Virus record (IMG/VR): IMGVR_UViG_3300036715_000153
Span: 1-64,000 of that record
DNA length: 64,000 nt
Reading direction: 5' to 3' (one strand)
Source of the DNA: a virus
The notes under the pieces are model-generated. The model searched no databases, was not told the DNA's origin, and was given only the letters and a program-made list of their open reading frames with translations. Every line of letters begins with the position of its first letter. The stretch's first letter is position 1. This document shows, in pieces, positions 1 to 64,000 of this stretch. Both the position numbers and the translations under genes were made by a program.

Positions 1-156
1 CCATAACGGCTTTGTTGTAATAGGAAACTTGTAGTGCGGTCCTATGTAACCAAACAACTTAGGCTTAACTGTAGGTCTGGTGTGTTTCGACCAGTTGAGA
101 GTTAGGTATGTCAACTCACCCAGTGACTCAGTTCGCTTGTCGTATCGCAGTTTCAT
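1..156 (-). CDS. Hypothetical protein, partial
   Basis: An open frame starts with ATG at 156 and stays open for 52 codons to the window edge, so the C-terminus is missing. It begins MKLRYDKR. The start overlaps the stop of the next upstream gene as ATGA, the usual coupling in this region. No family is recognised. Confidence 0.6.
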   Translation of the reverse strand, partial: MKLRYDKRTESLGELTYLTLNWSKHTRPTVKPKLFGYIGPHYKFPITTKPLW

Positions 157-584
157 TTCGATTCTTCCAAGGCTTTTAGACACGCTTCTTCAATTCTTCG
201 CACATGCTCTCGATTGAACCCTTTAGAGCTAATAACATACTGGGCATCTTCAAACAACATCTCAACCATTACTGTCTTTGGCTTGGGTGGATTCCACGAC
301 CATTCACTAGGTATAGAAAGCTCATCTATTCTTTGTGCTGATTCATAGGCCGGGTGATACATATAATCACCCTTGAACACTGGCTTGCCTTCAACAATGG
401 TTAGACATGCTTCATATCGGTCAGGTGATGAGTCAAAGTTGATGTGATGACTATTAAAAGGTATCCCGTTGAGTTTAAAACAATCTCCCACCCTTAAATT
501 AGTACCTTCAATCATCTTCACAACTCGTGCTGCTTCTAAATACAATTCTGCTAATGTCATTTCATTCTCCAATTTACTCAGCAT
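153..584 (-). CDS. Hypothetical protein, 143 aa
   Basis: No family is recognised. The protein is soluble and mixed alpha/beta, with a tryptophan-rich SEWSWNPPKP stretch near residues 92-101 and a charged helical C-terminus. It lies in a run of small phage genes and its stop overlaps the start of the following gene. The start could also be the second methionine at residue 9. Confidence 0.7.
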   Translation of the reverse strand: MLSKLENEMTLAELYLEAARVVKMIEGTNLRVGDCFKLNGIPFNSHHINFDSSPDRYEACLTIVEGKPVFKGDYMYHPAYESAQRIDELSIPSEWSWNPPKPKTVMVEMLFEDAQYVISSKGFNREHVRRIEEACLKALEESK

Positions 585-589
585 CTATT

Positions 590-748
590 TTACGGGTAGT
601 CCCTGCCATCTGATTCTTCTGTAAAATGTTTTCCATCATGCCAGTAAACATTAATTGTTACTCTTGCCCTCAGGTTCTTTGCAATCCATTCGACAAAATA
701 TGAAATTAAATTTTCAATGCTTGGTGGTGGAATAAAAAGTTTTGACAT
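590..748 (-). CDS. Hypothetical protein, 52 aa
   Basis: The start is the ATG at 748 (MSKLFIPPP), because AGGAG sits 8 bases before it. A longer upstream reading has no such site. The middle holds an amphipathic helix (IENLISYFVEWIAKNL). Function is unknown. Confidence 0.65.
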   Translation of the reverse strand: MSKLFIPPPSIENLISYFVEWIAKNLRARVTINVYWHDGKHFTEESDGRDYP

Positions 749-811
749 TCTGCTATCTCCTTTTGTTGATCTAATTGATGTGGACATTATATGAAATGTC
801 ATCGCAATTGA

Positions 812-997
812 TCATAATATTTTCACTAATCTAGCTCGTAAAACAGATGGTTGAACTGTTTCACCTGTAATCAAATCTTTGACTATCCATAAGCCTTTAT
901 TAAATGCCGGCATTATCAGAACTTCTCCCTTAGCGACAAGTACATTATCACCTAAGTAAACCATGACTAGGTCGCCAACGTGAATATCATCCTTCAT
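812..997 (-). CDS. Small beta-rich hypothetical protein, 61 aa
   Basis: The sequence alternates short hydrophobic strands and turns (HVGDLVMVYLGDNVLVAKGEV), as in small SH3-like barrels, but no family is assigned. Its ATG overlaps the stop of the 25-codon ORF upstream as ATGA, so it is probably translated by coupling. Confidence 0.65.
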   Translation of the reverse strand: MKDDIHVGDLVMVYLGDNVLVAKGEVLIMPAFNKGLWIVKDLITGETVQPSVLRARLVKIL

Positions 998-1071
998 CGA
1001 AACTTGCCATTACAAGAGTTGTATGTGTCATATCCTCGTACAGTTTCATTTCTTAATACCCAAAGTTTCAT
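994..1071 (-). CDS. Very short ORF, possible remnant, 25 aa
   Basis: It reads MKLWVLRNETVRGYDTYNSC and a few more residues. Both ends overlap neighbours as ATGA, which argues that it is translated. The N-terminus resembles a common phage protein type (MKLW-L-R...GYDTYD) that is normally longer, so this may be a truncated copy. Confidence 0.4.
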   Translation of the reverse strand: MKLWVLRNETVRGYDTYNSCNGKFR

Positions 1072-1235
1072 TTCAATTCCTTACCTATAATTTCTACATC
1101 AGTCCATGCTGCCAAGTGGCATATTTCACCATACTCAGTATAACACAATGAATAAGAGCCGTCAATATGATCGAAGTGAAAATTCTGATCATCGACTCTG
1201 ATCCACATTCCATTAGGTACGTTATATAATTTCAT
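1068..1235 (-). CDS. Hypothetical protein, 55 aa
   Basis: A clean 55-codon frame begins MKLYNVPNGMWIRVDD and ends overlapping the next start. It has an aromatic, beta-like composition (HFDHIDGSYSLCYTEYGEI). A 12-codon ORF at 1232-1270 links it to the RNA ligase stop through two ATGA overlaps, so ligase and this gene look translationally coupled. Confidence 0.6.
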   Translation of the reverse strand: MKLYNVPNGMWIRVDDQNFHFDHIDGSYSLCYTEYGEICHLAAWTDVEIIGKELK

Positions 1236-1266
1236 CGTGGTGCATCGCTTGTTAATATGTCTTTGC

Positions 1267-2382
1267 TCATAGTCTTTCCTTTAGCCAGTCTGCTCGTTTG
1301 TTAACTGGAAAAGAATTAAACTCATGTATAACATCATTGCCAGTTTTTCGTGCTTTAAAAATTACACCACTTAACTCTAAGTCTTTAACTTGCAATGCAA
1401 ACTCTTTCTGATCTTCGATGTGCTTGAACTTATTGTAATCGGATTCTAATTTTGTAGTCATCCATCCAAACATCTCAATTGCTCTGTCAAACCTATGAGC
1501 ATCTTCCGGAAATACAGACAAATATTCTGATACTTCGTTAATAACTACCAACTCACAGATAGCGTTAACTGTTAAACCATTACCACGAAGACGATGTGCT
1601 GCCAAGTAAACTGCATTCTTGATCTTAACACGCTTACCTGTCAACTTATTGTAAACTACATACCCCTCCTTTAATCCTGTTAGTGCTTCCAGTGCAATCA
1701 TACACTCTTCTTTAGTATTGAATGAATATTGCTCTAAGTGCTTAACATTCCATCCTAGTGTCAGCTCATAGAATGATGGTTGACTATTGTCTGGTAGACT
1801 TTCTTCACCAGTAATATTATTAACTTGACCTAACTCAACAAGATGATTGGTCTTGTATGGTCGTACAATCCTATTATCAGGTCCTACGCCTTCAAAAAGG
1901 TGTGTACGATCTTTATCTAGGTATGCGCAGTCCGATTGAAATTCCTCTTCTGTACGACCCATTGCATTTAAGAAGAAACCGCGAAACGTGCCATACCAAT
2001 CATTATTTCCCTCAGCGAAGGCTGTGCCGCGTGTACCAATTTCCCACTTATCAGTTTGTGGACAGAAGTAAATGAAGCAAAGTGATCCATCGGCTTTCTC
2101 GAATGTAATAGAGTTCTCGAAATCAAATTCCGATACACCGACTTCTCCGAGATTGAAAAATCGATCATACCCCTTACGAACTATATCGCCTTTGTACGAC
2201 ATGATCAATCCACGACATTCTATTACAACTGGATGATCTTTGATGCACTCAATCTGATTGTAGTCTAGCAAGAACAGTTCGAGATCGGGATAATCCCGCA
2301 CATCTACACCGATCTTGGATAATTCGAGTCTAAACTCATCCATGGAATTACATGACTGAAAAAGTTTCTGTATGTTTAACAT
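1267..2382 (-). CDS. rnlA: T4 RNA ligase 1 family protein
   Basis: An ATP-dependent RNA ligase, 371 aa (T4 Rnl1 is 374), that reseals cleaved tRNA such as anticodon-nuclease products. Nucleotidyltransferase motif I is at residues 95-100 (EKADGS, Lys96 being the adenylated residue). The Rnl1-type ECRGLIM segment is at 55-61, followed by RFFNLGE, and EGYVVYNK plus VKIK form motifs IV and V. The start is the ATG at 2382, 8 bases after AAGGA. No polynucleotide kinase partner is seen in the window. Confidence 0.88.
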   Translation of the reverse strand: MLNIQKLFQSCNSMDEFRLELSKIGVDVRDYPDLELFLLDYNQIECIKDHPVVIECRGLIMSYKGDIVRKGYDRFFNLGEVGVSEFDFENSITFEKADGSLCFIYFCPQTDKWEIGTRGTAFAEGNNDWYGTFRGFFLNAMGRTEEEFQSDCAYLDKDRTHLFEGVGPDNRIVRPYKTNHLVELGQVNNITGEESLPDNSQPSFYELTLGWNVKHLEQYSFNTKEECMIALEALTGLKEGYVVYNKLTGKRVKIKNAVYLAAHRLRGNGLTVNAICELVVINEVSEYLSVFPEDAHRFDRAIEMFGWMTTKLESDYNKFKHIEDQKEFALQVKDLELSGVIFKARKTGNDVIHEFNSFPVNKRADWLKERL

Positions 2383-2383
2383 A

Positions 2384-2579
2384 TTATTTTTCCTTAGCAA
2401 CAAACGCAATATAACCACACGTAGCAAGTATAGCTAAAAACATAAATGCAAATACCGCATTGATTCCGAAATATTCACCTATCACTACCGTGCTAGTTAG
2501 AAAACATCCAAGTGCTAATAGTGTATAGAATGCATGTTTTGTAGCTTCTTGACCATAAATATTGAATTGAATTTAACAT
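2384..2579 (-). pseudogene. Small membrane protein gene with a frameshift at an AATTC repeat
   Basis: The ATG at 2579 (MLNSIQ) overlaps the upstream stop as TGATG, but this frame closes after 24 codons. Another frame runs on to the TAA at 2384 and encodes two clear membrane helices ending in CGYIAFVAKEK. The frames cross at a tandem AATTCAATTCAAT near 2565-2575. A third AATTC unit would join them into one 66-residue, two-helix protein. It is either a decayed gene or one switched by slippage. Confidence 0.5.
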
Positions 2580-2989
2580 CACTTCCTTGTAAAAGTTTTA
2601 ACTATAACTACCTTCTCTTCTTCCTTTACATCTAAAAAATAAGCAGAGTTCATCCAATCAACTTCTGCCGGTGCGGAGTGTTTACCTCCACCATACCAAT
2701 ATGACCAGCCGACATACCCTAGAGGTGTTTTCATTGCAACATCTTTCACTTCATAATATCGCGAATACTCTAGTGGACGTAAACCTGTTTCGATATCACC
2801 TTTCCTGATTTCGGCTCTGGCATCACTAACTGAATCTTCACATTCTAACGTGTCATACAACTCGTCGATATTATTGACATCTGCTTTTTTGATTTCTGCT
2901 GCGATTTCGATTTCAATGTCCTCATAGAGGACTTGCATATCACATGCTCTGAGTAAAATCATATGCTTTAATGTTTGATGTGGTGTCAT
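2579..2989 (-). CDS. Hypothetical protein, 136 aa
   Basis: No family is recognised. The N-terminal half is helical and acidic; the C-terminal half has a glycine/aromatic patch (GYVGWSYWYGGGKHS) that suggests a compact beta domain. The ATG at 2989 is chosen because AAGG lies 8 bases upstream; a TTG two codons earlier is less likely. Confidence 0.7.
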   Translation of the reverse strand: MTPHQTLKHMILLRACDMQVLYEDIEIEIAAEIKKADVNNIDELYDTLECEDSVSDARAEIRKGDIETGLRPLEYSRYYEVKDVAMKTPLGYVGWSYWYGGGKHSAPAEVDWMNSAYFLDVKEEEKVVIVKTFTRK

Positions 2990-2991
2990 AA

Positions 2992-3297
2992 TCAATACCT
3001 TATTTGTTTATATAGGTTAAAATCTCTGCGGATGTTCTCTTCGATTTCTTCAACAGGAGTATACGCACCTTCGTCATATTCTGTATCACCATTATATACA
3101 GTAACTCTTGTATTATCAACCGCTACGTATATTAAACGGTTCCCGATGTCGACGATTATGTTTTTTGGTTCGATTACGTATCCATCGAACATAATGTCGG
3201 CATCTTCATGTGCAGCTATGATCAAGATTTGACAGATAAGATTGTATGCTGTATTCCAACTCGAATCTGTATTTGTCATCTCAGTAAATGTTTTCAT
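2992..3297 (-). CDS. Hypothetical protein, 101 aa
   Basis: Function unknown. The start is taken as MKTFTEM at 3297, which overlaps as ATGA the stop of a 23-codon ORF carrying CKCPHC. A start at 3333 (MSTLRLRRCPNC) is also possible: GGAG lies 8 bases before it and it directly follows the stop of the 3334-3510 gene. Confidence 0.6.
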   Translation of the reverse strand: MKTFTEMTNTDSSWNTAYNLICQILIIAAHEDADIMFDGYVIEPKNIIVDIGNRLIYVAVDNTRVTVYNGDTEYDEGAYTPVEEIEENIRRDFNLYKQIRY

Positions 3298-3365
3298 GCA
3301 ATTTGGGCATCTTCGTAATCGCAGTGTGGACATTTACACTTCTCCGATATATGTTCGAGGGTCAT
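3294..3365 (-). CDS. Possible mini zinc-knuckle peptide, 23 aa
   Basis: It reads MTLEHISEKCKCPHCDYEDA and three more residues. Its CPHCDYEDA resembles half of a zinc ribbon. It overlaps the end of the gene at 3334-3510 in another frame, and its stop overlaps the next ATG. The ribosome site is weak. It may be a real mini protein or a relic of a longer one. Confidence 0.3.
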   Translation of the reverse strand: MTLEHISEKCKCPHCDYEDAQIA

Positions 3366-3510
3366 ACTTAAAAGATTTTGAGAATTGTTTAGTTCTATAA
3401 TATGTGATTACAAAACCATCATCAGTCTTTTCGTCATATAGCCAATTATCTTCCCCGTAGATTTTGTCTAAGTGGTTAGACCACTCTAGTCTACTTTCAA
3501 ACTTAATCAC
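3334..3510 (-). CDS. Hypothetical protein, 58 aa
   Basis: A GTG start at 3510 overlaps the upstream stop (ATGTGA). The sequence, VIKFESRLEWSNHLDKIYG to YDPRTYIGEV, is beta-like with many aromatics. No family is recognised. Confidence 0.55.
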   Translation of the reverse strand: MIKFESRLEWSNHLDKIYGEDNWLYDEKTDDGFVITYYRTKQFSKSFKYDPRTYIGEV

Positions 3511-3653
3511 ATCGAGCTTTCTTTAACTGATAATGTTTTAGGGTCGTATCCCTCTTTGATCATAGCAGCCTTAACATCTTTCAGATTCTTGTTGTTCAAG
3601 AAAACTACTTCATCCACCTTGCGACCCGAGACCTTAATAATATATGATTTCAT
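3507..3653 (-). CDS. Hypothetical protein, 48 aa
   Basis: It starts MKSYIIKVSGRKVDEV with a strong AAGGAG 7 bases before the ATG at 3653. Basic and compact, it could be a small nucleic-acid-binding or inhibitor protein; nothing more specific is visible. Confidence 0.65.
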   Translation of the reverse strand: MKSYIIKVSGRKVDEVVFLNNKNLKDVKAAMIKEGYDPKTLSVKESSM

Positions 3654-3663
3654 TTGATTCTCC

Positions 3664-3837
3664 TTAGCGATTTTTCAAACGTTCAAACACACCTCTGATT
3701 TCTGGTGATTCCATCAATGTGAACAATTTCTCTTTGCACATCTCTTGCAATACATCGGTTTCGGCGATAGTAATCGAACCATCTTTACGTTTAGCTTGTA
3801 ACTGATTGTAAACTTCTTCGTTGAATTTGTTTTGCAT
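3664..3837 (-). CDS. Hypothetical early protein, 57 aa
   Basis: A helical charged protein (MQNKFNEEVYNQLQAKRKDG...). The ATG at 3837 is preceded by AAAGG and is the likely start. The earlier ATG at 3867 is part of the conserved transcript start that recurs after each early promoter, including one before a tRNA array. Confidence 0.65.
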   Translation of the reverse strand: MQNKFNEEVYNQLQAKRKDGSITIAETDVLQEMCKEKLFTLMESPEIRGVFERLKNR

Positions 3838-3873
3838 TTCAATTACCTTTGCTTCGTTTAAGTTCATGTAGTG

Positions 3874-3901
3874 ATTATACAGTCTTATAGGAAATAGTCA
3901 A
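3874..3901 (-). promoter_or_regulatory. Early sigma70-type promoter
   Basis: On the minus strand TTGACT (3896-3901) and TATAAT (3874-3879) are 16 bases apart, followed by CACTACATGAACTTAAACG. The same block recurs at 9818, 11837, 12017, 36435 and 39168. It drives the 3664-3837 gene. Confidence 0.85.
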
Positions 3902-3968
3902 GACAATCTTGCAACTATTTGGTGTACGTATCACAACACACATGGAGTTAGATTAGCCCCAATTCGCT

Positions 3969-4047
3969 AAGTCATTGATTATTATAGATACTGTAAGTTA
4001 TTCTACCTATAGTCGTGAGAAAATAAGTCATTATGAATCAATGACTT
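3969..4047. repeat. Two copies of the AAGTCATTGATT intergenic element
   Basis: AAGTCATTGATT lies at 3969-3980 and its reverse complement at 4036-4047. The second copy forms a perfect 10-bp inverted repeat with ATAAGTCATT just before it. Further copies are at 9876, 12065, 14199 and 44623, with variants at 36493, 39217 and 44512, all at transcription-unit boundaries. Confidence 0.75.
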
Positions 4048-4092
4048 ATATCTAAAGTTATACACAGGTGTTTTTTGGCTGATCTTTGTCGA

Positions 4093-4118
4093 GGATTGTG
4101 TATATTGTTACACAATCC
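4093..4118 (-). terminator. Hairpin downstream of RNase H gene
   Basis: GGATTGTGTA and TACACAATCC form a perfect 10-bp stem with a 6-base loop just after the RNase H stop. There is no clear U tract, so termination or mRNA 3' protection is inferred. Confidence 0.5.
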
Positions 4119-4121
4119 GCT

Positions 4122-4961
4122 TTAAAACTTATCTAGGTCGTCTAAAAAAGAAGCAGCTAACTGATTAAGTCCACTAGACAACATCCACTTGTAGATTTTA
4201 CCCTTAGATCCCGTTACTGGCTTATCGTACGCTTCTAGTATCTGAGCCTTAATAGATTCTGGGGTTTCGCGTAAATCTATTAGGCTCTTATTTTCCATAA
4301 ACCTAACACGATGCGGCTCTGGGATACCGTTAGCGTACCAATCGGCTACCACAGACTCTCTCAATGGCTTCTGTCTTACACCTTCAACGAAACAGTCGTT
4401 CGGGTTAACGCAACTCGGAATACCATCACCAGAATCGCCTTTAGCGATCTTCAAAAACAGATCCCACTCCAGTTCGTGTTGAGGTTTCTTGTCTATCCAC
4501 ATCTTGCGAATAGGGGAATACTGTCTGACATTAGGGTTTCTTGCCAGTTGATAGAAGTCGCCATCGCTTGCATGTATTAGCGTTGGCTCTTGGGTTGATA
4601 GCGCCAGCGTACCGATGATATCATCTGCCTCCGCACCGGGAACCTCAATCACACGATACGGAAACACTTCGATCAACTCTTGTTTAATCTTGTTGAAATA
4701 CGTGTAGTATGTATCCCAGTCAATCGAACTCGCATCTCGATTAGCCTTACGATGGGCCTTATAATGAGGAAACACTTCCTTGCGCCAATATGGCTTAGAG
4801 TCGATTGCAATAACCACATCTCCGTACTTGTGCCCAAATTTAATCTTAGTAGACAAGATAGAGTTAACCATAGTGTGGCGAAGCATTCCCTCTGATACCA
4901 CATCCACGCCCTGAATATGCATCGAGGCAGCTCCAATATTTGAGAGGTCGAGAAGTATCAA
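4122..4961 (-). CDS. rnh: T4-type RNase H (5'-3' FEN-like exonuclease)
   Basis: Removes RNA primers from lagging-strand fragments during phage replication. At 279 aa it is slightly shorter than T4 RNase H (305). Metal-binding motifs of the FEN/5'-nuclease family are visible: LLDLSNIG at the N-terminus, AIDSKPYWRKEVFPHYKAHR near 52-71, EADDIIGTLA near 110-119, SDGDFYQL and KGDSGDGIPS. The start is a TTG at 4961 overlapping the upstream stop; the homologous N-terminus (LIDFSQ in T4) begins at this point. Confidence 0.9.
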   Translation of the reverse strand: MILLDLSNIGAASMHIQGVDVVSEGMLRHTMVNSILSTKIKFGHKYGDVVIAIDSKPYWRKEVFPHYKAHRKANRDASSIDWDTYYTYFNKIKQELIEVFPYRVIEVPGAEADDIIGTLALSTQEPTLIHASDGDFYQLARNPNVRQYSPIRKMWIDKKPQHELEWDLFLKIAKGDSGDGIPSCVNPNDCFVEGVRQKPLRESVVADWYANGIPEPHRVRFMENKSLIDLRETPESIKAQILEAYDKPVTGSKGKIYKWMLSSGLNQLAASFLDDLDKF

Positions 4962-5131
4962 GTGTAGTCCCTCACAATAGAAGCAGCACGCCTAGAGTCG
5001 TATGTATTGCCGTATCTCAGTTTAAGGGATTGCATGATCTCGGCGAATGACATATCCGATTCCGCCATATCTGTAATAGCTGAGATCAATTCTTCGTCTG
5101 ATATTTGGTCTATTTCTAGTAGTTGGTTCAT
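4958..5131 (-). CDS. Hypothetical protein, 57 aa
   Basis: It reads MNQLLEIDQISDEELISAIT and continues as an acidic helical protein with a basic C-terminal helix (DSRRAASIVRDYT). Both ends overlap neighbours, placing it in the exonuclease-RNase H unit. Its helix pattern could be a small DNA-binding domain, but this is not certain. Confidence 0.65.
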   Translation of the reverse strand: MNQLLEIDQISDEELISAITDMAESDMSFAEIMQSLKLRYGNTYDSRRAASIVRDYT

Positions 5132-5670
5132 ACGAACTCCTTAAATGTTTCGATCAATGTTTCTGTTTGTCCACGAGCATCGTCGAGTGCACTATGATGC
5201 CCACCTTGACCATCTCGTAGCTTATCGTTACGAATACCCAGTAAGTTAAATATGGTTCGCAAATCGTTTTCTTGCCAGTAATTCCAATTTCTTTTAATGT
5301 CGCACGCAACATAAGCCGATGAGAGAATACCGAAGTCGAACACGCTACCCTGTGACCACAACATTTGGTTTTTGTCTTTACCGATAAAGTCGTTTAAGTG
5401 GTTGAGCGCATCTGTAACTGGCTTTGGGTTAGACTTCCACATATCGCGAACTTCTTTAGGCTGCTTCATCCACCAGTCTACTGTATCCTTCTCGATATGT
5501 AAACCTATATCTTTACAAGACACAGGGTCTACGTTAACTAAGAACTCGTGTTCGATTCCCCGTTCAAACGTAAACGAACATGCACCGATCGAAACAATAG
5601 TGGCATTCTGTCTACGACTCAAAGTCTCGATATCGATCATTATGTGTTTTTTATTGAGTATCGCGAACAT
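5128..5670 (-). CDS. dexA: DexA-like DEDDh 3'-5' exonuclease
   Basis: A DEDD-family exonuclease of 180 aa, related to T4 exonuclease A. ExoI is MIDIETLS (residues 11-18), ExoII is the SQGSVFDFGILSSAY region, and ExoIII is HHSALDDARGQ near 158-168 with the catalytic histidine. GAGGA lies 6 bases before the ATG at 5670. It sits just upstream of RNase H, so a role in host DNA breakdown or DNA processing is likely. Confidence 0.8.
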   Translation of the reverse strand: MFAILNKKHIMIDIETLSRRQNATIVSIGACSFTFERGIEHEFLVNVDPVSCKDIGLHIEKDTVDWWMKQPKEVRDMWKSNPKPVTDALNHLNDFIGKDKNQMLWSQGSVFDFGILSSAYVACDIKRNWNYWQENDLRTIFNLLGIRNDKLRDGQGGHHSALDDARGQTETLIETFKEFV

Positions 5671-5851
5671 TTAATTCCTCTATTGTATTGTAAACTTCTA
5701 CTGCCGAATAAGAATCGCATATTAAGTCGTTTGCACCTGAGATAACTACAGCATTACACACCACCACGGCATTTATCTTAGATGCGTCGAACGTTTTATC
5801 TATCTCATTTACTGTTAACACTAATGCTATTAACATTACGAATGCGGTCAT
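5651..5851 (-). CDS. Small exported or membrane-anchored protein, 66 aa
   Basis: The N-terminal helix (MTAFVMLIALVLTV) is a signal or anchor segment; the rest holds two cysteines (VVVCNAVV, DLICDS) that could pair in the periplasm. AAGGA precedes the ATG at 5851. It overlaps the exonuclease start by 20 bases and the previous gene by 47. No family is recognised. Confidence 0.55.
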   Translation of the reverse strand: MTAFVMLIALVLTVNEIDKTFDASKINAVVVCNAVVISGANDLICDSYSAVEVYNTIEELNVRDTQ

Positions 5852-6212
5852 TTTCCAATTCCTTGCTAATGATAAACATCAAACAACATGCTGCATGGGC
5901 GATGTGCGTAATGCCTGTTTCTGAATCTACCTTCTCGCCTTGCTTCCATGCTGACATATGACGTAGTGCTGCATCGAAGTATCTGCGATCCCAACCTTCG
6001 ATTTTCTTCCAATTGTCTGGTGCGTACTTCTTTGAACCAAACATCAGTACTTTAATAATCTCTTCTGCCGATTCCATAGGGAGTAGACTCCACTCCAATT
6101 TACCAGCATCGTATTTTACTCCAACTTCTGGGGCTTTAAGTTTTTCATCAATGATTCGATCGAATGCATCATTAAGAGTCACATTCATTACGTTTGCTGG
6201 TACCGTTGACAT
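5805..6212 (-). CDS. dATP/dGTP diphosphohydrolase N-terminal-like protein
   Basis: 135 aa with the hallmark KYDAGKLEWSLLPMESAEEIIKVL-type segment (residues 34-57), then FGSKKYAPDNWKKIEGWDRRYFDAALRHMSAW and GITHIAHAACCLMF. This matches the MazG-like all-alpha NTP pyrophosphohydrolase group found in many phages (DUF5664/dGTP_diPhyd_N). It would hydrolyse a dNTP to dNMP and tune the nucleotide pool. AAGGA precedes the ATG. A link to the 7-deazaguanine pathway further along is only inferred. Confidence 0.75.
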   Translation of the reverse strand: MSTVPANVMNVTLNDAFDRIIDEKLKAPEVGVKYDAGKLEWSLLPMESAEEIIKVLMFGSKKYAPDNWKKIEGWDRRYFDAALRHMSAWKQGEKVDSETGITHIAHAACCLMFIISKELENDRIRNVNSISVNSK

Positions 6213-6223
6213 AGGTGCTTTCC

Positions 6224-6526
6224 TTAAACTTTCTCAATAGCAGTTGTGATCGAAAATGAAATGATATGCGCTCGTTTAACCATCTGACCACCAGTAACAA
6301 CATCATCTGTTTTAAATGTAAAATAATATTCAGGAGTCTGACTATCCTGATACCAACTCAAAAAATCATCAAATTCCGATACCGTATCGCCGTTAACAAT
6401 ATCATTGGAAGACGAGTATATTCTTATGGGATCTGTATTTGTTCTTATTGTAAGCCAAGACACCTTTTGCGTCGGATGACAGATAATCTCAGTTGGTTTT
6501 TTAAATATTCTAGATAGATTAAACAT
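6224..6526 (-). CDS. Hypothetical protein, 100 aa
   Basis: A beta-rich soluble protein. The middle and end (YYFTFKTDDVVTGGQMVKRAHIISF) suggest a small sandwich or barrel. It overlaps the preceding membrane protein gene by a few bases. No family is recognised. Confidence 0.65.
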   Translation of the reverse strand: MFNLSRIFKKPTEIICHPTQKVSWLTIRTNTDPIRIYSSSNDIVNGDTVSEFDDFLSWYQDSQTPEYYFTFKTDDVVTGGQMVKRAHIISFSITTAIEKV

Positions 6527-6791
6527 TTTTACCTTTCATCAATGCAATAATGATTGGACAATAATTGATTGGAGTTAGATATGGAGTACCACCAACGTTA
6601 ACAACTGCATCGTTTCGCGTATTTACATATATACCTTCGATGCACCTACTTCCATCCTGGAAGTATAGTCTAGTCTGTTGTTTTGAATTTTCATAATCTT
6701 TACTGCGCAGATTTAAAGTCCATTGAATTGTGATAGACAGTATCGCAATAACGATTATCAAAGCAACTATTTTAGTATAGTATAGCCTCAT
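6519..6791 (-). CDS. Membrane-anchored hypothetical protein, 90 aa
   Basis: One N-terminal membrane helix (KIVALIIVIAILSITIQWTL, residues 7-26) is followed by about 60 polar residues probably facing the periplasm. It shares its first base with the end of the upstream gene. Superinfection or envelope roles are typical for such phage proteins but are not shown here. Confidence 0.65.
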   Translation of the reverse strand: MRLYYTKIVALIIVIAILSITIQWTLNLRSKDYENSKQQTRLYFQDGSRCIEGIYVNTRNDAVVNVGGTPYLTPINYCPIIIALMKGKNV

Positions 6792-7006
6792 TATTTCTTC
6801 TCAAAGTGTTTTGCACCTTTACCACAAAAACCCGATAGTAGAGAAGTAAACCAATCTACAGTACGTTCTGTTGAACAAAAATATTGAACAGTTATATCTC
6901 TACCAGTGACAGTATCATATTCACGTTTCTTTGGACGAGAGCATCTGGGTGCATATTTATCGTCTGGTTGATCGTAATGCTTACAGTCTTTACAGTATTT
7001 CATCAT
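6791..7006 (-). CDS. Cysteine-rich zinc-binding-type protein, 71 aa
   Basis: It begins MMKYCKDCKHYDQP and carries CxxC (5-8), a mid CSRP, a later FC and CGKGAKHFE. This pattern, C-x2-C-x-H with spaced cysteines, is common in small phage proteins presumed to bind zinc. Function unknown. It lies between two membrane-protein genes. Confidence 0.7.
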   Translation of the reverse strand: MMKYCKDCKHYDQPDDKYAPRCSRPKKREYDTVTGRDITVQYFCSTERTVDWFTSLLSGFCGKGAKHFEKK

Positions 7007-7188
7007 TTAATCCAATTTGAAATGTACGTCATAACAAGTGCAGTGATTACACTACCAATTGCAGCATTAATAATACCATGAACCTTACGTTTAACGATGG
7101 TATATACTAATCTTACACCTAATGCAGCAATTATACAACCTAGTATGAAAAATGTCAAGTGCTGATGGTAATGTATCCAATTTGTCAT
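7003..7188 (-). CDS. Two-helix membrane protein, 61 aa
   Basis: Two hydrophobic helices (LTFFILGCIIAALGVRLVYTIV and AAIGSVITALVMTYISNW) are separated by a basic loop, as expected for an inner-membrane hairpin. Its ends overlap the neighbouring genes. Function unknown. Confidence 0.65.
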   Translation of the reverse strand: MTNWIHYHQHLTFFILGCIIAALGVRLVYTIVKRKVHGIINAAIGSVITALVMTYISNWIK

Positions 7189-7610
7189 TTTAGTTTACCC
7201 GATCTCAATAATGTTTCTTGAAGCGCCAACATTTTCTCAAATTCCAAATTGTAAATCTCCTTAATACCAATCAGAGCATTTGATATTTGATCAGCTGTCC
7301 AACCATACACATCGACACCTTCTGTCACCGTATCGATCTGATCTATAATAGACCAGCACTGCATAATTTGTTCTTCAAGGTCGAAGCTCGATGCTGTAGA
7401 GCTTTCGTAATAACTCGGTGAACTTGTTTCTTCATCTATAAGTTCAAACGCATCATTAAACTTAATACCATATCCTAAAGAGTCATCTTCATCATCCGGT
7501 TTATATACATAATGCAAACCATTGTCAGATAATACTACATCAAATACATGTCCGATTAGAGAAGCATACCAGTATGTTTCGTTCGATGCTTTGATAATTT
7601 TAACTTTCAT
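7185..7610 (-). CDS. Hypothetical protein, 141 aa
   Basis: The N-terminal 55 residues look like a small beta domain (MKVKIIKASNETYWYASLIGHVF); a serine-rich linker (SSPSYYESSTASS) leads to a helical acidic C-terminus. It overlaps the DNA ligase stop by 4 bases and is probably co-translated with it. No family is recognised. Confidence 0.65.
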   Translation of the reverse strand: MKVKIIKASNETYWYASLIGHVFDVVLSDNGLHYVYKPDDEDDSLGYGIKFNDAFELIDEETSSPSYYESSTASSFDLEEQIMQCWSIIDQIDTVTEGVDVYGWTADQISNALIGIKEIYNLEFEKMLALQETLLRSGKLK

Positions 7611-8896
7611 ACAAGTTCTCCTATTGTGTTGGCAACATCCTTATCTTCCCTTACACCGATAAATCTTGGCAGGAATAATGAAGCAGTACCTTTGCTCTTA
7701 GATGTAATCTTTTCATTATACGCAATCTCAACTATTCGACCAATGATACTATTATCGAAGAGGCATCTACGTTCCTCATCGGAGAATCCAGTACCTACAT
7801 TAACTTGGAGCAACCCATCTGATGTCTCACATACAAGCGCACCTAGCATTCCAATATACTTACCAGTACCTTCTATCATATCAACTACGATTAGATCGGA
7901 CACCTCTACTGCCTTTAGTTTTCCCTGCGACCGGACCCTTTTTCCTTCCCACACATTATTGATATTCTTAATGATGGCACCTTCAAGTTTTTTCTTGCGA
8001 CATGCCAAATAAAACTCTTGTGCAGCTGCTTCATCTTGTACGATCACATATTCTGCTATAATAATTTTCACTTTATATGTCGGATCGCGCCTAGCATTCT
8101 TGGCACTAGCGGTCAACGAGTCGATACGATCTTTATATGGGATTGTTGATGTTGTATCAATCTTATCCCACGCCATAAAGATAACTCTGTCTGCCTCTTC
8201 TTTTGAGATTGTTCCTTTAACACCTTTATTCAAAATTCCATTGCCAACCTTACGTTCTGCTATATTACCGGATTCATCGAGTACAAGAAGTTCGCCGTCA
8301 ATTGTCTCGCCTTCAGTAATAATCAATGCAAGGTCTGTATCCAACACACCGTGCAATTCAATCTCTTTACCGTTGCGGGATATAGCAATTGCACGACCAC
8401 CGAATAGCGTAAGATGACACCGCATACCGTCATATTTGACCTCTGCCAGGGCCGGATATGTGATACCAGATGTGTCCTTTGAGCAAAGCATTACTTCATG
8501 CTGAGGTATTAGATCAACCCACACACGAGCTGCAAGTGTATCTGAGCAACCAACTCGTAAATCTCTTTGAATAATACGCTCTAGCACAATGGCATCGTCT
8601 GATGCAATCATATCAAGTACACTAGACAACCAAGCTACTGCATCATTGCCAGTCTTTGCTCGACTAGATAACGCGTCTAATTGTGATATTCCCCATGATA
8701 ATGTTTCTACCGTACCTAATCTTAGTGGCTTATATTCGGGTATCTGTTTAATACCATAGGTGATACTTGAATCATACGCAGCCTTGAACACAGACTTAAG
8801 GACCACATTATCCTTCTCACGCTTAAGGATTTCTACCTTTTCATTGGTACTAGATGTTGCCGCCAGCTCATTTAAGATTGATAAAATTGTTTTCAT
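7607..8896 (-). CDS. 30: ATP-dependent DNA ligase, T4 gp30 type
   Basis: Seals nicks in replication, recombination and repair. At 429 aa it is somewhat shorter than T4 gp30 (487). Motif I is EVKYDGMR at residues 152-159 with Lys154 as the AMP acceptor. ISRNGKE is motif III-like, then TIDGELLVLD, EGAIIKN (motif IV) and KLKAVEV (motif V). The N-terminal helical domain is typical of the T4 group. The start overlaps the small upstream gene. Confidence 0.93.
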   Translation of the reverse strand: MKTILSILNELAATSSTNEKVEILKREKDNVVLKSVFKAAYDSSITYGIKQIPEYKPLRLGTVETLSWGISQLDALSSRAKTGNDAVAWLSSVLDMIASDDAIVLERIIQRDLRVGCSDTLAARVWVDLIPQHEVMLCSKDTSGITYPALAEVKYDGMRCHLTLFGGRAIAISRNGKEIELHGVLDTDLALIITEGETIDGELLVLDESGNIAERKVGNGILNKGVKGTISKEEADRVIFMAWDKIDTTSTIPYKDRIDSLTASAKNARRDPTYKVKIIIAEYVIVQDEAAAQEFYLACRKKKLEGAIIKNINNVWEGKRVRSQGKLKAVEVSDLIVVDMIEGTGKYIGMLGALVCETSDGLLQVNVGTGFSDEERRCLFDNSIIGRIVEIAYNEKITSKSKGTASLFLPRFIGVREDKDVANTIGELV

Positions 8897-9093
8897 TTTA
8901 CGATAACACCGACGTCATTTAATTCGTCATATACAGTTTCGACCTTATACAGGCTACTATCGCCTAATGACATATTCAGTTTTTTAAATGATTCTAATGA
9001 TAACCAATAACCATTCTGTGCTAAGAATTTGTATCCGAATATCGACAGTTTACGAATCGCATACTTTCCATTTTTAAATTGGACAATTTTCAT
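8893..9093 (-). CDS. Hypothetical protein, 66 aa
   Basis: The start is the ATG at 9093 (MKIVQFKNGKYAIRK), 7 bases after GGGAG and overlapping the upstream stop as ATGA. It is a small beta protein with a pattern seen in many short phage proteins (FKNGKYAIRK...FGYKFL). Function unknown. Confidence 0.65.
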   Translation of the reverse strand: MKIVQFKNGKYAIRKLSIFGYKFLAQNGYWLSLESFKKLNMSLGDSSLYKVETVYDELNDVGVIVK

Positions 9094-9272
9094 TTTATGT
9101 GCTCCCACTTAGTTGAGCCGTCTGGTTGTTTAACTAGAACATATACTATCTTACCATTAATAGCATCAACCTGACCGGTCTTATATGCCTTGGCAATGCT
9201 AATTGAGGCAATAATAATAATTACAATTGCGCTCAGTGTTGTACCAGTAAAGAAACTAAAAATCTCACTCAA
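9090..9272 (-). CDS. Single-pass membrane protein, 60 aa
   Basis: It begins with TTG after a strong AAGGAG. One membrane helix (LSAIVIIIIASISIAKAY, about residues 13-30) is followed by a short beta-like tail (GKIVYVLVKQPDGSTKWEHI). Function unknown. Confidence 0.6.
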   Translation of the reverse strand: MSEIFSFFTGTTLSAIVIIIIASISIAKAYKTGQVDAINGKIVYVLVKQPDGSTKWEHIK

Positions 9273-9403
9273 AATATTCTCCTTCCATGTTGTTTCATTG
9301 CACGATTAAAAAATCTGTTACGTTCATTCTTCGTCATATACCGATGACGTACACCGATACGTATTCTACCATTCTCGATTGTGCTGAAATAAATGTTTCT
9401 CAT
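9269..9403 (-). CDS. Basic small protein, 44 aa
   Basis: It starts MRNIYFSTIENGRIRIGVRH and ends with an arginine-rich stretch ending GRRIF. The strongly basic composition suggests nucleic-acid or ribosome contact. GAGGA precedes the ATG; both ends overlap adjacent genes. Confidence 0.6.
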   Translation of the reverse strand: MRNIYFSTIENGRIRIGVRHRYMTKNERNRFFNRAMKQHGRRIF

Positions 9404-9558
9404 AACATATTCCTCAACTTACCTAACTTACCTAAAAGAGGTGCCCTTTTATTCGACACAGTTTCTTTTGAAATAGCTATTTCAAGTTCATGCATCGCAG
9501 CAATAATTTCTTCCCTACTCAGTTTCGATTTTATCAATCTAGTATGACGGTTCTTCAT
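9400..9558 (-). CDS. Basic helical small protein, 52 aa
   Basis: It starts MKNRHTRLIKSKLSREEIIA and contains a heptad-like helix (EEIIAAMHELEIAI). AAGGA lies before the ATG at 9558. It is the first gene of a tightly overlapped string running to DNA ligase. Confidence 0.6.
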   Translation of the reverse strand: MKNRHTRLIKSKLSREEIIAAMHELEIAISKETVSNKRAPLLGKLGKLRNML

Positions 9559-9601
9559 GCTATATTCCTTCGTCTCATGTAGTTTAAGATCATCTATCGT
9601 G

Positions 9602-9781
9602 TCATTCTACGTTTGCCAAGTAGTCCAAAAATTCATCTGCTAGGTAACCAGCTTCCATTGCATCTATTAGTGCGTCACCGTTGCAGACGACTCGTTCACT
9701 TCCGACACTGTGTAACATAATAAATTCAGCATACGCTTCGTCAAATTCACCTTCTGCAAATCTAGTTTCTAATGTTTTCAT
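9602..9781 (-). CDS. Hypothetical early protein, 59 aa
   Basis: Acidic and helical (MKTLETRFAEGEFDEAYAEF). The ATG at 9781 is the likely start. An in-frame ATG at 9811 belongs to the conserved promoter-proximal sequence. It is the first gene after an early promoter. Confidence 0.6.
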   Translation of the reverse strand: MKTLETRFAEGEFDEAYAEFIMLHSVGSERVVCNGDALIDAMEAGYLADEFLDYLANVE

Positions 9782-9817
9782 AGTGTATTGACCTGTTTCG
9801 TTTAAGTTCATGTAGTG

Positions 9818-9845
9818 ATTATACAGCCTTATACGAAATAGTCAA
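9818..9845 (-). promoter_or_regulatory. Early sigma70-type promoter
   Basis: TTGACT (9840-9845), 16-base spacer, TATAAT (9818-9823), then CACTACATGAAC. A conserved upstream block (TTGCAA tract and AATCAATGACTTAC at 9876-9887) matches that of the promoter at 12017. Confidence 0.85.
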
Positions 9846-9888
9846 GACAATCTTGCAACTATTTGGAGTGGTTGTAAGTCATTGATTC

Positions 9889-10173
9889 TTAATATTGCGC
9901 CATAGTGTGTTTGAATACATCATTCTGGAAGATGACTTTCTTATTACCTGTGCCCATATTAATCTCAAATACTACAGCGGGCGTGCGAGTTTCTTTTGCT
10001 GTCTTGATTGATTGCATAGCAGTGTTATTCACATCCAACGTGACGCCGTTACCTTTAACTTCGTATAGGGTGGGCGAATTTGCAAAGTCTACAGATCGAG
10101 CCGCGCGACCTTCTTTTTGTTTTGATCCAACTGCTGATTCTGTTTGTGTTAGTTGACCTTTAATCATCACCAT
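9889..10173 (-). CDS. Hypothetical protein, 94 aa
   Basis: A mixed protein with a polar N-terminus (QLTQTESAVGSKQKEGRAARS) and a beta-like C-terminus (TPAVVFEINMGTGNKKVIF). AAGGAG precedes the ATG. It ends just before the next early promoter, so it closes the DUF932 operon. Function unknown. Confidence 0.65.
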   Translation of the reverse strand: MVMIKGQLTQTESAVGSKQKEGRAARSVDFANSPTLYEVKGNGVTLDVNNTAMQSIKTAKETRTPAVVFEINMGTGNKKVIFQNDVFKHTMAQY

Positions 10174-10185
10174 GTTTACTTCTCC

Positions 10186-10386
10186 TTATACAATCGTTAA
10201 TGTGGGTTTCTTTGATACTGCGGGTTCTGGCTTATTTGTTTTTTGTTTCTCAACTGCTTCTTGATACTTGGTTTTTTCGTCGTTTGCTGATGGTTGGTCG
10301 TGTTGGATACGAGCAGGCGTATATCCTAATGGAATACCCACACCCATGACTCGAACATCTAATCCACATGCGATCGTGATTTCCAT
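10186..10386 (-). CDS. Hypothetical protein, 66 aa
   Basis: A hydrophobic N-terminus (MEITIACGLDVRVMGVGIPL) precedes a charged, proline-containing tail rich in Lys, Glu and Gln. It belongs to the DUF932 operon. No family is recognised. Confidence 0.55.
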   Translation of the reverse strand: MEITIACGLDVRVMGVGIPLGYTPARIQHDQPSANDEKTKYQEAVEKQKTNKPEPAVSKKPTLTIV

Positions 10387-10387
10387 A

Positions 10388-10480
10388 TTAACATAAGTGC
10401 GGAACGATAATCATTATCAGGATTCCAAAAACAACCCCGCCCATAATGTCAATTACTCTACTAAACACATACGACATCAT
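10388..10480 (-). CDS. Tiny single-pass membrane protein, 30 aa
   Basis: It reads MMSYVFSRVIDIMGGVVFG and continues hydrophobic (ILIMIIVPHLC). The ATG overlaps the DUF932 stop as ATGA. The length and one helix resemble phage membrane micro-proteins. Confidence 0.5.
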   Translation of the reverse strand: MMSYVFSRVIDIMGGVVFGILIMIIVPHLC

Positions 10481-11457
10481 ACTGTCACCAGATCGAATTT
10501 CTTAAGGATAGCTTCCAGACCGTCATCCTTAGCATTACCTCGTTTGCCATTCCATGAACCCCAGAGTTTAGAGTCTGCCGAAGCACGACCGCTATAATCA
10601 TAAAACTCTGTTAGTCCATTAAGAACACCCCATGCAGTTCCTGCTGTTAGCTCAGACCCCATTCCACGCTTATAACGGGTCATCATTTCACTAACATCTC
10701 GACCAACCGAGACCGACTGGTCTTCTGCAAGTTTCTTAGGATCAGCAACCAGCTCGTAGTAGATATTAGATGCCACTGTATCTGTAACTTTAATCTTAGC
10801 CAGCTCTTGCATTTGAATGCGGAACGTATCCCAAGACTTTTCCAACAGACCCATCTTAGACTTAATGTCCATAGGATCAAATACACGTGAATGGGTAACG
10901 CGAACACGGGAACCAGAATCTGCACCTAGCGCAACCTTCAGCGTATTTGCACATACTACGCGGACAGAGGTAAACTGAGCAGTCGTAGCCATCTTACCAT
11001 CGCAGCTTGAAGTAAGTAACAACATACCTTTAACCAAGTCGTTCTTTACGATCTCAGATGCGTTGTTCGTATTAGCTAGTGCCCAGAAACGTTTGCCGCC
11101 GTATAGCACTCCGGCGGTTTCTAGTGACATTCCTACACCATCAACCATATCTTTAAAGAACTCCAGAACTTCGCCAGGCTGAACAATTTTATAATCGCCA
11201 GATACTTGACTCAGAGGTGCTTTAGTATCTCCACGATACAATACTGTTTGGTTAGGGAATGCAGCCATTTCGTCACCATTATCGAAACGAACTTGTGTCT
11301 GTTTAATTTCCCAATCCATGCCAGCTTGTTGACGCCACGTTTCCAGTGATGCGCCTTGGGTAAGTTCCTGACCCAAGCCATGCCAAATTTGTGAACGGTT
11401 ACCTACGAATGCGATTGCTGCATCGCCATTTGATTTGAAGTCTAATTCATGGGCCAT
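10477..11457 (-). CDS. DUF932 family protein
   Basis: 326 aa, the full length of the DUF932/TIGR03299 phage and plasmid family. Family-typical segments are WHGLGQELTQGASLETWRQQAG (residues 25-46), the FPNQTVLYRGDTKAPLSQVS region, and RVVCANTLKVAL in the middle. The biochemical role of the family is unknown. AGGAG precedes the ATG. It is the main gene of an operon starting at the promoter at 11837. Confidence 0.85.
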   Translation of the reverse strand: MAHELDFKSNGDAAIAFVGNRSQIWHGLGQELTQGASLETWRQQAGMDWEIKQTQVRFDNGDEMAAFPNQTVLYRGDTKAPLSQVSGDYKIVQPGEVLEFFKDMVDGVGMSLETAGVLYGGKRFWALANTNNASEIVKNDLVKGMLLLTSSCDGKMATTAQFTSVRVVCANTLKVALGADSGSRVRVTHSRVFDPMDIKSKMGLLEKSWDTFRIQMQELAKIKVTDTVASNIYYELVADPKKLAEDQSVSVGRDVSEMMTRYKRGMGSELTAGTAWGVLNGLTEFYDYSGRASADSKLWGSWNGKRGNAKDDGLEAILKKFDLVTV

Positions 11458-11469
11458 ATTATATTCTCC

Positions 11470-11658
11470 TTAGTGTACTAATGTAACTACGTCGCTAAAG
11501 TAGTATTCAAAGACTGTTACGAGATTATCGTAGTCGTAACTCTTCATCTCTGCGACGATATCATCACCATCCAAACCCATCTTACGAGCTAAACGTTTAG
11601 CGTATCCCATAAGTACAATGGCATTCCCGTCTGGACCCGATAGATCGATTGTTATCAT
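11470..11658 (-). CDS. Hypothetical protein, 62 aa
   Basis: Begins MITIDLSGPDGNAIVLMGYA, then a basic helix (KRLARKMG) and an acidic tail. Small proteins with this IDLSGPDGNAF-type opening are frequent in phages; function unknown. GGGAG precedes the ATG. Confidence 0.65.
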   Translation of the reverse strand: MITIDLSGPDGNAIVLMGYAKRLARKMGLDGDDIVAEMKSYDYDNLVTVFEYYFSDVVTLVH

Positions 11659-11673
11659 AATATATTCTCCCGA

Positions 11674-11796
11674 TTAATACGTTGTTACAACACAAGCTGA
11701 AGGTTTACGCGATTCACGCATAGAGATGCGTCCGTTACCCATTGAAAGTTTTACACGAGCGTCATGACGTACTGGAGTTGTTTTAGTGTTTTTCAT
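11674..11796 (-). CDS. Basic hypothetical protein, 40 aa
   Basis: Reads MKNTKTTPVRHDARVKLSMG followed by NGRISMRESRKPS. AAGGA is before the ATG at 11796. It is the first gene after the early promoter at 11837. Its basic charge and early position suggest a host-interaction role, which is inference. Confidence 0.6.
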   Translation of the reverse strand: MKNTKTTPVRHDARVKLSMGNGRISMRESRKPSACVVTTY

Positions 11797-11836
11797 AATA
11801 TATTTTCCTTGTTTAGTTTTAAAAGTTCATGTAGTG

Positions 11837-11865
11837 ATTATATACTCAATTCCCCGAACTGTCAA
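11837..11865 (-). promoter_or_regulatory. Early sigma70-type promoter, consensus -35
   Basis: TTGACA (11860-11865), 17-base spacer, TATAAT (11837-11842), then CACTACATGAAC. It has the best match to consensus in the window and reads into the 40-aa gene and the DUF932 gene. Confidence 0.88.
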
Positions 11866-11868
11866 GCA

Positions 11869-11979
11869 TTACATACCCAGCATTCTAAATCCAAATTCAC
11901 CTAGTACGTATACTACAACAAACATCCCTAGTAACATAAGACCGAATTCTGCTGCGGCTATCAGAAATTCTTTAAACAT
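11869..11979 (-). CDS. Small membrane protein, 36 aa
   Basis: Reads MFKEFLIAAAEFGLMLLGMF then VVVYVLGEFGFRMLGM: a single long hydrophobic helix. AGGAG precedes the ATG at 11979. It is the only gene between two early promoters, so it is probably made early in quantity. Confidence 0.65.
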   Translation of the reverse strand: MFKEFLIAAAEFGLMLLGMFVVVYVLGEFGFRMLGM

Positions 11980-12016
11980 TATTACTATCTCCTGTTTCGT
12001 TTAAGTTCATGTAGTG

Positions 12017-12044
12017 ATTATACAGCCTTATTTGAATAATTCAA
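12017..12044 (-). promoter_or_regulatory. Early sigma70-type promoter
   Basis: TTGAAT (12039-12044), 16-base spacer, TATAAT (12017-12022), then the shared CACTACATGAACTTAAACG. The intergenic AAGTCATTGATT element lies at 12065-12076. Confidence 0.82.
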
Positions 12045-12067
12045 CCTTTATTTGGAGTGGTTGTAAG

Positions 12068-12715
12068 TCATTGATTCTTATAGTCGCGTATTCTTTTATC
12101 GAGTGCTGCGCATAAATCATAATCAAACGGGTCGAACGTTATGGTATTATGTGAGAACGTGTTCAACTGTAATATCAAGCCTTTCTTAGGTTTACGACCG
12201 CATCGCTCATATATTGCCTGACTATAGAAACATATCTGCAGCTTATAGTCAAAGCACTGTTTTTCGGTCTTGAAATCCTTAAATCCACGATTCTTATAAT
12301 CTAGTACAGTAAGCAATTCATCCCAAATACAAATCATGTCTGTTCTTCCTGCTACTCCAAGACGATCACTATATAACGGAGCTTCTGTCTGAACCACAAA
12401 CGACAAGTGCTTATCTATCTGCCTCTTACCGAACTTAGCCATTTGCTCTGCAACTTTATTTGATTCAGTATGTTCTACCTTTTTGCAGTATGCCTCTAGG
12501 ATGTTGTGCATCGCGGAACCATTAGTGGTTGCTTCGGTTGTTATGCGCTTTGCCTCTTCTTCGCCGACTCGTTTCTTCCATTCGTCTAGAAACGACTTAT
12601 CGCCAGTGGCACTCAGAATGGTCGTAATAGAAGGGTACTTCTTGCCTTCAGGGGTGACGTAATGTCTTTTGCCCGATTCTAGCGTAACGCATTCCAGTTC
12701 TTTAAATACGTTCAT
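12068..12715 (-). CDS. MGME1-like PD-(D/E)XK exonuclease
   Basis: 215 aa of the RecB-like/mitochondrial genome maintenance exonuclease 1 type. An N-terminal YPSITTILS precedes a GSAMHNILEAYCK helix (motif I, residues 66-78). The nuclease core is AGRTDMICIWDELLTVLDYKNR (about 123-144), giving D-x(n)-D-x-K; a Q in KLQICFYSQA follows. It probably trims single-stranded ends in replication or recombination. The next two small genes overlap it. Confidence 0.82.
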   Translation of the reverse strand: MNVFKELECVTLESGKRHYVTPEGKKYPSITTILSATGDKSFLDEWKKRVGEEEAKRITTEATTNGSAMHNILEAYCKKVEHTESNKVAEQMAKFGKRQIDKHLSFVVQTEAPLYSDRLGVAGRTDMICIWDELLTVLDYKNRGFKDFKTEKQCFDYKLQICFYSQAIYERCGRKPKKGLILQLNTFSHNTITFDPFDYDLCAALDKRIRDYKNQ

Positions 12716-12918
12716 GGGTATTGGACGTATTGTCTTAAAGAGTTGCGAAGAGTTGCAATTTCATAATTGAGGCTATCGATCTCTCGTTGACGAGCCAGCC
12801 ATACGGCAAACAGTCGCGCAGTCACATAATCGTGATAGTCGCCGTTATCGTACTTTAACGTATTCGCTGTTTTAATTGCAGCCTCAAATTCAGATTGATA
12901 CGTTGGCAGTTTATTCAT
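12712..12918 (-). CDS. Hypothetical protein, 68 aa
   Basis: All-helical with a C-terminal coiled-coil segment (IDSLNYEIATLRNSL). It overlaps the exonuclease start by 4 bases and is likely co-translated. Function unknown. Confidence 0.62.
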   Translation of the reverse strand: MNKLPTYQSEFEAAIKTANTLKYDNGDYHDYVTARLFAVWLARQREIDSLNYEIATLRNSLRQYVQYP

Positions 12919-13097
12919 TTTTCCATCTCCTCAACAGAGTATTCGTTTTGTCTAAAGTGCATCCTCATGTGCTGTAACATGCCATCGAGTTGACCTCGAT
13001 CTTCTGTGTAGTAAACATCGCCAGACCACGTCACTGGCTTCGGTGGTTCTGAGGATCCAGCTGGTTTAACCATAGCTCTATAGTACATATACGTCAC
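12915..13097 (-). CDS. Hypothetical protein, 60 aa
   Basis: Begins MTYMYYRAMVKPAGSSEPPK; a beta-like half is followed by a basic helix. Overlaps the next gene by 4 bases. No family is recognised. Confidence 0.6.
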   Translation of the reverse strand: MTYMYYRAMVKPAGSSEPPKPVTWSGDVYYTEDRGQLDGMLQHMRMHFRQNEYSVEEMEK

Positions 13098-13100
13098 TCC

Positions 13101-14114
13101 TTAGTAGATTGCAAGTATTAACCAAGATTCCTTCCCACGTGCTTTAGGAGTAAGTGCGACTCCCTTAATTTCGTTAATCGCCTTCTGTGCTGCTCTAAAC
13201 GCGAGACCTTTAATCTGAGGTAACTGTTCTTCAGGCTTACGTAAGGTCTTAGCAACCGAAGTCGATGCTACGTTGATAAGCGTTGTGCCCTTTACACTAA
13301 GGCCGTCTGTCGTGCCTTCGAAGAACATAATGCGTCTACGTTGTTCGTCGAACACGAGGGCACCCTTAGCACCGACCAACTTAGTAAGTTTCACTCCGTC
13401 CGAGACTTTGGCTTTAAACTTAAGCACAACCTTTTCGGGTAGAACTGCCTTTTTAGGCTTAACTTTGCGGGGCTTCTTGGCTACAGTCGTTTTATCCAAT
13501 GCAGTTGCGATACCCGACATTAACCTAATAAGTGCGTTCACTTCGCGCTTATTACGATAAGCCGACTCGTCGAACGTTTCGTCTGATTCGTATTCTGCGA
13601 TCTTAGACTTAACAAATTTTAAGATAGCTCGCTTATGTACTGGCTTCAAACCATTAAACGTAGGAACCTTAACTGTACCTGTGGTAAGTACATCGTCGAT
13701 TGCGTAGTCGATCGACTCCATAAAGCCGTCTAATACAGTATCTCTAGCCACAACCTTATTAACAGCCGCAGCCTTCCTCTCTTCTTTTACAACAGAGACG
13801 ACCTTAAGAGCAGCAACGTATCTTGACTGAATGTGATCCGATATAGCCTGATCAAACGGTAATCCTCGATCAGTCATGCGCACTAAGAATCCAGCATTGC
13901 CTATAATATCAGACGCAGCTTTAGTTACGTCTGGGAACTTCTTAATAAACCACATCACAGAATCGTCGCGCGTCTTATTAGCGAGGTACCAGTTTAGAGA
14001 CCGCATCATATCAGATTTGGATACTTCCAGAACACCCTTAAACTTAGGCTCAAACCCTAGATGTAAGTCCATAGCATTTGTGCGCTGCGGTTCATTTTCG
14101 ACTTCTGTTTGCAT
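13101..14114 (-). CDS. Hypothetical protein, 337 aa
   Basis: No family is recognised. Residues 1-210 are mostly helical; a lysine-rich linker (KPRKVKPKKAVLPEK, about 217-231) leads to a C-terminal beta/alpha domain. Net basic charge and position, first gene after its own promoter and next to an exonuclease gene, suggest a DNA-associated role, which is inference. AGGAG precedes the ATG. Confidence 0.7.
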   Translation of the reverse strand: MQTEVENEPQRTNAMDLHLGFEPKFKGVLEVSKSDMMRSLNWYLANKTRDDSVMWFIKKFPDVTKAASDIIGNAGFLVRMTDRGLPFDQAISDHIQSRYVAALKVVSVVKEERKAAAVNKVVARDTVLDGFMESIDYAIDDVLTTGTVKVPTFNGLKPVHKRAILKFVKSKIAEYESDETFDESAYRNKREVNALIRLMSGIATALDKTTVAKKPRKVKPKKAVLPEKVVLKFKAKVSDGVKLTKLVGAKGALVFDEQRRRIMFFEGTTDGLSVKGTTLINVASTSVAKTLRKPEEQLPQIKGLAFRAAQKAINEIKGVALTPKARGKESWLILAIY

Positions 14115-14148
14115 TGTAGTCTCTCCTGTTATCTAACTCTATGTAGAC

Positions 14149-14176
14149 ATTATACAGTATTTTTGTGAAATGTCTA
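14149..14176 (-). promoter_or_regulatory. Sigma70-type promoter
   Basis: TAGACA (14171-14176), 16-base spacer, TATAAT (14149-14154). It lacks the CACTACATGAAC start but has the AAGTCATTGATT element upstream (14199-14210). Confidence 0.7.
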
Positions 14177-14220
14177 CCTATTTCTGCAACTATCTGGTAA
14201 GTCATTGATTTCAATAGAAA

Positions 14221-14247
14221 GGGCACGATAACATTAATATCGTGCCC
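14221..14247 (-). terminator. Rho-independent terminator after phoH
   Basis: GGGCACGAT and ATCGTGCCC form a 9-bp stem with a 9-base loop, followed on the minus strand by a short T-rich tract (CTTTCTATT). It ends the phoH transcript. Confidence 0.85.
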
Positions 14248-14280
14248 TAACATTGCGTATGTTACTGTGTAAATCTAGTG

Positions 14281-15021
14281 TTATAGTCCCAGTGATTCTG
14301 CTGCTAACAAGAACTCCTTAACAAACCCACTACGAACGATGTCCTGTGGCATAAACTTTATCACTTCGACTGAAGGACAGCGATCGAGTATCTTAGATAT
14401 ATCGGCGAATCCAGACACGTCGTTTTTCTTAATCAAGTCTGTTTGCTTCTGATCTCCACAGAATATTATCCTACTGCCCTTTCCTAGCCTAGTCGCTACT
14501 GCCATCGCCTCCTGTAAATTGGTGTCCTGAATTTCGTCGAATAAAATGCAAGTATTGTTGAACGTCGTTCCCCTGAGAAATGACGTAGACATGAAATCGA
14601 CTTTATAGTTCTTCTCTAGTTCAGTCCACGCCTGTTTACTATGAAACATCGAGTTAGTCATATCTTTATACACTACAGAATACAAGGCCTCTTTTTCTTG
14701 TTGTGTTCCAGGAGTAAAACCTATGTCCCTCGTCTGTACCGCAGATCGAATAACTAACACCTTCCGTTCGGTCTTTTCTAGCATCCATTTTAAAGCTAGA
14801 TACATACCTAAGTAAGACTTACCTGTTCCAGCAGATCCGCCCATGAACAGATTAGATCCGCGCAAGAATGCTTCTATAGCCTGACCCTGTGGGTACGTCT
14901 TAGGTAATACTTCTGCAAGTTTAAACGTTTCTAGGGAGAAGGCGGGAGTGTGATGCTTATCGATCGGGTGAAGTTCATTATATATTTCAGACTGTGACAG
15001 CTTGCGTTTAGTTGGTCTCAT
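14281..15021 (-). CDS. phoH: PhoH-like ATPase
   Basis: 246 aa. Walker A is GGSAGTGKS (61-69), Walker B is CILFDEIQD, and a sensor-like IIFCGDQKQTD follows. This is the phage PhoH family, related to the helicase domain of PhoH/superfamily 1; its role in phages is unsettled (RNA processing or phosphate stress have been proposed). It is followed by a strong terminator and preceded by a zinc-ribbon gene. Confidence 0.9.
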   Translation of the reverse strand: MRPTKRKLSQSEIYNELHPIDKHHTPAFSLETFKLAEVLPKTYPQGQAIEAFLRGSNLFMGGSAGTGKSYLGMYLALKWMLEKTERKVLVIRSAVQTRDIGFTPGTQQEKEALYSVVYKDMTNSMFHSKQAWTELEKNYKVDFMSTSFLRGTTFNNTCILFDEIQDTNLQEAMAVATRLGKGSRIIFCGDQKQTDLIKKNDVSGFADISKILDRCPSVEVIKFMPQDIVRSGFVKEFLLAAESLGL

Positions 15022-15113
15022 ATAGTTGGTGTCTGTAGTTGGTTTGACTCATCATTTACTATTCGGTGTCTATTCGATATGTATCACCCCTTGACTGAAC
15101 TATATTCTACGAT

Positions 15114-15389
15114 CTAGTATTTATCCATAGTCGATCCGACTTGCCCTTTTGCCACGCCTGCCTTAATCGCACCTAATACTTCTTTAAAGCTACCCGGGGT
15201 CAACGTAGACAAATCCTTACGCTGGGTATTAAACCCGATCGCCAGTCCTTGTGTATAGTAAATGCTCATTCCGCCGACTTCATGGCACACGGGACATTCC
15301 ATCTCATCTATTTTAAATGAGGAAGAGCTGTAGAACTCGTCCTTAATTATGTTGTTACACTTGCTACACTGCATGTCATGGATTGGCAT
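15114..15389 (-). CDS. FmdB-type zinc-ribbon protein, 91 aa
   Basis: CSKC at residues 8-11 and CPVC at 33-36 form a zinc ribbon of the FmdB kind; the C-terminal half is glycine-rich (AIKAGVAKGQVGSTMDKY). Such proteins are common beside T4-type replication genes and may contact RNA polymerase or DNA. A second FmdB-like protein is at 24891-25094. Confidence 0.75.
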   Translation of the reverse strand: MPIHDMQCSKCNNIIKDEFYSSSSFKIDEMECPVCHEVGGMSIYYTQGLAIGFNTQRKDLSTLTPGSFKEVLGAIKAGVAKGQVGSTMDKY

Positions 15390-15401
15390 CTTATATATTC
15401 C

Positions 15402-15926
15402 TTATAGTGAATTCTTAATAGTCTCTTTATCTACGTTAGGGTACAATGTATTAAGATCGCCCTTAACTAACGCAATAAGAAAGTCTACTTCGTTTTGGTT
15501 AACAGAGTGGAGAATGTTAGCAAATATCTTATCCTTAGTCTTTTTATCGACACCAGACTTCTTGGTCAACATAATGATTCTATTTAAGTTGTTGGATAAA
15601 GTCTGCGGAGCGAGTCCATTCGGCAACAAATGCGTTGGGTAAACGACATCAGAGAAATCATCCCATTCGCCATTCAGCCACAGCCCCATCAATACTACGA
15701 ATGCACGGTCATTGATATAACCTTTAATGATTTTGGTTTGAGATTCGACATCTGCTGCTGCGTCGATTAATTCTAGGATTTCTGGCACTAGTCTGCCTAC
15801 ATAATATGTCATTGGATCTTTCGGTGGTGTTATTATATCGCATTTAGTTAATACACTAGATTGCGTTCCTAATGCTATATCCAGCAACTTTAGTATCAAC
15901 TCATTCAAAGAAGTCAGTGAGATCAT
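15402..15926 (-). CDS. Helical T4-like protein next to DNA polymerase
   Basis: 174 aa, all-helical, with the C-terminal pattern NRIIMLTKKSGVDKKTKDKIFANILHSV and FLIALVKGDLNTLYPNVDKE. It resembles a family conserved in T4-like marine phages beside replication genes (possibly DUF6433). The ATG at 15926 is used because GAGAAAAAG precedes it; it overlaps the polymerase end. Confidence 0.6.
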   Translation of the reverse strand: MISLTSLNELILKLLDIALGTQSSVLTKCDIITPPKDPMTYYVGRLVPEILELIDAAADVESQTKIIKGYINDRAFVVLMGLWLNGEWDDFSDVVYPTHLLPNGLAPQTLSNNLNRIIMLTKKSGVDKKTKDKIFANILHSVNQNEVDFLIALVKGDLNTLYPNVDKETIKNSL

Positions 15927-16884
15927 TCTTTTTCTCAGTAGTCCAGCCAATCGCGTCAGTCACTCCTTGCATCGGGCCTAAGAATGCGGATTCGTACATC
16001 TTTCTTCGGTCGATGTATTTATCTATGTTTAGCTCAACTGGGTACGCACCATCTCCCCAACCAAATACATCTGTTCTGTATGGGCTAGGTTTCATATAAC
16101 AAAATTTAATCTTACCGCCACTCTTAATGGGAGCATATTGGGTGAGATTAGCCTTAGCTATAAAGTGATTGTGGGTCAATGCAGCCTTAACGTTTTGTGG
16201 CGTCCCGGGAGCATACAGCGTATCATTAGGAACGGCCCACTTTGCTAAGTCGTTCACACCTCTCGGAAATGATATAGTCTCTACGGGTAACGTGTTAAAT
16301 AATAATTCTGTTTTGTCTATTAATTTCCACAGCGATTCTTGATCTCTCTTAATAACTAACTCGAATGCCTCTGTTAATGTATCTCTACAGAACTTGGGTG
16401 TCGACGATCTGTTTGTTTCTAGTCCAGTAATAGATAACTTCGGCGTAGCATAACGAATTCCTTCGTTGTCGTGTACTAAGCAGAAGTACCTCTTTTTCTT
16501 GCCCGTGAAGCAGATCGTCGATATTACCTTCTCGCGCTTAAACGATAGTCGGTTCTCTGCGGTATTACACCTAGCCCAAATATCTTTACAAAACCCATCC
16601 AATACGTCTGCCAGCTTAGTGTCTGCAAACTGACATAAAAAGTTAATAGGATCTTTGGGTTTGAACTTCTTAACAAAACAATCTAGATTAAGGAAACATG
16701 AGTCTGTATCTGCAGCCAACGTATAGTCGTCTTCTGGGAATCCTAACTTATGAAAGTAATCATTTATCTTAGATTGTAAGGATAAGTTAGATACTTGACC
16801 AGACAGCGTAATCGCCTCAGCGTTGACTATATCATATAAAGCAAAGTACTGGCTGCCTATAGCTCCGTAGAGCGAATTTGCCAT
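15901..16884 (-). CDS. 43: Family B DNA polymerase gp43, C-terminal fragment
   Basis: Carries the rest of palm, fingers and thumb. It opens at polymerase motif B (NSLYGAIGSQYFALYD), then AEAITLSGQ and motif C AADTDSCFLNLD (DTDS, metal-binding aspartates), and ends LTDFFE, matching the T4 C-terminal clamp-binding tail. The ATG shown at 16884 is most likely intron sequence: a group I intron at 16882-17127 ends exactly at ATG|GCA. Splicing would add IKNR before ANSLYG and restore the catalytic lysine four residues before Asn. Where translation of this half begins is unclear. Confidence 0.85.
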   Translation of the reverse strand: MANSLYGAIGSQYFALYDIVNAEAITLSGQVSNLSLQSKINDYFHKLGFPEDDYTLAADTDSCFLNLDCFVKKFKPKDPINFLCQFADTKLADVLDGFCKDIWARCNTAENRLSFKREKVISTICFTGKKKRYFCLVHDNEGIRYATPKLSITGLETNRSSTPKFCRDTLTEAFELVIKRDQESLWKLIDKTELLFNTLPVETISFPRGVNDLAKWAVPNDTLYAPGTPQNVKAALTHNHFIAKANLTQYAPIKSGGKIKFCYMKPSPYRTDVFGWGDGAYPVELNIDKYIDRRKMYESAFLGPMQGVTDAIGWTTEKKNDLTDFFE

Positions 16885-17127
16885 TTGATGTTCAGAGGAA
16901 TTCGTTATTTTCCTCCCGCGTTTGCTGCTGTATATTCCTATACAGATCGGACTATATCTTCATCCTATTAATAGGAGTTCTGCATTTCGAGGCACTTGCC
17001 CCTACGCCTTTCGGCTAGTCTCTACACCTTCCCATATCAGGGCTTGGCTCGGTATTGTCCGTTCTGGAGTTCCACCGAATTAACAGAATTTTCATTAGAA
17101 ATTACTCTCTAATGCGCCACAATTTTA
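16882..17127 (-). ncRNA. Group I intron without ORF, in DNA polymerase gene
   Basis: About 246 nt. On the minus strand: CCGT|TAAAATTGTGGCG can form P1 with the U.G pair at the splice site; a P2 hairpin (CATTAG..CTAATG); the P3-P4-P5 core GGTGGAACTCC..GGACAATACCGAGCC; P7 as AGAGACTA with ATATAGTCC; P8; a P9 hairpin (CTGTATA..TATACAG); a P9.2 hairpin (GAGGAA..TTCCTC). The last base is G at 16882. The layout parallels the T4 td intron. An alternative 3' site at AACG|AATT also keeps the frame but would not restore the motif B lysine. Confidence 0.85.
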
Positions 17128-17171
17128 ACGGTTTTTAATCCCAGATCTTTGACAGCCAATCTTGAAATTGT
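17128..17171 (-). other. 43: Isolated 44-nt exon of DNA polymerase
   Basis: Between the HNH insertion and the intron lies AC plus 14 codons reading NFKIGCQRSGIKNR. Joined to the N-terminal fragment (..LLTE+Y) and to ANSLYG it gives a continuous polymerase of about 855 residues (T4 gp43 has 898), with Lys four residues before the Asn of motif B. It contains no ATG, GTG or TTG in frame. Confidence 0.65.
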
Positions 17172-17172
17172 C

Positions 17173-18393
17173 TTAGACAGACTTTCCTTTTTCCTCAAAA
17201 GCTCGTCTAATGGTATCGCTGTTAAATCTTCCAACATCTTCTCTCCTTATAATTGTTTTACCATTTGAATCACTAACATCATAATCGCACCACATCTTTA
17301 TTATAACACCAAATTGAGGATATGTACACCCGTCAAAATCAATTAAAAATTTCATACGTTCTTCATTGGTGTTGAAGTGAGCTTTAAACTTATTATTAAT
17401 TGATTTGGTCGATATCTCTGGGCCAAACACACAAACCTTGTTAAATGTTGATATTGAATCAAACAAATAGCAATCGAATAAAACGTAATAACTATTTGAT
17501 GCCCCAAGTATATAATGAGATGAATTGCGGTGTTCTTCCCTTGTTATAATCCCACGTTCGCCGGTTAACAAGTTCAGCGCAGTCACGTTATTTGGATTGT
17601 TCATTGATAATAAACCGGACTCTGAACCATACAGTCTACCAGGAACAAATCCTGATGGTATAATATCAACAATTGGATCGATTTTGATTTGGATTTCTTT
17701 GTTATTGTACCACCTTAAACGCGATTGAGCGACCGACAGAGCTTGTTTATATTCGTCAGAATGCCCTAGGCTATACCCTGGTGGTATGTTTTTATCGTCT
17801 TTTTCTAAATATAAATTGGGTAGTCCTGGTGATGAGTAAAGGATTTTACCACTAATACCATTATTCAACTTCATTAGTTCCTTTGTTTCGTCAGATCTCG
17901 AAGAACCTGTGTTTATGGGTATATAATCACCAGACGTGTACCTTATGTCATCGACACTTATATATAACCTATCTGTTTCGTCATCTTTGTTTTTTACACC
18001 GAGCATACCAGACGACCGTAAACTTGAATTGCGCTTCTGTTCATCTGATTGTCGTCTACCTTTATTAGATTTACTAATCTGTTCAGATATATAATGTCTA
18101 GCAAGTTCAAACAAAACAGACGTTTTTTTGTCTCCCGGTATAACACGTCGCATTTGGTTAAATGCAAACCACATTTTATCACCATATATCTTTGCTAACA
18201 TCCAGTGACAAATATAGTGTTCTCTACAAGTTAGCACCTTTATGTTGTTTGGATCAAACTCTAAAGACGGGTCAATTGACCTTGGTATAATATGATGTCG
18301 CTCTAATCCGGATTTTGGTGTATATATTCTATTTGGTATTGAATCTAAAAATTTATAATACCTGGTGTTATAATGATTACTTTTTATCTGCAT
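17173..18393 (-). CDS. HNH homing endonuclease with NUMOD-type region
   Basis: 406 aa. The HNH motif is ERHHIIPRSI..NNIKVLTCREHYICHWML (residues 31-66), as in T4 Mob-type enzymes. NKGRRQSDEQKRNSS (about 109-123) resembles the NUMOD3 DNA-binding repeat. The long C-terminal part (YDVSDSNGKTIIRREDVGRF) probably gives site specificity. It would cleave uninterrupted gp43 genes. It starts at the ATG at 18393, 35 bases after its own late box, and is in the same frame as the polymerase exon that follows its TAA. Confidence 0.85.
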   Translation of the reverse strand: MQIKSNHYNTRYYKFLDSIPNRIYTPKSGLERHHIIPRSIDPSLEFDPNNIKVLTCREHYICHWMLAKIYGDKMWFAFNQMRRVIPGDKKTSVLFELARHYISEQISKSNKGRRQSDEQKRNSSLRSSGMLGVKNKDDETDRLYISVDDIRYTSGDYIPINTGSSRSDETKELMKLNNGISGKILYSSPGLPNLYLEKDDKNIPPGYSLGHSDEYKQALSVAQSRLRWYNNKEIQIKIDPIVDIIPSGFVPGRLYGSESGLLSMNNPNNVTALNLLTGERGIITREEHRNSSHYILGASNSYYVLFDCYLFDSISTFNKVCVFGPEISTKSINNKFKAHFNTNEERMKFLIDFDGCTYPQFGVIIKMWCDYDVSDSNGKTIIRREDVGRFNSDTIRRAFEEKGKSV

Positions 18394-18427
18394 GGTATGG
18401 AGCCCTCTATTATTAAATGCACCATAC

Positions 18428-18435
18428 TATTTAGT
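18428..18435 (-). promoter_or_regulatory. Late promoter box before HNH gene
   Basis: ACTAAATA on the minus strand, 35 bases upstream of the endonuclease start; identical to the boxes before gp20, gp22 and gp23. Confidence 0.65.
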
Positions 18436-18442
18436 TAATTTG

Positions 18443-19987
18443 CTATTCTGTCAATAATCTCCGTCTTATTTCGGCATCAATAGACTCGTATTGTTTCTTT
18501 AGTGCCTTCATTTCGGTCTTCGCTTTAGATCTGTTATCCAGCACCTGTTTAATGAGCGTGGGAATAATACCAATCTTGTTTTTATAATACAGTTGACCGT
18601 TTGCTGCTATCGTCATGTCGTATTTCTTAAGCACATCAGTCATCTCACTAACGTCTTCCCACGCATTTAGAATACTGGTGAGATTCTTTCTATAGTATGG
18701 CGTTAACTCTTCTGGTACATCGTGCATACCAACCATAGTCTCGGGAGAGATGTTGCACGTAATAATCATCGAGGGATACAGTGAAGTTGCGTCGATGGTT
18801 ACAACGTTATCAAACAAACCAGCAGGTGGCTCTTTAACATACGCACCCTCATACGCAACTTCCTTAGCATTGTGTCTTTCTGGTGGGAGGATTATTCCAT
18901 CCTTGATAAGAGAGTTATACACCAAACAAGTCCATAGTTTAACAGGAGAAAATACGTTCTGATAATTTGTCTTTGCGTTATATGCTAGTTCAACCTGTAA
19001 CTGAATCATCTTTAACTTTGCATCCATGCGCACAACGAGGTCCACGTCAATTATGTTGTAATCATTGTGAAGCTGAGGATGTTGTAACCACAAGTCGTCG
19101 ATAGATCCTTCGAACTCTACCTTTGTTTCGCCTGCTCCTAATACTAACTCAGAGATATATCCCAAACGATACGACTCTTCATTACCCGGTGAATATTTCT
19201 TATACAACTCTTGATAGTCTAAATGACTAATGCCTGCGATGTCGTATTCGGTTGTCTTGGACATGTGGTCGCCAGACTCTTTTTCCCGTATAATTCCAAA
19301 CGGTGACAACTGCAATACTGTCTTATCACCCAGAACTCTTTTAATTCTGTTATGGATGTATGGTATATCGAATAACTTAGAATACCACCCAGAGATGATA
19401 TCGGGGTAGTCTGATTTCCAGAAAGTGATAAGTCTGGTCAACAGATCGGTCTCGTCTACGCATCTAACATATACGATATCATCTGCTATAACCTTAATGC
19501 GTTCCACTGTCGTTTTGCTTGTGCTGTATTCAGCAGTAGACCACGTACGAAACTTCTTATCGATCGTAGAGTAAATAGTTATTGCTGTTATCTCTTGAAG
19601 TGCTGTCATTGGGTCGGGGAACCCGGCGTCAGACCTAACCTCAATATCCAAGAAGAATGTATTAATAAGATTCGAATCATACTCGATATCGTCGGGGTAT
19701 GTATCTCTAGCCCACTGCATTTCCCAGTTACGAGTTCCGTGGATGATCATGCCACTCACACCATCATATCTCTTAATGGCGTCTCTGGCGTCTTGGGTTG
19801 TATCGTATACTGTGGGCCTTAGGTTTATATTGCCAGTAAGAGCCTTAAATCCGGTCTCGTCTCTAGTCGGGAAATATAGCGTAGGTGTAAGGTTACATTC
19901 TACTAGATGTTTACGAACACCATTCTCAATGTATCTGTGTAAGATATTGCCACGGTGCTCTTTAATGTACGTAGGAAACTTAGCCAA
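18443..19987 (-). CDS. 43: Family B DNA polymerase gp43, N-terminal fragment
   Basis: 514 aa with the N-terminal and 3'-5' exonuclease domains and part of the palm. ExoI is TFFLDIEVRSD (residues 109-119), ExoII is GWYSKLFDIPYIHNR, ExoIII is YNIIDVDLVVR, and polymerase motif A is TIDATSLYPSMI (near 400). The frame ends at TAG just after RRRLLTE where the HNH element is inserted. The start is TTG at 19987, placed after GAGGG inside a hairpin that may be a translational operator. T4 gp43 is 898 aa in one chain. Confidence 0.93.
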   Translation of the reverse strand: MAKFPTYIKEHRGNILHRYIENGVRKHLVECNLTPTLYFPTRDETGFKALTGNINLRPTVYDTTQDARDAIKRYDGVSGMIIHGTRNWEMQWARDTYPDDIEYDSNLINTFFLDIEVRSDAGFPDPMTALQEITAITIYSTIDKKFRTWSTAEYSTSKTTVERIKVIADDIVYVRCVDETDLLTRLITFWKSDYPDIISGWYSKLFDIPYIHNRIKRVLGDKTVLQLSPFGIIREKESGDHMSKTTEYDIAGISHLDYQELYKKYSPGNEESYRLGYISELVLGAGETKVEFEGSIDDLWLQHPQLHNDYNIIDVDLVVRMDAKLKMIQLQVELAYNAKTNYQNVFSPVKLWTCLVYNSLIKDGIILPPERHNAKEVAYEGAYVKEPPAGLFDNVVTIDATSLYPSMIITCNISPETMVGMHDVPEELTPYYRKNLTSILNAWEDVSEMTDVLKKYDMTIAANGQLYYKNKIGIIPTLIKQVLDNRSKAKTEMKALKKQYESIDAEIRRRLLTE

Positions 19988-19993
19988 AATAAA

Positions 19994-20041
19994 ACCCTCT
20001 GTGATGTATAATGTATCTTTAAGTATACACGATCAGAGGGT
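19994..20041 (-). promoter_or_regulatory. Hairpin over the gp43 ribosome site (possible operator or terminator)
   Basis: ACCCTCTG (20034-20041 on the minus strand) pairs perfectly with CAGAGGGT (19994-20001); an inner TGTATA/TATACA stem shortens the loop. The 3' arm contains the GAGGG that serves the TTG start, and TTTTATTTT follows. It could be an RNA operator like that bound by T4 gp43, or a terminator of the spanin operon. Confidence 0.55.
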
Positions 20042-20050
20042 AAATGTAAA
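20022..20050 (-). promoter_or_regulatory. Candidate sigma70 promoter for gp43
   Basis: TTTACA (20045-20050), 17-base spacer, TATACT (20022-20027). Transcripts from here would lack the 5' arm of the gp43 leader hairpin, so the two elements could give repressible and constitutive mRNAs. Confidence 0.5.
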
Positions 20051-20102
20051 GAACTTTACTACTTTAACAACTTATCGTAATCGTGTGCCAATTCAACCGA
20101 TT

Positions 20103-20591
20103 TCATTTTGGTTCGACCTTTGTCTTAGATTGATACACTCGAATCGCATCTTGCAGTGACTCGACTTGTTGTCTACATGCAGCAGCGATAGCATAGTTGC
20201 CGGCTATCACTTCTTCTGCTTCGGCTAAAGTAACAGTAGACATCACCATAACGTCTTGTGGTACTGTGGGTAAGTCTTGATTCATAGCCGCAGAATTATG
20301 GTGGTCGATAAACCCCCTGTTAACAAATATCGTAGGGTTAACCCAATTAGGAGTCGCATCTGCTATATCTTTACCAGTCTTGTATATAACCTTAGTCTTA
20401 GTTACGTACTCTACGCGAACGTTAGACAGCTCATTGCCCAGTTTAATAGTTAAGTCTTTAACTGCCAGGTCGAATATCTGTAGCTGAACTTTATCTGCGT
20501 TGCCTTTAACGACGTACCCAGAAATAAACGCAGCTACAATGATACCAATACCAACAACTATTTTAATTACCTGCGGCGCGAGAGTTATCAT
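20103..20591 (-). CDS. i-spanin (Rz-like)
   Basis: 162 aa with one N-terminal membrane helix (VIKIVVGIGIIVAAFISGYVV, residues 8-28), a long periplasmic helical region, and a C-terminal segment YAIAAACRQQVESLQDAIRVYQ typical of Rz proteins. With the lipoprotein encoded just upstream it would fuse inner and outer membranes at lysis. No endolysin or holin is seen nearby. A 15-codon ORF (MKSVELAHDYDKLLK) overlaps its stop. Confidence 0.75.
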   Translation of the reverse strand: MITLAPQVIKIVVGIGIIVAAFISGYVVKGNADKVQLQIFDLAVKDLTIKLGNELSNVRVEYVTKTKVIYKTGKDIADATPNWVNPTIFVNRGFIDHHNSAAMNQDLPTVPQDVMVMSTVTLAEAEEVIAGNYAIAAACRQQVESLQDAIRVYQSKTKVEPK

Positions 20592-20719
20592 GTTTTAGGT
20601 ATGATTGGGTTTAGTTGTTGTGGGGGAGCCATGAGCTCTTTACCAATGTCGAACGGAATCTGAACTGGTTTAGTATCACAGCATCCACTCAACAAAATTA
20701 CAAGGATTGCGTACTTCAT
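20588..20719 (-). CDS. o-spanin lipoprotein (Rz1-like), 43 aa
   Basis: Signal peptide MKYAILVILLSG is followed by a lipobox cysteine (LLSGC, Cys13), then a short proline-rich chain (KPVQIPFD..MAPPQQLNPIIPK). Length, lipobox and prolines are those of Rz1. AGGAG lies before the ATG at 20719. It overlaps the start of the i-spanin gene by 4 bases, so the outer subunit is encoded first, unlike the nested Rz/Rz1 of lambda. Confidence 0.78.
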   Translation of the reverse strand: MKYAILVILLSGCCDTKPVQIPFDIGKELMAPPQQLNPIIPKT

Positions 20720-20720
20720 A

Positions 20721-21005
20721 TCAATCTCCTGCGTATGTACCAGCTTTATCTGACTTCGCGATCGACGGAGCCGATCCCATGGACTGTGTCTTATGAACTG
20801 CGTGATATTCTTTATGTAAACCTAGATGCTTAAGATGTTCGTTGGCTTTGTCTATGACATCGTGATCGCCTGTAACCTCTATGTGAGTCTTGCCTTTATA
20901 AGCGTTTGGATGAAACGAGTGAACGTTGATATCTTTATTGCCGAGCTCTTGCTTGATGTGATCGTGCTCTACGGTCTCCGATAGAAATTCTTTATATGTT
21001 TTCAT
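20721..21005 (-). CDS. Hypothetical protein, 94 aa
   Basis: Begins MKTYKEFLSE, a leader common to many T4-like virion-associated proteins. Histidine-rich (HDHIKQ, HSFHPNAY, HLKHLGLHKEYHAVH), with a beta-alpha pattern like a small ACT- or ferredoxin-like fold. Function unknown. Overlaps the next gene as ATGA. Confidence 0.65.
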   Translation of the reverse strand: MKTYKEFLSETVEHDHIKQELGNKDINVHSFHPNAYKGKTHIEVTGDHDVIDKANEHLKHLGLHKEYHAVHKTQSMGSAPSIAKSDKAGTYAGD

Positions 21006-21187
21006 TTCTTTGCCTTTGATTTAGGAGCCTTCGCCCCTGAGCGAGTTGCGATGACCTTTGGTTCTGCTTTAAATGTATCTGGTGCTGGGGTAACAGCTAC
21101 AGGAATTTCTTTAACTTCAGGGATATTATGTACTCTATTGGTAATTTTGTCAACTAGCGCGTCCCACAAACTTTTAAGATATTTCAT
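21002..21187 (-). CDS. Hypothetical protein, 61 aa
   Basis: An amphipathic N-terminal helix (MKYLKSLWDALVDKITNRV) precedes a proline/lysine-rich disordered tail (TRSGAKAPKSKAKK). Such short proteins are common in T4-like structural regions. Function unknown. Confidence 0.6.
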   Translation of the reverse strand: MKYLKSLWDALVDKITNRVHNIPEVKEIPVAVTPAPDTFKAEPKVIATRSGAKAPKSKAKK

Positions 21188-22011
21188 TTTTTAATCCATT
21201 GATGTAATTGTGAATCCTGTCTGCGAGCGATAATAGGCTTAGATGGATATGTTTTTGCAAACTGTCTAATTCTATCAGATGTTTCGTCGTCCCCTAAGTG
21301 CGAATCCCACGACGCACCCTTAACCTTAGGCTGTTTGATTTTATCGAAGTGTTCTGGGGTTACATCAAATACATGGGCACCTGCGACTTTATCTAAGTCT
21401 TTCCACTTATTGCGCTCTTTAGGAACCACAACTTCTCCTGGAGTGGTAATACCGCCAGACACGTTAACTGGGGCGTCTTCTAACAAGACGATCCCTTTAT
21501 CTGCGGCGTATGCAGTAAATAACTCATCCAACGAATCGACAGATATCCCGTCAGCAACACACTGCTCTTTAATCATCGAGTATGCTGAACCCAGTGCAGC
21601 AATTTGTGACCCGCCGGGGATCTTATCAAACAGTCGTTTCAACTTTAACACGAGATTGACGAGAGGTGTTAACTCCTCTTTTTCTTCGTCAGTCTCAGCT
21701 TTACGCAACTTGTTACCGTTAATGTCTACTAGACCCAGCTTATATACCTTCTGTTTACTCCACGGTAATACGAGCATACGAATGATACGAAACGCTATCC
21801 CGTAGTCTACGAGAGTTTTAATTATACCTTCGTTTAGTTCGACTGATTCTTTTATGCCAGCGGACTTCTTAAAGATTCCGGTAATATAATCGAACTCGTC
21901 TTTATGTCCCGCCTTATCCGCGATAGTCTTAGCATTGGACCACAGCGTTTCCAAATCGGTGATAGACTTACCACTGGACTTAGATAAATTTTTTAAATAT
22001 GCAGCTGGCAT
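21184..22011 (-). CDS. Hypothetical phage protein, 275 aa
   Basis: The start is MPAAYLKNLSKSSGKSITDLETLW at 22011, a phage-wide N-terminal module, with AGGAAA before it and a one-base overlap with the upstream stop. A longer upstream reading overlaps the other gene and is rejected. The middle is hydrophobic (LVDYGIAFRIIRMLVLPWS) and a helical part has GGSQIAALGSAYSMI; the C-terminus is basic. A virion or internal-protein role is possible. Confidence 0.7.
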   Translation of the reverse strand: MPAAYLKNLSKSSGKSITDLETLWSNAKTIADKAGHKDEFDYITGIFKKSAGIKESVELNEGIIKTLVDYGIAFRIIRMLVLPWSKQKVYKLGLVDINGNKLRKAETDEEKEELTPLVNLVLKLKRLFDKIPGGSQIAALGSAYSMIKEQCVADGISVDSLDELFTAYAADKGIVLLEDAPVNVSGGITTPGEVVVPKERNKWKDLDKVAGAHVFDVTPEHFDKIKQPKVKGASWDSHLGDDETSDRIRQFAKTYPSKPIIARRQDSQLHQWIKK

Positions 22012-22421
22012 TACTTTCCTATCATTTTTCTTAACATAGTGTCTATGGTAGAATCTGTATTGATCGACGAATCTATCGTTAGCGTATCGGATATTAACAG
22101 TGGCTCGTCCATTAAGTCCAAGCAATCCCATATCGTTCGCAATATCGACAAATGCGTGGGCAAGTCTGCGCATCTGTAAAACATGAGGCGCTGACATCCC
22201 TCAACCCCAAACTCGTTAGATATTATTACGAGTTTATTTACAATCATTCGCAAGAGTTGTTCTGTTGGGTCAGACACAAACTTAGTCATATCTCCTTTAA
22301 CAGAGTATAACATATTCATCGAGCGCTTAAACATCTCCCGACTTACAGTTCTCGTCTTGTAGTATTCTATTGCACAAGATTCGAAATTCGAGCTGTCAAT
22401 TAATCTTAGATAACCGTCCAA
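22011..22421 (-). CDS. Hypothetical helical protein, 136 aa
   Basis: All-helical (SREMFKRSMNMLYSVKGDM, EQLLRMIVNKLVIISNEFG). No family recognised. Its TAA overlaps the start of the next gene, so the two are coupled. Confidence 0.65.
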   Translation of the reverse strand: MDGYLRLIDSSNFESCAIEYYKTRTVSREMFKRSMNMLYSVKGDMTKFVSDPTEQLLRMIVNKLVIISNEFGVEGCQRLMFYRCADLPTHLSILRTIWDCLDLMDEPLLISDTLTIDSSINTDSTIDTMLRKMIGK

Positions 22422-22423
22422 CG

Positions 22424-22795
22424 TTATTCTTCGTACTCTTCTTCGTACTCTTCTTCGTCAGATACTGCCAAATCTTCTTCGATGTTTTCGATATAGTCTA
22501 CATCAGCGAATATAGTATATACGCCCTCAGACAACGAATAGTGTATCACAAACCCGAATCCAGTATCGTTACCATCTTCGTCATCCAGAGAAGTTACTAC
22601 GCTTACGATGTCATCGTCATCCGGCTCGTCGATGGCTTCAATGATGTGGTGTGTAGTTACAAGTCCGTGCGATTCTACGATGTCTTGATATTTACGCGCA
22701 ACTGCAACAACTTCGTCGATCGTATCTAAGTTAGATACGTCTACCTCTTCAAACTCGTCGCATATCGCTTTAATTAGTTCATCTTCATTTATCAT
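22424..22795 (-). CDS. Acidic hypothetical protein, 123 aa
   Basis: Strongly acidic throughout; the C-terminus ends SDEEEYEEEYEE, produced by a short tandem repeat of a 12-base unit (GAAGAAGAGTAC-like). The middle (FGFVIHYSLSEGVYTIFADVDYI) is a beta domain. Acidic phage proteins of this kind can mimic DNA, but no evidence beyond charge is seen. Confidence 0.65.
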   Translation of the reverse strand: MINEDELIKAICDEFEEVDVSNLDTIDEVVAVARKYQDIVESHGLVTTHHIIEAIDEPDDDDIVSVVTSLDDEDGNDTGFGFVIHYSLSEGVYTIFADVDYIENIEEDLAVSDEEEYEEEYEE

Positions 22796-23228
22796 TTTTG
22801 CTATTCTTTTTCTTGGTTAATTTAACTTCTTCTGCTTCGACAGATTTAGTTAGATATAACTCAGGATTGATAAACTTGGTGCTTATCAGTAACTCGCCAG
22901 TAGACTTACTAACCCAACCCTTATCGGTCGGGATTGCATCTGGAGCGTATCTAGGGGGACTATTGATGTGACCGATATCCGCAATACCAGACCCAGTTAA
23001 TACTTGACCAGCAGTGAGAACTCCAGATGTTGCTGTGATCTCAGTAAGGTCGGCCGTAGAATTTTTTGTATCAGAATCAGCTAACGGAACGTTTGCTTCA
23101 TCACCGGAGATCGACGCCTCAGTAACTCGACTAACCCAGCCTCGTTTAGTAGCTACTGCTGTTGCTTGCGTGTCTGCTGGTGCTTGCGTGTCTGCTGGTG
23201 CGGTGTCGGTTGGAGAATATACTGACAT
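22785..23228 (-). CDS. Hypothetical late protein, 147 aa
   Basis: Near the N-terminus a perfect tandem repeat APADTQ-APADTQ is encoded by two 18-base units. Two copies of a K-x-GWVS motif (KRGWVSRVTEAS and DKGWVSKSTGEL) bracket a Ser/Thr/Ala-rich part. A late box ACTAAATA lies 46 bases upstream, suggesting a virion component. Confidence 0.65.
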   Translation of the reverse strand: MSVYSPTDTAPADTQAPADTQATAVATKRGWVSRVTEASISGDEANVPLADSDTKNSTADLTEITATSGVLTAGQVLTGSGIADIGHINSPPRYAPDAIPTDKGWVSKSTGELLISTKFINPELYLTKSVEAEEVKLTKKKNSKNDK

Positions 23229-23273
23229 GACGATTTCCTATTATTGTGTTAACTAAAATGTTATTACTCCTAC

Positions 23274-23281
23274 TATTTAGT
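23274..23281 (-). promoter_or_regulatory. Late promoter box
   Basis: ACTAAATA on the minus strand, 46 bases before the 22785-23228 gene. Confidence 0.65.
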
Positions 23282-23463
23282 TAAACCGGATTGTGAGTAG
23301 ACTGAAACGGTTGTAGATTTAAGGATCTATCTATTAACACGTGCTTTACTAAAAACCCGTTAATATACTGTGGAGGAGATAACTCTAATATGCTCTGAGT
23401 CGAACCGTTAAAGTTTAAGTCTCCTGGAACTGTAGAGTATGACACACCATCTTTGTTTATCAT
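23281..23463 (-). CDS. Hypothetical protein, 60 aa
   Basis: Starts MINKDGVSYSTVPGDLNFNG, overlapping the helicase stop as ATGA. No family is recognised; its beta-like, polar composition would fit a small structural protein. Confidence 0.6.
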   Translation of the reverse strand: MINKDGVSYSTVPGDLNFNGSTQSILELSPPQYINGFLVKHVLIDRSLNLQPFQSTHNPV

Positions 23464-24827
23464 ACGCTAATTCCCCCACCAGCCTTCTTAATGGCGGGTT
23501 TAGGTGTGTAGTCTTTAGGTTTAATCTCTTGACTAACTTTAGACTGATCATAAGAGCCGGCCTCTGTCAATCTCATTTGATTTAGATTAATCCCACACAC
23601 GAAGCGGTGGTTCGTGCGATCGCTAAATCTCGTCTTCAAAACTTTGAACATAACTTGATCCTGTTCGTCTAGTTCTTCTGTACGGATAATCGCAAACATC
23701 GAATCCACTGTGGATGGTAATCCCATCGACTCCGATGTATTAGTAAGATCTACGTCGGTATTTGCGAACCCCGAACGATTCAACTGTGAGCTCGTAATCA
23801 TAACAGCGTTAAACTCTACTGCGATAGATCTGAGCTCTTCAGCAACAGCCTTAATAATTGTATAGCTATTATTATTGCTTCCAGCTTTATATCTAGAACT
23901 AATCATTAAGTTAAGATAGTCTACTATAATTACATCTGGAGCGAAGTCCTTCTTGATCTTTAACTCGCCCAACAGCGCCCTAATATTAGCGGCGGAGATA
24001 GATGCAGGAGGATACTCTTTAATAAAGAACCGACCATTTGTATTTTTTGCAATCTTCTCGACTTTAGACTTATATGTTTCTAGTGGTATCGCCGGGATAT
24101 CGTACACATCGATACCAAACAAGTTTGCATCGATGCGCTCGCCGATGCGTTCCTCTGATAGCTCAAGTGTAATGTATAAGACATTGTACCCTTGTTTATA
24201 GAAGTGTGCTGCGAGATGCGACTTTACCAGAGACTTGCCGCCACCTGTTTGAGCAAGGAAACAGTTTAACGTCTTACGAGGGAAGCCACCTGCAAGCGCA
24301 CCGTTGATGTCCGATATGTCTGTCTTTAATCTAGCCGTCTGCTCGTGTAACTTTTCATATCGTTCCTCAACGTTTAACGCATAGTCGTGTCCGATTTCAG
24401 TCGACAGGGACACCGAGAGCGCGTCTCTGAGTAGCTCCGGTATAGCTGATCTGGGAAGTTCATCTTCCCCATTAAGTACACCGATAGACCTAACCACAGC
24501 ATTATGACACGCTGCTGCACGAGAGAACTCCTCGGTCTGATCTAGTAACCAATTAATATCCGGAGTTGTAAACGGCTGCTTAACTTCTTCGAGTAGTTGC
24601 AACACCCCCTTAAAGTCAGATTCAGTCAACCCACTTACGTTAGATAACTCCGTCTCGATAATATCAATCGTAGGAATGTTGTTATACTGGGCAGAGTATT
24701 TTTGAATTATATCTAGTAGTTTTTGATCTGCGCGTTCAGTGAAATACTCCGGCTTTAGGAAAGCTGTCGCCTTCCTCGCATACATTGGATTATAAATCAA
24801 GTTACTGAATATTATTTTACTTTGCAT
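23460..24827 (-). CDS. 41: Replicative DNA helicase, gp41/DnaB type
   Basis: 455 aa (T4 gp41 has 475). An N-terminal helical domain precedes a RecA-like core: Walker A QTGGGKS near residue 200, LYITLELSEERIGERIDANLF (H1a-like), Walker B DVIIVDYLNLM, then VMITSSQLNRSG and a C-terminal arginine-finger region (KTRFSDRTNHRF). It is the hexameric helicase that unwinds the fork with primase gp61, which is not in the window. The ATG at 24827 is preferred over a GTG three codons upstream. Confidence 0.92.
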   Translation of the reverse strand: MQSKIIFSNLIYNPMYARKATAFLKPEYFTERADQKLLDIIQKYSAQYNNIPTIDIIETELSNVSGLTESDFKGVLQLLEEVKQPFTTPDINWLLDQTEEFSRAAACHNAVVRSIGVLNGEDELPRSAIPELLRDALSVSLSTEIGHDYALNVEERYEKLHEQTARLKTDISDINGALAGGFPRKTLNCFLAQTGGGKSLVKSHLAAHFYKQGYNVLYITLELSEERIGERIDANLFGIDVYDIPAIPLETYKSKVEKIAKNTNGRFFIKEYPPASISAANIRALLGELKIKKDFAPDVIIVDYLNLMISSRYKAGSNNNSYTIIKAVAEELRSIAVEFNAVMITSSQLNRSGFANTDVDLTNTSESMGLPSTVDSMFAIIRTEELDEQDQVMFKVLKTRFSDRTNHRFVCGINLNQMRLTEAGSYDQSKVSQEIKPKDYTPKPAIKKAGGGISV

Positions 24828-24890
24828 TGATAGCACCGGAATGTGATATGGATTAATATATAGGCATACGATACCTATAAAGTAAAGCTA

Positions 24891-25094
24891 TTAAGACTTT
24901 GTCGGGTTACTCGACGATGAGAATGGGACTCCATTAAACACAAAAGAGGATGTGGCGCTAACCAATCGTTCCGTTTCGTCTCCACACACTGAGCAGAGTA
25001 TGTCTTTCTCAGCAGATGTGTTAATCTCTGACGATTTTAAGATGTAGTCGTCGACATATCCGCATTGTTTGCATTTAAAACTATAAATAGGCAC
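24891..25094 (-). CDS. FmdB-type zinc-ribbon protein, 67 aa
   Basis: MPIYSFKCKQCGYVDDY opens the FmdB fold, with CKQC (8-11) and CSVC (34-37) as zinc ligands, and ends in a serine-rich tail. Lies between the uvsX operon genes and gp41. Possible transcription or DNA-contact role. Confidence 0.75.
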   Translation of the reverse strand: MPIYSFKCKQCGYVDDYILKSSEINTSAEKDILCSVCGDETERLVSATSSFVFNGVPFSSSSNPTKS

Positions 25095-25095
25095 G

Positions 25096-25392
25096 TTAAA
25101 CCTCCAGATTTGGTGGAGTTAATTCTCCAGATTCAATTTTTGCTGCTACGTCCTTTATCGCGAAATTAATAAACTTTTCTACGACAGATTCGATCTCGCC
25201 ATATAACTTAGTTAGGCGCTCTTCGCCACCCTCAAAATATTGGTTCGTTGCAATATCGTACGCGATAGACGTAAAATCGGAATCGTTAGGTATAAGTCTA
25301 AACATTACACCCGTTAGTTCGCCTTCCAACAATACAAACCATTGCGTATCTTCCTCGGTAAAAATTGTAAATGGCGGTAAGTCTCGTTTCAT
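25096..25392 (-). CDS. Hypothetical protein, 98 aa
   Basis: A compact alpha/beta protein (FTIFTEEDTQWFVLLEGELTG). No family recognised. It is in the uvsX unit, overlapping the gene before it by 4 bases. Confidence 0.65.
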   Translation of the reverse strand: MKRDLPPFTIFTEEDTQWFVLLEGELTGVMFRLIPNDSDFTSIAYDIATNQYFEGGEERLTKLYGEIESVVEKFINFAIKDVAAKIESGELTPPNLEV

Positions 25393-25592
25393 TTCCTGTC
25401 TGTCCCTGTGATATGCATCATGTCTAAGTCGTTGTCTTGTGGTAACTTAACTAAAATCGTCTGTTTAAGTCCCGAATCGGACTTAGGGGCAGAAGAAAGA
25501 ACCCTGACGCTCTTCTTCATTAAGTCTTTGGAAAACTTAGCGCGGCGGCGCCGCTCCAGGTAGTTTTGTATTAAGGAAAATAACCACTTCAT
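25389..25592 (-). CDS. Hypothetical basic protein, 67 aa
   Basis: An N-terminal helix MKWLFSLIQNYLERRRRAKF is amphipathic and basic, followed by a beta-like C-terminus. It overlaps the uvsX stop as ATGA, so it may assist recombination, by context only. Confidence 0.6.
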   Translation of the reverse strand: MKWLFSLIQNYLERRRRAKFSKDLMKKSVRVLSSAPKSDSGLKQTILVKLPQDNDLDMMHITGTDRK

Positions 25593-26668
25593 ATAATTTC
25601 TCCTGTCTCTTTGTCAATAGTTTCCTCGATGGATTCGATTGAAGAGTCGTGTCCTTTACCGTACCCAAAGATCGACTTACACCCTTCGTCGATTTTATCT
25701 AGTAGCTCTTTAGTGTAAACCTCTTCTGGGTTCTCATTAATAACTTTACCATAAACAAGGCGACCGTCTGCTAACTTATATCGAACACCCTCTTTAACGA
25801 TAGCACCACAACGTTCGGCGATCTCCAACAATCCATAGTAACGGGACAAACCAGTTTCAAAATCAATCAGACATTCTGCCTGGGAGAATTCTTTTGTAAA
25901 CCTAGATTTCTCGGCTACAGCCCTGATGTTGTTACCTATAACATCCTTTCCATCTTTCTCCTTACGCTTGTTGAGCATAATGATCGTAGATGCCACATAT
26001 TTTAAGCTGTTCCCCCCGCCAATTTCGCGTGGCCGGTACTGATCCATTGTTGCGTAAGCGTGCTGAGTCATCAGTAATGGTACATCTGTACGACCTAACT
26101 TCAATGCGATAACACGGAACGTCGCCTTAATAATTTGATTGCGAGTCATATCCTTTGTCTCAGAGCCTTCAGCCGTATCTGTTATCTCTTTAGTCGTAGA
26201 TAGCATACCGAGCGAGTCGAGTATCATCAACATGGGAGGTCTCTTCGACTTATCCCTATCAGACTGTTCGTACTTATCCAAGATAGTAATACACTGGTGT
26301 CGGAATTCTTGAATAGTAACCACAGGAAGGACAGCAACACGATTAATATCAATACCGCGTGATACAAACATGTCCTTACTAATAGCTGACTCAGATTCAA
26401 AATAGAAACAGAACCCAGTAGGGTTATTATCTAAAAATAGCTTTAGGGCAGTCAGGAATGCGAAACTTTTCCCTGCACCGGGATCTCCAGACATCACCGT
26501 AGCTTTACCCAACGGATAACCACCATAGATAGACCCAGAGATAAGAGCATTCAAACTATATGAACCACTATCCAACCAGCCAGCTACGTCACCACATGCT
26601 ACGCCATCTGCCACGATACTGGCATCTTGATTTTTTGTTGCTTTCAACATTTCTGTGAATAAACTCAT
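25589..26668 (-). CDS. uvsX: UvsX recombinase (RecA family)
   Basis: 359 aa (T4 UvsX about 390). Walker A is GDPGAGKS (61-68), Walker B is MLMILDSLGML, followed by the DNA-binding loop region (TDTAEGSETKDMTRNQ) and PLLMTQHAYATM with QYRPREIGGGNSLKY. It forms presynaptic filaments for strand exchange in recombination-dependent replication, with UvsY (44641-45066) as mediator and UvsW as branch-migration helicase, both in this window. Confidence 0.94.
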   Translation of the reverse strand: MSLFTEMLKATKNQDASIVADGVACGDVAGWLDSGSYSLNALISGSIYGGYPLGKATVMSGDPGAGKSFAFLTALKLFLDNNPTGFCFYFESESAISKDMFVSRGIDINRVAVLPVVTIQEFRHQCITILDKYEQSDRDKSKRPPMLMILDSLGMLSTTKEITDTAEGSETKDMTRNQIIKATFRVIALKLGRTDVPLLMTQHAYATMDQYRPREIGGGNSLKYVASTIIMLNKRKEKDGKDVIGNNIRAVAEKSRFTKEFSQAECLIDFETGLSRYYGLLEIAERCGAIVKEGVRYKLADGRLVYGKVINENPEEVYTKELLDKIDEGCKSIFGYGKGHDSSIESIEETIDKETGEII

Positions 26669-26693
26669 ATACTATTCCTTATTTTCTTAATTA

Positions 26694-26984
26694 CTAAAAA
26701 TCTTCTTTGAGCGTACCTGTAATAATACGATACGCCGTAGTAACTGCATCGTTTTCATGTTCGACTGCATCAATAGACGCTTTATAGTGGATCTTAGCAA
26801 GTTTTGACAACACCTTCTTGGGAATATCGAACTTCTCAGACAGTGCAGCAATAGCATCTTTTACAAATTCACGTTCAGCGGAAGCACGAATCCACGCGTT
26901 ACCAATTTCTTCAAAGGCATCGACGATCTCTTTCTTATCGGCCGGGTTACTTGGTAAGATTACTTCTAGTTGTTCGACGGACAT
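26694..26984 (-). CDS. dsbA: DsbA-like dsDNA-binding protein
   Basis: 96 aa, all-helical: EFVKDAIAALSEKFDIPKKVLSKLAKIHYKASI resembles the T4 DsbA family (late-promoter-region DNA binding). The basic helix-turn helix near residues 52-72 could contact DNA. The assignment rests on pattern and position beside uvsX; moderate certainty. Confidence 0.5.
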   Translation of the reverse strand: MSVEQLEVILPSNPADKKEIVDAFEEIGNAWIRASAEREFVKDAIAALSEKFDIPKKVLSKLAKIHYKASIDAVEHENDAVTTAYRIITGTLKEDF

Positions 26985-27298
26985 TATACAGTCTCCTTAT
27001 TCTTAAAGGCAGTGGAACGCATGTCGCAGAATGTTTGATAGACGGTGCTGTTACGACCATACACGTTACCAGTCTTTTCCAGTTTGCGAGATAGCTTGCT
27101 ACCTGCTGGATTGTGGCTATGTTTATGACCAACCTTACGACATTGTTTTCCTTTTGCATCGCGCGCAGCCTTCATCCATACGTTCAAATCATGAATTTGT
27201 TCGGGGGTCATTTGTTGGGTTTGATCTGCCTGCGATACTACTGTGTCGCCTGTAATCTCGTTAACTACTTCTACGTCTTGCACGTTATCTTCTTGCAT
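26984..27298 (-). CDS. Hypothetical protein, 104 aa
   Basis: The start is the ATG at 27298 (MQEDNVQDVEVV), 8 bases after AAGGAG. Acidic N-terminus, glutamine-rich middle (ADQTQQMTPEQI), basic histidine-containing C-terminal half (RKVGHKHSHNPAGSKLSRKL). Its TAG/ATG junction couples it to the DsbA-like gene. Function unknown. Confidence 0.65.
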   Translation of the reverse strand: MQEDNVQDVEVVNEITGDTVVSQADQTQQMTPEQIHDLNVWMKAARDAKGKQCRKVGHKHSHNPAGSKLSRKLEKTGNVYGRNSTVYQTFCDMRSTAFKNKETV

Positions 27299-27349
27299 TG
27301 TGTTCTCCTTAGTGTTAATCATATATTATATTACAGATACAGTATGTAG

Positions 27350-27691
27350 TCAATCGTTATATACGATCGCACCGTTTTCTTCATCTTCGTTAACTTCACA
27401 TCTAACTAATCCAAATTCATTAATGAGTTCGGTTGCAATCATTTCACACGACTGCGATCCAAAAAAGCAAACGCCATGACCAGTATTATACTTACTCAAC
27501 AGATACTGTTTTATCTTATGACCAAGCTGAATAAACTCGACATCTCGATCTGAATGTGTTACGCCTACGAATGCCTTAATTCCAAACAAGTGACGATGTG
27601 GATGTTTTAAATAACTAACTTCGTCGATATCACAATTTGCCCAATTATGAATACCTTCGATTTTTAGTGTGCAATATACTTCTGTTTTCAT
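27350..27691 (-). CDS. HRH-motif protein, possibly QueD/PTPS-fold
   Basis: 113 aa with EGIHNWANC, then YLKHPHRHLFGIKAFVGVTHSDRDVEFIQLG (about 27-57) and SCEMIATELINEF near 81-93. This belongs to a family spread among phages whose histidine pattern and conserved E resemble 6-pyruvoyl/6-carboxy-tetrahydropterin synthases. It sits at the end of the deazaguanine block, but function is inferred only. Confidence 0.5.
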   Translation of the reverse strand: MKTEVYCTLKIEGIHNWANCDIDEVSYLKHPHRHLFGIKAFVGVTHSDRDVEFIQLGHKIKQYLLSKYNTGHGVCFFGSQSCEMIATELINEFGLVRCEVNEDEENGAIVYND

Positions 27692-27692
27692 G

Positions 27693-28721
27693 TTATAGTT
27701 CCCTGAGTTTGTTAATTAGTATTGTTGCTGAGAAGAAATTCTCTTTTTGGAACTGTCTATTCCGAATCATCGAATGGACAAAATATTCGTACCCCTCGAT
27801 CAAATCTGTAATACGATTTGCTAAGTACCTAATATCGGTCATATCCTTACGTTGATACCTAAATACATCATCTACGTACATCTCGGCGTATGATAAGTGG
27901 TTTGGTACTAGGGGTAAACAGTTTGCAACCATTGCCTCATACTGACAGATACCGAGCGTCTCTAAATCTGCTGCAGAGAACATAACCTTAGCCCTGGCTA
28001 ACGTAGCATGATACTGGTCTTTGGTCATGTTGTGTCTTTGTGGGACGATAAACTCATACTGCGGTAACATCTTTGCCAGCGCATCAAATACTTCGACGTG
28101 CTTCTCTGGAGAGATTCTATGTGGAAACACAACTACGTTTTCTTTCATTATACCCGGGAATGGAATGTCGTTAATATACTCCATCGGAAATCCAGAACGC
28201 AGGATGCGTTGATCATATGCACTTCCGCCCAGAGTATCTATAAACTGATCGATGTGTGATTCAGTTGCAAAGACATTTACGTCCGCTGCGTTAAACATTG
28301 CTCGCTCTGCGTGATATGACCAGTTCTTGTCCATCATCCGTCCAAGTGGATCTTCTGCAATATAACTACCAGCATGCCAAAGTGAAACTATCTTAAACTT
28401 CTTGCCGAGTAGGTCTTTAATATACTTCAACATCAACACAACTGGATTCCAGCCGTCGGTTACCAAGATAACATCTTCGTCTTTAACTGCGCCAGAATTA
28501 ATTAACGAAATTATCTTAATAGCTTGTTGAGATTTCCAGATATTTGTTTCTGCGAAATTAAGAAACGCACCTGGAGTGGATTCGACCATGCCCATATCAC
28601 CATCAACAGATTCTACTTCAAATCCCGAATCGCTTAACAGGTTAGGGATGTGTCTATACCACTGACCGGTGTATCTCGTTGGAACGGATTCTAAACTTAA
28701 TATCCAAATCTTCTTACTCAT
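27693..28721 (-). CDS. GT-B type glycosyltransferase
   Basis: 342 aa. The C-terminal half has the family 4-like pattern VVFPHRISPEKHVEVFDALAKML (about 196-218) and the sugar-nucleotide site SAADLETLGICQYEAMVANCLPLV (about 249-272, E-x7-E type). The N-terminal half starts KIWILSLESVPTRYTGQWYRHIP. It lies in the deazaguanine gene block, so the acceptor could be a modified base or DNA, as in other phages; this is inference, and a surface glycan is possible. Confidence 0.72.
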   Translation of the reverse strand: MSKKIWILSLESVPTRYTGQWYRHIPNLLSDSGFEVESVDGDMGMVESTPGAFLNFAETNIWKSQQAIKIISLINSGAVKDEDVILVTDGWNPVVLMLKYIKDLLGKKFKIVSLWHAGSYIAEDPLGRMMDKNWSYHAERAMFNAADVNVFATESHIDQFIDTLGGSAYDQRILRSGFPMEYINDIPFPGIMKENVVVFPHRISPEKHVEVFDALAKMLPQYEFIVPQRHNMTKDQYHATLARAKVMFSAADLETLGICQYEAMVANCLPLVPNHLSYAEMYVDDVFRYQRKDMTDIRYLANRITDLIEGYEYFVHSMIRNRQFQKENFFSATILINKLREL

Positions 28722-29232
28722 TAATAATTATATCCTTTCCGTACTTTTCCCATGGGGTGAACGTGTTTGGTTGTTTCGCATTATGTACCCACACCCCGGT
28801 ATTAGTCGCATTAAAGTCCACATCATCGACTTTAATATATAAGTTCTTAATACTATCAGCATACGGCAACTTACACGAAACAGTCAAACAAAATAGATCG
28901 CTATCTGCTAGACTGTATGAATGCAACAGTGTCGAAATTTGTTTATACAGTATAACATCTAAGTCTATCGTTGTAAACGATTTGTAGGTGTTCACTAACC
29001 ATGATGCCAACTCGACCCACTTATGTAAGTTGGTTGATGTGATAGAATGATTCGCACCTAAATAGACATGCTCGCAATCATACATCTCATAATTTTTAAC
29101 GATCTCTTTAATATCTGTATCTGGGTCAGAAACAAACAGAGTCGTCCTGGAAACAAATATCGTTTGTTCTATCTCTTCCCCGATAAACATATTCACACCA
29201 GATGCGGTACCTGTGGTGTACTCTCGTTTCAT
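28714..29232 (-). CDS. Hypothetical protein of the deazaguanine block, 172 aa
   Basis: Not recognised. It contains TIFVSRTTLFVSDPD, YLGANHSITSTNLHKWVELASWLV and DLFCLTVSCKLPYADSIKNLYIKVDDVDFN. The layout is that of a small alpha/beta enzyme domain. It overlaps the DpdA-like gene by 4 bases and the glycosyltransferase gene by 8, so it is co-translated with both and probably works in the same pathway. Confidence 0.65.
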   Translation of the reverse strand: MKREYTTGTASGVNMFIGEEIEQTIFVSRTTLFVSDPDTDIKEIVKNYEMYDCEHVYLGANHSITSTNLHKWVELASWLVNTYKSFTTIDLDVILYKQISTLLHSYSLADSDLFCLTVSCKLPYADSIKNLYIKVDDVDFNATNTGVWVHNAKQPNTFTPWEKYGKDIIINE

Positions 29233-30497
29233 GCAAAGAACTCCGATAATGTATTGGGTTGCGAACTATTGATTCTATCTGAGGAACAGTGTTTACCTAC
29301 GTGTGTATTCCAGTGATTGAAGTCGTCTAGTGTATGTACGTCATACAATGAATTAAAGATTGCTTCCTCTTTCCTGGTTCCGGCAACCACAACAATCTTA
29401 TCACGCGTATTAGTATTTGCAACGTTTTCCATAAAGTTAGCTGCCCCACTAAGAATCCAAATAACCATAGACTTAATTGCGCTATGTCTTTTGCCATACT
29501 TAGCTTCGAACTTCTTAGAAGCCAGGTTCACACCATCGAAGAACTCATTATGTCCACAGTGGATATCAAACCATTTACTCACGTCGTCATATATAGATTT
29601 TATTACACCTGGCTCTAAATGTCTAGTGATATTAATATCTGCAGAACCTGTGCAGTATCTTCCATAATGTGGAGATGATGAGTGTGTAGTAGAATCGAAG
29701 CTAATGTGGGTATCTTTATACAAACCATTATTCACAAAAGTAATCGTAGGCAGCATGCGAGATAAAGACCCAACACCCAACAAGTGTAGATGTTTGTGCG
29801 TTACGTCTAATGGTAGTTGTGTATAGTAAAACGCACGACTAATATCTTCTAATGTACCCCTTCCATGCGCACCAGAAGATAGCGCAACACCGCCGATGTA
29901 CTGATGTAGATCCGTTGGAATTTCTTTAATGACTAGATCTGCCCAGTTCATAAAACTATCGTAGTCGTTACCATGACAGATCATCACAGGACGAGTAGAA
30001 CACTTAGCATTATTGAAAAACTCGATCTGCTCTAATAGATTGAGCCCAGACTGCTTAGCACACGCGTCAACTTTATTAAAGTCAAACCAACGACCAGATG
30101 TATCTAATCGCTTAGACCGGTCGCCAGACATAGACAGTGGAATTTCATCAAACGACATACCAACAGAGGCAGACTCAGACTGATTCAAATATACCTTACG
30201 TTTCATTTCTGGAGTAATCTTCGCTCCAAGCGTAATTGCTTGTAGACCTCCAGAATCTGCATACAAGTTCTTAATATGATTCCCGTATGTGCCTTTAATT
30301 AACTTACCGAACCTAGCCTCAGAGAATGCGTTATACAGTAACGAGAAGTCGTATCCCCTACTGTTCATACGATCAAACATATCAGCGATGTCTTGAATAA
30401 GTTCTGGGTCGGTTAGTGCCTCTTGAAACAAGATACGAGTAAAAGATACCCCAGATAAAACATATTCATATCTATTGCCGTTTGCTGTTTCTATCAT
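29229..30497 (-). CDS. DpdA-like guanine transglycosylase
   Basis: 422 aa with landmarks of the TGT/DpdA barrel: LYADSGGLQAI near 78-88 (conserved Asp and substrate pocket), MSFDEIPLS, MICHGNDYDSFMNW, GGVALSSGAHGRGT near 203-216, and HLLGVGSLSRMLPTITF ahead of FDSTTHSS (second Asp region). DpdA enzymes exchange guanine in DNA for a 7-deazaguanine precursor. FolE, QueD and QueE follow upstream in the same transcription direction, supporting DNA as target. Confidence 0.8.
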   Translation of the reverse strand: MIETANGNRYEYVLSGVSFTRILFQEALTDPELIQDIADMFDRMNSRGYDFSLLYNAFSEARFGKLIKGTYGNHIKNLYADSGGLQAITLGAKITPEMKRKVYLNQSESASVGMSFDEIPLSMSGDRSKRLDTSGRWFDFNKVDACAKQSGLNLLEQIEFFNNAKCSTRPVMICHGNDYDSFMNWADLVIKEIPTDLHQYIGGVALSSGAHGRGTLEDISRAFYYTQLPLDVTHKHLHLLGVGSLSRMLPTITFVNNGLYKDTHISFDSTTHSSSPHYGRYCTGSADINITRHLEPGVIKSIYDDVSKWFDIHCGHNEFFDGVNLASKKFEAKYGKRHSAIKSMVIWILSGAANFMENVANTNTRDKIVVVAGTRKEEAIFNSLYDVHTLDDFNHWNTHVGKHCSSDRINSSQPNTLSEFFA

Positions 30498-31315
30498 TTG
30501 ATGCCTTTAAAAGTGACGTACCTAAAACCACCGGATACGTAATGATCCCAAACTGGGCGTGTAATTTCTCTTACCTCTATATTAACACCAAACACCCCTC
30601 GAAGTCTAGAAGAAAGTTTAGCATTGTCTGCGAACTCGTCGCTCAAAATATATACGTCAACGTCACTAGCTTTAGTTGCGCGATTGAAACCGTACGATCC
30701 ACCGATTAAACAGTCTTGCCCGAGAACGTCGCCGAACAATTCTAGTTCTTCGTCAGATAAGATACGTTTAATCTTACCTAACATATCTTTAAAGATTAGT
30801 TCTCGATCAATACGCTGCACATACACACCGTGAATTAATTCCAACTCGCCGATAAGTTTACACAGATGACGATCTACGTTATCTCTAAACGATTCAGGAG
30901 GACGACTACCGTCATCGTGATATTTTAGTGGACTGAGGTAGTATAGTGTGTCGTATGTCCTGCACCAGTTAACAACAAAGTCCCACACATAGCCAATCCT
31001 ACCATACTGGTATTCCATGTACGCATAAAAGTCTAAGACAGATCGGTCAGATACGATTACATCTGTACCGTCTCTCAAAAGCATTTCGGTCTCTTTGCAG
31101 ACCATATTGAATACGACATTATACTGTGCGAGGATATCTGTCTCGAGCTTTTCACGATCAAAACAAAGACGGCGATCTTGTTGTAAGACACCGTCAGCCA
31201 AGATACCAAGGCGCTTGAGTTTACCCATTAACTCGTAGACTAATGTAGTCTTACCTGCAGAAGATGTACCAATAACTGCAAACTTAGTTTTAGGTATTTG
31301 TACTTGTTCTGTCAT
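30494..31315 (-). CDS. P-loop kinase fused to nucleotidyltransferase
   Basis: 273 aa. N-terminal P-loop GTSSAGKTT (16-24) and VIVSDRSVLDFYAYMEY (lid and substrate region of nucleoside-kinase-like AAA_28 proteins). C-terminal DNA polymerase beta-type motif GGSYGFNRATKASDVDVYIL (about 204-223, G-S-x9-SDVD). The fusion could phosphorylate and nucleotidylate a small molecule, as NadR-type enzymes do. Its overlap with the DpdA-like gene ties it to that pathway. The substrate is unknown. Confidence 0.75.
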   Translation of the reverse strand: MTEQVQIPKTKFAVIGTSSAGKTTLVYELMGKLKRLGILADGVLQQDRRLCFDREKLETDILAQYNVVFNMVCKETEMLLRDGTDVIVSDRSVLDFYAYMEYQYGRIGYVWDFVVNWCRTYDTLYYLSPLKYHDDGSRPPESFRDNVDRHLCKLIGELELIHGVYVQRIDRELIFKDMLGKIKRILSDEELELFGDVLGQDCLIGGSYGFNRATKASDVDVYILSDEFADNAKLSSRLRGVFGVNIEVREITRPVWDHYVSGGFRYVTFKGIK

Positions 31316-31318
31316 ACG

Positions 31319-31984
31319 TTACTTTCTAGAGAGAGCCATAAATTCATTACGAACCGTGGGATTTGTTTTAAATAGTCCGCCGAGCTTAGACGTCACGGTA
31401 GAGCTATGTGTGTCTTCCACTCCACGCGCCTTAACACAGTAATGCACACCCGATACGATCACAGCAACGTTGTCTGTTTCAAGAATATAACACATCGCAT
31501 GGAAGATTTGCTCAGTCATACGCTCTTGAATTTGTGGACGCTGTGCGAAGAATTTAGCAATGCGATTCATCTTACTCAAACCCAATACCCGTTTATTAGG
31601 AATGTACGCAATCGTTGCCTTAGAGTCGATCGTCACTAAATGATGTTCGCAGCTAGAAATGCAAGTTACATCTTTCTCGACTACCATTTCATCATAATGC
31701 ATCTTATTATCTACTGCTGTACACTTTGGAAACAGATCGTAGTTTAGACCACGAAAGATTTCGTCTACGTACATCTTAGCTACTCGATTTGGGGTATCTA
31801 TCAGAGAGTCGTCGGTCATATCAAGACCAAGCGCTGTCATGATATCTTTAACCGAAGATTTAATAATAGCGCGTTTAGATTCTGCAGACTCGTTTACTAG
31901 ATCTGTCAGGGGAGTTTCTACTCCCTTCGATACTAAGTATTCGTGAATTTGTTTTCCAAGTTTAGGATCGCTTTTGTGTGCCAT
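31319..31984 (-). CDS. folE: GTP cyclohydrolase I
   Basis: Makes 7,8-dihydroneopterin triphosphate from GTP, the first step to 7-deazaguanines. 221 aa from ATG 31984 (GAGGA before it). Zinc and active-site motifs are clear: ISSCEHHLV, SKMNRIAKFFAQRPQIQERMTEQI and GVHYCVKARGVEDTHSSTVTS. N-terminal helices form the usual pentamer interface. A sigma70-type promoter lies just upstream. Confidence 0.93.
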   Translation of the reverse strand: MAHKSDPKLGKQIHEYLVSKGVETPLTDLVNESAESKRAIIKSSVKDIMTALGLDMTDDSLIDTPNRVAKMYVDEIFRGLNYDLFPKCTAVDNKMHYDEMVVEKDVTCISSCEHHLVTIDSKATIAYIPNKRVLGLSKMNRIAKFFAQRPQIQERMTEQIFHAMCYILETDNVAVIVSGVHYCVKARGVEDTHSSTVTSKLGGLFKTNPTVRNEFMALSRK

Positions 31985-32009
31985 GTGAATGTTCCTCATT
32001 TAAAATATA

Positions 32010-32038
32010 ATTATAACGTACATCTCAGTAGACATCAA
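32010..32038 (-). promoter_or_regulatory. Sigma70-type promoter before folE
   Basis: TTGATG (32033-32038), 17-base spacer, TATAAT (32010-32015). It could drive folE, the kinase fusion, the DpdA-like gene and the glycosyltransferase as one unit. Confidence 0.7.
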
Positions 32039-32607
32039 CCGTAATATCTAGCAATAGACTTTGGTGTTTCTGACCACTCAATACATGTAACCTTAACATG
32101 ATTAAATTGACTCATCTTAGCAGCTACGATATCGTAAATCCATTTAGCAAGGTTCTCTGAAGTTGGAACGAAGTCTACGATAGTGAAACCTTCGAGCGTT
32201 TCGTATTCTGACGTGTCTGCCGGAACGTGATCCATATTAACCGAATGCCCAACAACTTTACACATATCTACAAATATAGGTTCAAACTTAGGCTCTACGC
32301 CACACGCTACTTCATATACGCCAGTGACAAGTTGATCGAACATCGGATCGTGTCTGGCAATAATAAACTTATGATCCACGATATCGTCGATAAAGTCTTT
32401 TAACCATCCAATTTCTTTGAAGTCTACGACCATACCCCGACAGTCTACGTCATCTGACTCTAGATGAACTGTAATCTTACCCTCGTGACCGTGTAGATGT
32501 CTACACTTCTGTTTCGTGTCGCCCTTGGCACAGAAGTCTGTATTTAACGACTGAGTGAACACCCTATGTCCGTAACAGGCGGAAAAATCCTTACTAATCT
32601 TGTACAT
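32035..32607 (-). CDS. queD: 6-carboxytetrahydropterin synthase
   Basis: 190 aa (E. coli QueD about 120), with an insertion near residues 95-150. Zinc histidines are in KDFSACYGHRVF and CRHLHGHEGKI; MVVDFKEIGWLK, DHKFII and the C-terminal PTSENLAKWIYD and CIEWSETP are typical. Converts dihydroneopterin triphosphate to 6-carboxytetrahydropterin, the QueE substrate. Confidence 0.92.
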   Translation of the reverse strand: MYKISKDFSACYGHRVFTQSLNTDFCAKGDTKQKCRHLHGHEGKITVHLESDDVDCRGMVVDFKEIGWLKDFIDDIVDHKFIIARHDPMFDQLVTGVYEVACGVEPKFEPIFVDMCKVVGHSVNMDHVPADTSEYETLEGFTIVDFVPTSENLAKWIYDIVAAKMSQFNHVKVTCIEWSETPKSIARYYG

Positions 32608-32647
32608 TTTTGCAATTCCTATATCGGTTTAAAATTTAACTAATCGA

Positions 32648-33529
32648 TCACGTATTCATGCCGTTTCCAAGCAAATGCGCGTGGAGTCGACCGCTTACGT
32701 GATACCCATTATTTAGAGCCCGATAAACGATCCGTTTCGTTTCATCGGTTTCTTGACTTTCCTTAGTCGCCCCCATCGGCATCACAAACACCATATGATT
32801 AGATAGTCCGCCGTATAGTTCCTCATACGTCTTAATTGCTGTATCGAGTTCTGCCCATGCTTTGTCGTTATTGTTCATAACGAACTTTAGATCGGCAGTG
32901 TACCCTAGATGAAGTAGTTTGTGAATTACCTCGTAGTCTACTCCAGCCGGTTCCCCAGATACATATTTCAATTTAGGTGATATATTAAAGCAGACAGCGA
33001 TTCCGAATTCTTCGCTTATAAAGTTGACATACTTAACAAATTCTTCTTTAGGTGCAATGCTGCCGTTCGTCTCAATTTGAATAACCGTCGGAAAGTCCCC
33101 TCTGTCCAACATCACCGTGATCGTAGCCATAATAGACCTTTGTTGCATCATGGGTTCGCCGCCAGTAAAACACAAGTGCGGTGACTGCTGAGTGACTGGA
33201 TGTGGCTTGAAAGTCTTATTAGGCAGCAACGAATAGATCTTATCTGCTAACGTTTCTTCGGTGTAGTCTGTTGCAAGATGTTTATACTTAGCACTAACGC
33301 TGTAGTCGCTGTCGCATCCGTAATCTAGTACAGGTAAGTCTTCCATTTTACTGTACTGAGAAACATCGATATGGCGAATAACATACGTATCTGGTAATTC
33401 TGGGGACGCTTGCCCGAAACCCTTACATTGTTTGTTGCAGCCCATTACTCGGACCCAGACCGATGCAGTTCCGGTATATCTGCCTTCGCCTTGGAATGAA
33501 AAGAAAGTTTCACTTACACGTATCTTCAT
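32648..33529 (-). CDS. queE: 7-carboxy-7-deazaguanine synthase (radical SAM)
   Basis: 293 aa. FFSFQGEGRYTGTASVWVR opens the fold. Two cluster cysteines are in GCNKQCKGFG (30-39); the third is displaced to YGCDSDYS (about 70-77), an arrangement seen in phage QueE with an insert. FTGGEPMMQQ is the SAM-binding GGE motif, followed by ETNGS. It makes CDG from carboxytetrahydropterin. QueC, which would turn CDG into preQ0, is absent from the window. Confidence 0.92.
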   Translation of the reverse strand: MKIRVSETFFSFQGEGRYTGTASVWVRVMGCNKQCKGFGQASPELPDTYVIRHIDVSQYSKMEDLPVLDYGCDSDYSVSAKYKHLATDYTEETLADKIYSLLPNKTFKPHPVTQQSPHLCFTGGEPMMQQRSIMATITVMLDRGDFPTVIQIETNGSIAPKEEFVKYVNFISEEFGIAVCFNISPKLKYVSGEPAGVDYEVIHKLLHLGYTADLKFVMNNNDKAWAELDTAIKTYEELYGGLSNHMVFVMPMGATKESQETDETKRIVYRALNNGYHVSGRLHAHLLGNGMNT

Positions 33530-33585
33530 GTGACTGCCTTATTAATTAATTAAAATGGTATTGTAACATGTATTTTGGCATTAGT

Positions 33586-34026
33586 CTACACAGACCACGG
33601 AAACATAATCCAGTCTGCACAATTCTCCCTACGAACAAACTTCTTAAAGTAGTCTGGCATGTAAACATCAGAAGCAGTAGACTTATGAACTAGCGTTGCA
33701 AACTTTGTATCTTGTGGTAGCAACTCTGATAGTTCCCGTAGCGTGTGTCCGGAATCTGTTAGATCATCAACAACAAGCAATCCGCCTTCTGTGTATGAAG
33801 GAACGATGTTATCGTGATCCCGATTATCTCCATTCCCGCATTTTGCAGAGTATGAGATTAGTTCTAGTGGTAGACCTAGTTTTGCAGCGACGAGTGCTGC
33901 TGGGATCGTTCCACCAGATGCTACACCAATTACTTTAGAAAACGAACAACCGTCTTCCTTCGATAGAGCAACGATATGGTCAACACACGCTTCTACTTCC
34001 GCCCACGTCATATAAGTTTTTTTCAT
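33586..34026 (-). CDS. Phosphoribosyltransferase
   Basis: 146 aa of the type I PRTase fold, like bacterial xanthine-guanine enzymes. The PRPP loop is LLVVDDLTDSGHTL (about 83-96); IGVASGGTIPAALVAAKLG (33-51) is the pyrophosphate loop region. It could salvage guanine or a deazaguanine base to a nucleotide. Next to QueE, a role in the modified-base pathway is plausible but unproven. Confidence 0.82.
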   Translation of the reverse strand: MKKTYMTWAEVEACVDHIVALSKEDGCSFSKVIGVASGGTIPAALVAAKLGLPLELISYSAKCGNGDNRDHDNIVPSYTEGGLLVVDDLTDSGHTLRELSELLPQDTKFATLVHKSTASDVYMPDYFKKFVRRENCADWIMFPWSV

Positions 34027-34889
34027 AGTTCATATACCTTATGTATCACATTTTTATAAATTTCATTGCCTTCGTTTTTGTAGCCAACTGCATTATTAAT
34101 CATCAAACATTGTTCAAAAAACTCTTCTCTCTGAAAATGAGAGTGACCGAAACACCAATGTGTTATGTTAGCGTTATCAAGTATAACATCACTTAGGTCG
34201 CTAGCGTAATAAGCATTCGCAGTATCTCCTTTATAGTAGGGATCGCCTACATGTTCAAGCGGAAGATGATGTGTAATAACAAATATCTTCTTGTCTTGAT
34301 TGTTACGTGCGACGTGGTCGATATACTGTCTGTGCTTCTTGTGAGTATCGCACCACTTATCAGCAGTAAACCTCTCAAAGAATTTACCTTGTATATCGTA
34401 TGCTATATTTCCATCCTGAAACATTACATTACGAAGGTCCATCTTAGCACTCGGGGAACCCTTAAACATGTCAGTCCATAGAGTACAACCAACAAAGATA
34501 TAATCCTCATGTTCCCATGTGGTCATATCTAATACTAGCACGTTATCGTAACCAAAGTCTTGAAGCATAGCATTACACTTGTCTGCTCCGTTCATAATGG
34601 TTATAGCTTGATTTGTGTTCCAGTAGCAATGATTTCCTAGTACCACAAGGACTTGCTTAAATCTTGGCGCAACTTTACCAATCCACGAATGACCAGCATA
34701 TTCAATCCATTTTGTATCAGTCCATAGATCACCTGCTAAAATTAAGATGGTGTCTTTATCGTCTGGTAAATCTTTTGGATACCAGAACGGATCGAAATCA
34801 TCTGGTTTAGTTGGATCGTATATACGAGTTTGATGCATCTCACGTGCATAGCCATCTAAGTGCAAATCGCTGTAGCATCTAACCTTCAT
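34023..34889 (-). CDS. Calcineurin-like metallophosphoesterase
   Basis: 288 aa from ATG 34889 (AGAAAG before it). Metal-binding motifs in order: YSDLHLDG, LAGDLWTD, VLGNHCYWN, ITHHLPLE and CFGHSHF. Overlaps the phosphoribosyltransferase gene by 4 bases. The substrate could be a nucleotide or nucleic acid end; not determinable here. Confidence 0.85.
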   Translation of the reverse strand: MKVRCYSDLHLDGYAREMHQTRIYDPTKPDDFDPFWYPKDLPDDKDTILILAGDLWTDTKWIEYAGHSWIGKVAPRFKQVLVVLGNHCYWNTNQAITIMNGADKCNAMLQDFGYDNVLVLDMTTWEHEDYIFVGCTLWTDMFKGSPSAKMDLRNVMFQDGNIAYDIQGKFFERFTADKWCDTHKKHRQYIDHVARNNQDKKIFVITHHLPLEHVGDPYYKGDTANAYYASDLSDVILDNANITHWCFGHSHFQREEFFEQCLMINNAVGYKNEGNEIYKNVIHKVYEL

Positions 34890-34916
34890 AATATACTTTC
34901 TGCCAATAATTAAATA

Positions 34917-34992
34917 TGGACCCGAAGACAGGACTCGAACCTGCATAATGCCTGAGTAGAATTCAGGTGCCTTTCCATTAGGCTACCTCGGG
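34917..34992 (-). tRNA. tRNA-Arg(UCU)
   Basis: 76 nt with encoded CCA. Acceptor CCCGAGG/CTTCGGG, anticodon stem CCTGA/TCAGG around loop ATTCTAC (anticodon TCT). Reads AGA codons, common in this AT-rich genome and rare in many hosts. Confidence 0.9.
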
Positions 34993-35001
34993 GTGTTGTA
35001 G

Positions 35002-35090
35002 TGGTAGTCCAGACAGGATTCGAACCTGCAACGATCTTTCGATAATGAATTATGAGTTCACTGCCTCCGAACCAATAGGGCTTCTGGACT
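35002..35090 (-). tRNA. Class II tRNA with CAU anticodon
   Basis: 89 nt with CCA. Acceptor AGTCCAG/CTGGACT, 3-bp D stem GCC/GGC, anticodon stem GTGAA/TTCAT with loop CTCATAA (CAT), a 15-base variable arm, and T arm GCAGG-TTCGAAT-CCTGT. The long variable arm is a feature of Leu, Ser and Tyr tRNAs, while CAU is Met or Ile. The charging identity is therefore uncertain. Confidence 0.8.
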
Positions 35091-35110
35091 AATGTTCTGT
35101 TTTACTTACT

Positions 35111-35203
35111 TTAAAAAGTGTCAAGGTTAATGTTTGTGTATATTACAAATACAAATACAAGACCAATAAGTGCACCTACTACATATTCCATAAATTCGTT
35201 CAT
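35111..35203 (-). CDS. Tiny membrane protein, 30 aa
   Basis: Reads MNEFMEYVVGALIGLVFVFV then IYTNINLDTF; one membrane helix. GAGGA precedes the ATG, which overlaps the upstream stop as ATGA. Confidence 0.55.
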   Translation of the reverse strand: MNEFMEYVVGALIGLVFVFVIYTNINLDTF

Positions 35204-35556
35204 TTTAGTTCCTCAAATTTTGATGATACTTGATATGTCTTAAGAAACTGTTCTAATGTTGTATATTTCCATTTAGAACTACCAACAGCCCAATGAAATG
35301 GACTAGACTTAAAGATTTCATCTATATCTGTAGACCTGCCAATTGACCAACCTGTCCCGGTTTGCATAGGTTTATCTGTCTTATAATTTCCACTAAAATT
35401 AACACAACCTAAATCATATCCAAATGATATGACCTTAGCTCCTACATCATCGGTGAATATTCCATATGTACCTGACCCAGAGATAAATACACGATAACCT
35501 TTTGCCTTTATGTCGGCGGCTACTTCTGCAATGAATTTCTGTGTCGTGGTGGCCAT
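35200..35556 (-). CDS. Hypothetical protein, 118 aa
   Basis: Alpha/beta protein with a helical N-terminus (TQKFIAEVAADIKAKGYRVFISGSG) then strands (VISFGYDLGCVNFSG) and TGTGWSIG. No family is recognised. It lies downstream of the early promoter at 36435. Confidence 0.65.
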   Translation of the reverse strand: MATTTQKFIAEVAADIKAKGYRVFISGSGTYGIFTDDVGAKVISFGYDLGCVNFSGNYKTDKPMQTGTGWSIGRSTDIDEIFKSSPFHWAVGSSKWKYTTLEQFLKTYQVSSKFEELK

Positions 35557-35566
35557 CCTATTCTCC

Positions 35567-35974
35567 TTAATGTAATATTCGGGTATTGGGGATGGGAGTT
35601 GAATCGAAATCCTCTACCTCTACCTCGTCTTCTTCAGACTCATCCATATATTCACGTAGGTCTATATCGTCGATAACTTTATCGGTTTCGCCATCTACTA
35701 CAGACACGATAGCACTGAATTTAGAAAACATGATAGAGAGAGCTTCGAATCCACGTTGTATAGCTTCATCGACTGTCAGCGTATTAATTTCTGTCACGAT
35801 AGTAATACCTCTCGTACCTCGTGCCGATTCATCACTCTCATCGAGAAAATATGTCATCGTAACATTGTACCACGTATTACCATCGCTAGTATATTTAAAA
35901 ATGTCCATCGCAACATTGTCTACAGTTGTGAACGTCCAGTTAGGTATGAATTTCTTAGTTTTCTTAGTTGTCAT
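35567..35974 (-). CDS. Hypothetical protein, 135 aa
   Basis: The start is taken at ATG 35974 (MTTKKTKKFIPNW). A longer reading from 36010 adds 12 Lys/Thr residues encoded by a short tandem repeat that, in the other frame, gives the acidic tail of the upstream protein. The fold looks beta-rich (FTTVDNVAMDIFKYTSDG), with an acidic C-terminus (DESEEDEVEVEDFDS). Function unknown. Confidence 0.6.
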   Translation of the reverse strand: MTTKKTKKFIPNWTFTTVDNVAMDIFKYTSDGNTWYNVTMTYFLDESDESARGTRGITIVTEINTLTVDEAIQRGFEALSIMFSKFSAIVSVVDGETDKVIDDIDLREYMDESEEDEVEVEDFDSTPIPNTRILH

Positions 35975-36398
35975 CTTCGTGGTCGTCTTCTTCGTAGTCG
36001 TCTTCTTCATAACAAGTTGATATTGTAATATCTAAATCATTACTTGTAAAGGTGTAAACTCCACCCACATACGTAACTGTAATAGGAGAGTCGGAATGTA
36101 CAGTCGTTCCAAGGTAAAACAGGTCACATTTAGACCCACCGAACAAGCCTTCTGGGATTATTCCGATACATCCCGAGTCTACAAAATATTTGAAGCCGTT
36201 AGATCCTGGATAAGAACCATCGCCGCATTCTGTTGAATGAATCCACATCTTGAGATTGTTAAGTTCCAACTCCCCTTCAACACATGCAGAATCTGTATCT
36301 GGGTCCATTAAGTCACAAACTTTGTCCCAGGTATCATGCATAATGTAACATGGGTCGCCTATCCAATATGTGCCTGAAGGTAATGTTGTTCTGTTCAT
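35964..36398 (-). CDS. Hypothetical protein with GDPCY motif, 144 aa
   Basis: The start is ATG 36398 (MNRTTLPSGTYWIGDPCYIM) after AGGAG. The SGTYWIGDPCY opening and DSGCIGIIPEGLFGG segment define a small beta-barrel family widespread in phages, function unknown. The C-terminus is a repeated acidic stretch (EEDDYEEDDHEDD). It is the first gene of an early operon. Confidence 0.68.
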   Translation of the reverse strand: MNRTTLPSGTYWIGDPCYIMHDTWDKVCDLMDPDTDSACVEGELELNNLKMWIHSTECGDGSYPGSNGFKYFVDSGCIGIIPEGLFGGSKCDLFYLGTTVHSDSPITVTYVGGVYTFTSNDLDITISTCYEEDDYEEDDHEDDN

Positions 36399-36434
36399 TT
36401 TGTATTCTCCTGTTTCGTTTAAGTTCATGTAGTG

Positions 36435-36462
36435 ATTATACAGTCTTATACGAATAAATCAA
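36435..36462 (-). promoter_or_regulatory. Early sigma70-type promoter
   Basis: TTGATT (36457-36462), 16-base spacer, TATAAT (36435-36440), then CACTACATGAACTTAAACG and AGGAG before the real ATG. An AAGTTGTTGATT variant of the intergenic element lies at 36493. Confidence 0.83.
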
Positions 36463-36519
36463 CCTTTATTTGCAACTATTTGGAGTGGTTGTAAGTTGTT
36501 GATTATTAAAGTCGTAAAA

Positions 36520-36539
36520 AATCCCCATTTCTGGGGATT
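36520..36539 (-). terminator. Terminator of the tmRNA gene
   Basis: AATCCCC/GGGGATT stem with a 6-base loop, followed on the minus strand by TTTTTTAC. It ends the coding piece of the tmRNA. Confidence 0.85.
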
Positions 36540-36544
36540 AGTGA

Positions 36545-36890
36545 TTAGATTGGGTAATAAGGTTCTAATCGACCCCAAGCAGTTATTACGCTGCTAGTGC
36601 GTATGCGCCCATTGAGTCATTTGCGTTTAACAAATTGCTTGATTTACTGTCATCGCCTACAGTGTTGCATTCTTCGTTATCTCACGTCAGTCGATTCCAA
36701 TTCATCCCCATTATTAAGTATACTCGAAATCGCAACTCCCTGAGCCGTTTGCGTCTGGAATATACTTAATGGTGGAGATGGAGGCATCGAAGCCTCGTCC
36801 TGCATGCCTTCACTAAAAATGACGAGTCAAAGTCACAAGGACGAATGACTCGTGGGTACAACAATTCTGTCTACCATTAAGTCCTTACGA
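36545..36890 (-). ncRNA. ssrA: Circularly permuted (two-piece) tmRNA
   Basis: Minus strand 5' to 3': an acceptor piece ends at 36770 with GAGGC-TTCGAT-GCCTC (T arm), CATCTCC and ACCA. A 60-nt segment (36710-36769) follows, whose ends TTAAGTATA/TATACTTAA pair. The coding piece then starts at 36709 with GGGGATGAATTGGAATCGAC. GGGGATG pairs with CATCTCC over 7 bp and has the G3.U pair used for alanine charging. The tag frame (36624-36583) encodes ANDSMGAYALAA with two stops. A terminator follows. The T loop is one base short, and exact processed ends are not certain. Confidence 0.88.
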
Positions 36891-37040
36891 ACCGACCGAG
36901 AAACCTCGATCCAGTATTGCTACAGGTCGTAGACACCTTTGATACCCGAGACTTCGGTCTCTGTTGCTTTCTTAATTTAGTTGAATCACTGTTGAATCTT
37001 GTTCGTTACCCCAGCGGATGCGAGTTGTTTCCATATCAAT
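36891..37040 (-). other. Gene-free stretch upstream of tmRNA
   Basis: Holds short inverted repeats (GAGAC-GTCTC, CTAC-GTAG) and a segment loosely like a tRNA, but no confident RNA gene. A 20-codon ORF (METTRIRWGNEQDSTVIQLN) follows the preceding gene without a ribosome site. Confidence 0.35.
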
Positions 37041-37388
37041 TTAACGACCATGTGAATTTAGATCGGTAGCCGATATGACATCGATCTTATATATTTTACC
37101 TGTATCTTTTTCCATTGCTGCCTTTACATCCTTTTGCCATGAAAATAATTTCTCGTGCATAAGACTAGAGCATCCTTCCCAATCCTTGATACACGTATAA
37201 ACAGAGCCAGAATGATTGGTGATGATATATCTGTCGGTCTCTTCTGTATATGACATTATACCTGAACTGAGTCTCCACGAGTCTCCACTCAAATATCCGC
37301 CATAATAGCCTGAAAGAATTTTATCGGTGACTTCACCGTTATAATTCATTCGAACTATGACCCATCGATCTGGTTGGTAATCGTTCAT
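37041..37388 (-). CDS. Hypothetical protein, 115 aa (MNxYQPDR pair)
   Basis: Begins MNDYQPDRWVIVRMNYNGEV; beta-rich. Its first eight residues match those of the next gene upstream except one, suggesting a shared N-terminal module or an old duplication. Function unknown. Confidence 0.65.
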   Translation of the reverse strand: MNDYQPDRWVIVRMNYNGEVTDKILSGYYGGYLSGDSWRLSSGIMSYTEETDRYIITNHSGSVYTCIKDWEGCSSLMHEKLFSWQKDVKAAMEKDTGKIYKIDVISATDLNSHGR

Positions 37389-37403
37389 ATTAACGCTTTC
37401 ATA

Positions 37404-37670
37404 TTACTGTAACAACGGGCGACAATCTTTATCGAATTGTTCTTTTGTCATGACGAAATATTTAAGTTCCTTTACAATCTCTATCGGCAATTTGAATTCT
37501 TCATCTGTAGCAATCTCCGTATAGAATTTCGATATGTCGTTTTCTGTCGGGTGTGACTCTGTTCCGATGAAATGGTAAAAAGTTCTAGTCGATTCTTTAT
37601 CAATGAAAAAAGCGACATAATATAAAAACCCATTCAATTGGTTTAATCGATCTGGTTGATATTCATTCAT
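37404..37670 (-). CDS. Hypothetical protein, 88 aa (MNxYQPDR pair)
   Basis: Begins MNEYQPDRLNQLNGFLYYVA; a beta half is followed by a helical C-terminus. It shares the MNxYQPDR start with the adjacent 115-aa protein; the rest differs. Function unknown. Confidence 0.62.
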   Translation of the reverse strand: MNEYQPDRLNQLNGFLYYVAFFIDKESTRTFYHFIGTESHPTENDISKFYTEIATDEEFKLPIEIVKELKYFVMTKEQFDKDCRPLLQ

Positions 37671-37692
37671 AAAAGTCCTTTTAAACGGTGCA

Positions 37693-37764
37693 TCAGTCTT
37701 TAGCTGTTACGCAGTCGACATCATCTACAACGTATATTAGGCCGTGTATATCAATGTGGTTCAT
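37693..37764 (-). CDS. Very short ORF, 23 aa
   Basis: MNHIDIHGLIYVVDDVDCVT plus AKD. No clear ribosome site. It lies in a 200-base gap that otherwise shows nothing recognisable. Confidence 0.25.
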   Translation of the reverse strand: MNHIDIHGLIYVVDDVDCVTAKD

Positions 37765-37874
37765 GGTCTCAGTCTACTCATAATCTGGTCTTCAGCGCTT
37801 GATTCTCTCGGTATTTAAAAGATGGGAATGAATCTTCTAGTATTCTTCAAATACTTCGATAGACACTTTACTCA

Positions 37875-38156
37875 TTATTTAACTTCCAAACACATACAAA
37901 AGTCACCATATCCACATGCCATATCAGTTCTACCAAAGAACTGCGAATAACCAGAATACCTTATAAATTCCATTATCTGAAAATATTCTCCTTGTTTAAT
38001 AGGATGTAAACATACTCTATCATATATTCTACAAATAATAACTGCAGTTCCTCCATGTGAAGCTACTGGACAAGTAGATGCATTGGCATAACTATTTGAT
38101 GCATTAGTGATTCCTGATATAGTTAGTAAAATTAAAATTAAAGTCATTTTATACAT
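37875..38156 (-). CDS. Secreted small cysteine-rich protein, 93 aa
   Basis: A signal peptide (MYKMTLILILLTISGITNA) is followed by about 70 residues with six cysteines (TCPVASHG, IICRIYDRVC, MACGYGDFCMC), probably disulfide-bonded in the periplasm. AAGGAG precedes the ATG. Periplasmic phage proteins of this size often act in superinfection exclusion or lysis control; not shown here. Confidence 0.65.
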   Translation of the reverse strand: MYKMTLILILLTISGITNASNSYANASTCPVASHGGTAVIICRIYDRVCLHPIKQGEYFQIMEFIRYSGYSQFFGRTDMACGYGDFCMCLEVK

Positions 38157-38291
38157 TTCATTTACTCCTTACGTTGTAGTCATGTTTAATATAGCCACCG
38201 ATGCAGACCCAGTATAGACTCTTCGAGGGACATGCTAGGTATATCCGATGCCGAGTCGATCGGACAGCTTCTCCTCGGCTCTAGTTAAAAC
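38157..38291 (-). other. Structured non-coding stretch before tRNA-like genes
   Basis: No ORF. On the minus strand GCCGAG..CTCGGC and CCGAT..ATCGG can pair, and CTCGAAGAG recalls a T arm, so a degraded tRNA may lie here. No confident assignment. Confidence 0.3.
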
Positions 38292-38375
38292 TGGTGGGCA
38301 AGGTTGGAGTCGCACCAACACTTTGTCTAGCAAACTACAGATTTACAGTCTGTGGCGACTTAGCTGATATTCACC
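38292..38375 (-). tRNA. tRNA-Tyr(GUA)-like, degenerate
   Basis: Anticodon arm ACAGA-CTGTAAA-TCTGT (GTA), a long variable arm and T stem GTTGG/CCAAC support Tyr, and CCA is encoded. The acceptor strands GGTGAAT and CTTGCCC pair at only four of seven positions and the T loop is TGCGACT. Possibly a decayed gene. Confidence 0.5.
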
Positions 38376-38391
38376 TCGTACACGTTCTTCT

Positions 38392-38464
38392 TGCAAGAAA
38401 TTGGCGGCTCCTGCCCCGCTCTATGTGGTTATGAGCCACATGTGCATCTTATACACTACCTCGC
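38392..38464 (-). tRNA. tRNA-Met(CAU)-like, atypical
   Basis: Perfect anticodon arm ATGTGG-CTCATAA-CCACAT and a D-like arm GTGT/GCAC; acceptor GCGAGGT pairs with TTCTTGC except one position. The T arm lacks TTCGA (GCGG..CCGC). No CCA is encoded. Either a divergent or decayed tRNA. Confidence 0.42.
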
Positions 38465-38475
38465 AATTGTAAAAC

Positions 38476-38550
38476 TGGTCTCTCCTGTCAGAATCGGACT
38501 GACGATTTCTGCGTCCCAAACACAGCGACTTACCACTAGCCTAAAGAGAG
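38476..38550 (-). tRNA. tRNA-Pro(UGG)
   Basis: 75 nt with CCA. Acceptor CTCTCTT/AGGAGAG, anticodon stem CTGTG/CGCAG with loop TTTGGGA (TGG), T arm GTCAG-TCCGATT-CTGAC. Confidence 0.88.
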
Positions 38551-38558
38551 ATAAAACT

Positions 38559-38635
38559 TAAATCAACTATCTGGAATCGAACCAGTCTCGCACTAATAAG
38601 TTAGCCGCTCTGCCGATGAGCTATTAGTTGATTTA
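38559..38635 (-). tRNA. tRNA-like RNA with 11-bp acceptor helix and short anticodon loop
   Basis: Normal D loop (GCTC-ATCGGCA-GAGC) and T loop (TTCGATT), but the anticodon stem GCTAA/TTAGT encloses only CTTA. The ends TAAATCAACTA and TAGTTGATTTA pair over 11 bp. No CCA is encoded. No anticodon can be read with confidence. Confidence 0.5.
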
Positions 38636-38641
38636 TAAAAA

Positions 38642-38717
38642 TGGCTCCCCAGCGTGGGCTCGAACCACGGACCTAACGATTAACAGTCGTTTGCTCTACC
38701 TACTGAGCTACTGAGGA
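38642..38717 (-). tRNA. tRNA-Asn(GUU)
   Basis: 76 nt with CCA. Acceptor TCCTCAG/CTGGGGA, D arm GCTC..GAGC, anticodon loop CTGTTAA (GTT), T arm CGTGG-TTCGAGC-CCACG. Confidence 0.93.
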
Positions 38718-38828
38718 ATTGTTTAATTTGTATGGCAGACACACGAACACTGTGTCCCTTAAACGCTATTATGATACAAAACTTGGTTTGACCTGTTGGC
38801 GTATCTGCTAACCAAAAGTCGAAATATC
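38718..38828 (-). other. Gap in tRNA array with unassigned stem
   Basis: GCAGATAC and GTGTCTGC could form an acceptor-like helix about 80 bases apart, and an ACACA/TGTGT hairpin lies near one end, but no D or anticodon arm is convincing. Possibly another decayed tRNA. Confidence 0.3.
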
Positions 38829-38915
38829 TGGTGCGAGAGACGGGGGTCGAACCCGTATGTCTTTACGGACGAGAGATTTTAAGTCTCTTGAGTATACCAA
38901 TTTCTCCACTCTCGC
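38829..38915 (-). tRNA. tRNA-Leu(UAA)
   Basis: 87 nt with CCA. Acceptor GCGAGAG/CTCTCGC, anticodon arm AGAGA-CTTAAAA-TCTCT (TAA), class II variable arm, T arm ACGGG-TTCGACC-CCCGT. Confidence 0.93.
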
Positions 38916-38944
38916 GTGTAATTAACTTTACATGTTGCCGAATT

Positions 38945-39055
38945 GTTTAGTAAAACAGTATTATCGCCCTGATTCGAACAGGAAAGTCGATTAATCAACT
39001 GCGGTCCACGCTAGGAGAAGGCCTTCCCCTTTGCGATAACACTGTTTTACTAAAC
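38945..39055 (-). tRNA. tRNA-Ser(GGA)-like within a 23-bp helix
   Basis: A tRNA-like core at 38961-39039 has acceptor TTATCGC/GCGATAA, D arm AGG..CCT, an arm with loop GTGGACC (GGA), a variable arm and T arm TCCTG-TTCGAAT-CAGGG. The acceptor continues into flanks to give a 23-bp helix with one G.U pair on the minus-strand RNA. No CCA is encoded, and the anticodon stem is imperfect. Confidence 0.5.
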
Positions 39056-39167
39056 ACCCTCTCTCGAAGATGTAAGACTTAAATTATCAAAGAACGTTTA
39101 CTGTATCCCATTAACTGAGAATTCGACTTAATAGTTTAAAAGTCTGTGTTGCTCAGTTCATGTAGTG

Positions 39168-39195
39168 ATTATACAGTCTTTTAGGAAATAGTCAA
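39168..39195 (-). promoter_or_regulatory. Early-type promoter of the tRNA array
   Basis: TTGACT (39190-39195), 16-base spacer, TATAAT (39168-39173), then CACTACATGAAC. Since tRNAs follow, the conserved ATGAAC is transcript-start sequence and not a start codon. Confidence 0.85.
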
Positions 39196-39245
39196 CCTAA
39201 TTAGCAACTTTCTTGTAAGTCAATGATTCATTTAGATCGCTTAAG

Positions 39246-39274
39246 AAAAAGCCCCGTGTATCGCTACGCAGGGC
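39246..39274 (-). terminator. Rho-independent terminator after gp46
   Basis: GCCCTGCGTA-GCGA-TACACGGGGC stem-loop with one mismatch and a GCGA tetraloop, followed on the minus strand by TTTTTC. Confidence 0.9.
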
Positions 39275-39332
39275 CCAAGATATCGCGCATATTCATTTCT
39301 TCACAAAATGAATAATCTGGAAAAATATACGT

Positions 39333-41054
39333 TTAAACGATGCGACTAAAGTTTCCTTGTTTTTCTATTGTAATAACAGACCTACAATATGAAGATATAA
39401 GATCTGGTTTGTGGCTAATGATCCACACATTACTTTCTTCGCCCACTTCTTTCATTAAAGACATGACGGACTCTACGTCAGAGGCAGACAATGCTGAATC
39501 TATAACCTCGTCGAAGAAGATTAGGTTTGTGCTTACAGCGTTTCTACTCATTGCAACCTTACGCCACGCTAGGGTGATTGCAAGCCCTATCCTAGATTGT
39601 TCGCCTTGACTAAGGCTACCAAACGACATACTGTCTCTGAACCTAGCCAATATAGTTTCTTCGAACTCTTCATTTAATGAGAACCTCATGTGGAATCCCA
39701 TCGTATCTAAATATCTGTTAATGGTATCGTTGAGTAAAGGTATATACGACTTAATAATAGTAGACTTGATGCCGTCCTCTTTCAAAAACTGTTGTGCTAC
39801 TTGTATATATCTATTTTCTTCACCCAGCGCAGCCTTATGTTCAACTAAAGCTGACACCTCATCGTGTAGTGAAACGATACGCTGTGCTATATCCTTAACC
39901 ATCTCTGTACCTTGAGTAGAGACGGTCCTTAGATCATGCTCTTTACTCTGCAACGACTTAGTATGTACGTCTAGCGATAGTTTCAGTGAAACTGCCTGCT
40001 GCTTTAGCGTTGATAAGTTCGACTCTATTAATTCTAACTCTTTTAATGACCCTAACATGTCTTCGATATTACTGTTTAATATTGAAGTCTGCTTATCAAT
40101 GGAACTTAACTCGGCTTCCCTTACCTCGATTAACTTTGACGCGTGGTCGGTGTCGATAGACTGAGCACACGCCGGACACGATGTATTAGAATTAAAGAAC
40201 CCTATGTCTGTTTTAAGAAAATTGCTTCGATTAGATAGTTTCTGCAATGCAGCGCGAAGGTTATCTAGTTCTTCAGTTATATGGCTCTTATTAACCATAC
40301 TAGATGCTATCGTCATTGCAGTGGAGGCTAACTCCGTTAAGTCTGAATTAATTTCGGCAATTCTTATTTTTTCAGATTCAACTTGATCTTTAATTAATTG
40401 TACTCTCGATTCATCTTGTGACTGTAAGGTAATAAGATTATCTTTAAGACCTTTAATAGATGTTTTGAGTCCTACTATTGTGGATTCCGTAGTAGTTATG
40501 TTATTCTTAATCTCAGATTGAAGTTCTCGCGATTTAACCAGCATCTTCTGGAAAATACCTGTACCTAGAATTTCATCTACAAACAATCTCCTGTCAGATG
40601 CCTTTAACCAAAGGAATGGGCTGTAGTTAGCGTAGCCTAACACAACAACTTGAACCCACGTCTTATAACTAATGTTAAGTATAGTCTCCTCTAGGTAAGA
40701 CTGATAGTCTCGTACATGTGCAGATTGATCTACTAATACACCGTCGATATATATTTCAAAAACAGAAGGCTTTAGACCACGCACAACAACATAATCTGTC
40801 GTGCCAATCTTAAATGACACCTTAGTCTCGCAGTCTTTTAGATTAACAGTGTTAGTCATATCTTTTTTAGATATGTTCCTGAACGGGACACCATACAAAC
40901 AAAAAGTGACTGCTTCTAGGATTGTACTTTTTCCAGACCCAGATACGCCCTGTACTAGGGTAGTGGGTGAGCGGTTTAGTTGTATAGTAGTAGGAGTATT
41001 CCCAAAACTCAGGAAGTTTTTAAAGGTTACTTCTGTAAAATTAATATGAGGCAC
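39333..41054 (-). CDS. 46: Recombination nuclease subunit gp46 (SbcC/Rad50-like)
   Basis: 573 aa (T4 560). Walker A GVSGSGKST (36-44), two coiled-coil arms flanking a zinc hook (TSCPACAQS near 295), then the ABC signature FGSLSQGEQSRIGLA and Walker B LIFFDEVID near the C-terminus. With gp47 it resects DNA ends to feed UvsX recombination and helps degrade host DNA. It overlaps gp47 by one base. Confidence 0.94.
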   Translation of the reverse strand: MPHINFTEVTFKNFLSFGNTPTTIQLNRSPTTLVQGVSGSGKSTILEAVTFCLYGVPFRNISKKDMTNTVNLKDCETKVSFKIGTTDYVVVRGLKPSVFEIYIDGVLVDQSAHVRDYQSYLEETILNISYKTWVQVVVLGYANYSPFLWLKASDRRLFVDEILGTGIFQKMLVKSRELQSEIKNNITTTESTIVGLKTSIKGLKDNLITLQSQDESRVQLIKDQVESEKIRIAEINSDLTELASTAMTIASSMVNKSHITEELDNLRAALQKLSNRSNFLKTDIGFFNSNTSCPACAQSIDTDHASKLIEVREAELSSIDKQTSILNSNIEDMLGSLKELELIESNLSTLKQQAVSLKLSLDVHTKSLQSKEHDLRTVSTQGTEMVKDIAQRIVSLHDEVSALVEHKAALGEENRYIQVAQQFLKEDGIKSTIIKSYIPLLNDTINRYLDTMGFHMRFSLNEEFEETILARFRDSMSFGSLSQGEQSRIGLAITLAWRKVAMSRNAVSTNLIFFDEVIDSALSASDVESVMSLMKEVGEESNVWIISHKPDLISSYCRSVITIEKQGNFSRIV

Positions 41055-42133
41055 TAGATTATAGATTCCTGTAAGGTCTTATCATAGATATCTTTCATTA
41101 ACGTCTTCAACTTATCTTTATCTATTGAATCTGTATCCTGTAGTCCATCTATAGCTGAAGAAATAACAACGTTTATGTTTGTGACTGTATCAGATACAAC
41201 GCTGTCCTTATATGCAGAGTTTAATAATATTGTTTCGTCTACTACCGACAGCTCTGCTGGGTTTTGATTAGATATATAAGACATGACGCTCTCGAACCCT
41301 AGTACGTCTGTCTTACTACGAACTATAAGTTTAACAAACTTATTAGATAAACTCAACTGCTTAATGCTATCGAGAATATCTGTATCTACAGAATCATTAT
41401 ACACGATGCGATTAAATAGCTTGTCGGTATATTCGTAGGGAACGAGTTCCATCGTTTCTGTATCTATCGTATGAAAATATTTCTTATCAAATACGTCTGC
41501 CCAACTCATATCATACGCAGTTCCTAAGTAATATATATTCTCACGTTGGGACTTGCTGTGGTAATGACCAGATAATACTTTGTTAAACGTCTGGAATGGC
41601 TCCATCGTCATCCCATCAGTAGATACAACTCCGGCGTGCATTAAAAACCCAGAACATTCTAGATGAGCACACAAGATGTCCGCAGATGAATTTTCTATAA
41701 TAGATTTGTATTCATTATAATGTTGATTTTGCATCCAGGGAACCATTAAGAATTCAGTAGAGTCGAATTTAATAGTAACCGGTTTATCTACGACAGTTAT
41801 GTTTGGGTAGTGGTCGGTGTCTAATAAAGTAGTGAGCGAGTTAACCTCGTTAGTGTTTCTGAAATAAACATCATGATTACCACATATTACCGTAAGTTTA
41901 ATTCCTCTAGCTTTAAGCACATCGAAGAACCGAGTCCTAAATAAAGTGAGTGTTTTGATATTAACGGATGCTCGAACGTCGAACATATCCCCTAGATGAA
42001 ATATCTGGGTAATGTTGTTCTCCTGGATATAGTCTAGTATATACTCGTGAAACTTTAAGATGTGCTGTTCTACTATATTATGAGAACTGCGGGCACCGAG
42101 GTGTGTATCAGTTAATAAAAGTATTTTACTCAT
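41054..42133 (-). CDS. 47: Recombination nuclease subunit gp47 (SbcD/Mre11-like)
   Basis: 359 aa (T4 339). Phosphoesterase motifs: LLLTDTHLGAR (D8, H10), LGDMFDVR, CGNHDVYF, HLECSG, and SGHYHSKS. Forms the nuclease complex with gp46. Overlaps the gp55 gene by 8 bases. Confidence 0.94.
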   Translation of the reverse strand: MSKILLLTDTHLGARSSHNIVEQHILKFHEYILDYIQENNITQIFHLGDMFDVRASVNIKTLTLFRTRFFDVLKARGIKLTVICGNHDVYFRNTNEVNSLTTLLDTDHYPNITVVDKPVTIKFDSTEFLMVPWMQNQHYNEYKSIIENSSADILCAHLECSGFLMHAGVVSTDGMTMEPFQTFNKVLSGHYHSKSQRENIYYLGTAYDMSWADVFDKKYFHTIDTETMELVPYEYTDKLFNRIVYNDSVDTDILDSIKQLSLSNKFVKLIVRSKTDVLGFESVMSYISNQNPAELSVVDETILLNSAYKDSVVSDTVTNINVVISSAIDGLQDTDSIDKDKLKTLMKDIYDKTLQESII

Positions 42134-42755
42134 CTGTGGGACTCATGATGTCTTCTACGGATCTCATTTCATGTTGCTCGAGTTTTTTAAGTCTTGACGC
42201 CTTAACAGAATCTTCGTGTTTAGCAATAACGTCAGATGACCTAAGTTGTAGTAACTCAGTAGACACATTAACAAAGTGCGAGTCTTCGTCTTGAAGCTCT
42301 TGAGATATATCGTCTAACAACGTGCCCAGAGAACTGGCAATATATGCCTTAACCAGCGTTTGATGTTTTTCCTTTTTGATTCTGAAGATAAAAGAATTAA
42401 AACACGCTTGTGTGAAGTATGCGAACGGATTATCTCTATTTCGATAATCGAATTTGTGGACATATTGTATCATGTTAGCCACCGCGTCTGCTACCATCTC
42501 GTCTTTATACGAGTAATTGATAAAGTTGTGCTTTCTACTGTTAAACATAGCAATATCACTAAACACTTTACCAATTGCATTAGGAATCTGAGGTATTGGT
42601 AATCCTGCCGCTAGAGCATCTTCTCGCTTAATTAGATATTCTTTAATGTCTGCATAAAACTTTTCGTTATCTACATAATTAAACTTAGGATCCGCTTTCG
42701 CAGTCTTTGCTACGCCGCCTTGTTTTAATGTTTTACGGGTTTCGTATATTGCCAT
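42126..42755 (-). CDS. 55: Late transcription sigma factor gp55
   Basis: 209 aa (T4 185). Sigma region 2-like helix RNRDNPFAYFTQACFNSFIFRIKKEKHQ (about 98-125) is the gp55 signature. It directs host RNA polymerase to late promoters, here probably the ACTAAATA boxes before the virion genes. Partner gp33 and clamp gp45 are not in the window. It has its own sigma70-like promoter at 42788-42816 and no obvious Shine-Dalgarno site. Confidence 0.88.
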   Translation of the reverse strand: MAIYETRKTLKQGGVAKTAKADPKFNYVDNEKFYADIKEYLIKREDALAAGLPIPQIPNAIGKVFSDIAMFNSRKHNFINYSYKDEMVADAVANMIQYVHKFDYRNRDNPFAYFTQACFNSFIFRIKKEKHQTLVKAYIASSLGTLLDDISQELQDEDSHFVNVSTELLQLRSSDVIAKHEDSVKASRLKKLEQHEMRSVEDIMSPTDE

Positions 42756-42787
42756 GGGAGTGAAATGATTAGTTAGTTAGAGTATTA

Positions 42788-42816
42788 ATATTAACACGCA
42801 ACCATCTAACTGTCAA
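42788..42816 (-). promoter_or_regulatory. Sigma70-type promoter for gp55-gp47-gp46
   Basis: TTGACA (42811-42816), 17-base spacer, TAATAT (42788-42793). Confidence 0.72.
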
Positions 42817-42845
42817 CCTAATCCTTGCTGTTAGAAAAAAATAGG

Positions 42846-42874
42846 TTGACAAGCGAAAAAAAAGGTGTAATAAT
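42846..42874 (+). promoter_or_regulatory. Plus-strand promoter antisense to the main direction
   Basis: TTGACA (42846-42851), 16-17-base A-rich spacer, TAATAAT (42868-42874). No plus-strand gene follows; the transcript would begin with an 11-bp hairpin and run antisense into uvsW. Confidence 0.55.
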
Positions 42875-42885
42875 CTATAGATAGG

Positions 42886-42925
42886 TAAGTACATACGGCT
42901 GCCGCCCAATGCTATGTATTTACTG
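42886..42925 (+). ncRNA. Hairpin just after the plus-strand promoter
   Basis: GTAAGTACATA and TATGTATTTAC pair over 11 bp (one G.U on the plus-strand RNA) around a GC-rich 17-base loop. It could be the 5' end of a small or primer RNA; on the minus strand it follows the uvsW stop and could stabilise or end that mRNA. Confidence 0.4.
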
Positions 42926-42940
42926 CAAATATGTTACTAG

Positions 42941-44455
42941 CTAGAGATTAATACTTCTGATTCTAAAGTTCATCTCTTGTTCTGCATATATGCTGAATCT
43001 ATGCTGAGCATGACTTAATGAGAAGTTTGGCTTAGACTGTTCAAAGTTATCAAACAAGTCATACACAGTACATTCTTCTTTATCTGATGCTAATCTAAGA
43101 CCTCTACCTATTGATTGAAGTATTCTAACAATAGACTTAGAAGATGAACTAAATATTATATTGTGTATTCTCTTAACCGAAACTCCAGTTGACATAGTAC
43201 CACTCGAGGCAAGAACGATTGCGTTATCCTCTTTCTCTACGATCGATCGTATATCATTTCTTTCAGAACCCTCGACACCTCCGTGTATATAGAATATACT
43301 TCTATCTGGTAATTCTGAGGTAAGCAATTCATTAAGAACGTCTCCGTGTTCCTCGATACGATTAAACAGAACGAGCGTATTACCCTTTAAGTTCTTAACT
43401 AGATTTAATATAAAGTTATTGCGTTTCTCGAATCCATTTAAGAATGATGTTTCTGCTTGATAGTCCAAACTCTTAGTATAGCTTTTCGTATCTGTTGGGT
43501 ATTTCAACTCTATACATTCTATCTTGAGAGGCGATACTCTACCAGACTCTGTTGCCTGTTTAATCGACTGTATTTTGACTACAGGTCCCAGACTAGACTT
43601 AATTACCATTTCGTTGGTTAGTGATCCGTCTAGCGTACCTGTCAATCCTATCTTATATTCAGCCTGAGTGCAAGCATTGACTAATTTCTGTAAGCTATCT
43701 CCCTTAGCCAAATGACACTCGTCGACAACTACCGATTTAAACTGTTCGAAGAACTCAAAGTCTTTTGCTTTGTAGATAGGCAGAAGAGATTGCCAGGTGC
43801 TGATTAAGATTTGAGTCTTACCAGTATATGAATATTCTGAATACAACTTCTCGACGTTGTGTTCTACGATCCATTCGTCATCTAGCTCCGAATAGTCCTT
43901 GAAGTCCCCATACAGTTGTTCTACTAATGATACAGATGGTACAATGATTAATAGTTTGTCTGTTGTGAGTTCTTGTAACAGTCGGTTAATTAGGTATATC
44001 GAGGCAGACTTACCAGTTGATGTGGCAGACAGGAATACTTGACGTTTGTGTTTAATTGCATAATACGCCATCTTGAGTTGGTAGTCGTACGCGTTAATCA
44101 CATTACCCCCAGATGAGAGAGGGATATTCTTTAATGCAGATGTGAACATGTCCTTAGAAACGATTGGATTGGAAAAACACTCAACCACTTCTTTGTCTAT
44201 CGAGATATTATATCCACGATCAGTTACGAACTTAGATAGTTCTGGAACGAGCCCCACGGGTAAAGTAGACTTCGCAGAATTATATAAACGGATCTTTCCA
44301 TCCCAACGTCTTGCCTTAACTAAGGGGTGGTGTTTGGCATTTTCTATGTAGAACGAAAACGTTTCAGATAGCTCCATCCTGACATCGTCTGGACAGTGGA
44401 TCTTTACGTTTGAGTTATTTAAGAATGATACTTTGATGGTTTCCATAATACTCAT
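42941..44455 (-). CDS. uvsW: UvsW superfamily 2 helicase
   Basis: 504 aa (T4 503). N-terminal UvsW-type domain (HHPLVKARRWDGKIRLY), then Q-like AYDYQLKMAY, Walker A SATSTGKS, DECH box VVVDECHLA, LTGTLDG (motif III), and motif VI IVRILQSIGRGLR. It unwinds R-loops and branched DNA and shifts replication from origin to recombination mode. The ATG at 44455 is used; another Met lies three codons in. Confidence 0.94.
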   Translation of the reverse strand: MSIMETIKVSFLNNSNVKIHCPDDVRMELSETFSFYIENAKHHPLVKARRWDGKIRLYNSAKSTLPVGLVPELSKFVTDRGYNISIDKEVVECFSNPIVSKDMFTSALKNIPLSSGGNVINAYDYQLKMAYYAIKHKRQVFLSATSTGKSASIYLINRLLQELTTDKLLIIVPSVSLVEQLYGDFKDYSELDDEWIVEHNVEKLYSEYSYTGKTQILISTWQSLLPIYKAKDFEFFEQFKSVVVDECHLAKGDSLQKLVNACTQAEYKIGLTGTLDGSLTNEMVIKSSLGPVVKIQSIKQATESGRVSPLKIECIELKYPTDTKSYTKSLDYQAETSFLNGFEKRNNFILNLVKNLKGNTLVLFNRIEEHGDVLNELLTSELPDRSIFYIHGGVEGSERNDIRSIVEKEDNAIVLASSGTMSTGVSVKRIHNIIFSSSSKSIVRILQSIGRGLRLASDKEECTVYDLFDNFEQSKPNFSLSHAQHRFSIYAEQEMNFRIRSINL

Positions 44456-44530
44456 TTAGTGGAGAACTAAACAGAGTTAGGTATTAGGAAAAGTGTGAAA
44501 ATGACGGTTGTAAGTTACTGATTATAATGG

Positions 44531-44618
44531 GGAAAAAATCACAAATTTCACGATTTTTCCAATCTACGTATCTACGACTGTATTTTAAGTCTTATCTCGA
44601 CGTTAAAGTGCGAGATAA
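44531..44618 (-). terminator. Two hairpins between uvsY and uvsW
   Basis: GGAAAAAATC/GATTTTTCC (44531-44560) and the perfect 8-bp TTATCTCG/CGAGATAA (44592-44618). Copies of the AAGTCATTGATT element (44512 variant, 44623 exact) flank them. They probably separate the uvsY and uvsW transcripts. Confidence 0.55.
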
Positions 44619-44640
44619 TTGTAAGTCATTGATTTTAATA

Positions 44641-45066
44641 CTAAACTACGCCGTTTATTAGCTTGTTATAATCTATGATATTCTTAAGTAAGAACTGACG
44701 CGAATTGATTGCTTTTATTGCCTCAAGTAACAACTCTACTTTAGTTTCCTGAACAGCAATCTTAGACCTAACTTCCTGCAATATCGTATCTGCTTCTAAG
44801 AATATGGATATATCCCCACGCAATACTTTAAGATCGAAGTTCTCTTCTTTATATTGTTGAGGATTAGCCTTACCGCTGTAAAATAACCATCGTTCTTGAT
44901 AAACTCGTTGGAGTTCTAGTTGGAGTGACTTTAGCGTTAAGTTCTCGGTAGACCGGATCTTAAGCAACTTGCCGTGTATGATCGGAATACGCTTTGCTTC
45001 TACAGATACATCATCTGAAATGTGTTGGTTATCGTCGATTAACTGTTGTATTTCGTTTAGGGTCAT
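44641..45066 (-). CDS. uvsY: UvsY recombination mediator
   Basis: 141 aa (T4 137). All-helical; the pair YSGKANPQQYKEENFDLKVLRGDI and LLEAIKAINSRQFLLKNIIDYNKLI align by pattern with T4 UvsY (YSGRG..., DAIKSRSFAIKHIQDM). It loads UvsX on single-stranded DNA covered by gp32. Confidence 0.82.
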   Translation of the reverse strand: MTLNEIQQLIDDNQHISDDVSVEAKRIPIIHGKLLKIRSTENLTLKSLQLELQRVYQERWLFYSGKANPQQYKEENFDLKVLRGDISIFLEADTILQEVRSKIAVQETKVELLLEAIKAINSRQFLLKNIIDYNKLINGVV

Positions 45067-45111
45067 GTTAGTATTTAATGTAGAAATTTACATTAAAGTT
45101 TACTACATCTA

Positions 45112-45327
45112 CTATCGTCTGTCAACTTCATAGTGACGGTATACCCCTTGAGTCTTTGCATAATTGATTGCATCTCTTGCCGACAGTAACAATTCTACGA
45201 TCTGTTCTGCATTCTTACACGACATTGGCAATACTTCATTCTGAGTACCTGTACAATTCTTCTCGATGAAAACACATACTTGAGATAACTCGTCTAGTAG
45301 CATATTGATATTATGATAGGTCATCAT
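45112..45327 (-). CDS. Hypothetical helical protein, 71 aa
   Basis: Helical, with four-helix-like periodicity and four cysteines. It overlaps the upstream virion gene by 4 bases. No family is recognised. Confidence 0.6.
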   Translation of the reverse strand: MMTYHNINMLLDELSQVCVFIEKNCTGTQNEVLPMSCKNAEQIVELLLSARDAINYAKTQGVYRHYEVDRR

Positions 45328-45833
45328 AATGTCCTGGATATATCCATTGTAGTAAAGTCAAACGTAACATCACACGACACAGTCAAGATATCTGAATCTG
45401 TTTGCGTCATCTGGAACCCCGATAGTGAGGTAGGTAAACATCTGCGGTAATTGATATTAAGCAGAGGCTTTTTGTAATTAGATAATATCGTCATTGTTAT
45501 ATCAGTAAACAACGAATCTTCATTACCAGATGGTTCTGTTATCGTAGCGTACTGACCGTAATCCTCGGGATATGCTGCTCCCTTCATCCAATTAACAATC
45601 TCTTCCCAGTTAGAAAGATCTTCGTTTAGTTTAAAGGATAGCGTTATTTGATCATACTGTAACCGGTCACCAACGCGAGAGATATTCGAGAACGGGTTCC
45701 CTTGTTGTGGGTTAGACATAGTGATACCAGGAACAGATACGTCTGTAGTCATAAACGCAATATTCTTAAACCGCTCGACGACAACTATGAAACTCGTCGC
45801 ATTAAGAAAGTCTGTGGTTTGTAATGATGTCAT
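45324..45833 (-). CDS. Tail tube-like (gp19 fold) structural protein
   Basis: 169 aa. FIVVVERFKNIAFMTTDVSVPGITM, LQYDQITLSFKLNEDLSNWEEIVNWM and the closing beta strand ILTVSCDVTFDFTTMDI follow the tail-tube pattern also seen in gp19 here (IQVPYQGRNIKI..DSDWKTRTAFERWM). It is probably a baseplate or tail-completion protein with a tube fold. A late box is 28 bases upstream. Confidence 0.62.
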   Translation of the reverse strand: MTSLQTTDFLNATSFIVVVERFKNIAFMTTDVSVPGITMSNPQQGNPFSNISRVGDRLQYDQITLSFKLNEDLSNWEEIVNWMKGAAYPEDYGQYATITEPSGNEDSLFTDITMTILSNYKKPLLNINYRRCLPTSLSGFQMTQTDSDILTVSCDVTFDFTTMDISRTL

Positions 45834-45859
45834 AATAGGATCAGATTAATTGAGTTCAA

Positions 45860-46954
45860 TTATTTAGTTTTGAGTATAGTCCTCGCCTTAGCTCGATATT
45901 CCGACATCGTTATGTTTGGGTACATTTCACGTGCAATGAGATATCTCTTAATAGTCGATCCGTCGATATTGAGAATTTTCTTTGCATCTGAGATAGAGCT
46001 GTATGATACTCCGTCGATAGTGACGGACTTACCTTTTAGTTTTCTTGCTGCGAGGCTGTTAATATCACATTGTTTTTTGTATTGCGTTAACCATTCATCG
46101 AACGAAGTTACTATTCCATCCTCTACATATTTCTTTATCAGTCGGTTGTCTGTATTATTTGCTATTGCTGCTTTGGATATCGACGAATATACTATGCAAT
46201 CGACCACAACAGATTTACTAGATGATTTAAGTCTGCTTTGATTATTATTCTCTTTTTCTAAATCAAGCCATTCCTTAAATGATTTATCACCTTGATAATT
46301 ACTGTATCGTTTGATGATTTTGTAAATCATACTCTTTTTAATGTTGTGTGTTTGAGCTACATCTAATATGGACGGGTATACTACACCGTCAATTTCAATA
46401 ATAGTTGCGTGTAGGGTCTTCCTGACTTCCTTGCTGCGTTTACTCAAGTCATATTCAAATTCGTGTACCGCTGTATCGCTTGAATATTCTGAATTATACT
46501 TTCTTAAATTTTGATACGATATCCCGGTTGCTTTAGTTGCATCCCTCATACATCCATATTCCAACCCATCAACTATAATTGGAACTGCAGACGGATTATC
46601 TCCACCAGACAGCGAATCTCTTTTAGCAATGCTAGCGTATTCGTATATGTGGGCAAACTCGTCTAAGTTAGACTCGTCGACTTCTTTAGTGTTACACATC
46701 CAAAACAACGCGTGAGCCATCTTAGATATTTCGTCTTTACTACCACATTCACGGAGCGCATCTAACAGAAGGTAATGGGCTTTGAGGTGATTGTACGGTG
46801 ACAGATATACTGTTTGGTCATTATCACCAAATATTGCCCGAGGATATACGTGATGCGACTCGTCATACTTATCTGGTACAACTTTATTATCCGAGCAAAA
46901 TTCTAAATATTTGGATAATTTGGCAGACGTGAAATTAAAGTTTAGTGTATTCAT
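45860..46954 (-). CDS. HNH endonuclease with NUMOD1-type repeats
   Basis: About 364 aa. The N-terminal HNH motif is ESHHVYPRAIF..QTVYLSPYNHLKAHYLL. Then come at least four DNA-binding repeats of NUMOD1 type (IIVDGLEYGCMRDATKATGIS; IDGVVYPSILDVAQTHNI; VVDCIVYSSISKAAIAN; IDGVSYSSISDAKKILNID). It lies between two virion genes as a free-standing homing gene. TTGACA-N17-TAGTAT (46963-46991) ends just before ATG 46954. Its TAA overlaps the late box of the next gene. Confidence 0.8.
   Translation of the reverse strand: MNTLNFNFTSAKLSKYLEFCSDNKVVPDKYDESHHVYPRAIFGDNDQTVYLSPYNHLKAHYLLLDALRECGSKDEISKMAHALFWMCNTKEVDESNLDEFAHIYEYASIAKRDSLSGGDNPSAVPIIVDGLEYGCMRDATKATGISYQNLRKYNSEYSSDTAVHEFEYDLSKRSKEVRKTLHATIIEIDGVVYPSILDVAQTHNIKKSMIYKIIKRYSNYQGDKSFKEWLDLEKENNNQSRLKSSSKSVVVDCIVYSSISKAAIANNTDNRLIKKYVEDGIVTSFDEWLTQYKKQCDINSLAARKLKGKSVTIDGVSYSSISDAKKILNIDGSTIKRYLIAREMYPNITMSEYRAKARTILKTK
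45861..45868 (-). promoter_or_regulatory. Late promoter box before tube-like gene
   Basis: ACTAAATA, 28 bases upstream of the 45833 start; it overlaps the last codons of the HNH gene. Confidence 0.65.
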
Positions 46955-47007
46955 ATTATCACATACTAACATTATTCGCATAGAATGTCAAATATTTAAG
47001 TCGTAGA

Positions 47008-47031
47008 AAAAGCCCAACTTAATGAGCTTTT
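47008..47031. terminator. Bidirectional hairpin between divergent HNH genes
   Basis: AAAAGC/GCTTTT stem with an AT-rich loop and U-rich flanks on both strands. Confidence 0.45.
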
Positions 47032-47063
47032 CTTATTACCAGCGGAGATTCACGACAGATTGA

Positions 47064-47071
47064 ACTAAATA
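47064..47071 (+). promoter_or_regulatory. Late promoter box on the plus strand
   Basis: ACTAAATA 71 bases before the plus-strand HNH gene; the only copy on this strand with a matching gene. Confidence 0.6.
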
Positions 47072-47141
47072 GAATGGTAGCCGCGATATTACTAGTATCC
47101 GCTACCTCTAGTCACTCTAATAACAATTGAAAGGCAATCGT

Positions 47142-48287
47142 ATGACCAGCAATCTAATTTATACAACGTTAAAACTCAAATCCAAGAACGAACATTATCT
47201 AATTAGGTATTGTAACTTCATTCGATCACTAAGTACACAACTTTCTTCCGGAGGCACAGAGGCTCACCATATTTGTCCGGTTGGCGAATATCCAGAATAT
47301 TCTGATTTCGAATTACACCCATGGAACTGTGTACACCTAACAAAACACCAGCACTTTATCGCGCACTGGATGCTATGGAAAATCTTAGGATTATCTCAGA
47401 CCCGCGCGTTCAATATGATGAGTACAACCCGTGATGGAATTAGGATTAAATCTGGTCGGGTATTTGCACAGTTGAAGGACGATTATCACGCTGAGCAGAT
47501 CAGGTTGGCTGAGTTAGGGTTACATGCAAATCAGACACAAGAGTTCAGAGATCAACAACGGGCTGTGCAGAACGCCATAGTCGCCGCAGGTGAGCATCAC
47601 TGGTTAACTGAAGAACATAGTATATTTAAGAGTGAAATGGAAAAGAAGAGATATGAAGATGGTACTCATCCGTGGTGTAGTAAAGAGTTCCAGGAGGAGA
47701 ATGGCGCGCGTGCTTCGGCTAGGCAGAAGGCATTAGTTGATGCAGGTGTGCATATTTGGCAGAGTGAAGAGTGCAAGGCAGAAACATCGAGGAGGCTCTT
47801 AGAACTATCTGCCAAAGGAGAACACCCCTTCCAAGATGCGGAGTTCAAAGCTCGTAATTCTGCTAGACAAAAAGAATTATCGGCCAAGGGAGAACATCAT
47901 ACACAACAGAAAGAGTGCATCGAATTACACAAGGAAGGGTTATTGTGTAAAAGAAACAGGAATAATGTTGCTATATTGAAGGGTCACGCGGAAAGACTTC
48001 GAATGGTCTTAGGTTCGGGCTATGATTTAAAATCGGATGAATGGATAAACGAAAAGATTAAAGAATTAGAGTTAATTGAATATATAGAACCACCAAAGGC
48101 ATATCAGTGCAACTCAGACGAATCTCTAAAGGCATCTGGATTGAGAATAAAGAATAAGTCGAATAGGGAATGTGTTGTAGAGTTAAGACTTCTTGCTAAG
48201 GACAAAAATGTTACCCTATCTAGGGGATATAGCATGAAACCAGATGAATGGATATTAGAAAAGATTAAGGAAATACAAAAGTTGTAG
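47142..48287 (+). CDS. HNH homing endonuclease, plus strand
   Basis: 381 aa from ATG 47142 (AAAGG before it). HNH motif EAHHICPVGEY..WNCVHLTKHQHFIAHWMLW (about 40-75), Mob-type. Residues about 120-270 contain repeats of a G-H-x5-EF-x6-ARQK-L unit (for example EHPFQDAEFKARNSARQKEL), probably DNA-contacting. Two C-terminal copies of GYDLKSDEWINEKIKEL and GYSMKPDEWILEKIKEI follow. It lies against the transcription direction between gp23 and the other HNH gene. Confidence 0.82.
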   Translation: MTSNLIYTTLKLKSKNEHYLIRYCNFIRSLSTQLSSGGTEAHHICPVGEYPEYSDFELHPWNCVHLTKHQHFIAHWMLWKILGLSQTRAFNMMSTTRDGIRIKSGRVFAQLKDDYHAEQIRLAELGLHANQTQEFRDQQRAVQNAIVAAGEHHWLTEEHSIFKSEMEKKRYEDGTHPWCSKEFQEENGARASARQKALVDAGVHIWQSEECKAETSRRLLELSAKGEHPFQDAEFKARNSARQKELSAKGEHHTQQKECIELHKEGLLCKRNRNNVAILKGHAERLRMVLGSGYDLKSDEWINEKIKELELIEYIEPPKAYQCNSDESLKASGLRIKNKSNRECVVELRLLAKDKNVTLSRGYSMKPDEWILEKIKEIQKL

Positions 48288-48297
48288 ACGTGAAAAA

Positions 48298-48315
48298 GCC
48301 TCTATTGCTAGAGGC
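48298..48315. terminator. Bidirectional terminator between gp23 and HNH gene
   Basis: Perfect 7-bp stem GCCTCTA/TAGAGGC with loop TTGC; TTTTT on the minus-strand side and CTTTCTT on the plus-strand side. It ends both the gp23 and the HNH transcripts. Confidence 0.88.
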
Positions 48316-48358
48316 CTTTCTTATTACACTAATATATTGCTATATCAGAGGTTACTTA

Positions 48359-49765
48359 TCACCCATGGAGGTTCTGTACGGAAGCAATCCTATAAAAACC
48401 GTTCGACCGGAATGTTGCACCACCGAATGGGTTTGTAGCAAAGCCAGCACGACTCTTCAAAGCCATCAGAGGTTGGAAGCTCGTTGGATCAGTTGCGCGT
48501 TGCAATTGAGCTGCGACATACGGAGCGTAGAACGCGCCAGCTGCATAAGGGCTAGAACCTTTGTAACCAACACAGTAGAAGTCAGCGCTTGCATAAGGGT
48601 CAACAAACACTTTCATCTTACCACCGATTGTACCAACGAATGTGCTTTGTGTAAAGTCTGCATTCAATGTTTCCAATTGTTGGATTGCTGGAGCGTATGA
48701 CATGCTACCTGCTGCTGCCAATGCGGATGCTACGTCACCGGAACAGATAAGGATGTTACCTTTACCCATACGCAGATCGTAAGCAATAGCGTTAGCATCG
48801 CGTTCGATTGCAAACAACAGACCTTTGAACTTCTCATTCGACCAACGACCATCTGTATCAGCTGCAAAGTTAAACACGCCTGGGAGGGTAGCTTTCTGTG
48901 CACCTGGCTTAGCCAAGTTATAGATAGTACGCAGTACACGACGGTTTGTTTCTGTGATCAGTTCAGTTGACATAATATGGCTCAACTCTGACTCAGCGTC
49001 CAGACCATGCAATGCTTTCATGTCCTGTGCCATTTCCAGAGAGTAACCAGATGCCAATTGATAAGTAGCAGCAGTAACAGTCAACTTCTCGATCGACATT
49101 GCCACTTTAGCAGTTATGTCACCTTCACCAGTCGCTGTAAGGATACCACCGCCGTTAGCGTTACCCAGCTGAATAGTAGTTGTTGCGTTGGTTGCAGTTG
49201 CGTTCGAAGAAGCTACAAACACTGTACCGTTGGTAATAGAAGCTACAGTTGTACCAGCAGCGAATTCAGTAGCAGCCAGTGGTTGACCTACTTGGATGTT
49301 AGCTGTAGAAGTAACAGTAACGTTAGCAGAACCAGAAGTAACTGCTGCAGACATTACTTGAACGCCGAGGTATGAACCAAACACGCCAGAAGAACCACCA
49401 ACAGAACCAGAAGTACCACCAGAGAAGCTGGTATCGGATTCGTTCCACAATGCTTCTGTACCAGCTTGTGTTGAGTAACGACTACGCAGTGCGAACACCA
49501 AACCAGTTGGAGTTGTCATTGGCTGCAAACCGCATACATCGAAAGCGATCAAGTTAGGAGCAGCACGACGAACCATGCTGATCAGAACTGGGTCATAACC
49601 TGCAACACCAGCGGCAACGTTAGTAGGAGCGGCTTCTTGCAAAGCCTTTTCTTGGTTTTCCAATAGGATTGCAGTTACGTTACGACGATATTCGTCCTTG
49701 ATTTCTGGAAGAGTACTTTCGTTCAGTACTGGTGCCCATTTTTCATTAAGAGCTTGATCTTGCAT
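48359..49765 (-). CDS. 23: Major capsid protein gp23
   Basis: 468 aa (T4 521, before cleavage). Hallmarks: DPVLISMVRRAAPNLIAFDVCGLQPM (about 58-83), TGLVFALRSRY, EKLTVTAATYQLASGYSLEMAQDMKALHGLDAESEL, and the C-terminal PFGGATFRSNGFYRIASV. Residues about 110-190 hold an inserted Ala/Thr/Ser-rich beta module (NIQVGQPLAATEFAAGTTVASI) related to repeats in the sheath and adhesin. gp21 should remove the N-terminal part. Confidence 0.95.
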   Translation of the reverse strand: MQDQALNEKWAPVLNESTLPEIKDEYRRNVTAILLENQEKALQEAAPTNVAAGVAGYDPVLISMVRRAAPNLIAFDVCGLQPMTTPTGLVFALRSRYSTQAGTEALWNESDTSFSGGTSGSVGGSSGVFGSYLGVQVMSAAVTSGSANVTVTSTANIQVGQPLAATEFAAGTTVASITNGTVFVASSNATATNATTTIQLGNANGGGILTATGEGDITAKVAMSIEKLTVTAATYQLASGYSLEMAQDMKALHGLDAESELSHIMSTELITETNRRVLRTIYNLAKPGAQKATLPGVFNFAADTDGRWSNEKFKGLLFAIERDANAIAYDLRMGKGNILICSGDVASALAAAGSMSYAPAIQQLETLNADFTQSTFVGTIGGKMKVFVDPYASADFYCVGYKGSSPYAAGAFYAPYVAAQLQRATDPTSFQPLMALKSRAGFATNPFGGATFRSNGFYRIASVQNLHG

Positions 49766-49799
49766 GTGTTTCCTTTTATATAAAATGTTATTACAATAT

Positions 49800-49807
49800 T
49801 ATTTAGT
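49800..49807 (-). promoter_or_regulatory. Late promoter box of gp23
   Basis: ACTAAATA, 35 bases before the capsid gene start. Confidence 0.75.
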
Positions 49808-49829
49808 AAACTACCTAAATGTCCGCTAC

Positions 49830-50828
49830 TTAGCGGCTACGCCTAATAGCAGCCAAGTAAGAAGTCATCTTCTCGTCCACTTTCGGTTTAGATGTACCTT
49901 CAGACTCATCAATAGATTTATTTTCTGGTACATCAACTTTCGCTACTGATTCGTCGACAGACTTAGCAACTGGAACAGTAGAGAAGTATTCTTTAATAGC
50001 TTGTACTTTAGTCTCGAACGATTTAACATCTTCGTTCATAAATTCTTTAGCCAGACCATGGAACTTGTCGACTTGTGTATCTGTAAGACCTACACATGCC
50101 TCGTCAACGATAGACACTTTCTTATCGACGATCGCTTTTTCCTCAACTTCTTGGATAGTAACGATTGCAGACTTAAGAGCAGTTTGTGTGGCCTTTAATT
50201 CTTCTTGCAAACTCTCAACGAGGTCTTGCTTCCCAGCAGGAACTTCGATGTTGTGCGATTCAAACAAGTCTTTAAGACCACTAATAAATGACTCGGTCAA
50301 CTTAGTTTGAACTTTAGACTCAACGGCTTCTTTGTTTTCTTCCAACCACTGCTCAGATACATAAGTCAAATAAGAGTCGATAGATGCTTCTTGTTCTTTA
50401 GCTTGCTCATCTAATTGCTTAGCAATGCGCTTTTCCAACTTAGCATATTTAGACTCAGCTAACTTAGTAGCAGCTTCTTTAACAGCAGCGATAAAAGTAA
50501 CTTCTGCTTTAGCTTTGAATTCTTCAGTAAGACCTTCTACACCAGAGAACATAGCTGCCACAGATTCCTTAACATCACCTGCGACTTTCATCGCTTTGTC
50601 ATCGTCTTCTTTGTCTTCGTCGTCGTCTTCTTCGTCATCATCCATAGATTCTTTAGCATCAAAAGGATTTACACCTTTTTTACCAGCCATAGATTTCATG
50701 TCCATGTCTTTATCTTTGGCTTCACCAGCCTCGTCCTCGTCTTCTTCCTTATCTTCGCCTTTGGCTTCAATAAGATCTGCGAGGTTGTTTAATCCTTGCT
50801 TGCGCAGTTCTTCAATGTTAAGTGGCAT
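49830..50828 (-). CDS. 22: Prohead core scaffold gp22
   Basis: 332 aa (T4 269). Start ATG 50828 with AAAGGA. MPLNIEELRKQGLNNLADLIEA opens the protein, then an Asp/Glu-rich disordered part (about 25-70) and long helices rich in Glu and Lys, as in T4 gp22. Forms the inner scaffold of the prohead and is digested by gp21. Confidence 0.85.
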   Translation of the reverse strand: MPLNIEELRKQGLNNLADLIEAKGEDKEEDEDEAGEAKDKDMDMKSMAGKKGVNPFDAKESMDDDEEDDDEDKEDDDKAMKVAGDVKESVAAMFSGVEGLTEEFKAKAEVTFIAAVKEAATKLAESKYAKLEKRIAKQLDEQAKEQEASIDSYLTYVSEQWLEENKEAVESKVQTKLTESFISGLKDLFESHNIEVPAGKQDLVESLQEELKATQTALKSAIVTIQEVEEKAIVDKKVSIVDEACVGLTDTQVDKFHGLAKEFMNEDVKSFETKVQAIKEYFSTVPVAKSVDESVAKVDVPENKSIDESEGTSKPKVDEKMTSYLAAIRRSR

Positions 50829-50861
50829 TTCTATTCCTTTGTTAAAATTGTGTTTCATTAA

Positions 50862-50869
50862 TATTTAGT
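50862..50869 (-). promoter_or_regulatory. Late promoter box of gp22
   Basis: ACTAAATA, 34 bases before the gp22 start. Confidence 0.72.
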
Positions 50870-50889
50870 TAACTACCAAAACAGGTCGC

Positions 50890-51564
50890 TTAAACTTTAA
50901 ACGACTTCAATAAGCTGTCAAACGCAGATATCGACATCTGATATCTTTCACCTGCCTTGGCTTGCTTAATTTCTTTACGTTGCCCGAGGAATCTATCGAA
51001 TTCCTCCAGCATCGCATTATTACTTAGTAATGTCAATAAACCATCAGACTCTACGATAGATGAAACAAACGCATCCGGCGCACTCGGGTTAAGCACAAAA
51101 TCTACAGTAAACAGCTTATATCCTGCTTGAATCTCGTTAATACCATTTTTATTTAGTTTAACGGAACCAGAACCGCGTGTAGACATCCCACCTTGTACAC
51201 CATTGCGGATAAGACCAGCAACTACATCTCCTAGTGGTGTACCTTCTAATATACGGGCTTTACCTATATAATTGTTGCCGTCTTTGTTAAACTCTGTAAT
51301 GAGTAAACATGCCCTTTCTGCATTTATCCTAGGCCCACCGTCTGCTGGATGATCTAATTCGCCGAGTGCTCTGTTAGTCTTAACCATAGACTCTGTAAAC
51401 GATTTTGCAGCTGGGTCGAATATAGATTCACTGTATATTCTGTTGTTTCTATTCGCTACATTCGTCTGTGCAAATACACCGGTTACGTATAATTTCTTGT
51501 CGCCATTACTATCACTTTCTGTGATCGTAGTAACATCCTCAAAATGTTTTTCAATTAGAATCAT
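50890..51564 (-). CDS. 21: Prohead protease gp21
   Basis: 224 aa (T4 212). A herpesvirus-type serine protease fold: GELDHPADGG has the catalytic His (about 68-77), GGMSTRGSGSV the nucleophile Ser and charge-relay residues (about 124-134), and FVLNPSAPDAF follows. Matures the capsid by cleaving gp23, gp22 and itself. Confidence 0.92.
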   Translation of the reverse strand: MILIEKHFEDVTTITESDSNGDKKLYVTGVFAQTNVANRNNRIYSESIFDPAAKSFTESMVKTNRALGELDHPADGGPRINAERACLLITEFNKDGNNYIGKARILEGTPLGDVVAGLIRNGVQGGMSTRGSGSVKLNKNGINEIQAGYKLFTVDFVLNPSAPDAFVSSIVESDGLLTLLSNNAMLEEFDRFLGQRKEIKQAKAGERYQMSISAFDSLLKSFKV

Positions 51565-51594
51565 GTCGTGCTTTCTTTTCTACTAAGTACATGG

Positions 51595-51909
51595 TTATTT
51601 CCCGAAAATCGATTTACGCTTACGAAGACTAATCTTCAGTTTGCGTTTAGTTTTAATCACGCGACTGGCCTTACCTTTTCGCCACGCCTTCACCATCGCC
51701 ATTTTACGATGTCTCTTTTCCTGAAAAGACATACGTTTCAATTTTATCTGACCGCCTTTACCTTTAGTTACCTTAAACCCTTTTTTAGGCTTAACTTTCA
51801 TAACCATCTTGCCGCCACGAACTACCTTAATCTTTTTAAGTTCATTGAGAACTATGTCCTCACATAGTTCTGTCAGTCGCGCATGAACAGATGTTATAGT
51901 AAGTGTCAT
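51595..51909 (-). CDS. Highly basic virion-module protein, 104 aa
   Basis: About a third Lys/Arg (KPKKGFKVTKGKGGQIKLKR, KTKRKLKISLRKRK). It lies between portal and protease genes, where T4 has the prohead core genes 67 and 68. Probably a DNA-binding internal or core protein; the family is not certain. Confidence 0.65.
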   Translation of the reverse strand: MTLTITSVHARLTELCEDIVLNELKKIKVVRGGKMVMKVKPKKGFKVTKGKGGQIKLKRMSFQEKRHRKMAMVKAWRKGKASRVIKTKRKLKISLRKRKSIFGK

Positions 51910-52229
51910 TTGTTTGTTGTCACTATCACCGCATTGCTACGAGTATCGTGTTTAACTGTCGCTTCGTGTCCACTGGGATGTGAGTACGTAGTATGAGCAA
52001 ACGTCTTAGGGTTCTGTGTGTATCCCTTAGATATTAAATGTTTGTGAACCTCACCTTCAGAACTCTTGGCAGCTTCTGCAGAACTATGTTGCTTTGTGTG
52101 TTCTTGCATATGCTTTCCTTTCCAAGAAGGACCTTTAGTAAATCCTTGCCCAGATAAAGCCTCGTGATGAGACTTACCCATATCAGACCCTGCTTCTAAT
52201 ATCGCTTTAACAGTATCTACGATAGCCAT
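51906..52229 (-). CDS. Hypothetical protein in head module, 107 aa
   Basis: Histidine- and lysine-rich (KSHHEALSGQGF, KHMQEHTKQHSSAEAAK), with a beta-like end (HEATVKHDTRSNAVIVTT). Overlaps the next gene as ATGA. Function unknown; a capsid-internal role is possible. Confidence 0.62.
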   Translation of the reverse strand: MAIVDTVKAILEAGSDMGKSHHEALSGQGFTKGPSWKGKHMQEHTKQHSSAEAAKSSEGEVHKHLISKGYTQNPKTFAHTTYSHPSGHEATVKHDTRSNAVIVTTNK

Positions 52230-52230
52230 A

Positions 52231-52962
52231 TTAGTCGTCTACTTCCATATCTTTAACTGCCTTGCTAGCCGAACGAGTCTTCGACTTTTTATCATCTTCA
52301 TCTTCATCATCAGCCGCCGACTGTCTTGATTTATGTATAGTAACCTTAGACTTTTGATTGCCGCCCTTTTCATTATCTTCTGGCATATCGTCGGTACTAA
52401 CCATAACAACATCAGCAAACGAAACAGTCATAGTTTTATCTGTGTTATCGTCGTTATACTGTTTAGGAGTAACAACATAGAATTCTTTATCTTTAAGATC
52501 GGATGAAACTACGTAGAAATAGTTATTACCCGACTTCTTAGTTTTAACTTTAACTACCTTATCTGCCTTTGTACGTGACATTGGTATCCAGTCCTCAGAT
52601 ATAGCAGATTCGGTCTTAACAGGTTCCTTGCCTTTGTCGTCCAGCGCATTAGCCTTTACATCTTTGTCGGTGATTTTAATTTCGTCCTTAGCAGAGCCAG
52701 AATTTACATCTTTTGGTTTAGCTTCTTCTGTGACTGGATCGAGACTGATTCCCATTGCAATAATGATCGAGTTAATCTTGGCAGCAGATGTACCTTGTTC
52801 GGCAGCAATCTTATTAATCAGCGTAGACTTATTAATTTTAGGATTGGTTAGTATAGCCTTAAGTACAGCCAGCGTCGCAGTAGCTGCATCTGGATTAGAT
52901 GTGGACAGTTGCTTTAACTTAGTAGTATCCAACGATTCGTTTAGATAAGATTTAAAAGACAT
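52231..52962 (-). CDS. Hypothetical protein in head module, 243 aa
   Basis: Begins MSFKSYLNESLDTTKL, a leader style of T4-like structural proteins. Helical first 75 residues, then a charged linker, a small beta domain (NNYFYVVSSDLKDKEFYVV) and an acidic/basic tail. Its ATG overlaps the stop of the 43-aa gene upstream. A prohead core role is inferred from position. Confidence 0.62.
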   Translation of the reverse strand: MSFKSYLNESLDTTKLKQLSTSNPDAATATLAVLKAILTNPKINKSTLINKIAAEQGTSAAKINSIIIAMGISLDPVTEEAKPKDVNSGSAKDEIKITDKDVKANALDDKGKEPVKTESAISEDWIPMSRTKADKVVKVKTKKSGNNYFYVVSSDLKDKEFYVVTPKQYNDDNTDKTMTVSFADVVMVSTDDMPEDNEKGGNQKSKVTIHKSRQSAADDEDEDDKKSKTRSASKAVKDMEVDD

Positions 52963-53093
52963 TATTTAGATACCTGTTTAGAAATAGATTTACCCATAGA
53001 CTCAGATACTAACTTTTCAGTCTTAGCAACCTGTTCTTGTTTCTTTTGTTCTAGCGCGGCCTTAATTGCCGAAAGACTTGTATTGTCTGACAT
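52962..53093 (-). CDS. Small helical protein after portal gene, 43 aa
   Basis: Reads MSDNTSLSAIKAALEQKKQE and continues as one charged helix to ISKQVSK. In T4 the small core protein gp67 follows gene 20; this could be its counterpart. A late box variant (ACTAAATT) is 25 bases upstream. Confidence 0.6.
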   Translation of the reverse strand: MSDNTSLSAIKAALEQKKQEQVAKTEKLVSESMGKSISKQVSK

Positions 53094-53117
53094 AGTATAA
53101 TCCTTAAATATTTGTAT

Positions 53118-53125
53118 AATTTAGT
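53118..53125 (-). promoter_or_regulatory. Late promoter box variant
   Basis: ACTAAATT overlapping the end of the portal gene, 25 bases before the 43-aa gene. Confidence 0.45.
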
Positions 53126-54792
53126 TATTGTGGAGATTGATCATCTGGTGCAGCTGGCTCGTCGGTTGGAGCTGAATCTGGTTGCTGTGCCGGTGCTGCG
53201 GTATCTGCGAACTGTGTAGGTGCATCCGCGGCATCTGGCGGAGTTATTCCTTCATCGTCTATTTGTTTATTCATTTCATCGTATTCTTCGTCAGACATTA
53301 GTAAGATCTGTTTCATAACATATTCTTTAGAAACATACTTACCAACGAACATATCTGCCATCTGAACAGTAGTAAACCTCTCGCGGATAATCTCCGTCTC
53401 TTTTAACTCTGTGTAGAAACTATCCTTAGACCATTCAACAGAAAGTTGACGTTTGATATCTTCACTCTCTTCGGCCCTAATAATCTTCTTGACGATCAAC
53501 TGTGTAATTAATAAGTCGATCAACAACAAAGAAAACTTATTACGTAGTCTGTCTATAAACTTTTGAAACTTAATCTCATCGCGAGTAATTTCGGATGTTC
53601 TTCCGAGACCACCGACCATAGGAGCTTCATCACTAAGTCTAGACAACGGAACGTTCAGAGACTTATACAACTTCTTTTTCATTAACTCTAGGTCATCTAC
53701 TTCACCTAGATTAGCGCCAGACTCCAGCGTAGATATTTCGGTAGACTTACCATCCCCTCTACGTGGAATCCAAAAGTCCTCGAGCATCGACATATTACGT
53801 CTAGCGTCTTTGACTTCTCCTGTCAGTGCATCGTATGTTAAGTTCGTACGGAACTTATTCATCATGTCTTTCATATACTGCTCTGCCTTTTGTGGAGGCA
53901 TGTTACCTACGTCTACGTAGAAGATACGACGTTCTGGTGCACGAGCAATACGATACAAAACCATAGAATCTTCTAAGGTGCGTAAGTTATTCGCAGTCTT
54001 TAATGCTGGGTGTAAATATGAAAGAATACAAGAATACTCTTCGTCATATAAACCAGACGTAACGTATGCAATCGCGTCTGGTGCAATCTTAACAAGTTGA
54101 TCGATCGAGCCTAGCGATGAAGATCCGTTATATCCTGGGGCAGTTAATACCCCAGACATACCATTACCGCTATCGTTAATAGCAATAGTGGAACCCTTAC
54201 GAGCCGCCTGATATGTAAAGTATTCTTTCTTAGTCTTATTAGTCTCTACTCCAGTCTGGTTTTTAGACTTTTCAATTTCAACGACTCGTCTAATGGTAGT
54301 AGGACTGATATACCTGGCCTCAATCAGTCCTTCATTTTGATCCCAAATCTTATGGAAGTAGATACGTCCGTCGATATACCAGCGGCGGACTAAGTCGTAT
54401 GCCTTTTGATTAAACTGGATGCGAGTCATGACTTCGTCAAACTCGTTGGATATTTTATTCTTAATAGAGTTCGAAAACTTTAAGTCGTCGGTATTTAACT
54501 TAACAACATTACCTTCGGCGTCTTCAGACATCATCTCATTAACTATTTCGTCGATGGCATATGACACTTCAGGGATGCGCGATATATCCCTATATCTGCG
54601 GATTAACTCAACTTCGTTAGTAGACGCCGATGGGTCTAAGTCATACGAGAAGTTAACTCTGTTTGATTCTACTACGATAGCGCCGTCGGCGTTTGGTAAT
54701 ACAAAAGATTCGACTTCGGTAGATACGTCCATCTCCTTTTCGGGATTTTTTGTATAACCGAACATGTTTGAGATTTGTTCTAAAAGATTCAT
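53125..54792 (-). CDS. 20: Portal vertex protein gp20
   Basis: 555 aa (T4 524). Characteristic segments: [96 protein letters not shown]-type region (written here without the full run), and [17 protein letters not shown]. The Ala/Pro-rich C-terminal tail is long. Forms the dodecameric portal and the head-tail connector base. Confidence 0.95.
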   Translation of the reverse strand: [555 protein letters not shown]

Positions 54793-54819
54793 TGATTATA
54801 TGTTACAAATAATAATTTT

Positions 54820-54827
54820 TATTTAGT
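54820..54827 (-). promoter_or_regulatory. Late promoter box of gp20
   Basis: ACTAAATA, 28 bases before the portal gene start. Confidence 0.72.
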
Positions 54828-54840
54828 TGAACTACATGTA

Positions 54841-54869
54841 TTGACATTTAGTCTTTGCTAGTATATCAT
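54841..54869 (+). promoter_or_regulatory. Sigma70-type promoter, plus strand
   Basis: TTGACA (54841-54846) with TATATC (15-base spacer) or TATCAT (17-base spacer), just before the plus-strand endonuclease gene. Confidence 0.5.
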
Positions 54870-54876
54870 TTTTAAT

Positions 54877-55497
54877 ATGAAAAACATTAAAATAACAGAT
54901 TACCTAAATGAACAAAGGTTGTTCCCTATATTAACTACAATATTCGATGGCTGTCTTATTACCAAACAACATCGAATGAAAATCGATGGAAAATTATTAA
55001 TTGTAGATTTTTTAATAATCACCAAATTTGGTCAATTGATCATCGAGTTCAATGGTAATCTTCATTATCAGAGAGCAGAAACTCAACTCAGGGACAACAT
55101 GTTACGCGACTACTGTATGGTAAACGATATTATGTTAGTCGAGATACCATATTTCATACAACTCACCAATGATACGGCCGCATTCCTTTTTAGTAAAGAT
55201 GTAGTCAAATATTATTTATCAAAATTCAACATATCTACAACATTTCCACATGGATTTATTTCTCCAAAACTAACTCTACCGTGCGATTTTAATATTGCTG
55301 GTTGGAATAGATTTATGTCCGATATTCATAACATAATTCCACATGACCACAACCTCGCAATAACACGTCAGATATGGGATAGTTTATATCATAAGATGGA
55401 GTCATCTACATACCCGTCTATATCTTGTACGGTCGGGGTAGATATGTACACCCATTTTATCACTCCATCCACTTTCTTTGAAAATTATCCAACATAG
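54877..55497 (+). CDS. Vsr/EDxHD-like homing endonuclease
   Basis: 206 aa. Residues about 38-100 (KIDGKLLIVDFLIITKFGQ, LIIEFNGNLHYQ, LRDYCMVNDIMLVEIPY) show the strand-strand-helix core of very-short-patch-repair-like nucleases, with D, E and H residues as in EDxHD homing enzymes of phages. It is a free-standing gene against the transcription direction between gp20 and gp19. The rest of the chain is not recognised. Confidence 0.65.
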   Translation: MKNIKITDYLNEQRLFPILTTIFDGCLITKQHRMKIDGKLLIVDFLIITKFGQLIIEFNGNLHYQRAETQLRDNMLRDYCMVNDIMLVEIPYFIQLTNDTAAFLFSKDVVKYYLSKFNISTTFPHGFISPKLTLPCDFNIAGWNRFMSDIHNIIPHDHNLAITRQIWDSLYHKMESSTYPSISCTVGVDMYTHFITPSTFFENYPT

Positions 55498-55506
55498 ATA
55501 TTATTA

Positions 55507-55532
55507 AAAGGACCTAAGCGATTAAGTCCTTT
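55507..55532. terminator. Bidirectional terminator
   Basis: AAAGGAC/GTCCTTT 7-bp stem, inner TAA/TTA pairs and a GCGA tetraloop. It lies between the converging gp19 and endonuclease genes. Confidence 0.82.
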
Positions 55533-55541
55533 AGATAATAC

Positions 55542-56069
55542 TTATTCTATACCAGCATCGCCTCTAGTCCACCACTGATATTCCATAGTTACAGTATACT
55601 CCTGGATGGTATCAATCTGCTCATACCCCAGATCAATCGTACTCAGATCAGTTGGGAATCCGCCAACAAAGTCATACTTGGCAAGCGACAAACCATTACG
55701 ATCAAACTGTTCAACTGTAAAGTCTGTTTGATACTGAGTAGCACGAGTAGCACCGATATTCTCAGCATGACCGTTAATAAGATTCATCCAGCGTTCGAAT
55801 GCTGTACGAGTCTTCCAATCAGAATCGTTAATAACTGTAAGCGTAATTGGCTGGAAATCACGATCACCTGCGATCTTGATATTTCGACCTTGATACGGTA
55901 CTTGGATAGGGTTAATAGTCGCACCTGGGATTTGTGCTACCTTTGCGTCAAACGACAACTTGAGCGATGCGCTACCGCCGTCGACACCGTCTGGAAACTT
56001 TACAGTTACTCTATACAGTGTTGGTCGTGCACCGCCTAGGAACTGCGATCTAAATTCTGCTAATGACAA
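55542..56069 (-). CDS. 19: Tail tube protein gp19
   Basis: 175 aa (T4 163). MSLAEFRSQFLGGARPTLYRV, AQIPGATINPIQVPYQGRNIKIAGDR, WKTRTAFERWMNLINGH and the closing IQEYTVTMEYQWW are typical. Hexamer rings form the inner tail tube. Confidence 0.93.
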   Translation of the reverse strand: MSLAEFRSQFLGGARPTLYRVTVKFPDGVDGGSASLKLSFDAKVAQIPGATINPIQVPYQGRNIKIAGDRDFQPITLTVINDSDWKTRTAFERWMNLINGHAENIGATRATQYQTDFTVEQFDRNGLSLAKYDFVGGFPTDLSTIDLGYEQIDTIQEYTVTMEYQWWTRGDAGIE

Positions 56070-56095
56070 AATAATACTCCTTAAAAATTATATTA

Positions 56096-56112
56096 GGGGG
56101 ATTTGCTCCCCC
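56096..56112 (-). terminator. Terminator after gp18
   Basis: GGGGGA/TCCCCC 6-bp stem with a 5-base loop between the sheath and tube genes; an AT-rich tract with TTTTT follows on the minus strand. Confidence 0.75.
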
Positions 56113-56118
56113 AGTTTA

Positions 56119-58308
56119 TTAAGCCAATTCGGCGAAGTTAGCACCAGTTGCAGTAGCTACGAATTCCAACTCGATGAATGAAATGCTACGTGCTGGCTTG
56201 ATCAAGAACTTAGCTAAGAAACCATTGCTATCAATTACTTGAGGTGTATTGTTCGACTCGTCGCAAATAACCTTAAAGTCGTATATACCTCTGCGACCTT
56301 GGATATCGCGCAAGTATGGAGTAACTGTATTAGTAAATCTAGTACGAGTAAACGCATCGTTAAACTCGAACAAGATAAACTTGCTGTATGAGGCCAGCGA
56401 CTTCTCAAGCAAGATAAACAATCTACGAACGTTAATACGACTAAACGCACCTTGATCTGTAACCATAGTCTTATCGCCATACAATACAGTACCTACGCCA
56501 GGGAAAGTAACTACTGGGTTAATACCAAGCTGATACATATTATCGCGAGAAGCTTTGCTAGTAGGGTTCCACGCTAGTTGGATTGTATTCTTAATAAATC
56601 CACGATTGAAACCAGCAGGGCTCCACCATGTATCAGCTACAGAGTCTACAGACGCACACAATCCCATAGTCGAAGGGTTCAGAGGAATCCAACGATACGC
56701 ATCATTGTAACGGTCATACACTTGCTTCCAACCAGTGTCATATACAATATAAGACGAGCTGTTCAGGGCATTGCGGAAGCTAATAACATCGCGCTCTTCG
56801 TTGCCGGTATTATTTTGTACTGCTGCTAGTGGAGGAGAAATACCGCCAACGCAATCCTTACGGAAAGTACACAGTTGATCATTAATATAAGTAGCAATGC
56901 CTTGAGTACATACGCCACCTACGATCAAAGTAACGTCGATTGCTGTTTGGTCTTTATACAGCGCAAAACCAGAAATACGGTTTGCATCAGTAATAGTGCT
57001 GTTACCAGTTGCACCTGAAGTGAACGCATATACAGGGGTTGCTGAATAGCTACCGAACTTGCTAGCAGAAGCAGAACCAAACAATGCAGTGCCAGCGCCC
57101 ATCGTATCAGAAGCAGTAACAGCAGTTTCATGCGCAGTTACCCAAACATAGGCCGACGCATTGTTAATAACGTTTAAGTAATAGTTCTGTGAGCCAGCAG
57201 CAGTCTTAGAATCGATAGCCTTAGACAAGCCAACAAACTTCTCTAAGACAGTTCCTGGAGTTCCAGTAAATACACCGCTCTTATCAATAACAACTGCGTG
57301 GATTTCATCGTTTAATCCGCCGAGGTTCTTAACATAAGACGAAGTAGCAGGAGCTCCAGGCCAAGTTGTAATATAAACAACCAAGCCGTTAACTGTACCT
57401 GTTACAGCAAGCGTAGTAGAGGCAGCAGTTGCCGCTGCGCTCATTACAACAGCAGAAGCAGAAGTAATAGAAACGATAGTTGTTCCTGTTGGGATACCTG
57501 TACCTGTTAATGTTTGACCTACAGCCAACGCACCAGATGCAACAACGATATTGGTTAGGTTGGTAGAGCCGACAACAGTAGTGGCACCGGTAATGCTAAC
57601 AGTCTGGACTGTAGTAATCGACAAACCAGGAGTCGTTGCAGTTGCTGCAGCAGACATAGTTACAGTGGTATCGTTAACGATATCTGTGATTTTAGTACCT
57701 ACAGGAATACCGGTTGCTACAAGAGGCTGACCGATTGCAAGAGATCCGCTGGTCAATACAATGTTAGCCAGTGTAGTAGATCCGATAGAAATATCACCGG
57801 TACATGTCATCGAAGTTGTGCGAGACGATACAGATGCAGAAGAAGCAGAGCTAAACAATGAACGGTATTTCCACTGTGGGAAAGTATCTGCATCTGCTAA
57901 GCTAAACTCAAGTCCGTTACCCATCGAGCCGGGATACTTAGCGATAGATTTATTAGCTGCGAGGGCTGTAAGACCTTGATTGGCAAAGTCTATATCATTT
58001 TTAACTAAAACTGCGGTACCAGAAGCTACGCCGTTCTTAGCATCAGAAGATACTACGCGAACAGTCTTAAGATAACCAGAATAGGTCAAATAATCGGCAG
58101 CACACCACCAGTCAGTCCCGACTTCGTCGTTAGGACCGCCGAAGATCTTTTTAAGTGTGTCTTCAGAGTCGATGTTAACTACTTTAAGAGCTGGACCCCA
58201 TTGGAACGTACCAGCATAAGCGCCGATAGCTGTTGCTACGCTGGGTACAATCTTCGATAAGTCGGTTTCTTTAACCGCTACCGAAGGGGAAAGTGAAAAA
58301 TTAGGCAT
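56119..58308 (-). CDS. 18: Tail sheath protein gp18
   Basis: 729 aa (T4 659). Conserved ends: SPSVAVKETDLSKIVPSVAT, AYAGTFQWGPALKV, and the C-terminal RRLFILLEKSLASYSKFILFEFND, RTRFTNTVTPYLRDIQGRRGIYDF. Two tandem copies of a Ser/Thr/Ala/Val/Gly-rich module (ALAVGQTLTGTGIPTGTTI type) occupy about residues 160-305. They are presumably exposed on the tail surface and explain the extra length. Confidence 0.93.
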   Translation of the reverse strand: MPNFSLSPSVAVKETDLSKIVPSVATAIGAYAGTFQWGPALKVVNIDSEDTLKKIFGGPNDEVGTDWWCAADYLTYSGYLKTVRVVSSDAKNGVASGTAVLVKNDIDFANQGLTALAANKSIAKYPGSMGNGLEFSLADADTFPQWKYRSLFSSASSASVSSRTTSMTCTGDISIGSTTLANIVLTSGSLAIGQPLVATGIPVGTKITDIVNDTTVTMSAAATATTPGLSITTVQTVSITGATTVVGSTNLTNIVVASGALAVGQTLTGTGIPTGTTIVSITSASAVVMSAAATAASTTLAVTGTVNGLVVYITTWPGAPATSSYVKNLGGLNDEIHAVVIDKSGVFTGTPGTVLEKFVGLSKAIDSKTAAGSQNYYLNVINNASAYVWVTAHETAVTASDTMGAGTALFGSASASKFGSYSATPVYAFTSGATGNSTITDANRISGFALYKDQTAIDVTLIVGGVCTQGIATYINDQLCTFRKDCVGGISPPLAAVQNNTGNEERDVISFRNALNSSSYIVYDTGWKQVYDRYNDAYRWIPLNPSTMGLCASVDSVADTWWSPAGFNRGFIKNTIQLAWNPTSKASRDNMYQLGINPVVTFPGVGTVLYGDKTMVTDQGAFSRINVRRLFILLEKSLASYSKFILFEFNDAFTRTRFTNTVTPYLRDIQGRRGIYDFKVICDESNNTPQVIDSNGFLAKFLIKPARSISFIELEFVATATGANFAELA
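57395..57830 (-). repeat. Tandem beta modules inserted in tail sheath
   Basis: Two diverged copies of about 65 codons: LAIGQPLVATGIPVGTKIT..VTMSAAAT and LAVGQTLTGTGIPTGTTIV..VVMSAAAT. The same motif is present in gp23 (near 49200-49430) and in the adhesin. Confidence 0.8.
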
Positions 58309-58351
58309 TTATATTACATCCTTTATTATGGTGAGAAGTTATTACTAATTA

Positions 58352-58359
58352 AATTTAGT
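58352..58359 (-). promoter_or_regulatory. Late promoter box variant of gp18
   Basis: ACTAAATT, 44 bases before the sheath gene start. Confidence 0.5.
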
Positions 58360-58374
58360 AAAACAGCAAAACAT

Positions 58375-58770
58375 CTATTTCTTAAGAACATCTTTCTTAA
58401 TGAGCGCGCCGATTGATAGTTTAACTGGCTCGTTGTCCTGAATAACGTCTCTAACCGATTCACCTATCATCTTAGATGCAATACGAACGGGGGTTTCGAC
58501 GAGAATTTGTTCTGTTAGTGGAGTATAGAACTTTCCGTCGACTACGATCTCGAGACGAATATTCTTCTCGCCTTCTGATAACATACCTTCTAGTACAGGT
58601 ACGTCACATTCGACGATACCCTCTTCTGAATTATACTTAGAAGGAACCTTAATCTCGTATCCTAGTCCAGACTCTATAATAAGGGATACAGAATCCACTG
58701 TCTTGATCTTGCCGTCTATTTTCATTTCGAACTGAAATGATTGAGCTTCGTTTATTTTAAATTGAATCAT
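58375..58770 (-). CDS. Hypothetical virion-module protein, 131 aa
   Basis: Begins MIQFKINEAQSFQFEMKIDG; a beta-sandwich-like first 90 residues, then a helical basic end (LSIGALIKKDVLKK). Overlaps the next gene by 4 bases. Probably a tail or head completion component by position. Confidence 0.62.
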   Translation of the reverse strand: MIQFKINEAQSFQFEMKIDGKIKTVDSVSLIIESGLGYEIKVPSKYNSEEGIVECDVPVLEGMLSEGEKNIRLEIVVDGKFYTPLTEQILVETPVRIASKMIGESVRDVIQDNEPVKLSIGALIKKDVLKK

Positions 58771-59180
58771 TTTAATATCCTCTTTACTGATATATCCGTA
58801 GGTTTTTCATTCACACTTATATCAATAGGTGTGGTGTTAATAGAATTTAGTTTTGTTGTAAACAACGAAGAGATAATCCTACTAGATATCATATAGGTAG
58901 ATATACGTAGTTCTTTAAACTTAACATATATTCGAGCAACAGTGTCGAACAATATGTTTCTGTATGACTTTGTTATTACTCGACTGTCCCACCTAATAAT
59001 AAACGTAATGTCGTAATGGACTGTATTATCATATATGTATCTGCCGCCACCACTGGATACTGTTGGTGCTGGGGTAATGATTACTTCGACCGAATAACCA
59101 AACCCTAACTTAGCAAATATCTTATGTGAGAATACTGTAGGAGCAAGTCCTTCTGAAGCGATAGATAAGTGATTGCTCAT
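58767..59180 (-). CDS. Hypothetical virion-module protein, 137 aa
   Basis: Beta-rich first half with SSGGGRYIYDNTVHYDITFIIRW, helical middle (VARIYVKFKELRISTYM). No family is recognised. Lies between tail genes. Confidence 0.6.
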   Translation of the reverse strand: MSNHLSIASEGLAPTVFSHKIFAKLGFGYSVEVIITPAPTVSSGGGRYIYDNTVHYDITFIIRWDSRVITKSYRNILFDTVARIYVKFKELRISTYMISSRIISSLFTTKLNSINTTPIDISVNEKPTDISVKRILK

Positions 59181-59220
59181 GATTGTGTACTATATGCGCA
59201 GTATATCGAGCAAATAAGCA

Positions 59221-59874
59221 TTACACTCTGGTGACAGTAGTCGAACCCGCATTAGAATTAATCTGCTGAGATATTGTACCTGCTGTTCTTGATGTATCAG
59301 TTACAACTAAGGGTTTAGTCATATCAAGACCATACAACGCATAGATTTCCTGTAACATAATCAACTGATTAGGAGTTAATCCATCTACTTGAGCAGATAC
59401 CTTAGTATCAATATCCCCTGCAAGCGACAGCGTATCTTTAACTAACTTACCTGCTGTGCCTGCTATATTATATGTTGATAAATCTGTTGCCCAAGGATCA
59501 CCTACCTTAACGTTTATCAAACCAGCTGAGTTATGAGGTACTATTGATACTTGATTTAGATTTCTCTTACTGTGTATATTATTGTTGCTACCAGTTATAT
59601 TTACTTGATATTGACCATCTTCGAATGTAATACTATATGGGTCCAATATCTCGATAGTTCTTGCATAAGTCAATCCGTCGATTGTAACTTCTGTGTTGTG
59701 TCGGTTTGTATCTGGCATATACATACCATCTTCACTATCGGCCCAGTCATTTAACGCATTTCTAAAAGCATTGCTATCCAATTCATAAATTTCGAATGGC
59801 AGAGATTGTACCAAAGTCATAAAAGATTTTGGTACTGATATAATGAACGTAGCTGGGTCGATTGTTATTGCCAT
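59221..59874 (-). CDS. Phage structural protein, 217 aa
   Basis: The N-terminal IDPATFIISVPKSFMTLV and the C-terminal LTPNQLIMLQEIYALYGLDMTKPLVVTDTSRTAG define a family common in T4-like tail or neck regions, with the LYGLDPTKPLVVT signature. The role is unclear; adaptor or fibre-attachment proteins are candidates. Confidence 0.65.
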   Translation of the reverse strand: MAITIDPATFIISVPKSFMTLVQSLPFEIYELDSNAFRNALNDWADSEDGMYMPDTNRHNTEVTIDGLTYARTIEILDPYSITFEDGQYQVNITGSNNNIHSKRNLNQVSIVPHNSAGLINVKVGDPWATDLSTYNIAGTAGKLVKDTLSLAGDIDTKVSAQVDGLTPNQLIMLQEIYALYGLDMTKPLVVTDTSRTAGTISQQINSNAGSTTVTRV

Positions 59875-59879
59875 ACTAT

Positions 59880-59887
59880 TATTTATA
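59880..59887 (-). promoter_or_regulatory. T4-like late box TATAAATA
   Basis: TATAAATA on the minus strand, but only 6 bases before the 59874 start, so a transcript from it would be nearly leaderless. May be fortuitous. Confidence 0.3.
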
Positions 59888-59897
59888 CGAGCATAAA

Positions 59898-59922
59898 CGT
59901 AACAGCCTTTTTAGCTGTTACG
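59898..59922 (-). terminator. Hairpin after the adhesin gene
   Basis: CGTAACAGC/GCTGTTACG perfect 9-bp stem with a 7-base loop just downstream of the adhesin stop; U-poor tail. Confidence 0.6.
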
Positions 59923-59936
59923 CGGTCTACACTTCA

Positions 59937-62900
59937 TTATTCATCTCTGGTTAGTAGGACAGTCAAGTCTAAGCCAGCTGCACCAACCGTTGCTGATATT
60001 GTATATGCTTTATATAAAGTTCCAGCTGCAACAGTTGCTCTACGAACTTGACCTTGTACATCCTGGATATATTGTGTTGTTCCTGTTATAACCCCAGACG
60101 AGTTTGTAGTTCCTGTAAGCACTAAGTTCGATCCAACCGTTGTAATAATTCTAACTCTTGCATTCTGTACTGGTGCAAGGGTAACGCCGTCTTTAACTGT
60201 TACAGTAACCGGAACAGTATCTAGCGGATACTGAGTAGCCATCGCCGCAGCAGTAACCACAGTCGGTACAGCAATCGTTGTCAACAAGTTATTTGCAGCA
60301 TACGTGTTTGTCTTGGTTTTAATTTTCATCTTAAAGCCAGTACTACTAACAATTGAGTTCTCGTTATGTATACTTGCAAATGCCAATGCCTGAGATGCAG
60401 CATTCGTACCAGCAACAGACATCGTAAATACAGTTGCCGATGTTATAGATGCAACCGTTGATGTAGCAGGAATGTTAGCAGGAGTTGTGATGTCAAAAAT
60501 ATTATCACCAACTAATATACCATAAGTAGAGCTTGATCCTGTTATCGCAGTTGACGAAACAGTTTGGTTTGTCGCCGATATAGTTGGGTTACTCGTACCA
60601 CCTGGAAAAGCAATTGTACTGACTTCATATGTACCAGTCTTACCATTCTTAGCATCAATGACACGAGTAATTATTGTGTTAGCAGCAATACCTGTACCAG
60701 TTACAATATATCCTTCATACAATTTACCAGAAGTCCATGCCGAGACTGTCAACACGTTGCCTGAAATTGATCCTGTCACAGATGTAGATAACGGAGTCAA
60801 CGTTACAGTAGTTGTAGATGATATAGTCCAACCTGGGTGTGCAGCGAAAGCGGTAGTTACGTTTGATCCTTTAAAGTAAAGATTTTTCCATACTCCAGAG
60901 AATCCTGAGCCTACATCCAAATCATAAAAGAAGTCATGATTAATTGGATTTGTAGCGGTAAATGTTGGTGCTGTCATTGTATATGGAGCAACAGTACCAT
61001 TCGTAAATCTACTATGACCATATATCTGATATGGTGTAGTCCACTCTACCTCATCTGCAACGTTCAATAGTGCAAGCGTACCGACAGATGTAAAACCAGA
61101 GCCGACATCCATCTTGTTAATTGTATATGATGAAGCGGATGGTTCTTTATTTGTTTTCTCATTCATCTGTACCACTATCTTACCAGATACTGGGCTAGTG
61201 CTACCGCCTGAAGTCCAAACGTCTGGATTAATAGGAGCAGCAACAGAGAATGAAGTTGCAGTTGGTGCAGGCGATGACAATACTGTCCACGTACCATTAT
61301 ATCCAGATGTCATTTGATATGTTGTTGCGGATAAAACACCAGATACAATAACTTTATCACCTGCTGATAATCCGTTTGTACCAGTGTTGACAAAGTTTAT
61401 CTGTCCGCCGTTTGTAGTAGTCCAAGCAGTTCCAGTTGTGATAGGAACTGCTGTTTGGGTGTACATATCTTCCCAGTGATGCCCATATACAGCAGTCTGA
61501 CCTGTAGTTGAGTTAGTGCCGCCGTATTTTCTTAATACAGTGTTAAGTGGAGTGTTTGTATATACAACAGCTGCGCCTACCCAACAGTCTTCGAATGTAA
61601 TACCAGAGTATGAGTTATCTACAGCATTCATGATACCTGTTGCTGTAAGTGTAGTATATACTCGCTGCACTGAAATATTATATGCTGCACCACCTGCTGC
61701 GCCTACCATGATATATGTTAATGGGTTAGCAGAACCAGCAGATAGAGGGGCAGCGATCGTTCCAATGTTTCTAACCTTGATATTGTTAGAACCAACCAAA
61801 GCAGAGAATATGCCAGAAAGTGGCTGAGTGTTAGCAACAATACCTCTAGCGAATGTAACTCCATTGATAGTGATGCCAGTAGAGTTTGATGTCATGCCAA
61901 ACATCACCTGACCAGTAGTGGCAGTGGTTGCACCTTCTAAGGTGTCCATGTAATCGTTATCTGTCCATGTGTTATTAGTACATGTGGTTATGAGATTAGT
62001 ACCACCGGTTGTCCTAGTTCTGGTGAATGTACAGTTAGCAACACGAGTCAACGATCTTGATCCAGATGTAGCATTACGTGCAGTAGCACCTGCTGTCGCA
62101 GTTGTTCTTAATATTAAACAAGAATCGTTAATAACTGTAACACCAGTCATATCCGCCCATATTTGAGCATACCAACTAGCTGTACCGTTATGAAATTTTC
62201 CCCATGTGCAGTTTGATATTGTTCCACCACCATAACACAAACCAATATTCAAGACAGATGCTTGAGCAGAAGATGCTACAGCTGATATGCCAGTATTCAC
62301 GTTATTCAGTTTAAATGAAGAAGCAATCTCTGAGAAGTTTAACGACTCGGATTGTATGACGTGATTGTATGTGAATGAATATGCTTGTGGTGATTGAAAA
62401 TACCAAGGAATTGAAGCTCTGGTAACCGATATTGTACCGATAACACCACCAGTTGCAATCTTTGGTCTTGTGGTTAATGTTGATGCTGGTGTTATTTGTG
62501 ACAATACCCCAGCCGTAGCTGCTTTTGCAGAATCCGAACATATAACGTTTGGTATAAGAATTCTCATACCATGAGCAGGCAAATACCCCCAAACGTTAGT
62601 GCCGTCTCCGCCAAATCTACATGAACCGGAAGCAGAAAAGAAGTGTACGTGTTTACCTTGTTCACTATTCGTTGGGAATGCTGATGCAGTAACAGCCATA
62701 TTACCTAAACCAGTATAAAACTCATACTGCAATAACTTAGCGAATGAGAAAGTACCAGGGTCAGTTGCCATAGCAATTCTAAATGTGGTTGTGCTAGGAC
62801 AGTCAAATATTTCAAATATACCATCATACGTCAATGGTACAGTGAAATCTAATTCGATCACTTGACCAGCATATAATCCGTGTGCCTTATTTGTTGTGAT

Positions 62901-64000
62901 TGTAGTATAGCCGCCAGCCCATGAAGTAGAAGAAATAGTTAAGTCTGATGTTAATGAACCACCAGATGTATATGTTCCGGGATTATTGACCATCGCAGCA
63001 GTTATTGTTACAGTGGTTGTTGATGCATAAGACTTACCAGTAACAACAAAGATACCATTGTATGCAGCAGGTGTAACGTTTAAAACTTGGAACTGATCAC
63101 CAACTATCAGTTTATCAATAAATGGCCCGAGGGTTGTTGTCGTGAAGGTAACAACGTTCGCTGCCCATGATGCTGTAGATATAACGCCGAACGTAGATGC
63201 TTTCTCTACCCATGCACCTGCATAAGGGGTTAATGCTGTGGATGAGCCGCCTGATGCCGGAAACTGGACGATCTGTTGCGCAGTATTATTTGTTGTAAGT
63301 CTTGCGTACCCAACACCACCAGTCGATGCTCCTAAGCCAACAAACGTATTATCTGTTATCGTAAATGTTGTGGTGCTTGGAACAGTAGTTACTAACCACG
63401 AACCATTTAATGCAGCAACCGATTGACCATTTAATGTAACAGTAGATCCAACAACTAACCCGTGGGTCGATGTTGTAACAGTCACAGAATTCGCTACAGC
63501 TGCCGTAGATGATGTAACAGTAAACGGCATTGTTTTAGGAGTAAACCAATCACCATTAATTGTAAAGGAAGCGACACGAGGAATTGTATGAGAAGAAGTT
63601 TCTGCACCAACTACTTCGATCCAACCCCTTTGTTCTTGTCCTGCACATGTAGCTACTGCTGTTACTGTGCCATTACCGGATAATGCAAGAGCTACACCTG
63701 ATCTGAAAGGTCCATTAGAAATATTTTTTACTTTTATATAGCCTAATGGAGACACACTGCCAGCTGTGCCTGGACCAGCAGTCCATGATGACCATGCACC
63801 TAAGAATACCGATCCGACTGTCTTTGTAATCGTACCAGCATTCTCTGTTGCAGGATTTGATCCAATTGTAAAAGTGAATACAGTCGGCGATACGACCGAT
63901 GCCACTGTAACTGTACCGTTGAAGTTTGTTGTACCTGTAATGACAACCGAGTTGCCTACTGCAACAGTGTGAGCTGCGATTGTAGTTGCTGTTGCTACGT
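59937..64000 (-). CDS. Giant modular tail adhesin, 5' end outside window
   Basis: The frame is open to the window edge (more than 1350 aa); the GTG at 63905 is internal. It is Thr/Ser/Ala/Val/Gly-rich and built of beta modules. At least four copies of a G-L-x-x-G-x-x-V-x(n)-Y-N-G-x-F/W-x-V-x(n)-T-T-F-x-I unit occur (for example HGLVVGSTVTLNGQS..LNGSWLV). A parallel-beta-helix-like middle is followed by GTGI-type modules and a C-terminal DGVTLAPVQNARVRI carboxypeptidase-regulatory-like domain. It probably binds the host surface. Confidence 0.78.
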   Translation of the reverse strand, partial: VATATTIAAHTVAVGNSVVITGTTNFNGTVTVASVVSPTVFTFTIGSNPATENAGTITKTVGSVFLGAWSSWTAGPGTAGSVSPLGYIKVKNISNGPFRSGVALALSGNGTVTAVATCAGQEQRGWIEVVGAETSSHTIPRVASFTINGDWFTPKTMPFTVTSSTAAVANSVTVTTSTHGLVVGSTVTLNGQSVAALNGSWLVTTVPSTTTFTITDNTFVGLGASTGGVGYARLTTNNTAQQIVQFPASGGSSTALTPYAGAWVEKASTFGVISTASWAANVVTFTTTTLGPFIDKLIVGDQFQVLNVTPAAYNGIFVVTGKSYASTTTVTITAAMVNNPGTYTSGGSLTSDLTISSTSWAGGYTTITTNKAHGLYAGQVIELDFTVPLTYDGIFEIFDCPSTTTFRIAMATDPGTFSFAKLLQYEFYTGLGNMAVTASAFPTNSEQGKHVHFFSASGSCRFGGDGTNVWGYLPAHGMRILIPNVICSDSAKAATAGVLSQITPASTLTTRPKIATGGVIGTISVTRASIPWYFQSPQAYSFTYNHVIQSESLNFSEIASSFKLNNVNTGISAVASSAQASVLNIGLCYGGGTISNCTWGKFHNGTASWYAQIWADMTGVTVINDSCLILRTTATAGATARNATSGSRSLTRVANCTFTRTRTTGGTNLITTCTNNTWTDNDYMDTLEGATTATTGQVMFGMTSNSTGITINGVTFARGIVANTQPLSGIFSALVGSNNIKVRNIGTIAAPLSAGSANPLTYIMVGAAGGAAYNISVQRVYTTLTATGIMNAVDNSYSGITFEDCWVGAAVVYTNTPLNTVLRKYGGTNSTTGQTAVYGHHWEDMYTQTAVPITTGTAWTTTNGGQINFVNTGTNGLSAGDKVIVSGVLSATTYQMTSGYNGTWTVLSSPAPTATSFSVAAPINPDVWTSGGSTSPVSGKIVVQMNEKTNKEPSASSYTINKMDVGSGFTSVGTLALLNVADEVEWTTPYQIYGHSRFTNGTVAPYTMTAPTFTATNPINHDFFYDLDVGSGFSGVWKNLYFKGSNVTTAFAAHPGWTISSTTTVTLTPLSTSVTGSISGNVLTVSAWTSGKLYEGYIVTGTGIAANTIITRVIDAKNGKTGTYEVSTIAFPGGTSNPTISATNQTVSSTAITGSSSTYGILVGDNIFDITTPANIPATSTVASITSATVFTMSVAGTNAASQALAFASIHNENSIVSSTGFKMKIKTKTNTYAANNLLTTIAVPTVVTAAAMATQYPLDTVPVTVTVKDGVTLAPVQNARVRIITTVGSNLVLTGTTNSSGVITGTTQYIQDVQGQVRRATVAAGTLYKAYTISATVGAAGLDLTVLLTRDE

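Follow-up and report, generated by a model that had tools for sequence, protein, structure and literature searches.

A T4-like virus carries a family B DNA polymerase gene (gene 43) that is broken at the fingers tip and interrupted twice, by an HNH endonuclease gene and by a group I intron. This raises the question of how the polymerase is made and whether the two interrupting elements travel together. The window analysed here, a stretch of 64,000 nt (IMGVR_UViG_3300036715_000153:1-64000), is part of a 140,394-bp virus record with T4-like gene order, in which the portal, protease, scaffold, major head, tail tube and tail sheath proteins were recognised by matches to phage families; among the collections searched, nothing closely related to the window was found. 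The double interruption is real. It is of a known kind in a new combination, bringing together an HNH gene, a split gene 43 and an ORF-less intron at motif B. The explanation that we favour, with a probability of about 0.7, is that gene 43 is split, that the HNH enzyme is made late and that endonuclease, exon 1 and intron home jointly. It builds on the anatomy of the locus, splice sites placed by comparison, promoter geometry and exchange blocks in relatives; from these we infer splicing, cleavage, subunit assembly and homing in the window phage.

A polymerase gene in two pieces

The N-terminal part of the polymerase, gp43A, is encoded on the minus strand from 19987 to a TAG at 18443 (514 aa, with a TTG start as listed) and ends in the fingers tip. 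As the initial annotation had proposed, this ORF is a polymerase, with matches to the Pfam models DNA_pol_B_exo1 and DNA_pol_B, and its remainder, from motif B (ANSLYGA) to the polymerase end, was found as an ORF on the same strand (16881 to 15901; exon 2 of gp43B). The annotation had also read 44 bases ahead of the intron as 14 polymerase codons, NFKIGCQRSGIKNR, and joined all parts into a single protein of 855 residues. That frame is wrong. The NFKIGCQRSGIKNR segment occurs in none of the relatives searched, a comparison that both the intron and the split survive, and it adds nothing when scored together with exon 2 against a profile of relatives (38.8 bits, versus 38.6 for exon 2 alone).

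A different frame opens at an ATG at 17237, 3 nt 3' of the Shine-Dalgarno sequence AAGGAGAG (17248 to 17241, minus strand, inside the HNH ORF). The resulting exon 1 (17237 to 17127, minus strand) has 37 codons, specifies the second fingers helix MLEDLTAIPLDELLRKKESLSKTISRLAVKDLGLKTV and joins ANSLYGA in frame once the intron (17126 to 16882) is removed; the first 65 nt of gp43B overlap the 3' end of the HNH ORF. With this frame the profile score rises from 38.6 to 43.0 bits, a modest gain. Three further observations agree with this frame: the ungapped alignment of MLEDLTAIPLDELLRKKESLSKTISRLAVKDLGLKTV with the second fingers helix of the relative L021 (MSVEELLCAKHNLESKISALNNEQMAIKIL), the Shine-Dalgarno sequence, and the layout shared by relatives. 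The frame matches the second fingers helix in unsplit and split relatives alike. Since gp43B has a Shine-Dalgarno sequence and a start of its own, the product is two polypeptides of 514 and 363 aa rather than one 855-aa chain. The two ORFs together span an uninterrupted relative and the second has its own start signal, which places the gene among the split T4-type PolB genes. Thus, of the annotated twice-broken polymerase gene, both interruptions stand, but the frame assigned to the 14 codons, the junction at which the exons are spliced and the single-protein join do not. In Aeromonas salmonicida phage 25, according to PMC2988022, gp43A and gp43B are reported to co-purify with polymerase activity.

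The HNH gene and its start region

The element that follows gp43A had been annotated as an HNH gene with its own late box, and both parts of this description were borne out. The ORF runs from 18393 to 17173 on the minus strand (406 aa), is intact and matches a PHROG homing endonuclease family (E 1.5e-31); it is preceded by a CTAAATA box at 18434 to 18428. The HH...N...H residues are invariant among the HNH relatives. From these features the protein is predicted to be a free-standing, MobE-like HNH homing endonuclease (phrog_655); searches with it gave no match in Pfam, and a profile search of the PDB gave none either. Among isolates, the nearest genes (about 25% identical) are MobE genes of Acinetobacter Lazarusvirus phages (Apostate, Lazarus, AB-Navy4), where they split gene 43. 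There, too, a MobE-like HNH gene lies between split gp43A and gp43B, but on the opposite strand, with several extra ORFs in the gap and no intron.

The CTAAATA box precedes the start of the HNH gene by about 35 nt. The portal, scaffold, major head and tail tube genes also have this motif directly ahead of them on the coding strand, and the copies on the plus strand lie within antisense genes, with one exception located upstream of a second HNH gene. Because the total number of copies is not above chance (19 versus 16.6), the evidence resides in their position rather than in their count. CTAAATA thus seems to be the late box of the window phage. The alternative ATAAATA was rejected as a late box because it is strongly under-represented in the window: it occurs 8 times where 25 copies are expected, and each of 100 shuffles gave a higher or equal count.

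In phage Aeh1, the late box CTAAATA begins at -12 (PMC1524935). Applying this spacing to the window places the predicted start of the HNH transcript at 18422. This is the final base in the 5' arm of a hairpin (18427 to 18395, minus strand; arms 18427 to 18422 and 18400 to 18395) formed around the HNH Shine-Dalgarno sequence (18407 to 18404). An RNA reading through from upstream would therefore form the hairpin, while the late RNA, devoid of the 5' arm, would not. Taken alone, the window hairpin falls short of significance (z -0.87). Start hairpins that overlap or adjoin a late-type box are seen again, with different sequences, in L021, L022, L040, L044 and L141, and I-TevI, segB and Aeh1 mobE are controlled by a late promoter and a hairpin (PMC2988022). 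In the case of I-TevI, from the T4 td intron, the late promoter likewise falls within the 5' arm of a hairpin masking the ribosome site, although this enzyme is intron-encoded and of the GIY-YIG type. Insertion of the HNH gene mobE in Aeh1 nrdA also leaves a gene in two translated pieces, and a hairpin and a late promoter with CTAAATA control the enzyme; the host gene is another one and the site has no intron.

In three relatives (L044, L120 and L141), the promoter and start region of the HNH gene resembles the spliced intron site in register, at 19-22 of 32 bases. This level is reached by 2-4 per thousand of 1177 controls in which promoter, Shine-Dalgarno sequence and start were imposed, the register being picked post hoc and L044 and L141 sharing their promoter. 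As a hint to the target, the similarity is not significant in the window, L021 or L023. It recalls the operator and homing site of I-TevI, and we regard it as a lead to what the endonuclease might recognise.

Two further genes of this kind were seen in the window. A second MobE-like HNH gene (47127 to 48287, plus strand, 386 aa), with its own CTAAATA box at 47065, adjoins the major head gene and is 35% identical to the first over the N-terminal 117 residues. A third likely homing endonuclease (54877 to 55497, plus strand, 206 aa) lies beside the portal gene and matches phrog_559, the family also matched by the antisense endonuclease of L126.

The motif B intron and its splice sites

Group I core elements had been noted beside motif B. 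They correspond to a match to Rfam RF00028 at 17137 to 16928 on the minus strand, with 90.2 bits (gathering score 50; E 9e-22), over the full length of the model (1-253); it is the only group I intron found by Rfam in the whole 140,394-bp record. The intron is IA2-like and would be self-splicing. It has no ORF and extends from 17126 to 16882 (minus strand, 245 nt). The junction had been given as CCGT/GCAAAT; the predicted join is CCGTT/GCAAAT instead. The motif B lysine is in place as annotated, since the join AAACCGTT/GCAAAT retains K-T-V-A-N-S, and the ligated exons, if spliced, are predicted to read AAACCGTTGCAAATTCG.

The 5' exon ends in a U opposite a G of the guide sequence and the intron ends in G, as in group I introns generally. 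Comparison of the 15 motif-B introns that were delimited supports the placement of the splice sites. In 14 of them, P1 forms between the intron and the last four bases of the exon ahead of the 5' site, starting with U.G (U.G, U.G, G-C, C-G in the window; U.G, U-A, C-G, C-G in L021 and L130). Among introns at the second of the two sites described below, P1 has G-C in L040 versus C-G in L044 and L141, thus showing compensating changes between loci. P1 of L045, placed by eye, fits only with a 5' site one base earlier.

The introns occupy neighbouring positions. Those of the window, L021 and L130 lie directly before the A/N-N-S codons (site 1), while those of L023, L040, L042, L044, L120, L126, L128, L135, L137, L140 and L141 lie 10 nt further 3' (site 2); the intron of L045 is 9 nt 3' of site 1. 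In sequence, the window intron groups with those of L021, L130 and L045 (70-73%, versus 57-62% for site 2 introns). Its grouping with L045 indicates that related introns occupy sites 9 nt apart. Intron matches in Shewanella and Vibrio were set aside as lying elsewhere than the motif-B site of gene 43, and the polymerase interruption of phage JSE, near residue 402, is at a different site.

The closest known arrangement is that of phage 25, in which, according to Petrov, Ratnayaka and Karam 2010 as cited in PMC2993671 and PMC2988022 (record NC_008208), gene 43 is organised as 43A, seg43(25) and 43B with an ORF-less IA2 intron said to depend on the free-standing enzyme. Gene, split region, free-standing endonuclease between the parts and ORF-less group I intron in 43B are thus shared with the window. 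The differences are that the phage 25 enzyme is of the GIY-YIG type rather than HNH, that its intron follows GAL (as placed by eye), about 20 nt further 3', and that its hairpin lies beside the ribosome site and not over it.

Joint exchange of endonuclease and intron in relatives

Altogether, the favoured explanation envisages gene 43 as two translated genes, divided at the fingers tip, with products that would assemble unjoined. The HNH enzyme encoded between them would be made late, from its own promoter, with the hairpin hiding its start on read-through RNA. In a mixed infection, the endonuclease would cut an intronless gene 43 near the intron site, and repair templated by the donor would transfer, in a single tract, everything from the end of gp43A through the endonuclease gene and exon 1 up to and including the intron.

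The window contains a free-standing endonuclease adjoining an ORF-less intron in a conserved gene, as collaborative pairs do. Collaborative or trans homing is described for F-CphI and the cyanophage psbA intron, for polymerase introns of T7-like phages and for T4 mobE with the nrdB intron (Zeng 2009 and Bonocora and Shub 2009, as cited in PMC2988022 and PMC10448857). These systems share with the window a free-standing endonuclease near an ORF-less or defunct intron in a conserved gene. In them, however, cleavage at the intron site is known and the host gene is unsplit, whereas for the window such cleavage is a prediction.

Relatives support collaborative homing more directly than the window can. 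Roughly a dozen uncultured relatives share the layout; their endonucleases belong to at least two families and lie in either orientation, and their introns occupy neighbouring sites. Counted from the intron start, identity between L040 and L042 is 73.5% as far as -1455, 93.7% between -1455 and +262, and 63.6% beyond; gp43A stops at -1390, the HNH gene extends from -1367 to -165 and the intron from 0 to 255, so that the block ends 6 nt past the intron. Between L137 and L140, which have another, antisense endonuclease, identity is 96.6% from -1353 to +348, against 76.4% before and 70.0% after, and the block ends about 94 nt past the intron. Both blocks take in the intron and exon 1 as well as the endonuclease gene and the terminal part of gp43A. 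Endonuclease, exon 1 and intron have thus been exchanged jointly on two occasions, each time with a different, unrelated endonuclease. The blocks cannot be put down to constraint on the intron, as the endonuclease genes are highly identical too, and a chimeric assembly of L040 is disfavoured because L041, from a separate metagenome, repeats it. The blocks provide strong comparative evidence that collaborative homing operates in this class. At that level the earlier proposal of collaborative homing stands, supported also by co-occurrence of the two elements in separate polymerase clades, although part of the anatomy on which it was founded was wrong.

Related introns are accompanied by the HNH gene in L040, by another endonuclease in L126 and by none in L135, a pattern that we interpret as endonuclease turnover beside a persistent intron. 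Exon 1, the intron and the start of exon 2 of L135 are 98-100% identical to those of L040; L135 lacks the HNH gene yet keeps its last part and the gp43B Shine-Dalgarno sequence, which fits loss of the HNH gene from a gene already split. HNH relatives occupy the same fingers tip in L021, L022, L023, L040 (repeated by L041), L042, L043, L044, L045 (antisense), L120 and L141. The slot of L126, L137 and L140 holds the different, antisense endonuclease, with Vsr-like and NUMOD3 matches; in L128, L135, L156, L163 and L220 the gene is split and no endonuclease ORF was seen in the slot, and the gap of L179 has a small ORF that is HNH-like by reading. An intron is present in 6 of the 8 loci found through HNH with both flanks resolved, and an endonuclease in 10 of the 12 polymerase loci found through the intron with a resolved slot; in the 80 loci collected through gp43B exon 2 only, no break at motif B is seen and four genes are split at the tip, these sets having been found by different routes and loci of one clade not being independent. 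In a polymerase tree (FastTree, midpoint root), endonuclease and intron occur together in four lineages: the L023/L040-L141 clade, the L021/L045 clade, the window and phage 25. Introns without an endonuclease (L128, L135) and endonucleases without an intron (L022, L043, the Acinetobacter phages) count against the favoured explanation.

The latter group also speaks for an alternative that we consider unlikely: that the fingers tip is itself the homing target of the endonuclease and that the intron, some 110 nt off, is a passenger of co-conversion, carried often since the distance is short. Against this, the 3' borders of the two blocks, 6 and about 94 nt past the intron, are as expected for a cut near the intron site, and motif-B introns are absent from unsplit genes in the 80-locus sample. 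We consider it quite improbable that HNH gene and intron are old, inactive and immobile residents of a vertically inherited split gene. The HNH protein (39% identity), gp43A (36%) and gp43B (37%) have indeed diverged from L021 to a like extent, so recent mobility is not visible in the window; however, the HNH residues and ORF are intact and relatives have recently exchanged both elements together. A single composite group I intron, occupying the whole stretch between gp43A and motif B, with the HNH gene as its internal ORF, and yielding one spliced polymerase, is allowed by gene order alone, and HNH enzymes encoded in introns are common. We rejected it as very improbable on the basis of P1 pairing and the layouts of relatives: exon 1, between HNH gene and intron, encodes a conserved fingers helix, P1 forms with exon 1 and not with gp43A, and the endonuclease is antisense in L045, L126, L137 and L140, absent in L128 and L135, and present without the intron in L022 and L043. 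Removal of both the HNH stretch and the intron with NFKIGCQRSGIKNR kept, giving one 855-aa polymerase, has in its favour a frame open for 15 codons that retains the lysine four residues before NS, but can be dismissed on alignment with relatives, none of which matches the segment, the other frame giving the fingers helix with its own Shine-Dalgarno sequence and start.

Within joint homing, the fingers tip might act as a docking slot at which unrelated endonuclease families replace each other beside nearby motif-B introns that remain in place; the endonuclease gene would move as one cassette with exon 1 and the intron, and its product would recognise the intron site and, perhaps, an operator in its own promoter. 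We hold the chances of this extension to be even. If it is true, turnover of endonucleases at a fixed slot would both generate and maintain collaborative homing pairs. The gathered loci amount to natural replicates, with both elements, either alone, or endonucleases swapped or lost beside related introns; their exchange blocks have mappable borders, and they permit tests on short synthetic DNA for which the phage is not needed. They also show an essential polymerase held in two pieces across several separate lineages.

Other interruptions were observed in these genes. A split intein at motif C is present in L042 (5551-8007) and L044 (5568-8068), consisting of an N-part, a free-standing ORF of 313 aa and a C-part ending in LLHN before TDS. 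Both the HNH split and the group I intron precede it in the gene, making three kinds of interruption in one gene; the start of this intein is found also in L126, L128 and L140. In the exonuclease domain, homology is broken for more than 1 kb in L044 (near 1133-2576) and L045 (reversed, near 1502-2864), possibly by a further insertion. Elsewhere in the window, a permuted (two-piece) tmRNA gene, unreported by ARAGORN, lies at 36515 to 36874 on the minus strand and matches RF01850 with 114 bits and RF04321 with 97 bits; tmRNAs encoded by phages have reportedly been discussed for methylophages.

Follow-up and report, generated by a model that had tools for sequence, protein, structure and literature searches.

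The window analysed here, bases 1–64000 of a 140,394-base IMG/VR virus record, contains a locus that raises the question of whether an uncultured phage encodes a tmRNA in circularly permuted, two-piece order, how such a gene relates to those of bacteria and other phages, and what it may do during infection. The record carries T4-like hallmarks (portal phrog_213, tail sheath phrog_23 and major head protein phrog_138), and its SbcCD-type nuclease subunits and DNA polymerase also fit a T4-like myovirus; the portal shares at most about 47% identity with GenBank phage portals. Phage genes flank the tmRNA gene on both sides, which places it inside the phage genome and not in host flank.

Other features of the window were recorded alongside. 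A group I intron (RF00028, 90 bits) at 16928–17137 (−) accompanies the intervals 15901–16884, 17173–18393 and 18443–19987, a locus in which a T4-like DNA polymerase gene is split in two, with an HNH/homing endonuclease ORF between the parts. Another homing-endonuclease-like ORF (phrog_655) occupies 45860–46981 (−), and a weak tRNA-like gene of 29.7 bits, with an uncertain anticodon, lies at 38562–38631 (−) in the phage tRNA cluster. At 32648–34026 (−), a QueE-like radical SAM protein adjoins a phosphoribosyltransferase, and the two may belong to a pathway for 7-deazaguanine modification of DNA.

Identity and anatomy of the gene

The earlier note had proposed a phage tmRNA in permuted order and a check with the permuted covariance models of Infernal. 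Both models gave matches well above the cut-off by cmscan against Rfam, on the minus strand, which the earlier note had not specified: RF01850 (beta_tmRNA) at 36874–36515, with 114.2 bits (gathering score 84), an E value of 5.3e-34 and full-length coverage of model positions 1–331, and RF04321 (tmRNA_permuted) at 36830–36586, with 97.0 bits and an E value of 1.4e-17. These matches and the phage gene context bear the proposal out: the acceptor half lies upstream of the coding half, with an intervening segment between them. The landmarks read from the letters were exact for the CCA end (36770), the 5′ end of the coding piece (36709) and the 60-nt segment with pairing ends, and the G3·U70 pair, the tag ANDSMGAYALAA with its two stops and the terminator were found again in the sequence. 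ARAGORN did not report this tmRNA gene. The features are as follows.

36770–36862 (−): tRNA-like acceptor piece, from Rfam alignments, comparison with bacterial beta tmRNA and the sequence, which leaves the 5′ end undefined
36781–36796 (−): T-arm, stem GAGGC/GCCTC, 6-nt loop TTCGAT and inverted closing pair C53-G61, from the sequence
36774–36780 (−): 3′ strand of the acceptor stem, CATCTCC, followed by ACCA (36773–36770), from the sequence, Rfam and the fold
36710–36769 (−): intervening transcribed segment of 60 nt with paired ends, predicted to be removed, from the fold and phage-wide covariation
36703–36709 (−): 5′ strand of the acceptor stem, GGGGATG, with the coding-piece 5′ end at 36709, from the sequence, Rfam and the fold
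36545–36709 (−): mRNA-like (coding) piece, 3′ end approximate, from the Rfam beta_tmRNA alignment
36583–36624 (−): tag frame ANDSMGAYALAA with stops TAA TAA, from the sequence and phage gene comparison
36516–36539 (−): intrinsic terminator, stem AATCCCC/GGGGATT followed by a T run, from the sequence and the 3′ hairpin of the beta_tmRNA model

All seven positions of GGGGATG and CATCTCC pair, G3·U70 included, and GUUGU (36862–36858) can pair with GCAAC of the coding piece. In the predicted fold, the acceptor helix, P2, the T-arm and the intervening helix form together, the ends of the intervening segment make a 13-bp helix, and in the precursor the leader pairs with A73 and A76 of the CCA end. 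The coding piece contains the D-loop-like GGAATCGAC, the beta-type stretch TAGGCGATGACAGTAAATCAAGC and a tag frame reading GCA AAT GAC ... GCA GCG TAA TAA, with the resume alanine codon and stop present. A search for a promoter belonging to the gene itself gave no convincing candidate, and the hairpin at 36516–36539 was not listed by a strict terminator scan.

We consider it highly probable that the locus encodes a functional tmRNA in two pieces and circularly permuted order, betaproteobacterial in structural type and carried by a T4-like phage. Function as a tmRNA, which we infer, is supported by covariation and preserved tags across phages.

Permuted tmRNAs of other phages and their hosts

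The earlier note had also held that phage tmRNAs are rare and that none had been described as permuted. The latter is wrong: in 2022, Buchholz et al. reported that Melnitz, a T4-like phage of OM43, has its ssrA in two pieces. For this gene they argued early expression, in contrast to the late action that the earlier note suggested for the present one. The same study counts 402 genomes with tmRNA among 18,146 from phages, and 133 unique structures, of which 53 are two-piece (PMC9004378). Rarity is overstated, given that simple exact-pattern scans of IMG/VR yielded about 90 distinct permuted phage tmRNAs after removal of copies. Because permuted phage tmRNAs were described in 2022, the present gene is a good new example and not the first.

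In our own search the Melnitz gene matched RF04321 at 113.4 bits, and MZ577096 annotates it as SsrA; it too is permuted and lies in a T4-like phage, one of about 141 kb. Its authors class it as alpha type, its intervening segment is long, its T-loop is unusual and it has a glutamine riboswitch beside it, whereas the present gene is of beta type, has a 60-nt segment and has no riboswitch match in Rfam beside it. Closer in type are the unannotated beta-type permuted tmRNAs that we found in two isolated Pseudomonas aeruginosa phages of the Samunavirus group, SM1 (118.6 bits) and UF_RH6 (118.8 bits):

KU245542.1, about 54071–54370: tmRNA of SM1, tag ANDTSFDVRLAA
OQ383211.1, about 53010–53309: tmRNA of UF_RH6

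Both differ from the present gene in a 7-nt T-loop, a longer intervening segment and the phage group that carries them. BLASTN of the window's tmRNA against phage isolates returned no relative, and SM1 was reached only via the sequence of a relative. Among 50 records searched in a first look for portal-based relatives, the sole permuted tmRNA over the cut-off belonged to a record that had entered via a tmRNA pattern and not via its portal. One-piece phage tmRNAs, such as those of the mycobacteriophage Bxz1 group and Bacillus phage G, have the standard gene order. These are also phage-encoded, and phages of this kind are listed in PMC4131195.

The permuted form had further been read as pointing to a host lineage, and this reading is weak: beta-type permuted tmRNAs are carried by P. 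aeruginosa phages and an alpha-type one by Melnitz in its OM43 host. The tmRNA of P. aeruginosa itself is one-piece. Since phages of this one-piece host carry a permuted tmRNA, the permuted form is no host label and should not serve for host assignment.

The short T-loop, finder bias and descent

The best Rfam model for the gene, the betaproteobacterial permuted tmRNA (RF01850), shares with it the order, the helices, the GGCGA...GTAAATCAAGC stretch and the AND..ALAA tag. The T-loop and D-loop depart from the usual bacterial beta form: the T-arm, GAGGC-TTCGAT-GCCTC, has six loop bases and C53-G61 in place of the usual seven nucleotides closed by G53-C61, the D-loop is GGAATCGAC, and the acceptor-piece hairpin is longer. 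The earlier note had not mentioned the short T-loop, which is frequent among permuted tmRNAs of phages and rare in bacteria. The 7-nt T-loop with G53-C61, absent here, is a usual bacterial feature and no formal criterion of RF01850.

Because they were drawn from exact patterns, the T-loop counts show direction and not exact frequency: in an IMG/VR scan that did not require a loop length, roughly one in two distinct permuted genes has the 6-nt loop; all phage 6-nt T-loops matched have C-G or U-A at 53-61, and phage 7-nt T-loops have G-C there in all but one (A-U); the strict 6-nt pattern occurs 35 times in an 84,980-species genome collection, 13 of these being clearly permuted and mostly from Mesorhizobium and relatives; and the matching 7-nt pattern was found in 21 of 398 Pseudomonadota genomes. 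Among the genes used for the tree, all 12 bacterial ones of beta type have a 7-nt T-loop. In a tree built without the T-arm, there are at least 9 changes of loop length by well-supported branches and 21 by parsimony. Recurrence of the same variant in many independent phage genes led us to reject a degenerate copy or an assembly error as the source of the odd T-loop. As a separate observation, L083, L084 and other IMG/VR loci have tmRNA-like acceptor ends with a 6-nt T-loop and a pyrimidine–purine pair at 53-61, some in one-piece order.

Loop length also affects detection. ARAGORN finds every one of 35 phage permuted genes with a seven-base loop and 25 of 40 with a six-base loop, missing 15; therefore, surveys that rely on it undercount.

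As for the origin of the gene, the tmRNAs nearest to it by tree path include those of three T4-like records of about 165–174 kb (L346, L357 and L328), whose portals are also the closest found here (47–49% identity over the larger aligned part). The coincidence of near tmRNAs and closest portals in the same records suggests descent within a phage group, not recent capture, and is consistent with long residence in T4-like phages. Phage genes give the highest tmRNA identity, 69–71%, and none of the bacterial sequences compared is a close copy. That exchange of beta tmRNA has occurred follows from the bacterial beta genes, which branch at several points within the phage set, with at least 3 changes forced by well-supported branches; the trees are unrooted with a weak backbone and do not fix the direction of transfer. 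Bacterial two-piece tmRNA of beta type was found in 15 of 399 genomes sampled from the order Burkholderiales. It is conceivable, though in our view rather unlikely, that phages are the main reservoir of this type, that the bacterial forms were taken from them, perhaps repeatedly, and that phages altered the T-loop again and again.

Selection, proposed mechanism and alternatives

In a set of 41 distinct permuted genes from phages, the helix of the intervening segment reaches 89% pairing in the true register and shows many compensatory pairs; sliding it out of register lowers pairing to 36–55%. At acceptor positions 5-68, every one of the 111 genes compared has a standard pair, of GC, AT or CG type. 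A pattern search, which may misread a few, recognised tag frames in 84 of 92 permuted genes of phages, and nearly all end in LAA (62 of the 84), IAA, MAA or VAA; the tags vary in the middle and keep the degron end. LAA-like ends are typical of ClpXP-type degrons. We take these comparative patterns as evidence that processing, charging and tagging are under selection at the level of the phage group, as opposed to a measurement on this phage.

In general, tmRNAs are matured by RNase P, charged with alanine via G3·U70 and delivered by SmpB and EF-Tu, after which the tag is translated and the product degraded. For the present gene, transcription would begin upstream and end at the 36516 terminator, the 60-nt segment would be cut out by RNase P and 3′ nucleases of the host, and the two resulting RNAs would be joined by the acceptor and P2 helices. 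Pairing of a leader with 3′RCCA is reported to inhibit formation of the encounter complex in a recent RNase P study (PMC9433436); as A73 and A76 pair with the leader in the predicted precursor, it seems reasonable that 3′ trimming would precede RNase P cleavage. Host alanyl-tRNA synthetase would then read G3·U70 and charge the CCA end, and host EF-Tu and SmpB would deliver the charged tmRNA to stalled ribosomes; dependence on host SmpB is assumed because no SmpB gene was found in the virus record, which may be incomplete. Nascent peptides would gain (A)ANDSMGAYALAA for host proteolysis. A role in ribosome rescue during infection is plausible, and the phage would probably benefit by keeping free ribosomes available as host mRNA is degraded.

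Three other accounts were weighed. Under the first, which we judge improbable, the phage RNA would be a decoy or inhibitor that shuts down trans-translation in the host by binding its SmpB or ribosomes; the tmRNA of mycobacteriophage DS6A is little beyond the tRNA-like domain, RNA of that kind inhibits tmRNA (PMC4131195, PMC11915505), and the T-loop is altered here, but a decoy would have no need of the tag frame and double stop that are intact in this gene, nor of the frame recognisable in most related phage genes. Marginally less probable still is that tagging is the purpose and rescue secondary, with host or phage proteins sent to degradation for amino-acid recycling or regulation. For Melnitz, Buchholz et al. 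put forward a role of this kind (PMC9004378), and tags that differ in the middle while keeping the degron end would suit it, but it is without a known target and relaxed constraint would also yield tag variety. The third account, a host gene that was captured recently or is in decay and has no function, is very improbable. The divergent T-loop and D-loop and the ARAGORN miss might point to it, but the helices and tag are intact, the T-loop variant recurs in many phage genes, and the best identity lies with phage genes and not with any bacterial copy compared.

On the preferred reading, a working two-piece tmRNA, an uncultured T4-like phage carries a gene for translation rescue. Permuted phage tmRNAs are widespread and under-annotated, partly through finder misses of the short T-loop, and are untied to the form of the host tmRNA. 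Cultured phages such as SM1 open the role of phage tmRNA to direct testing.
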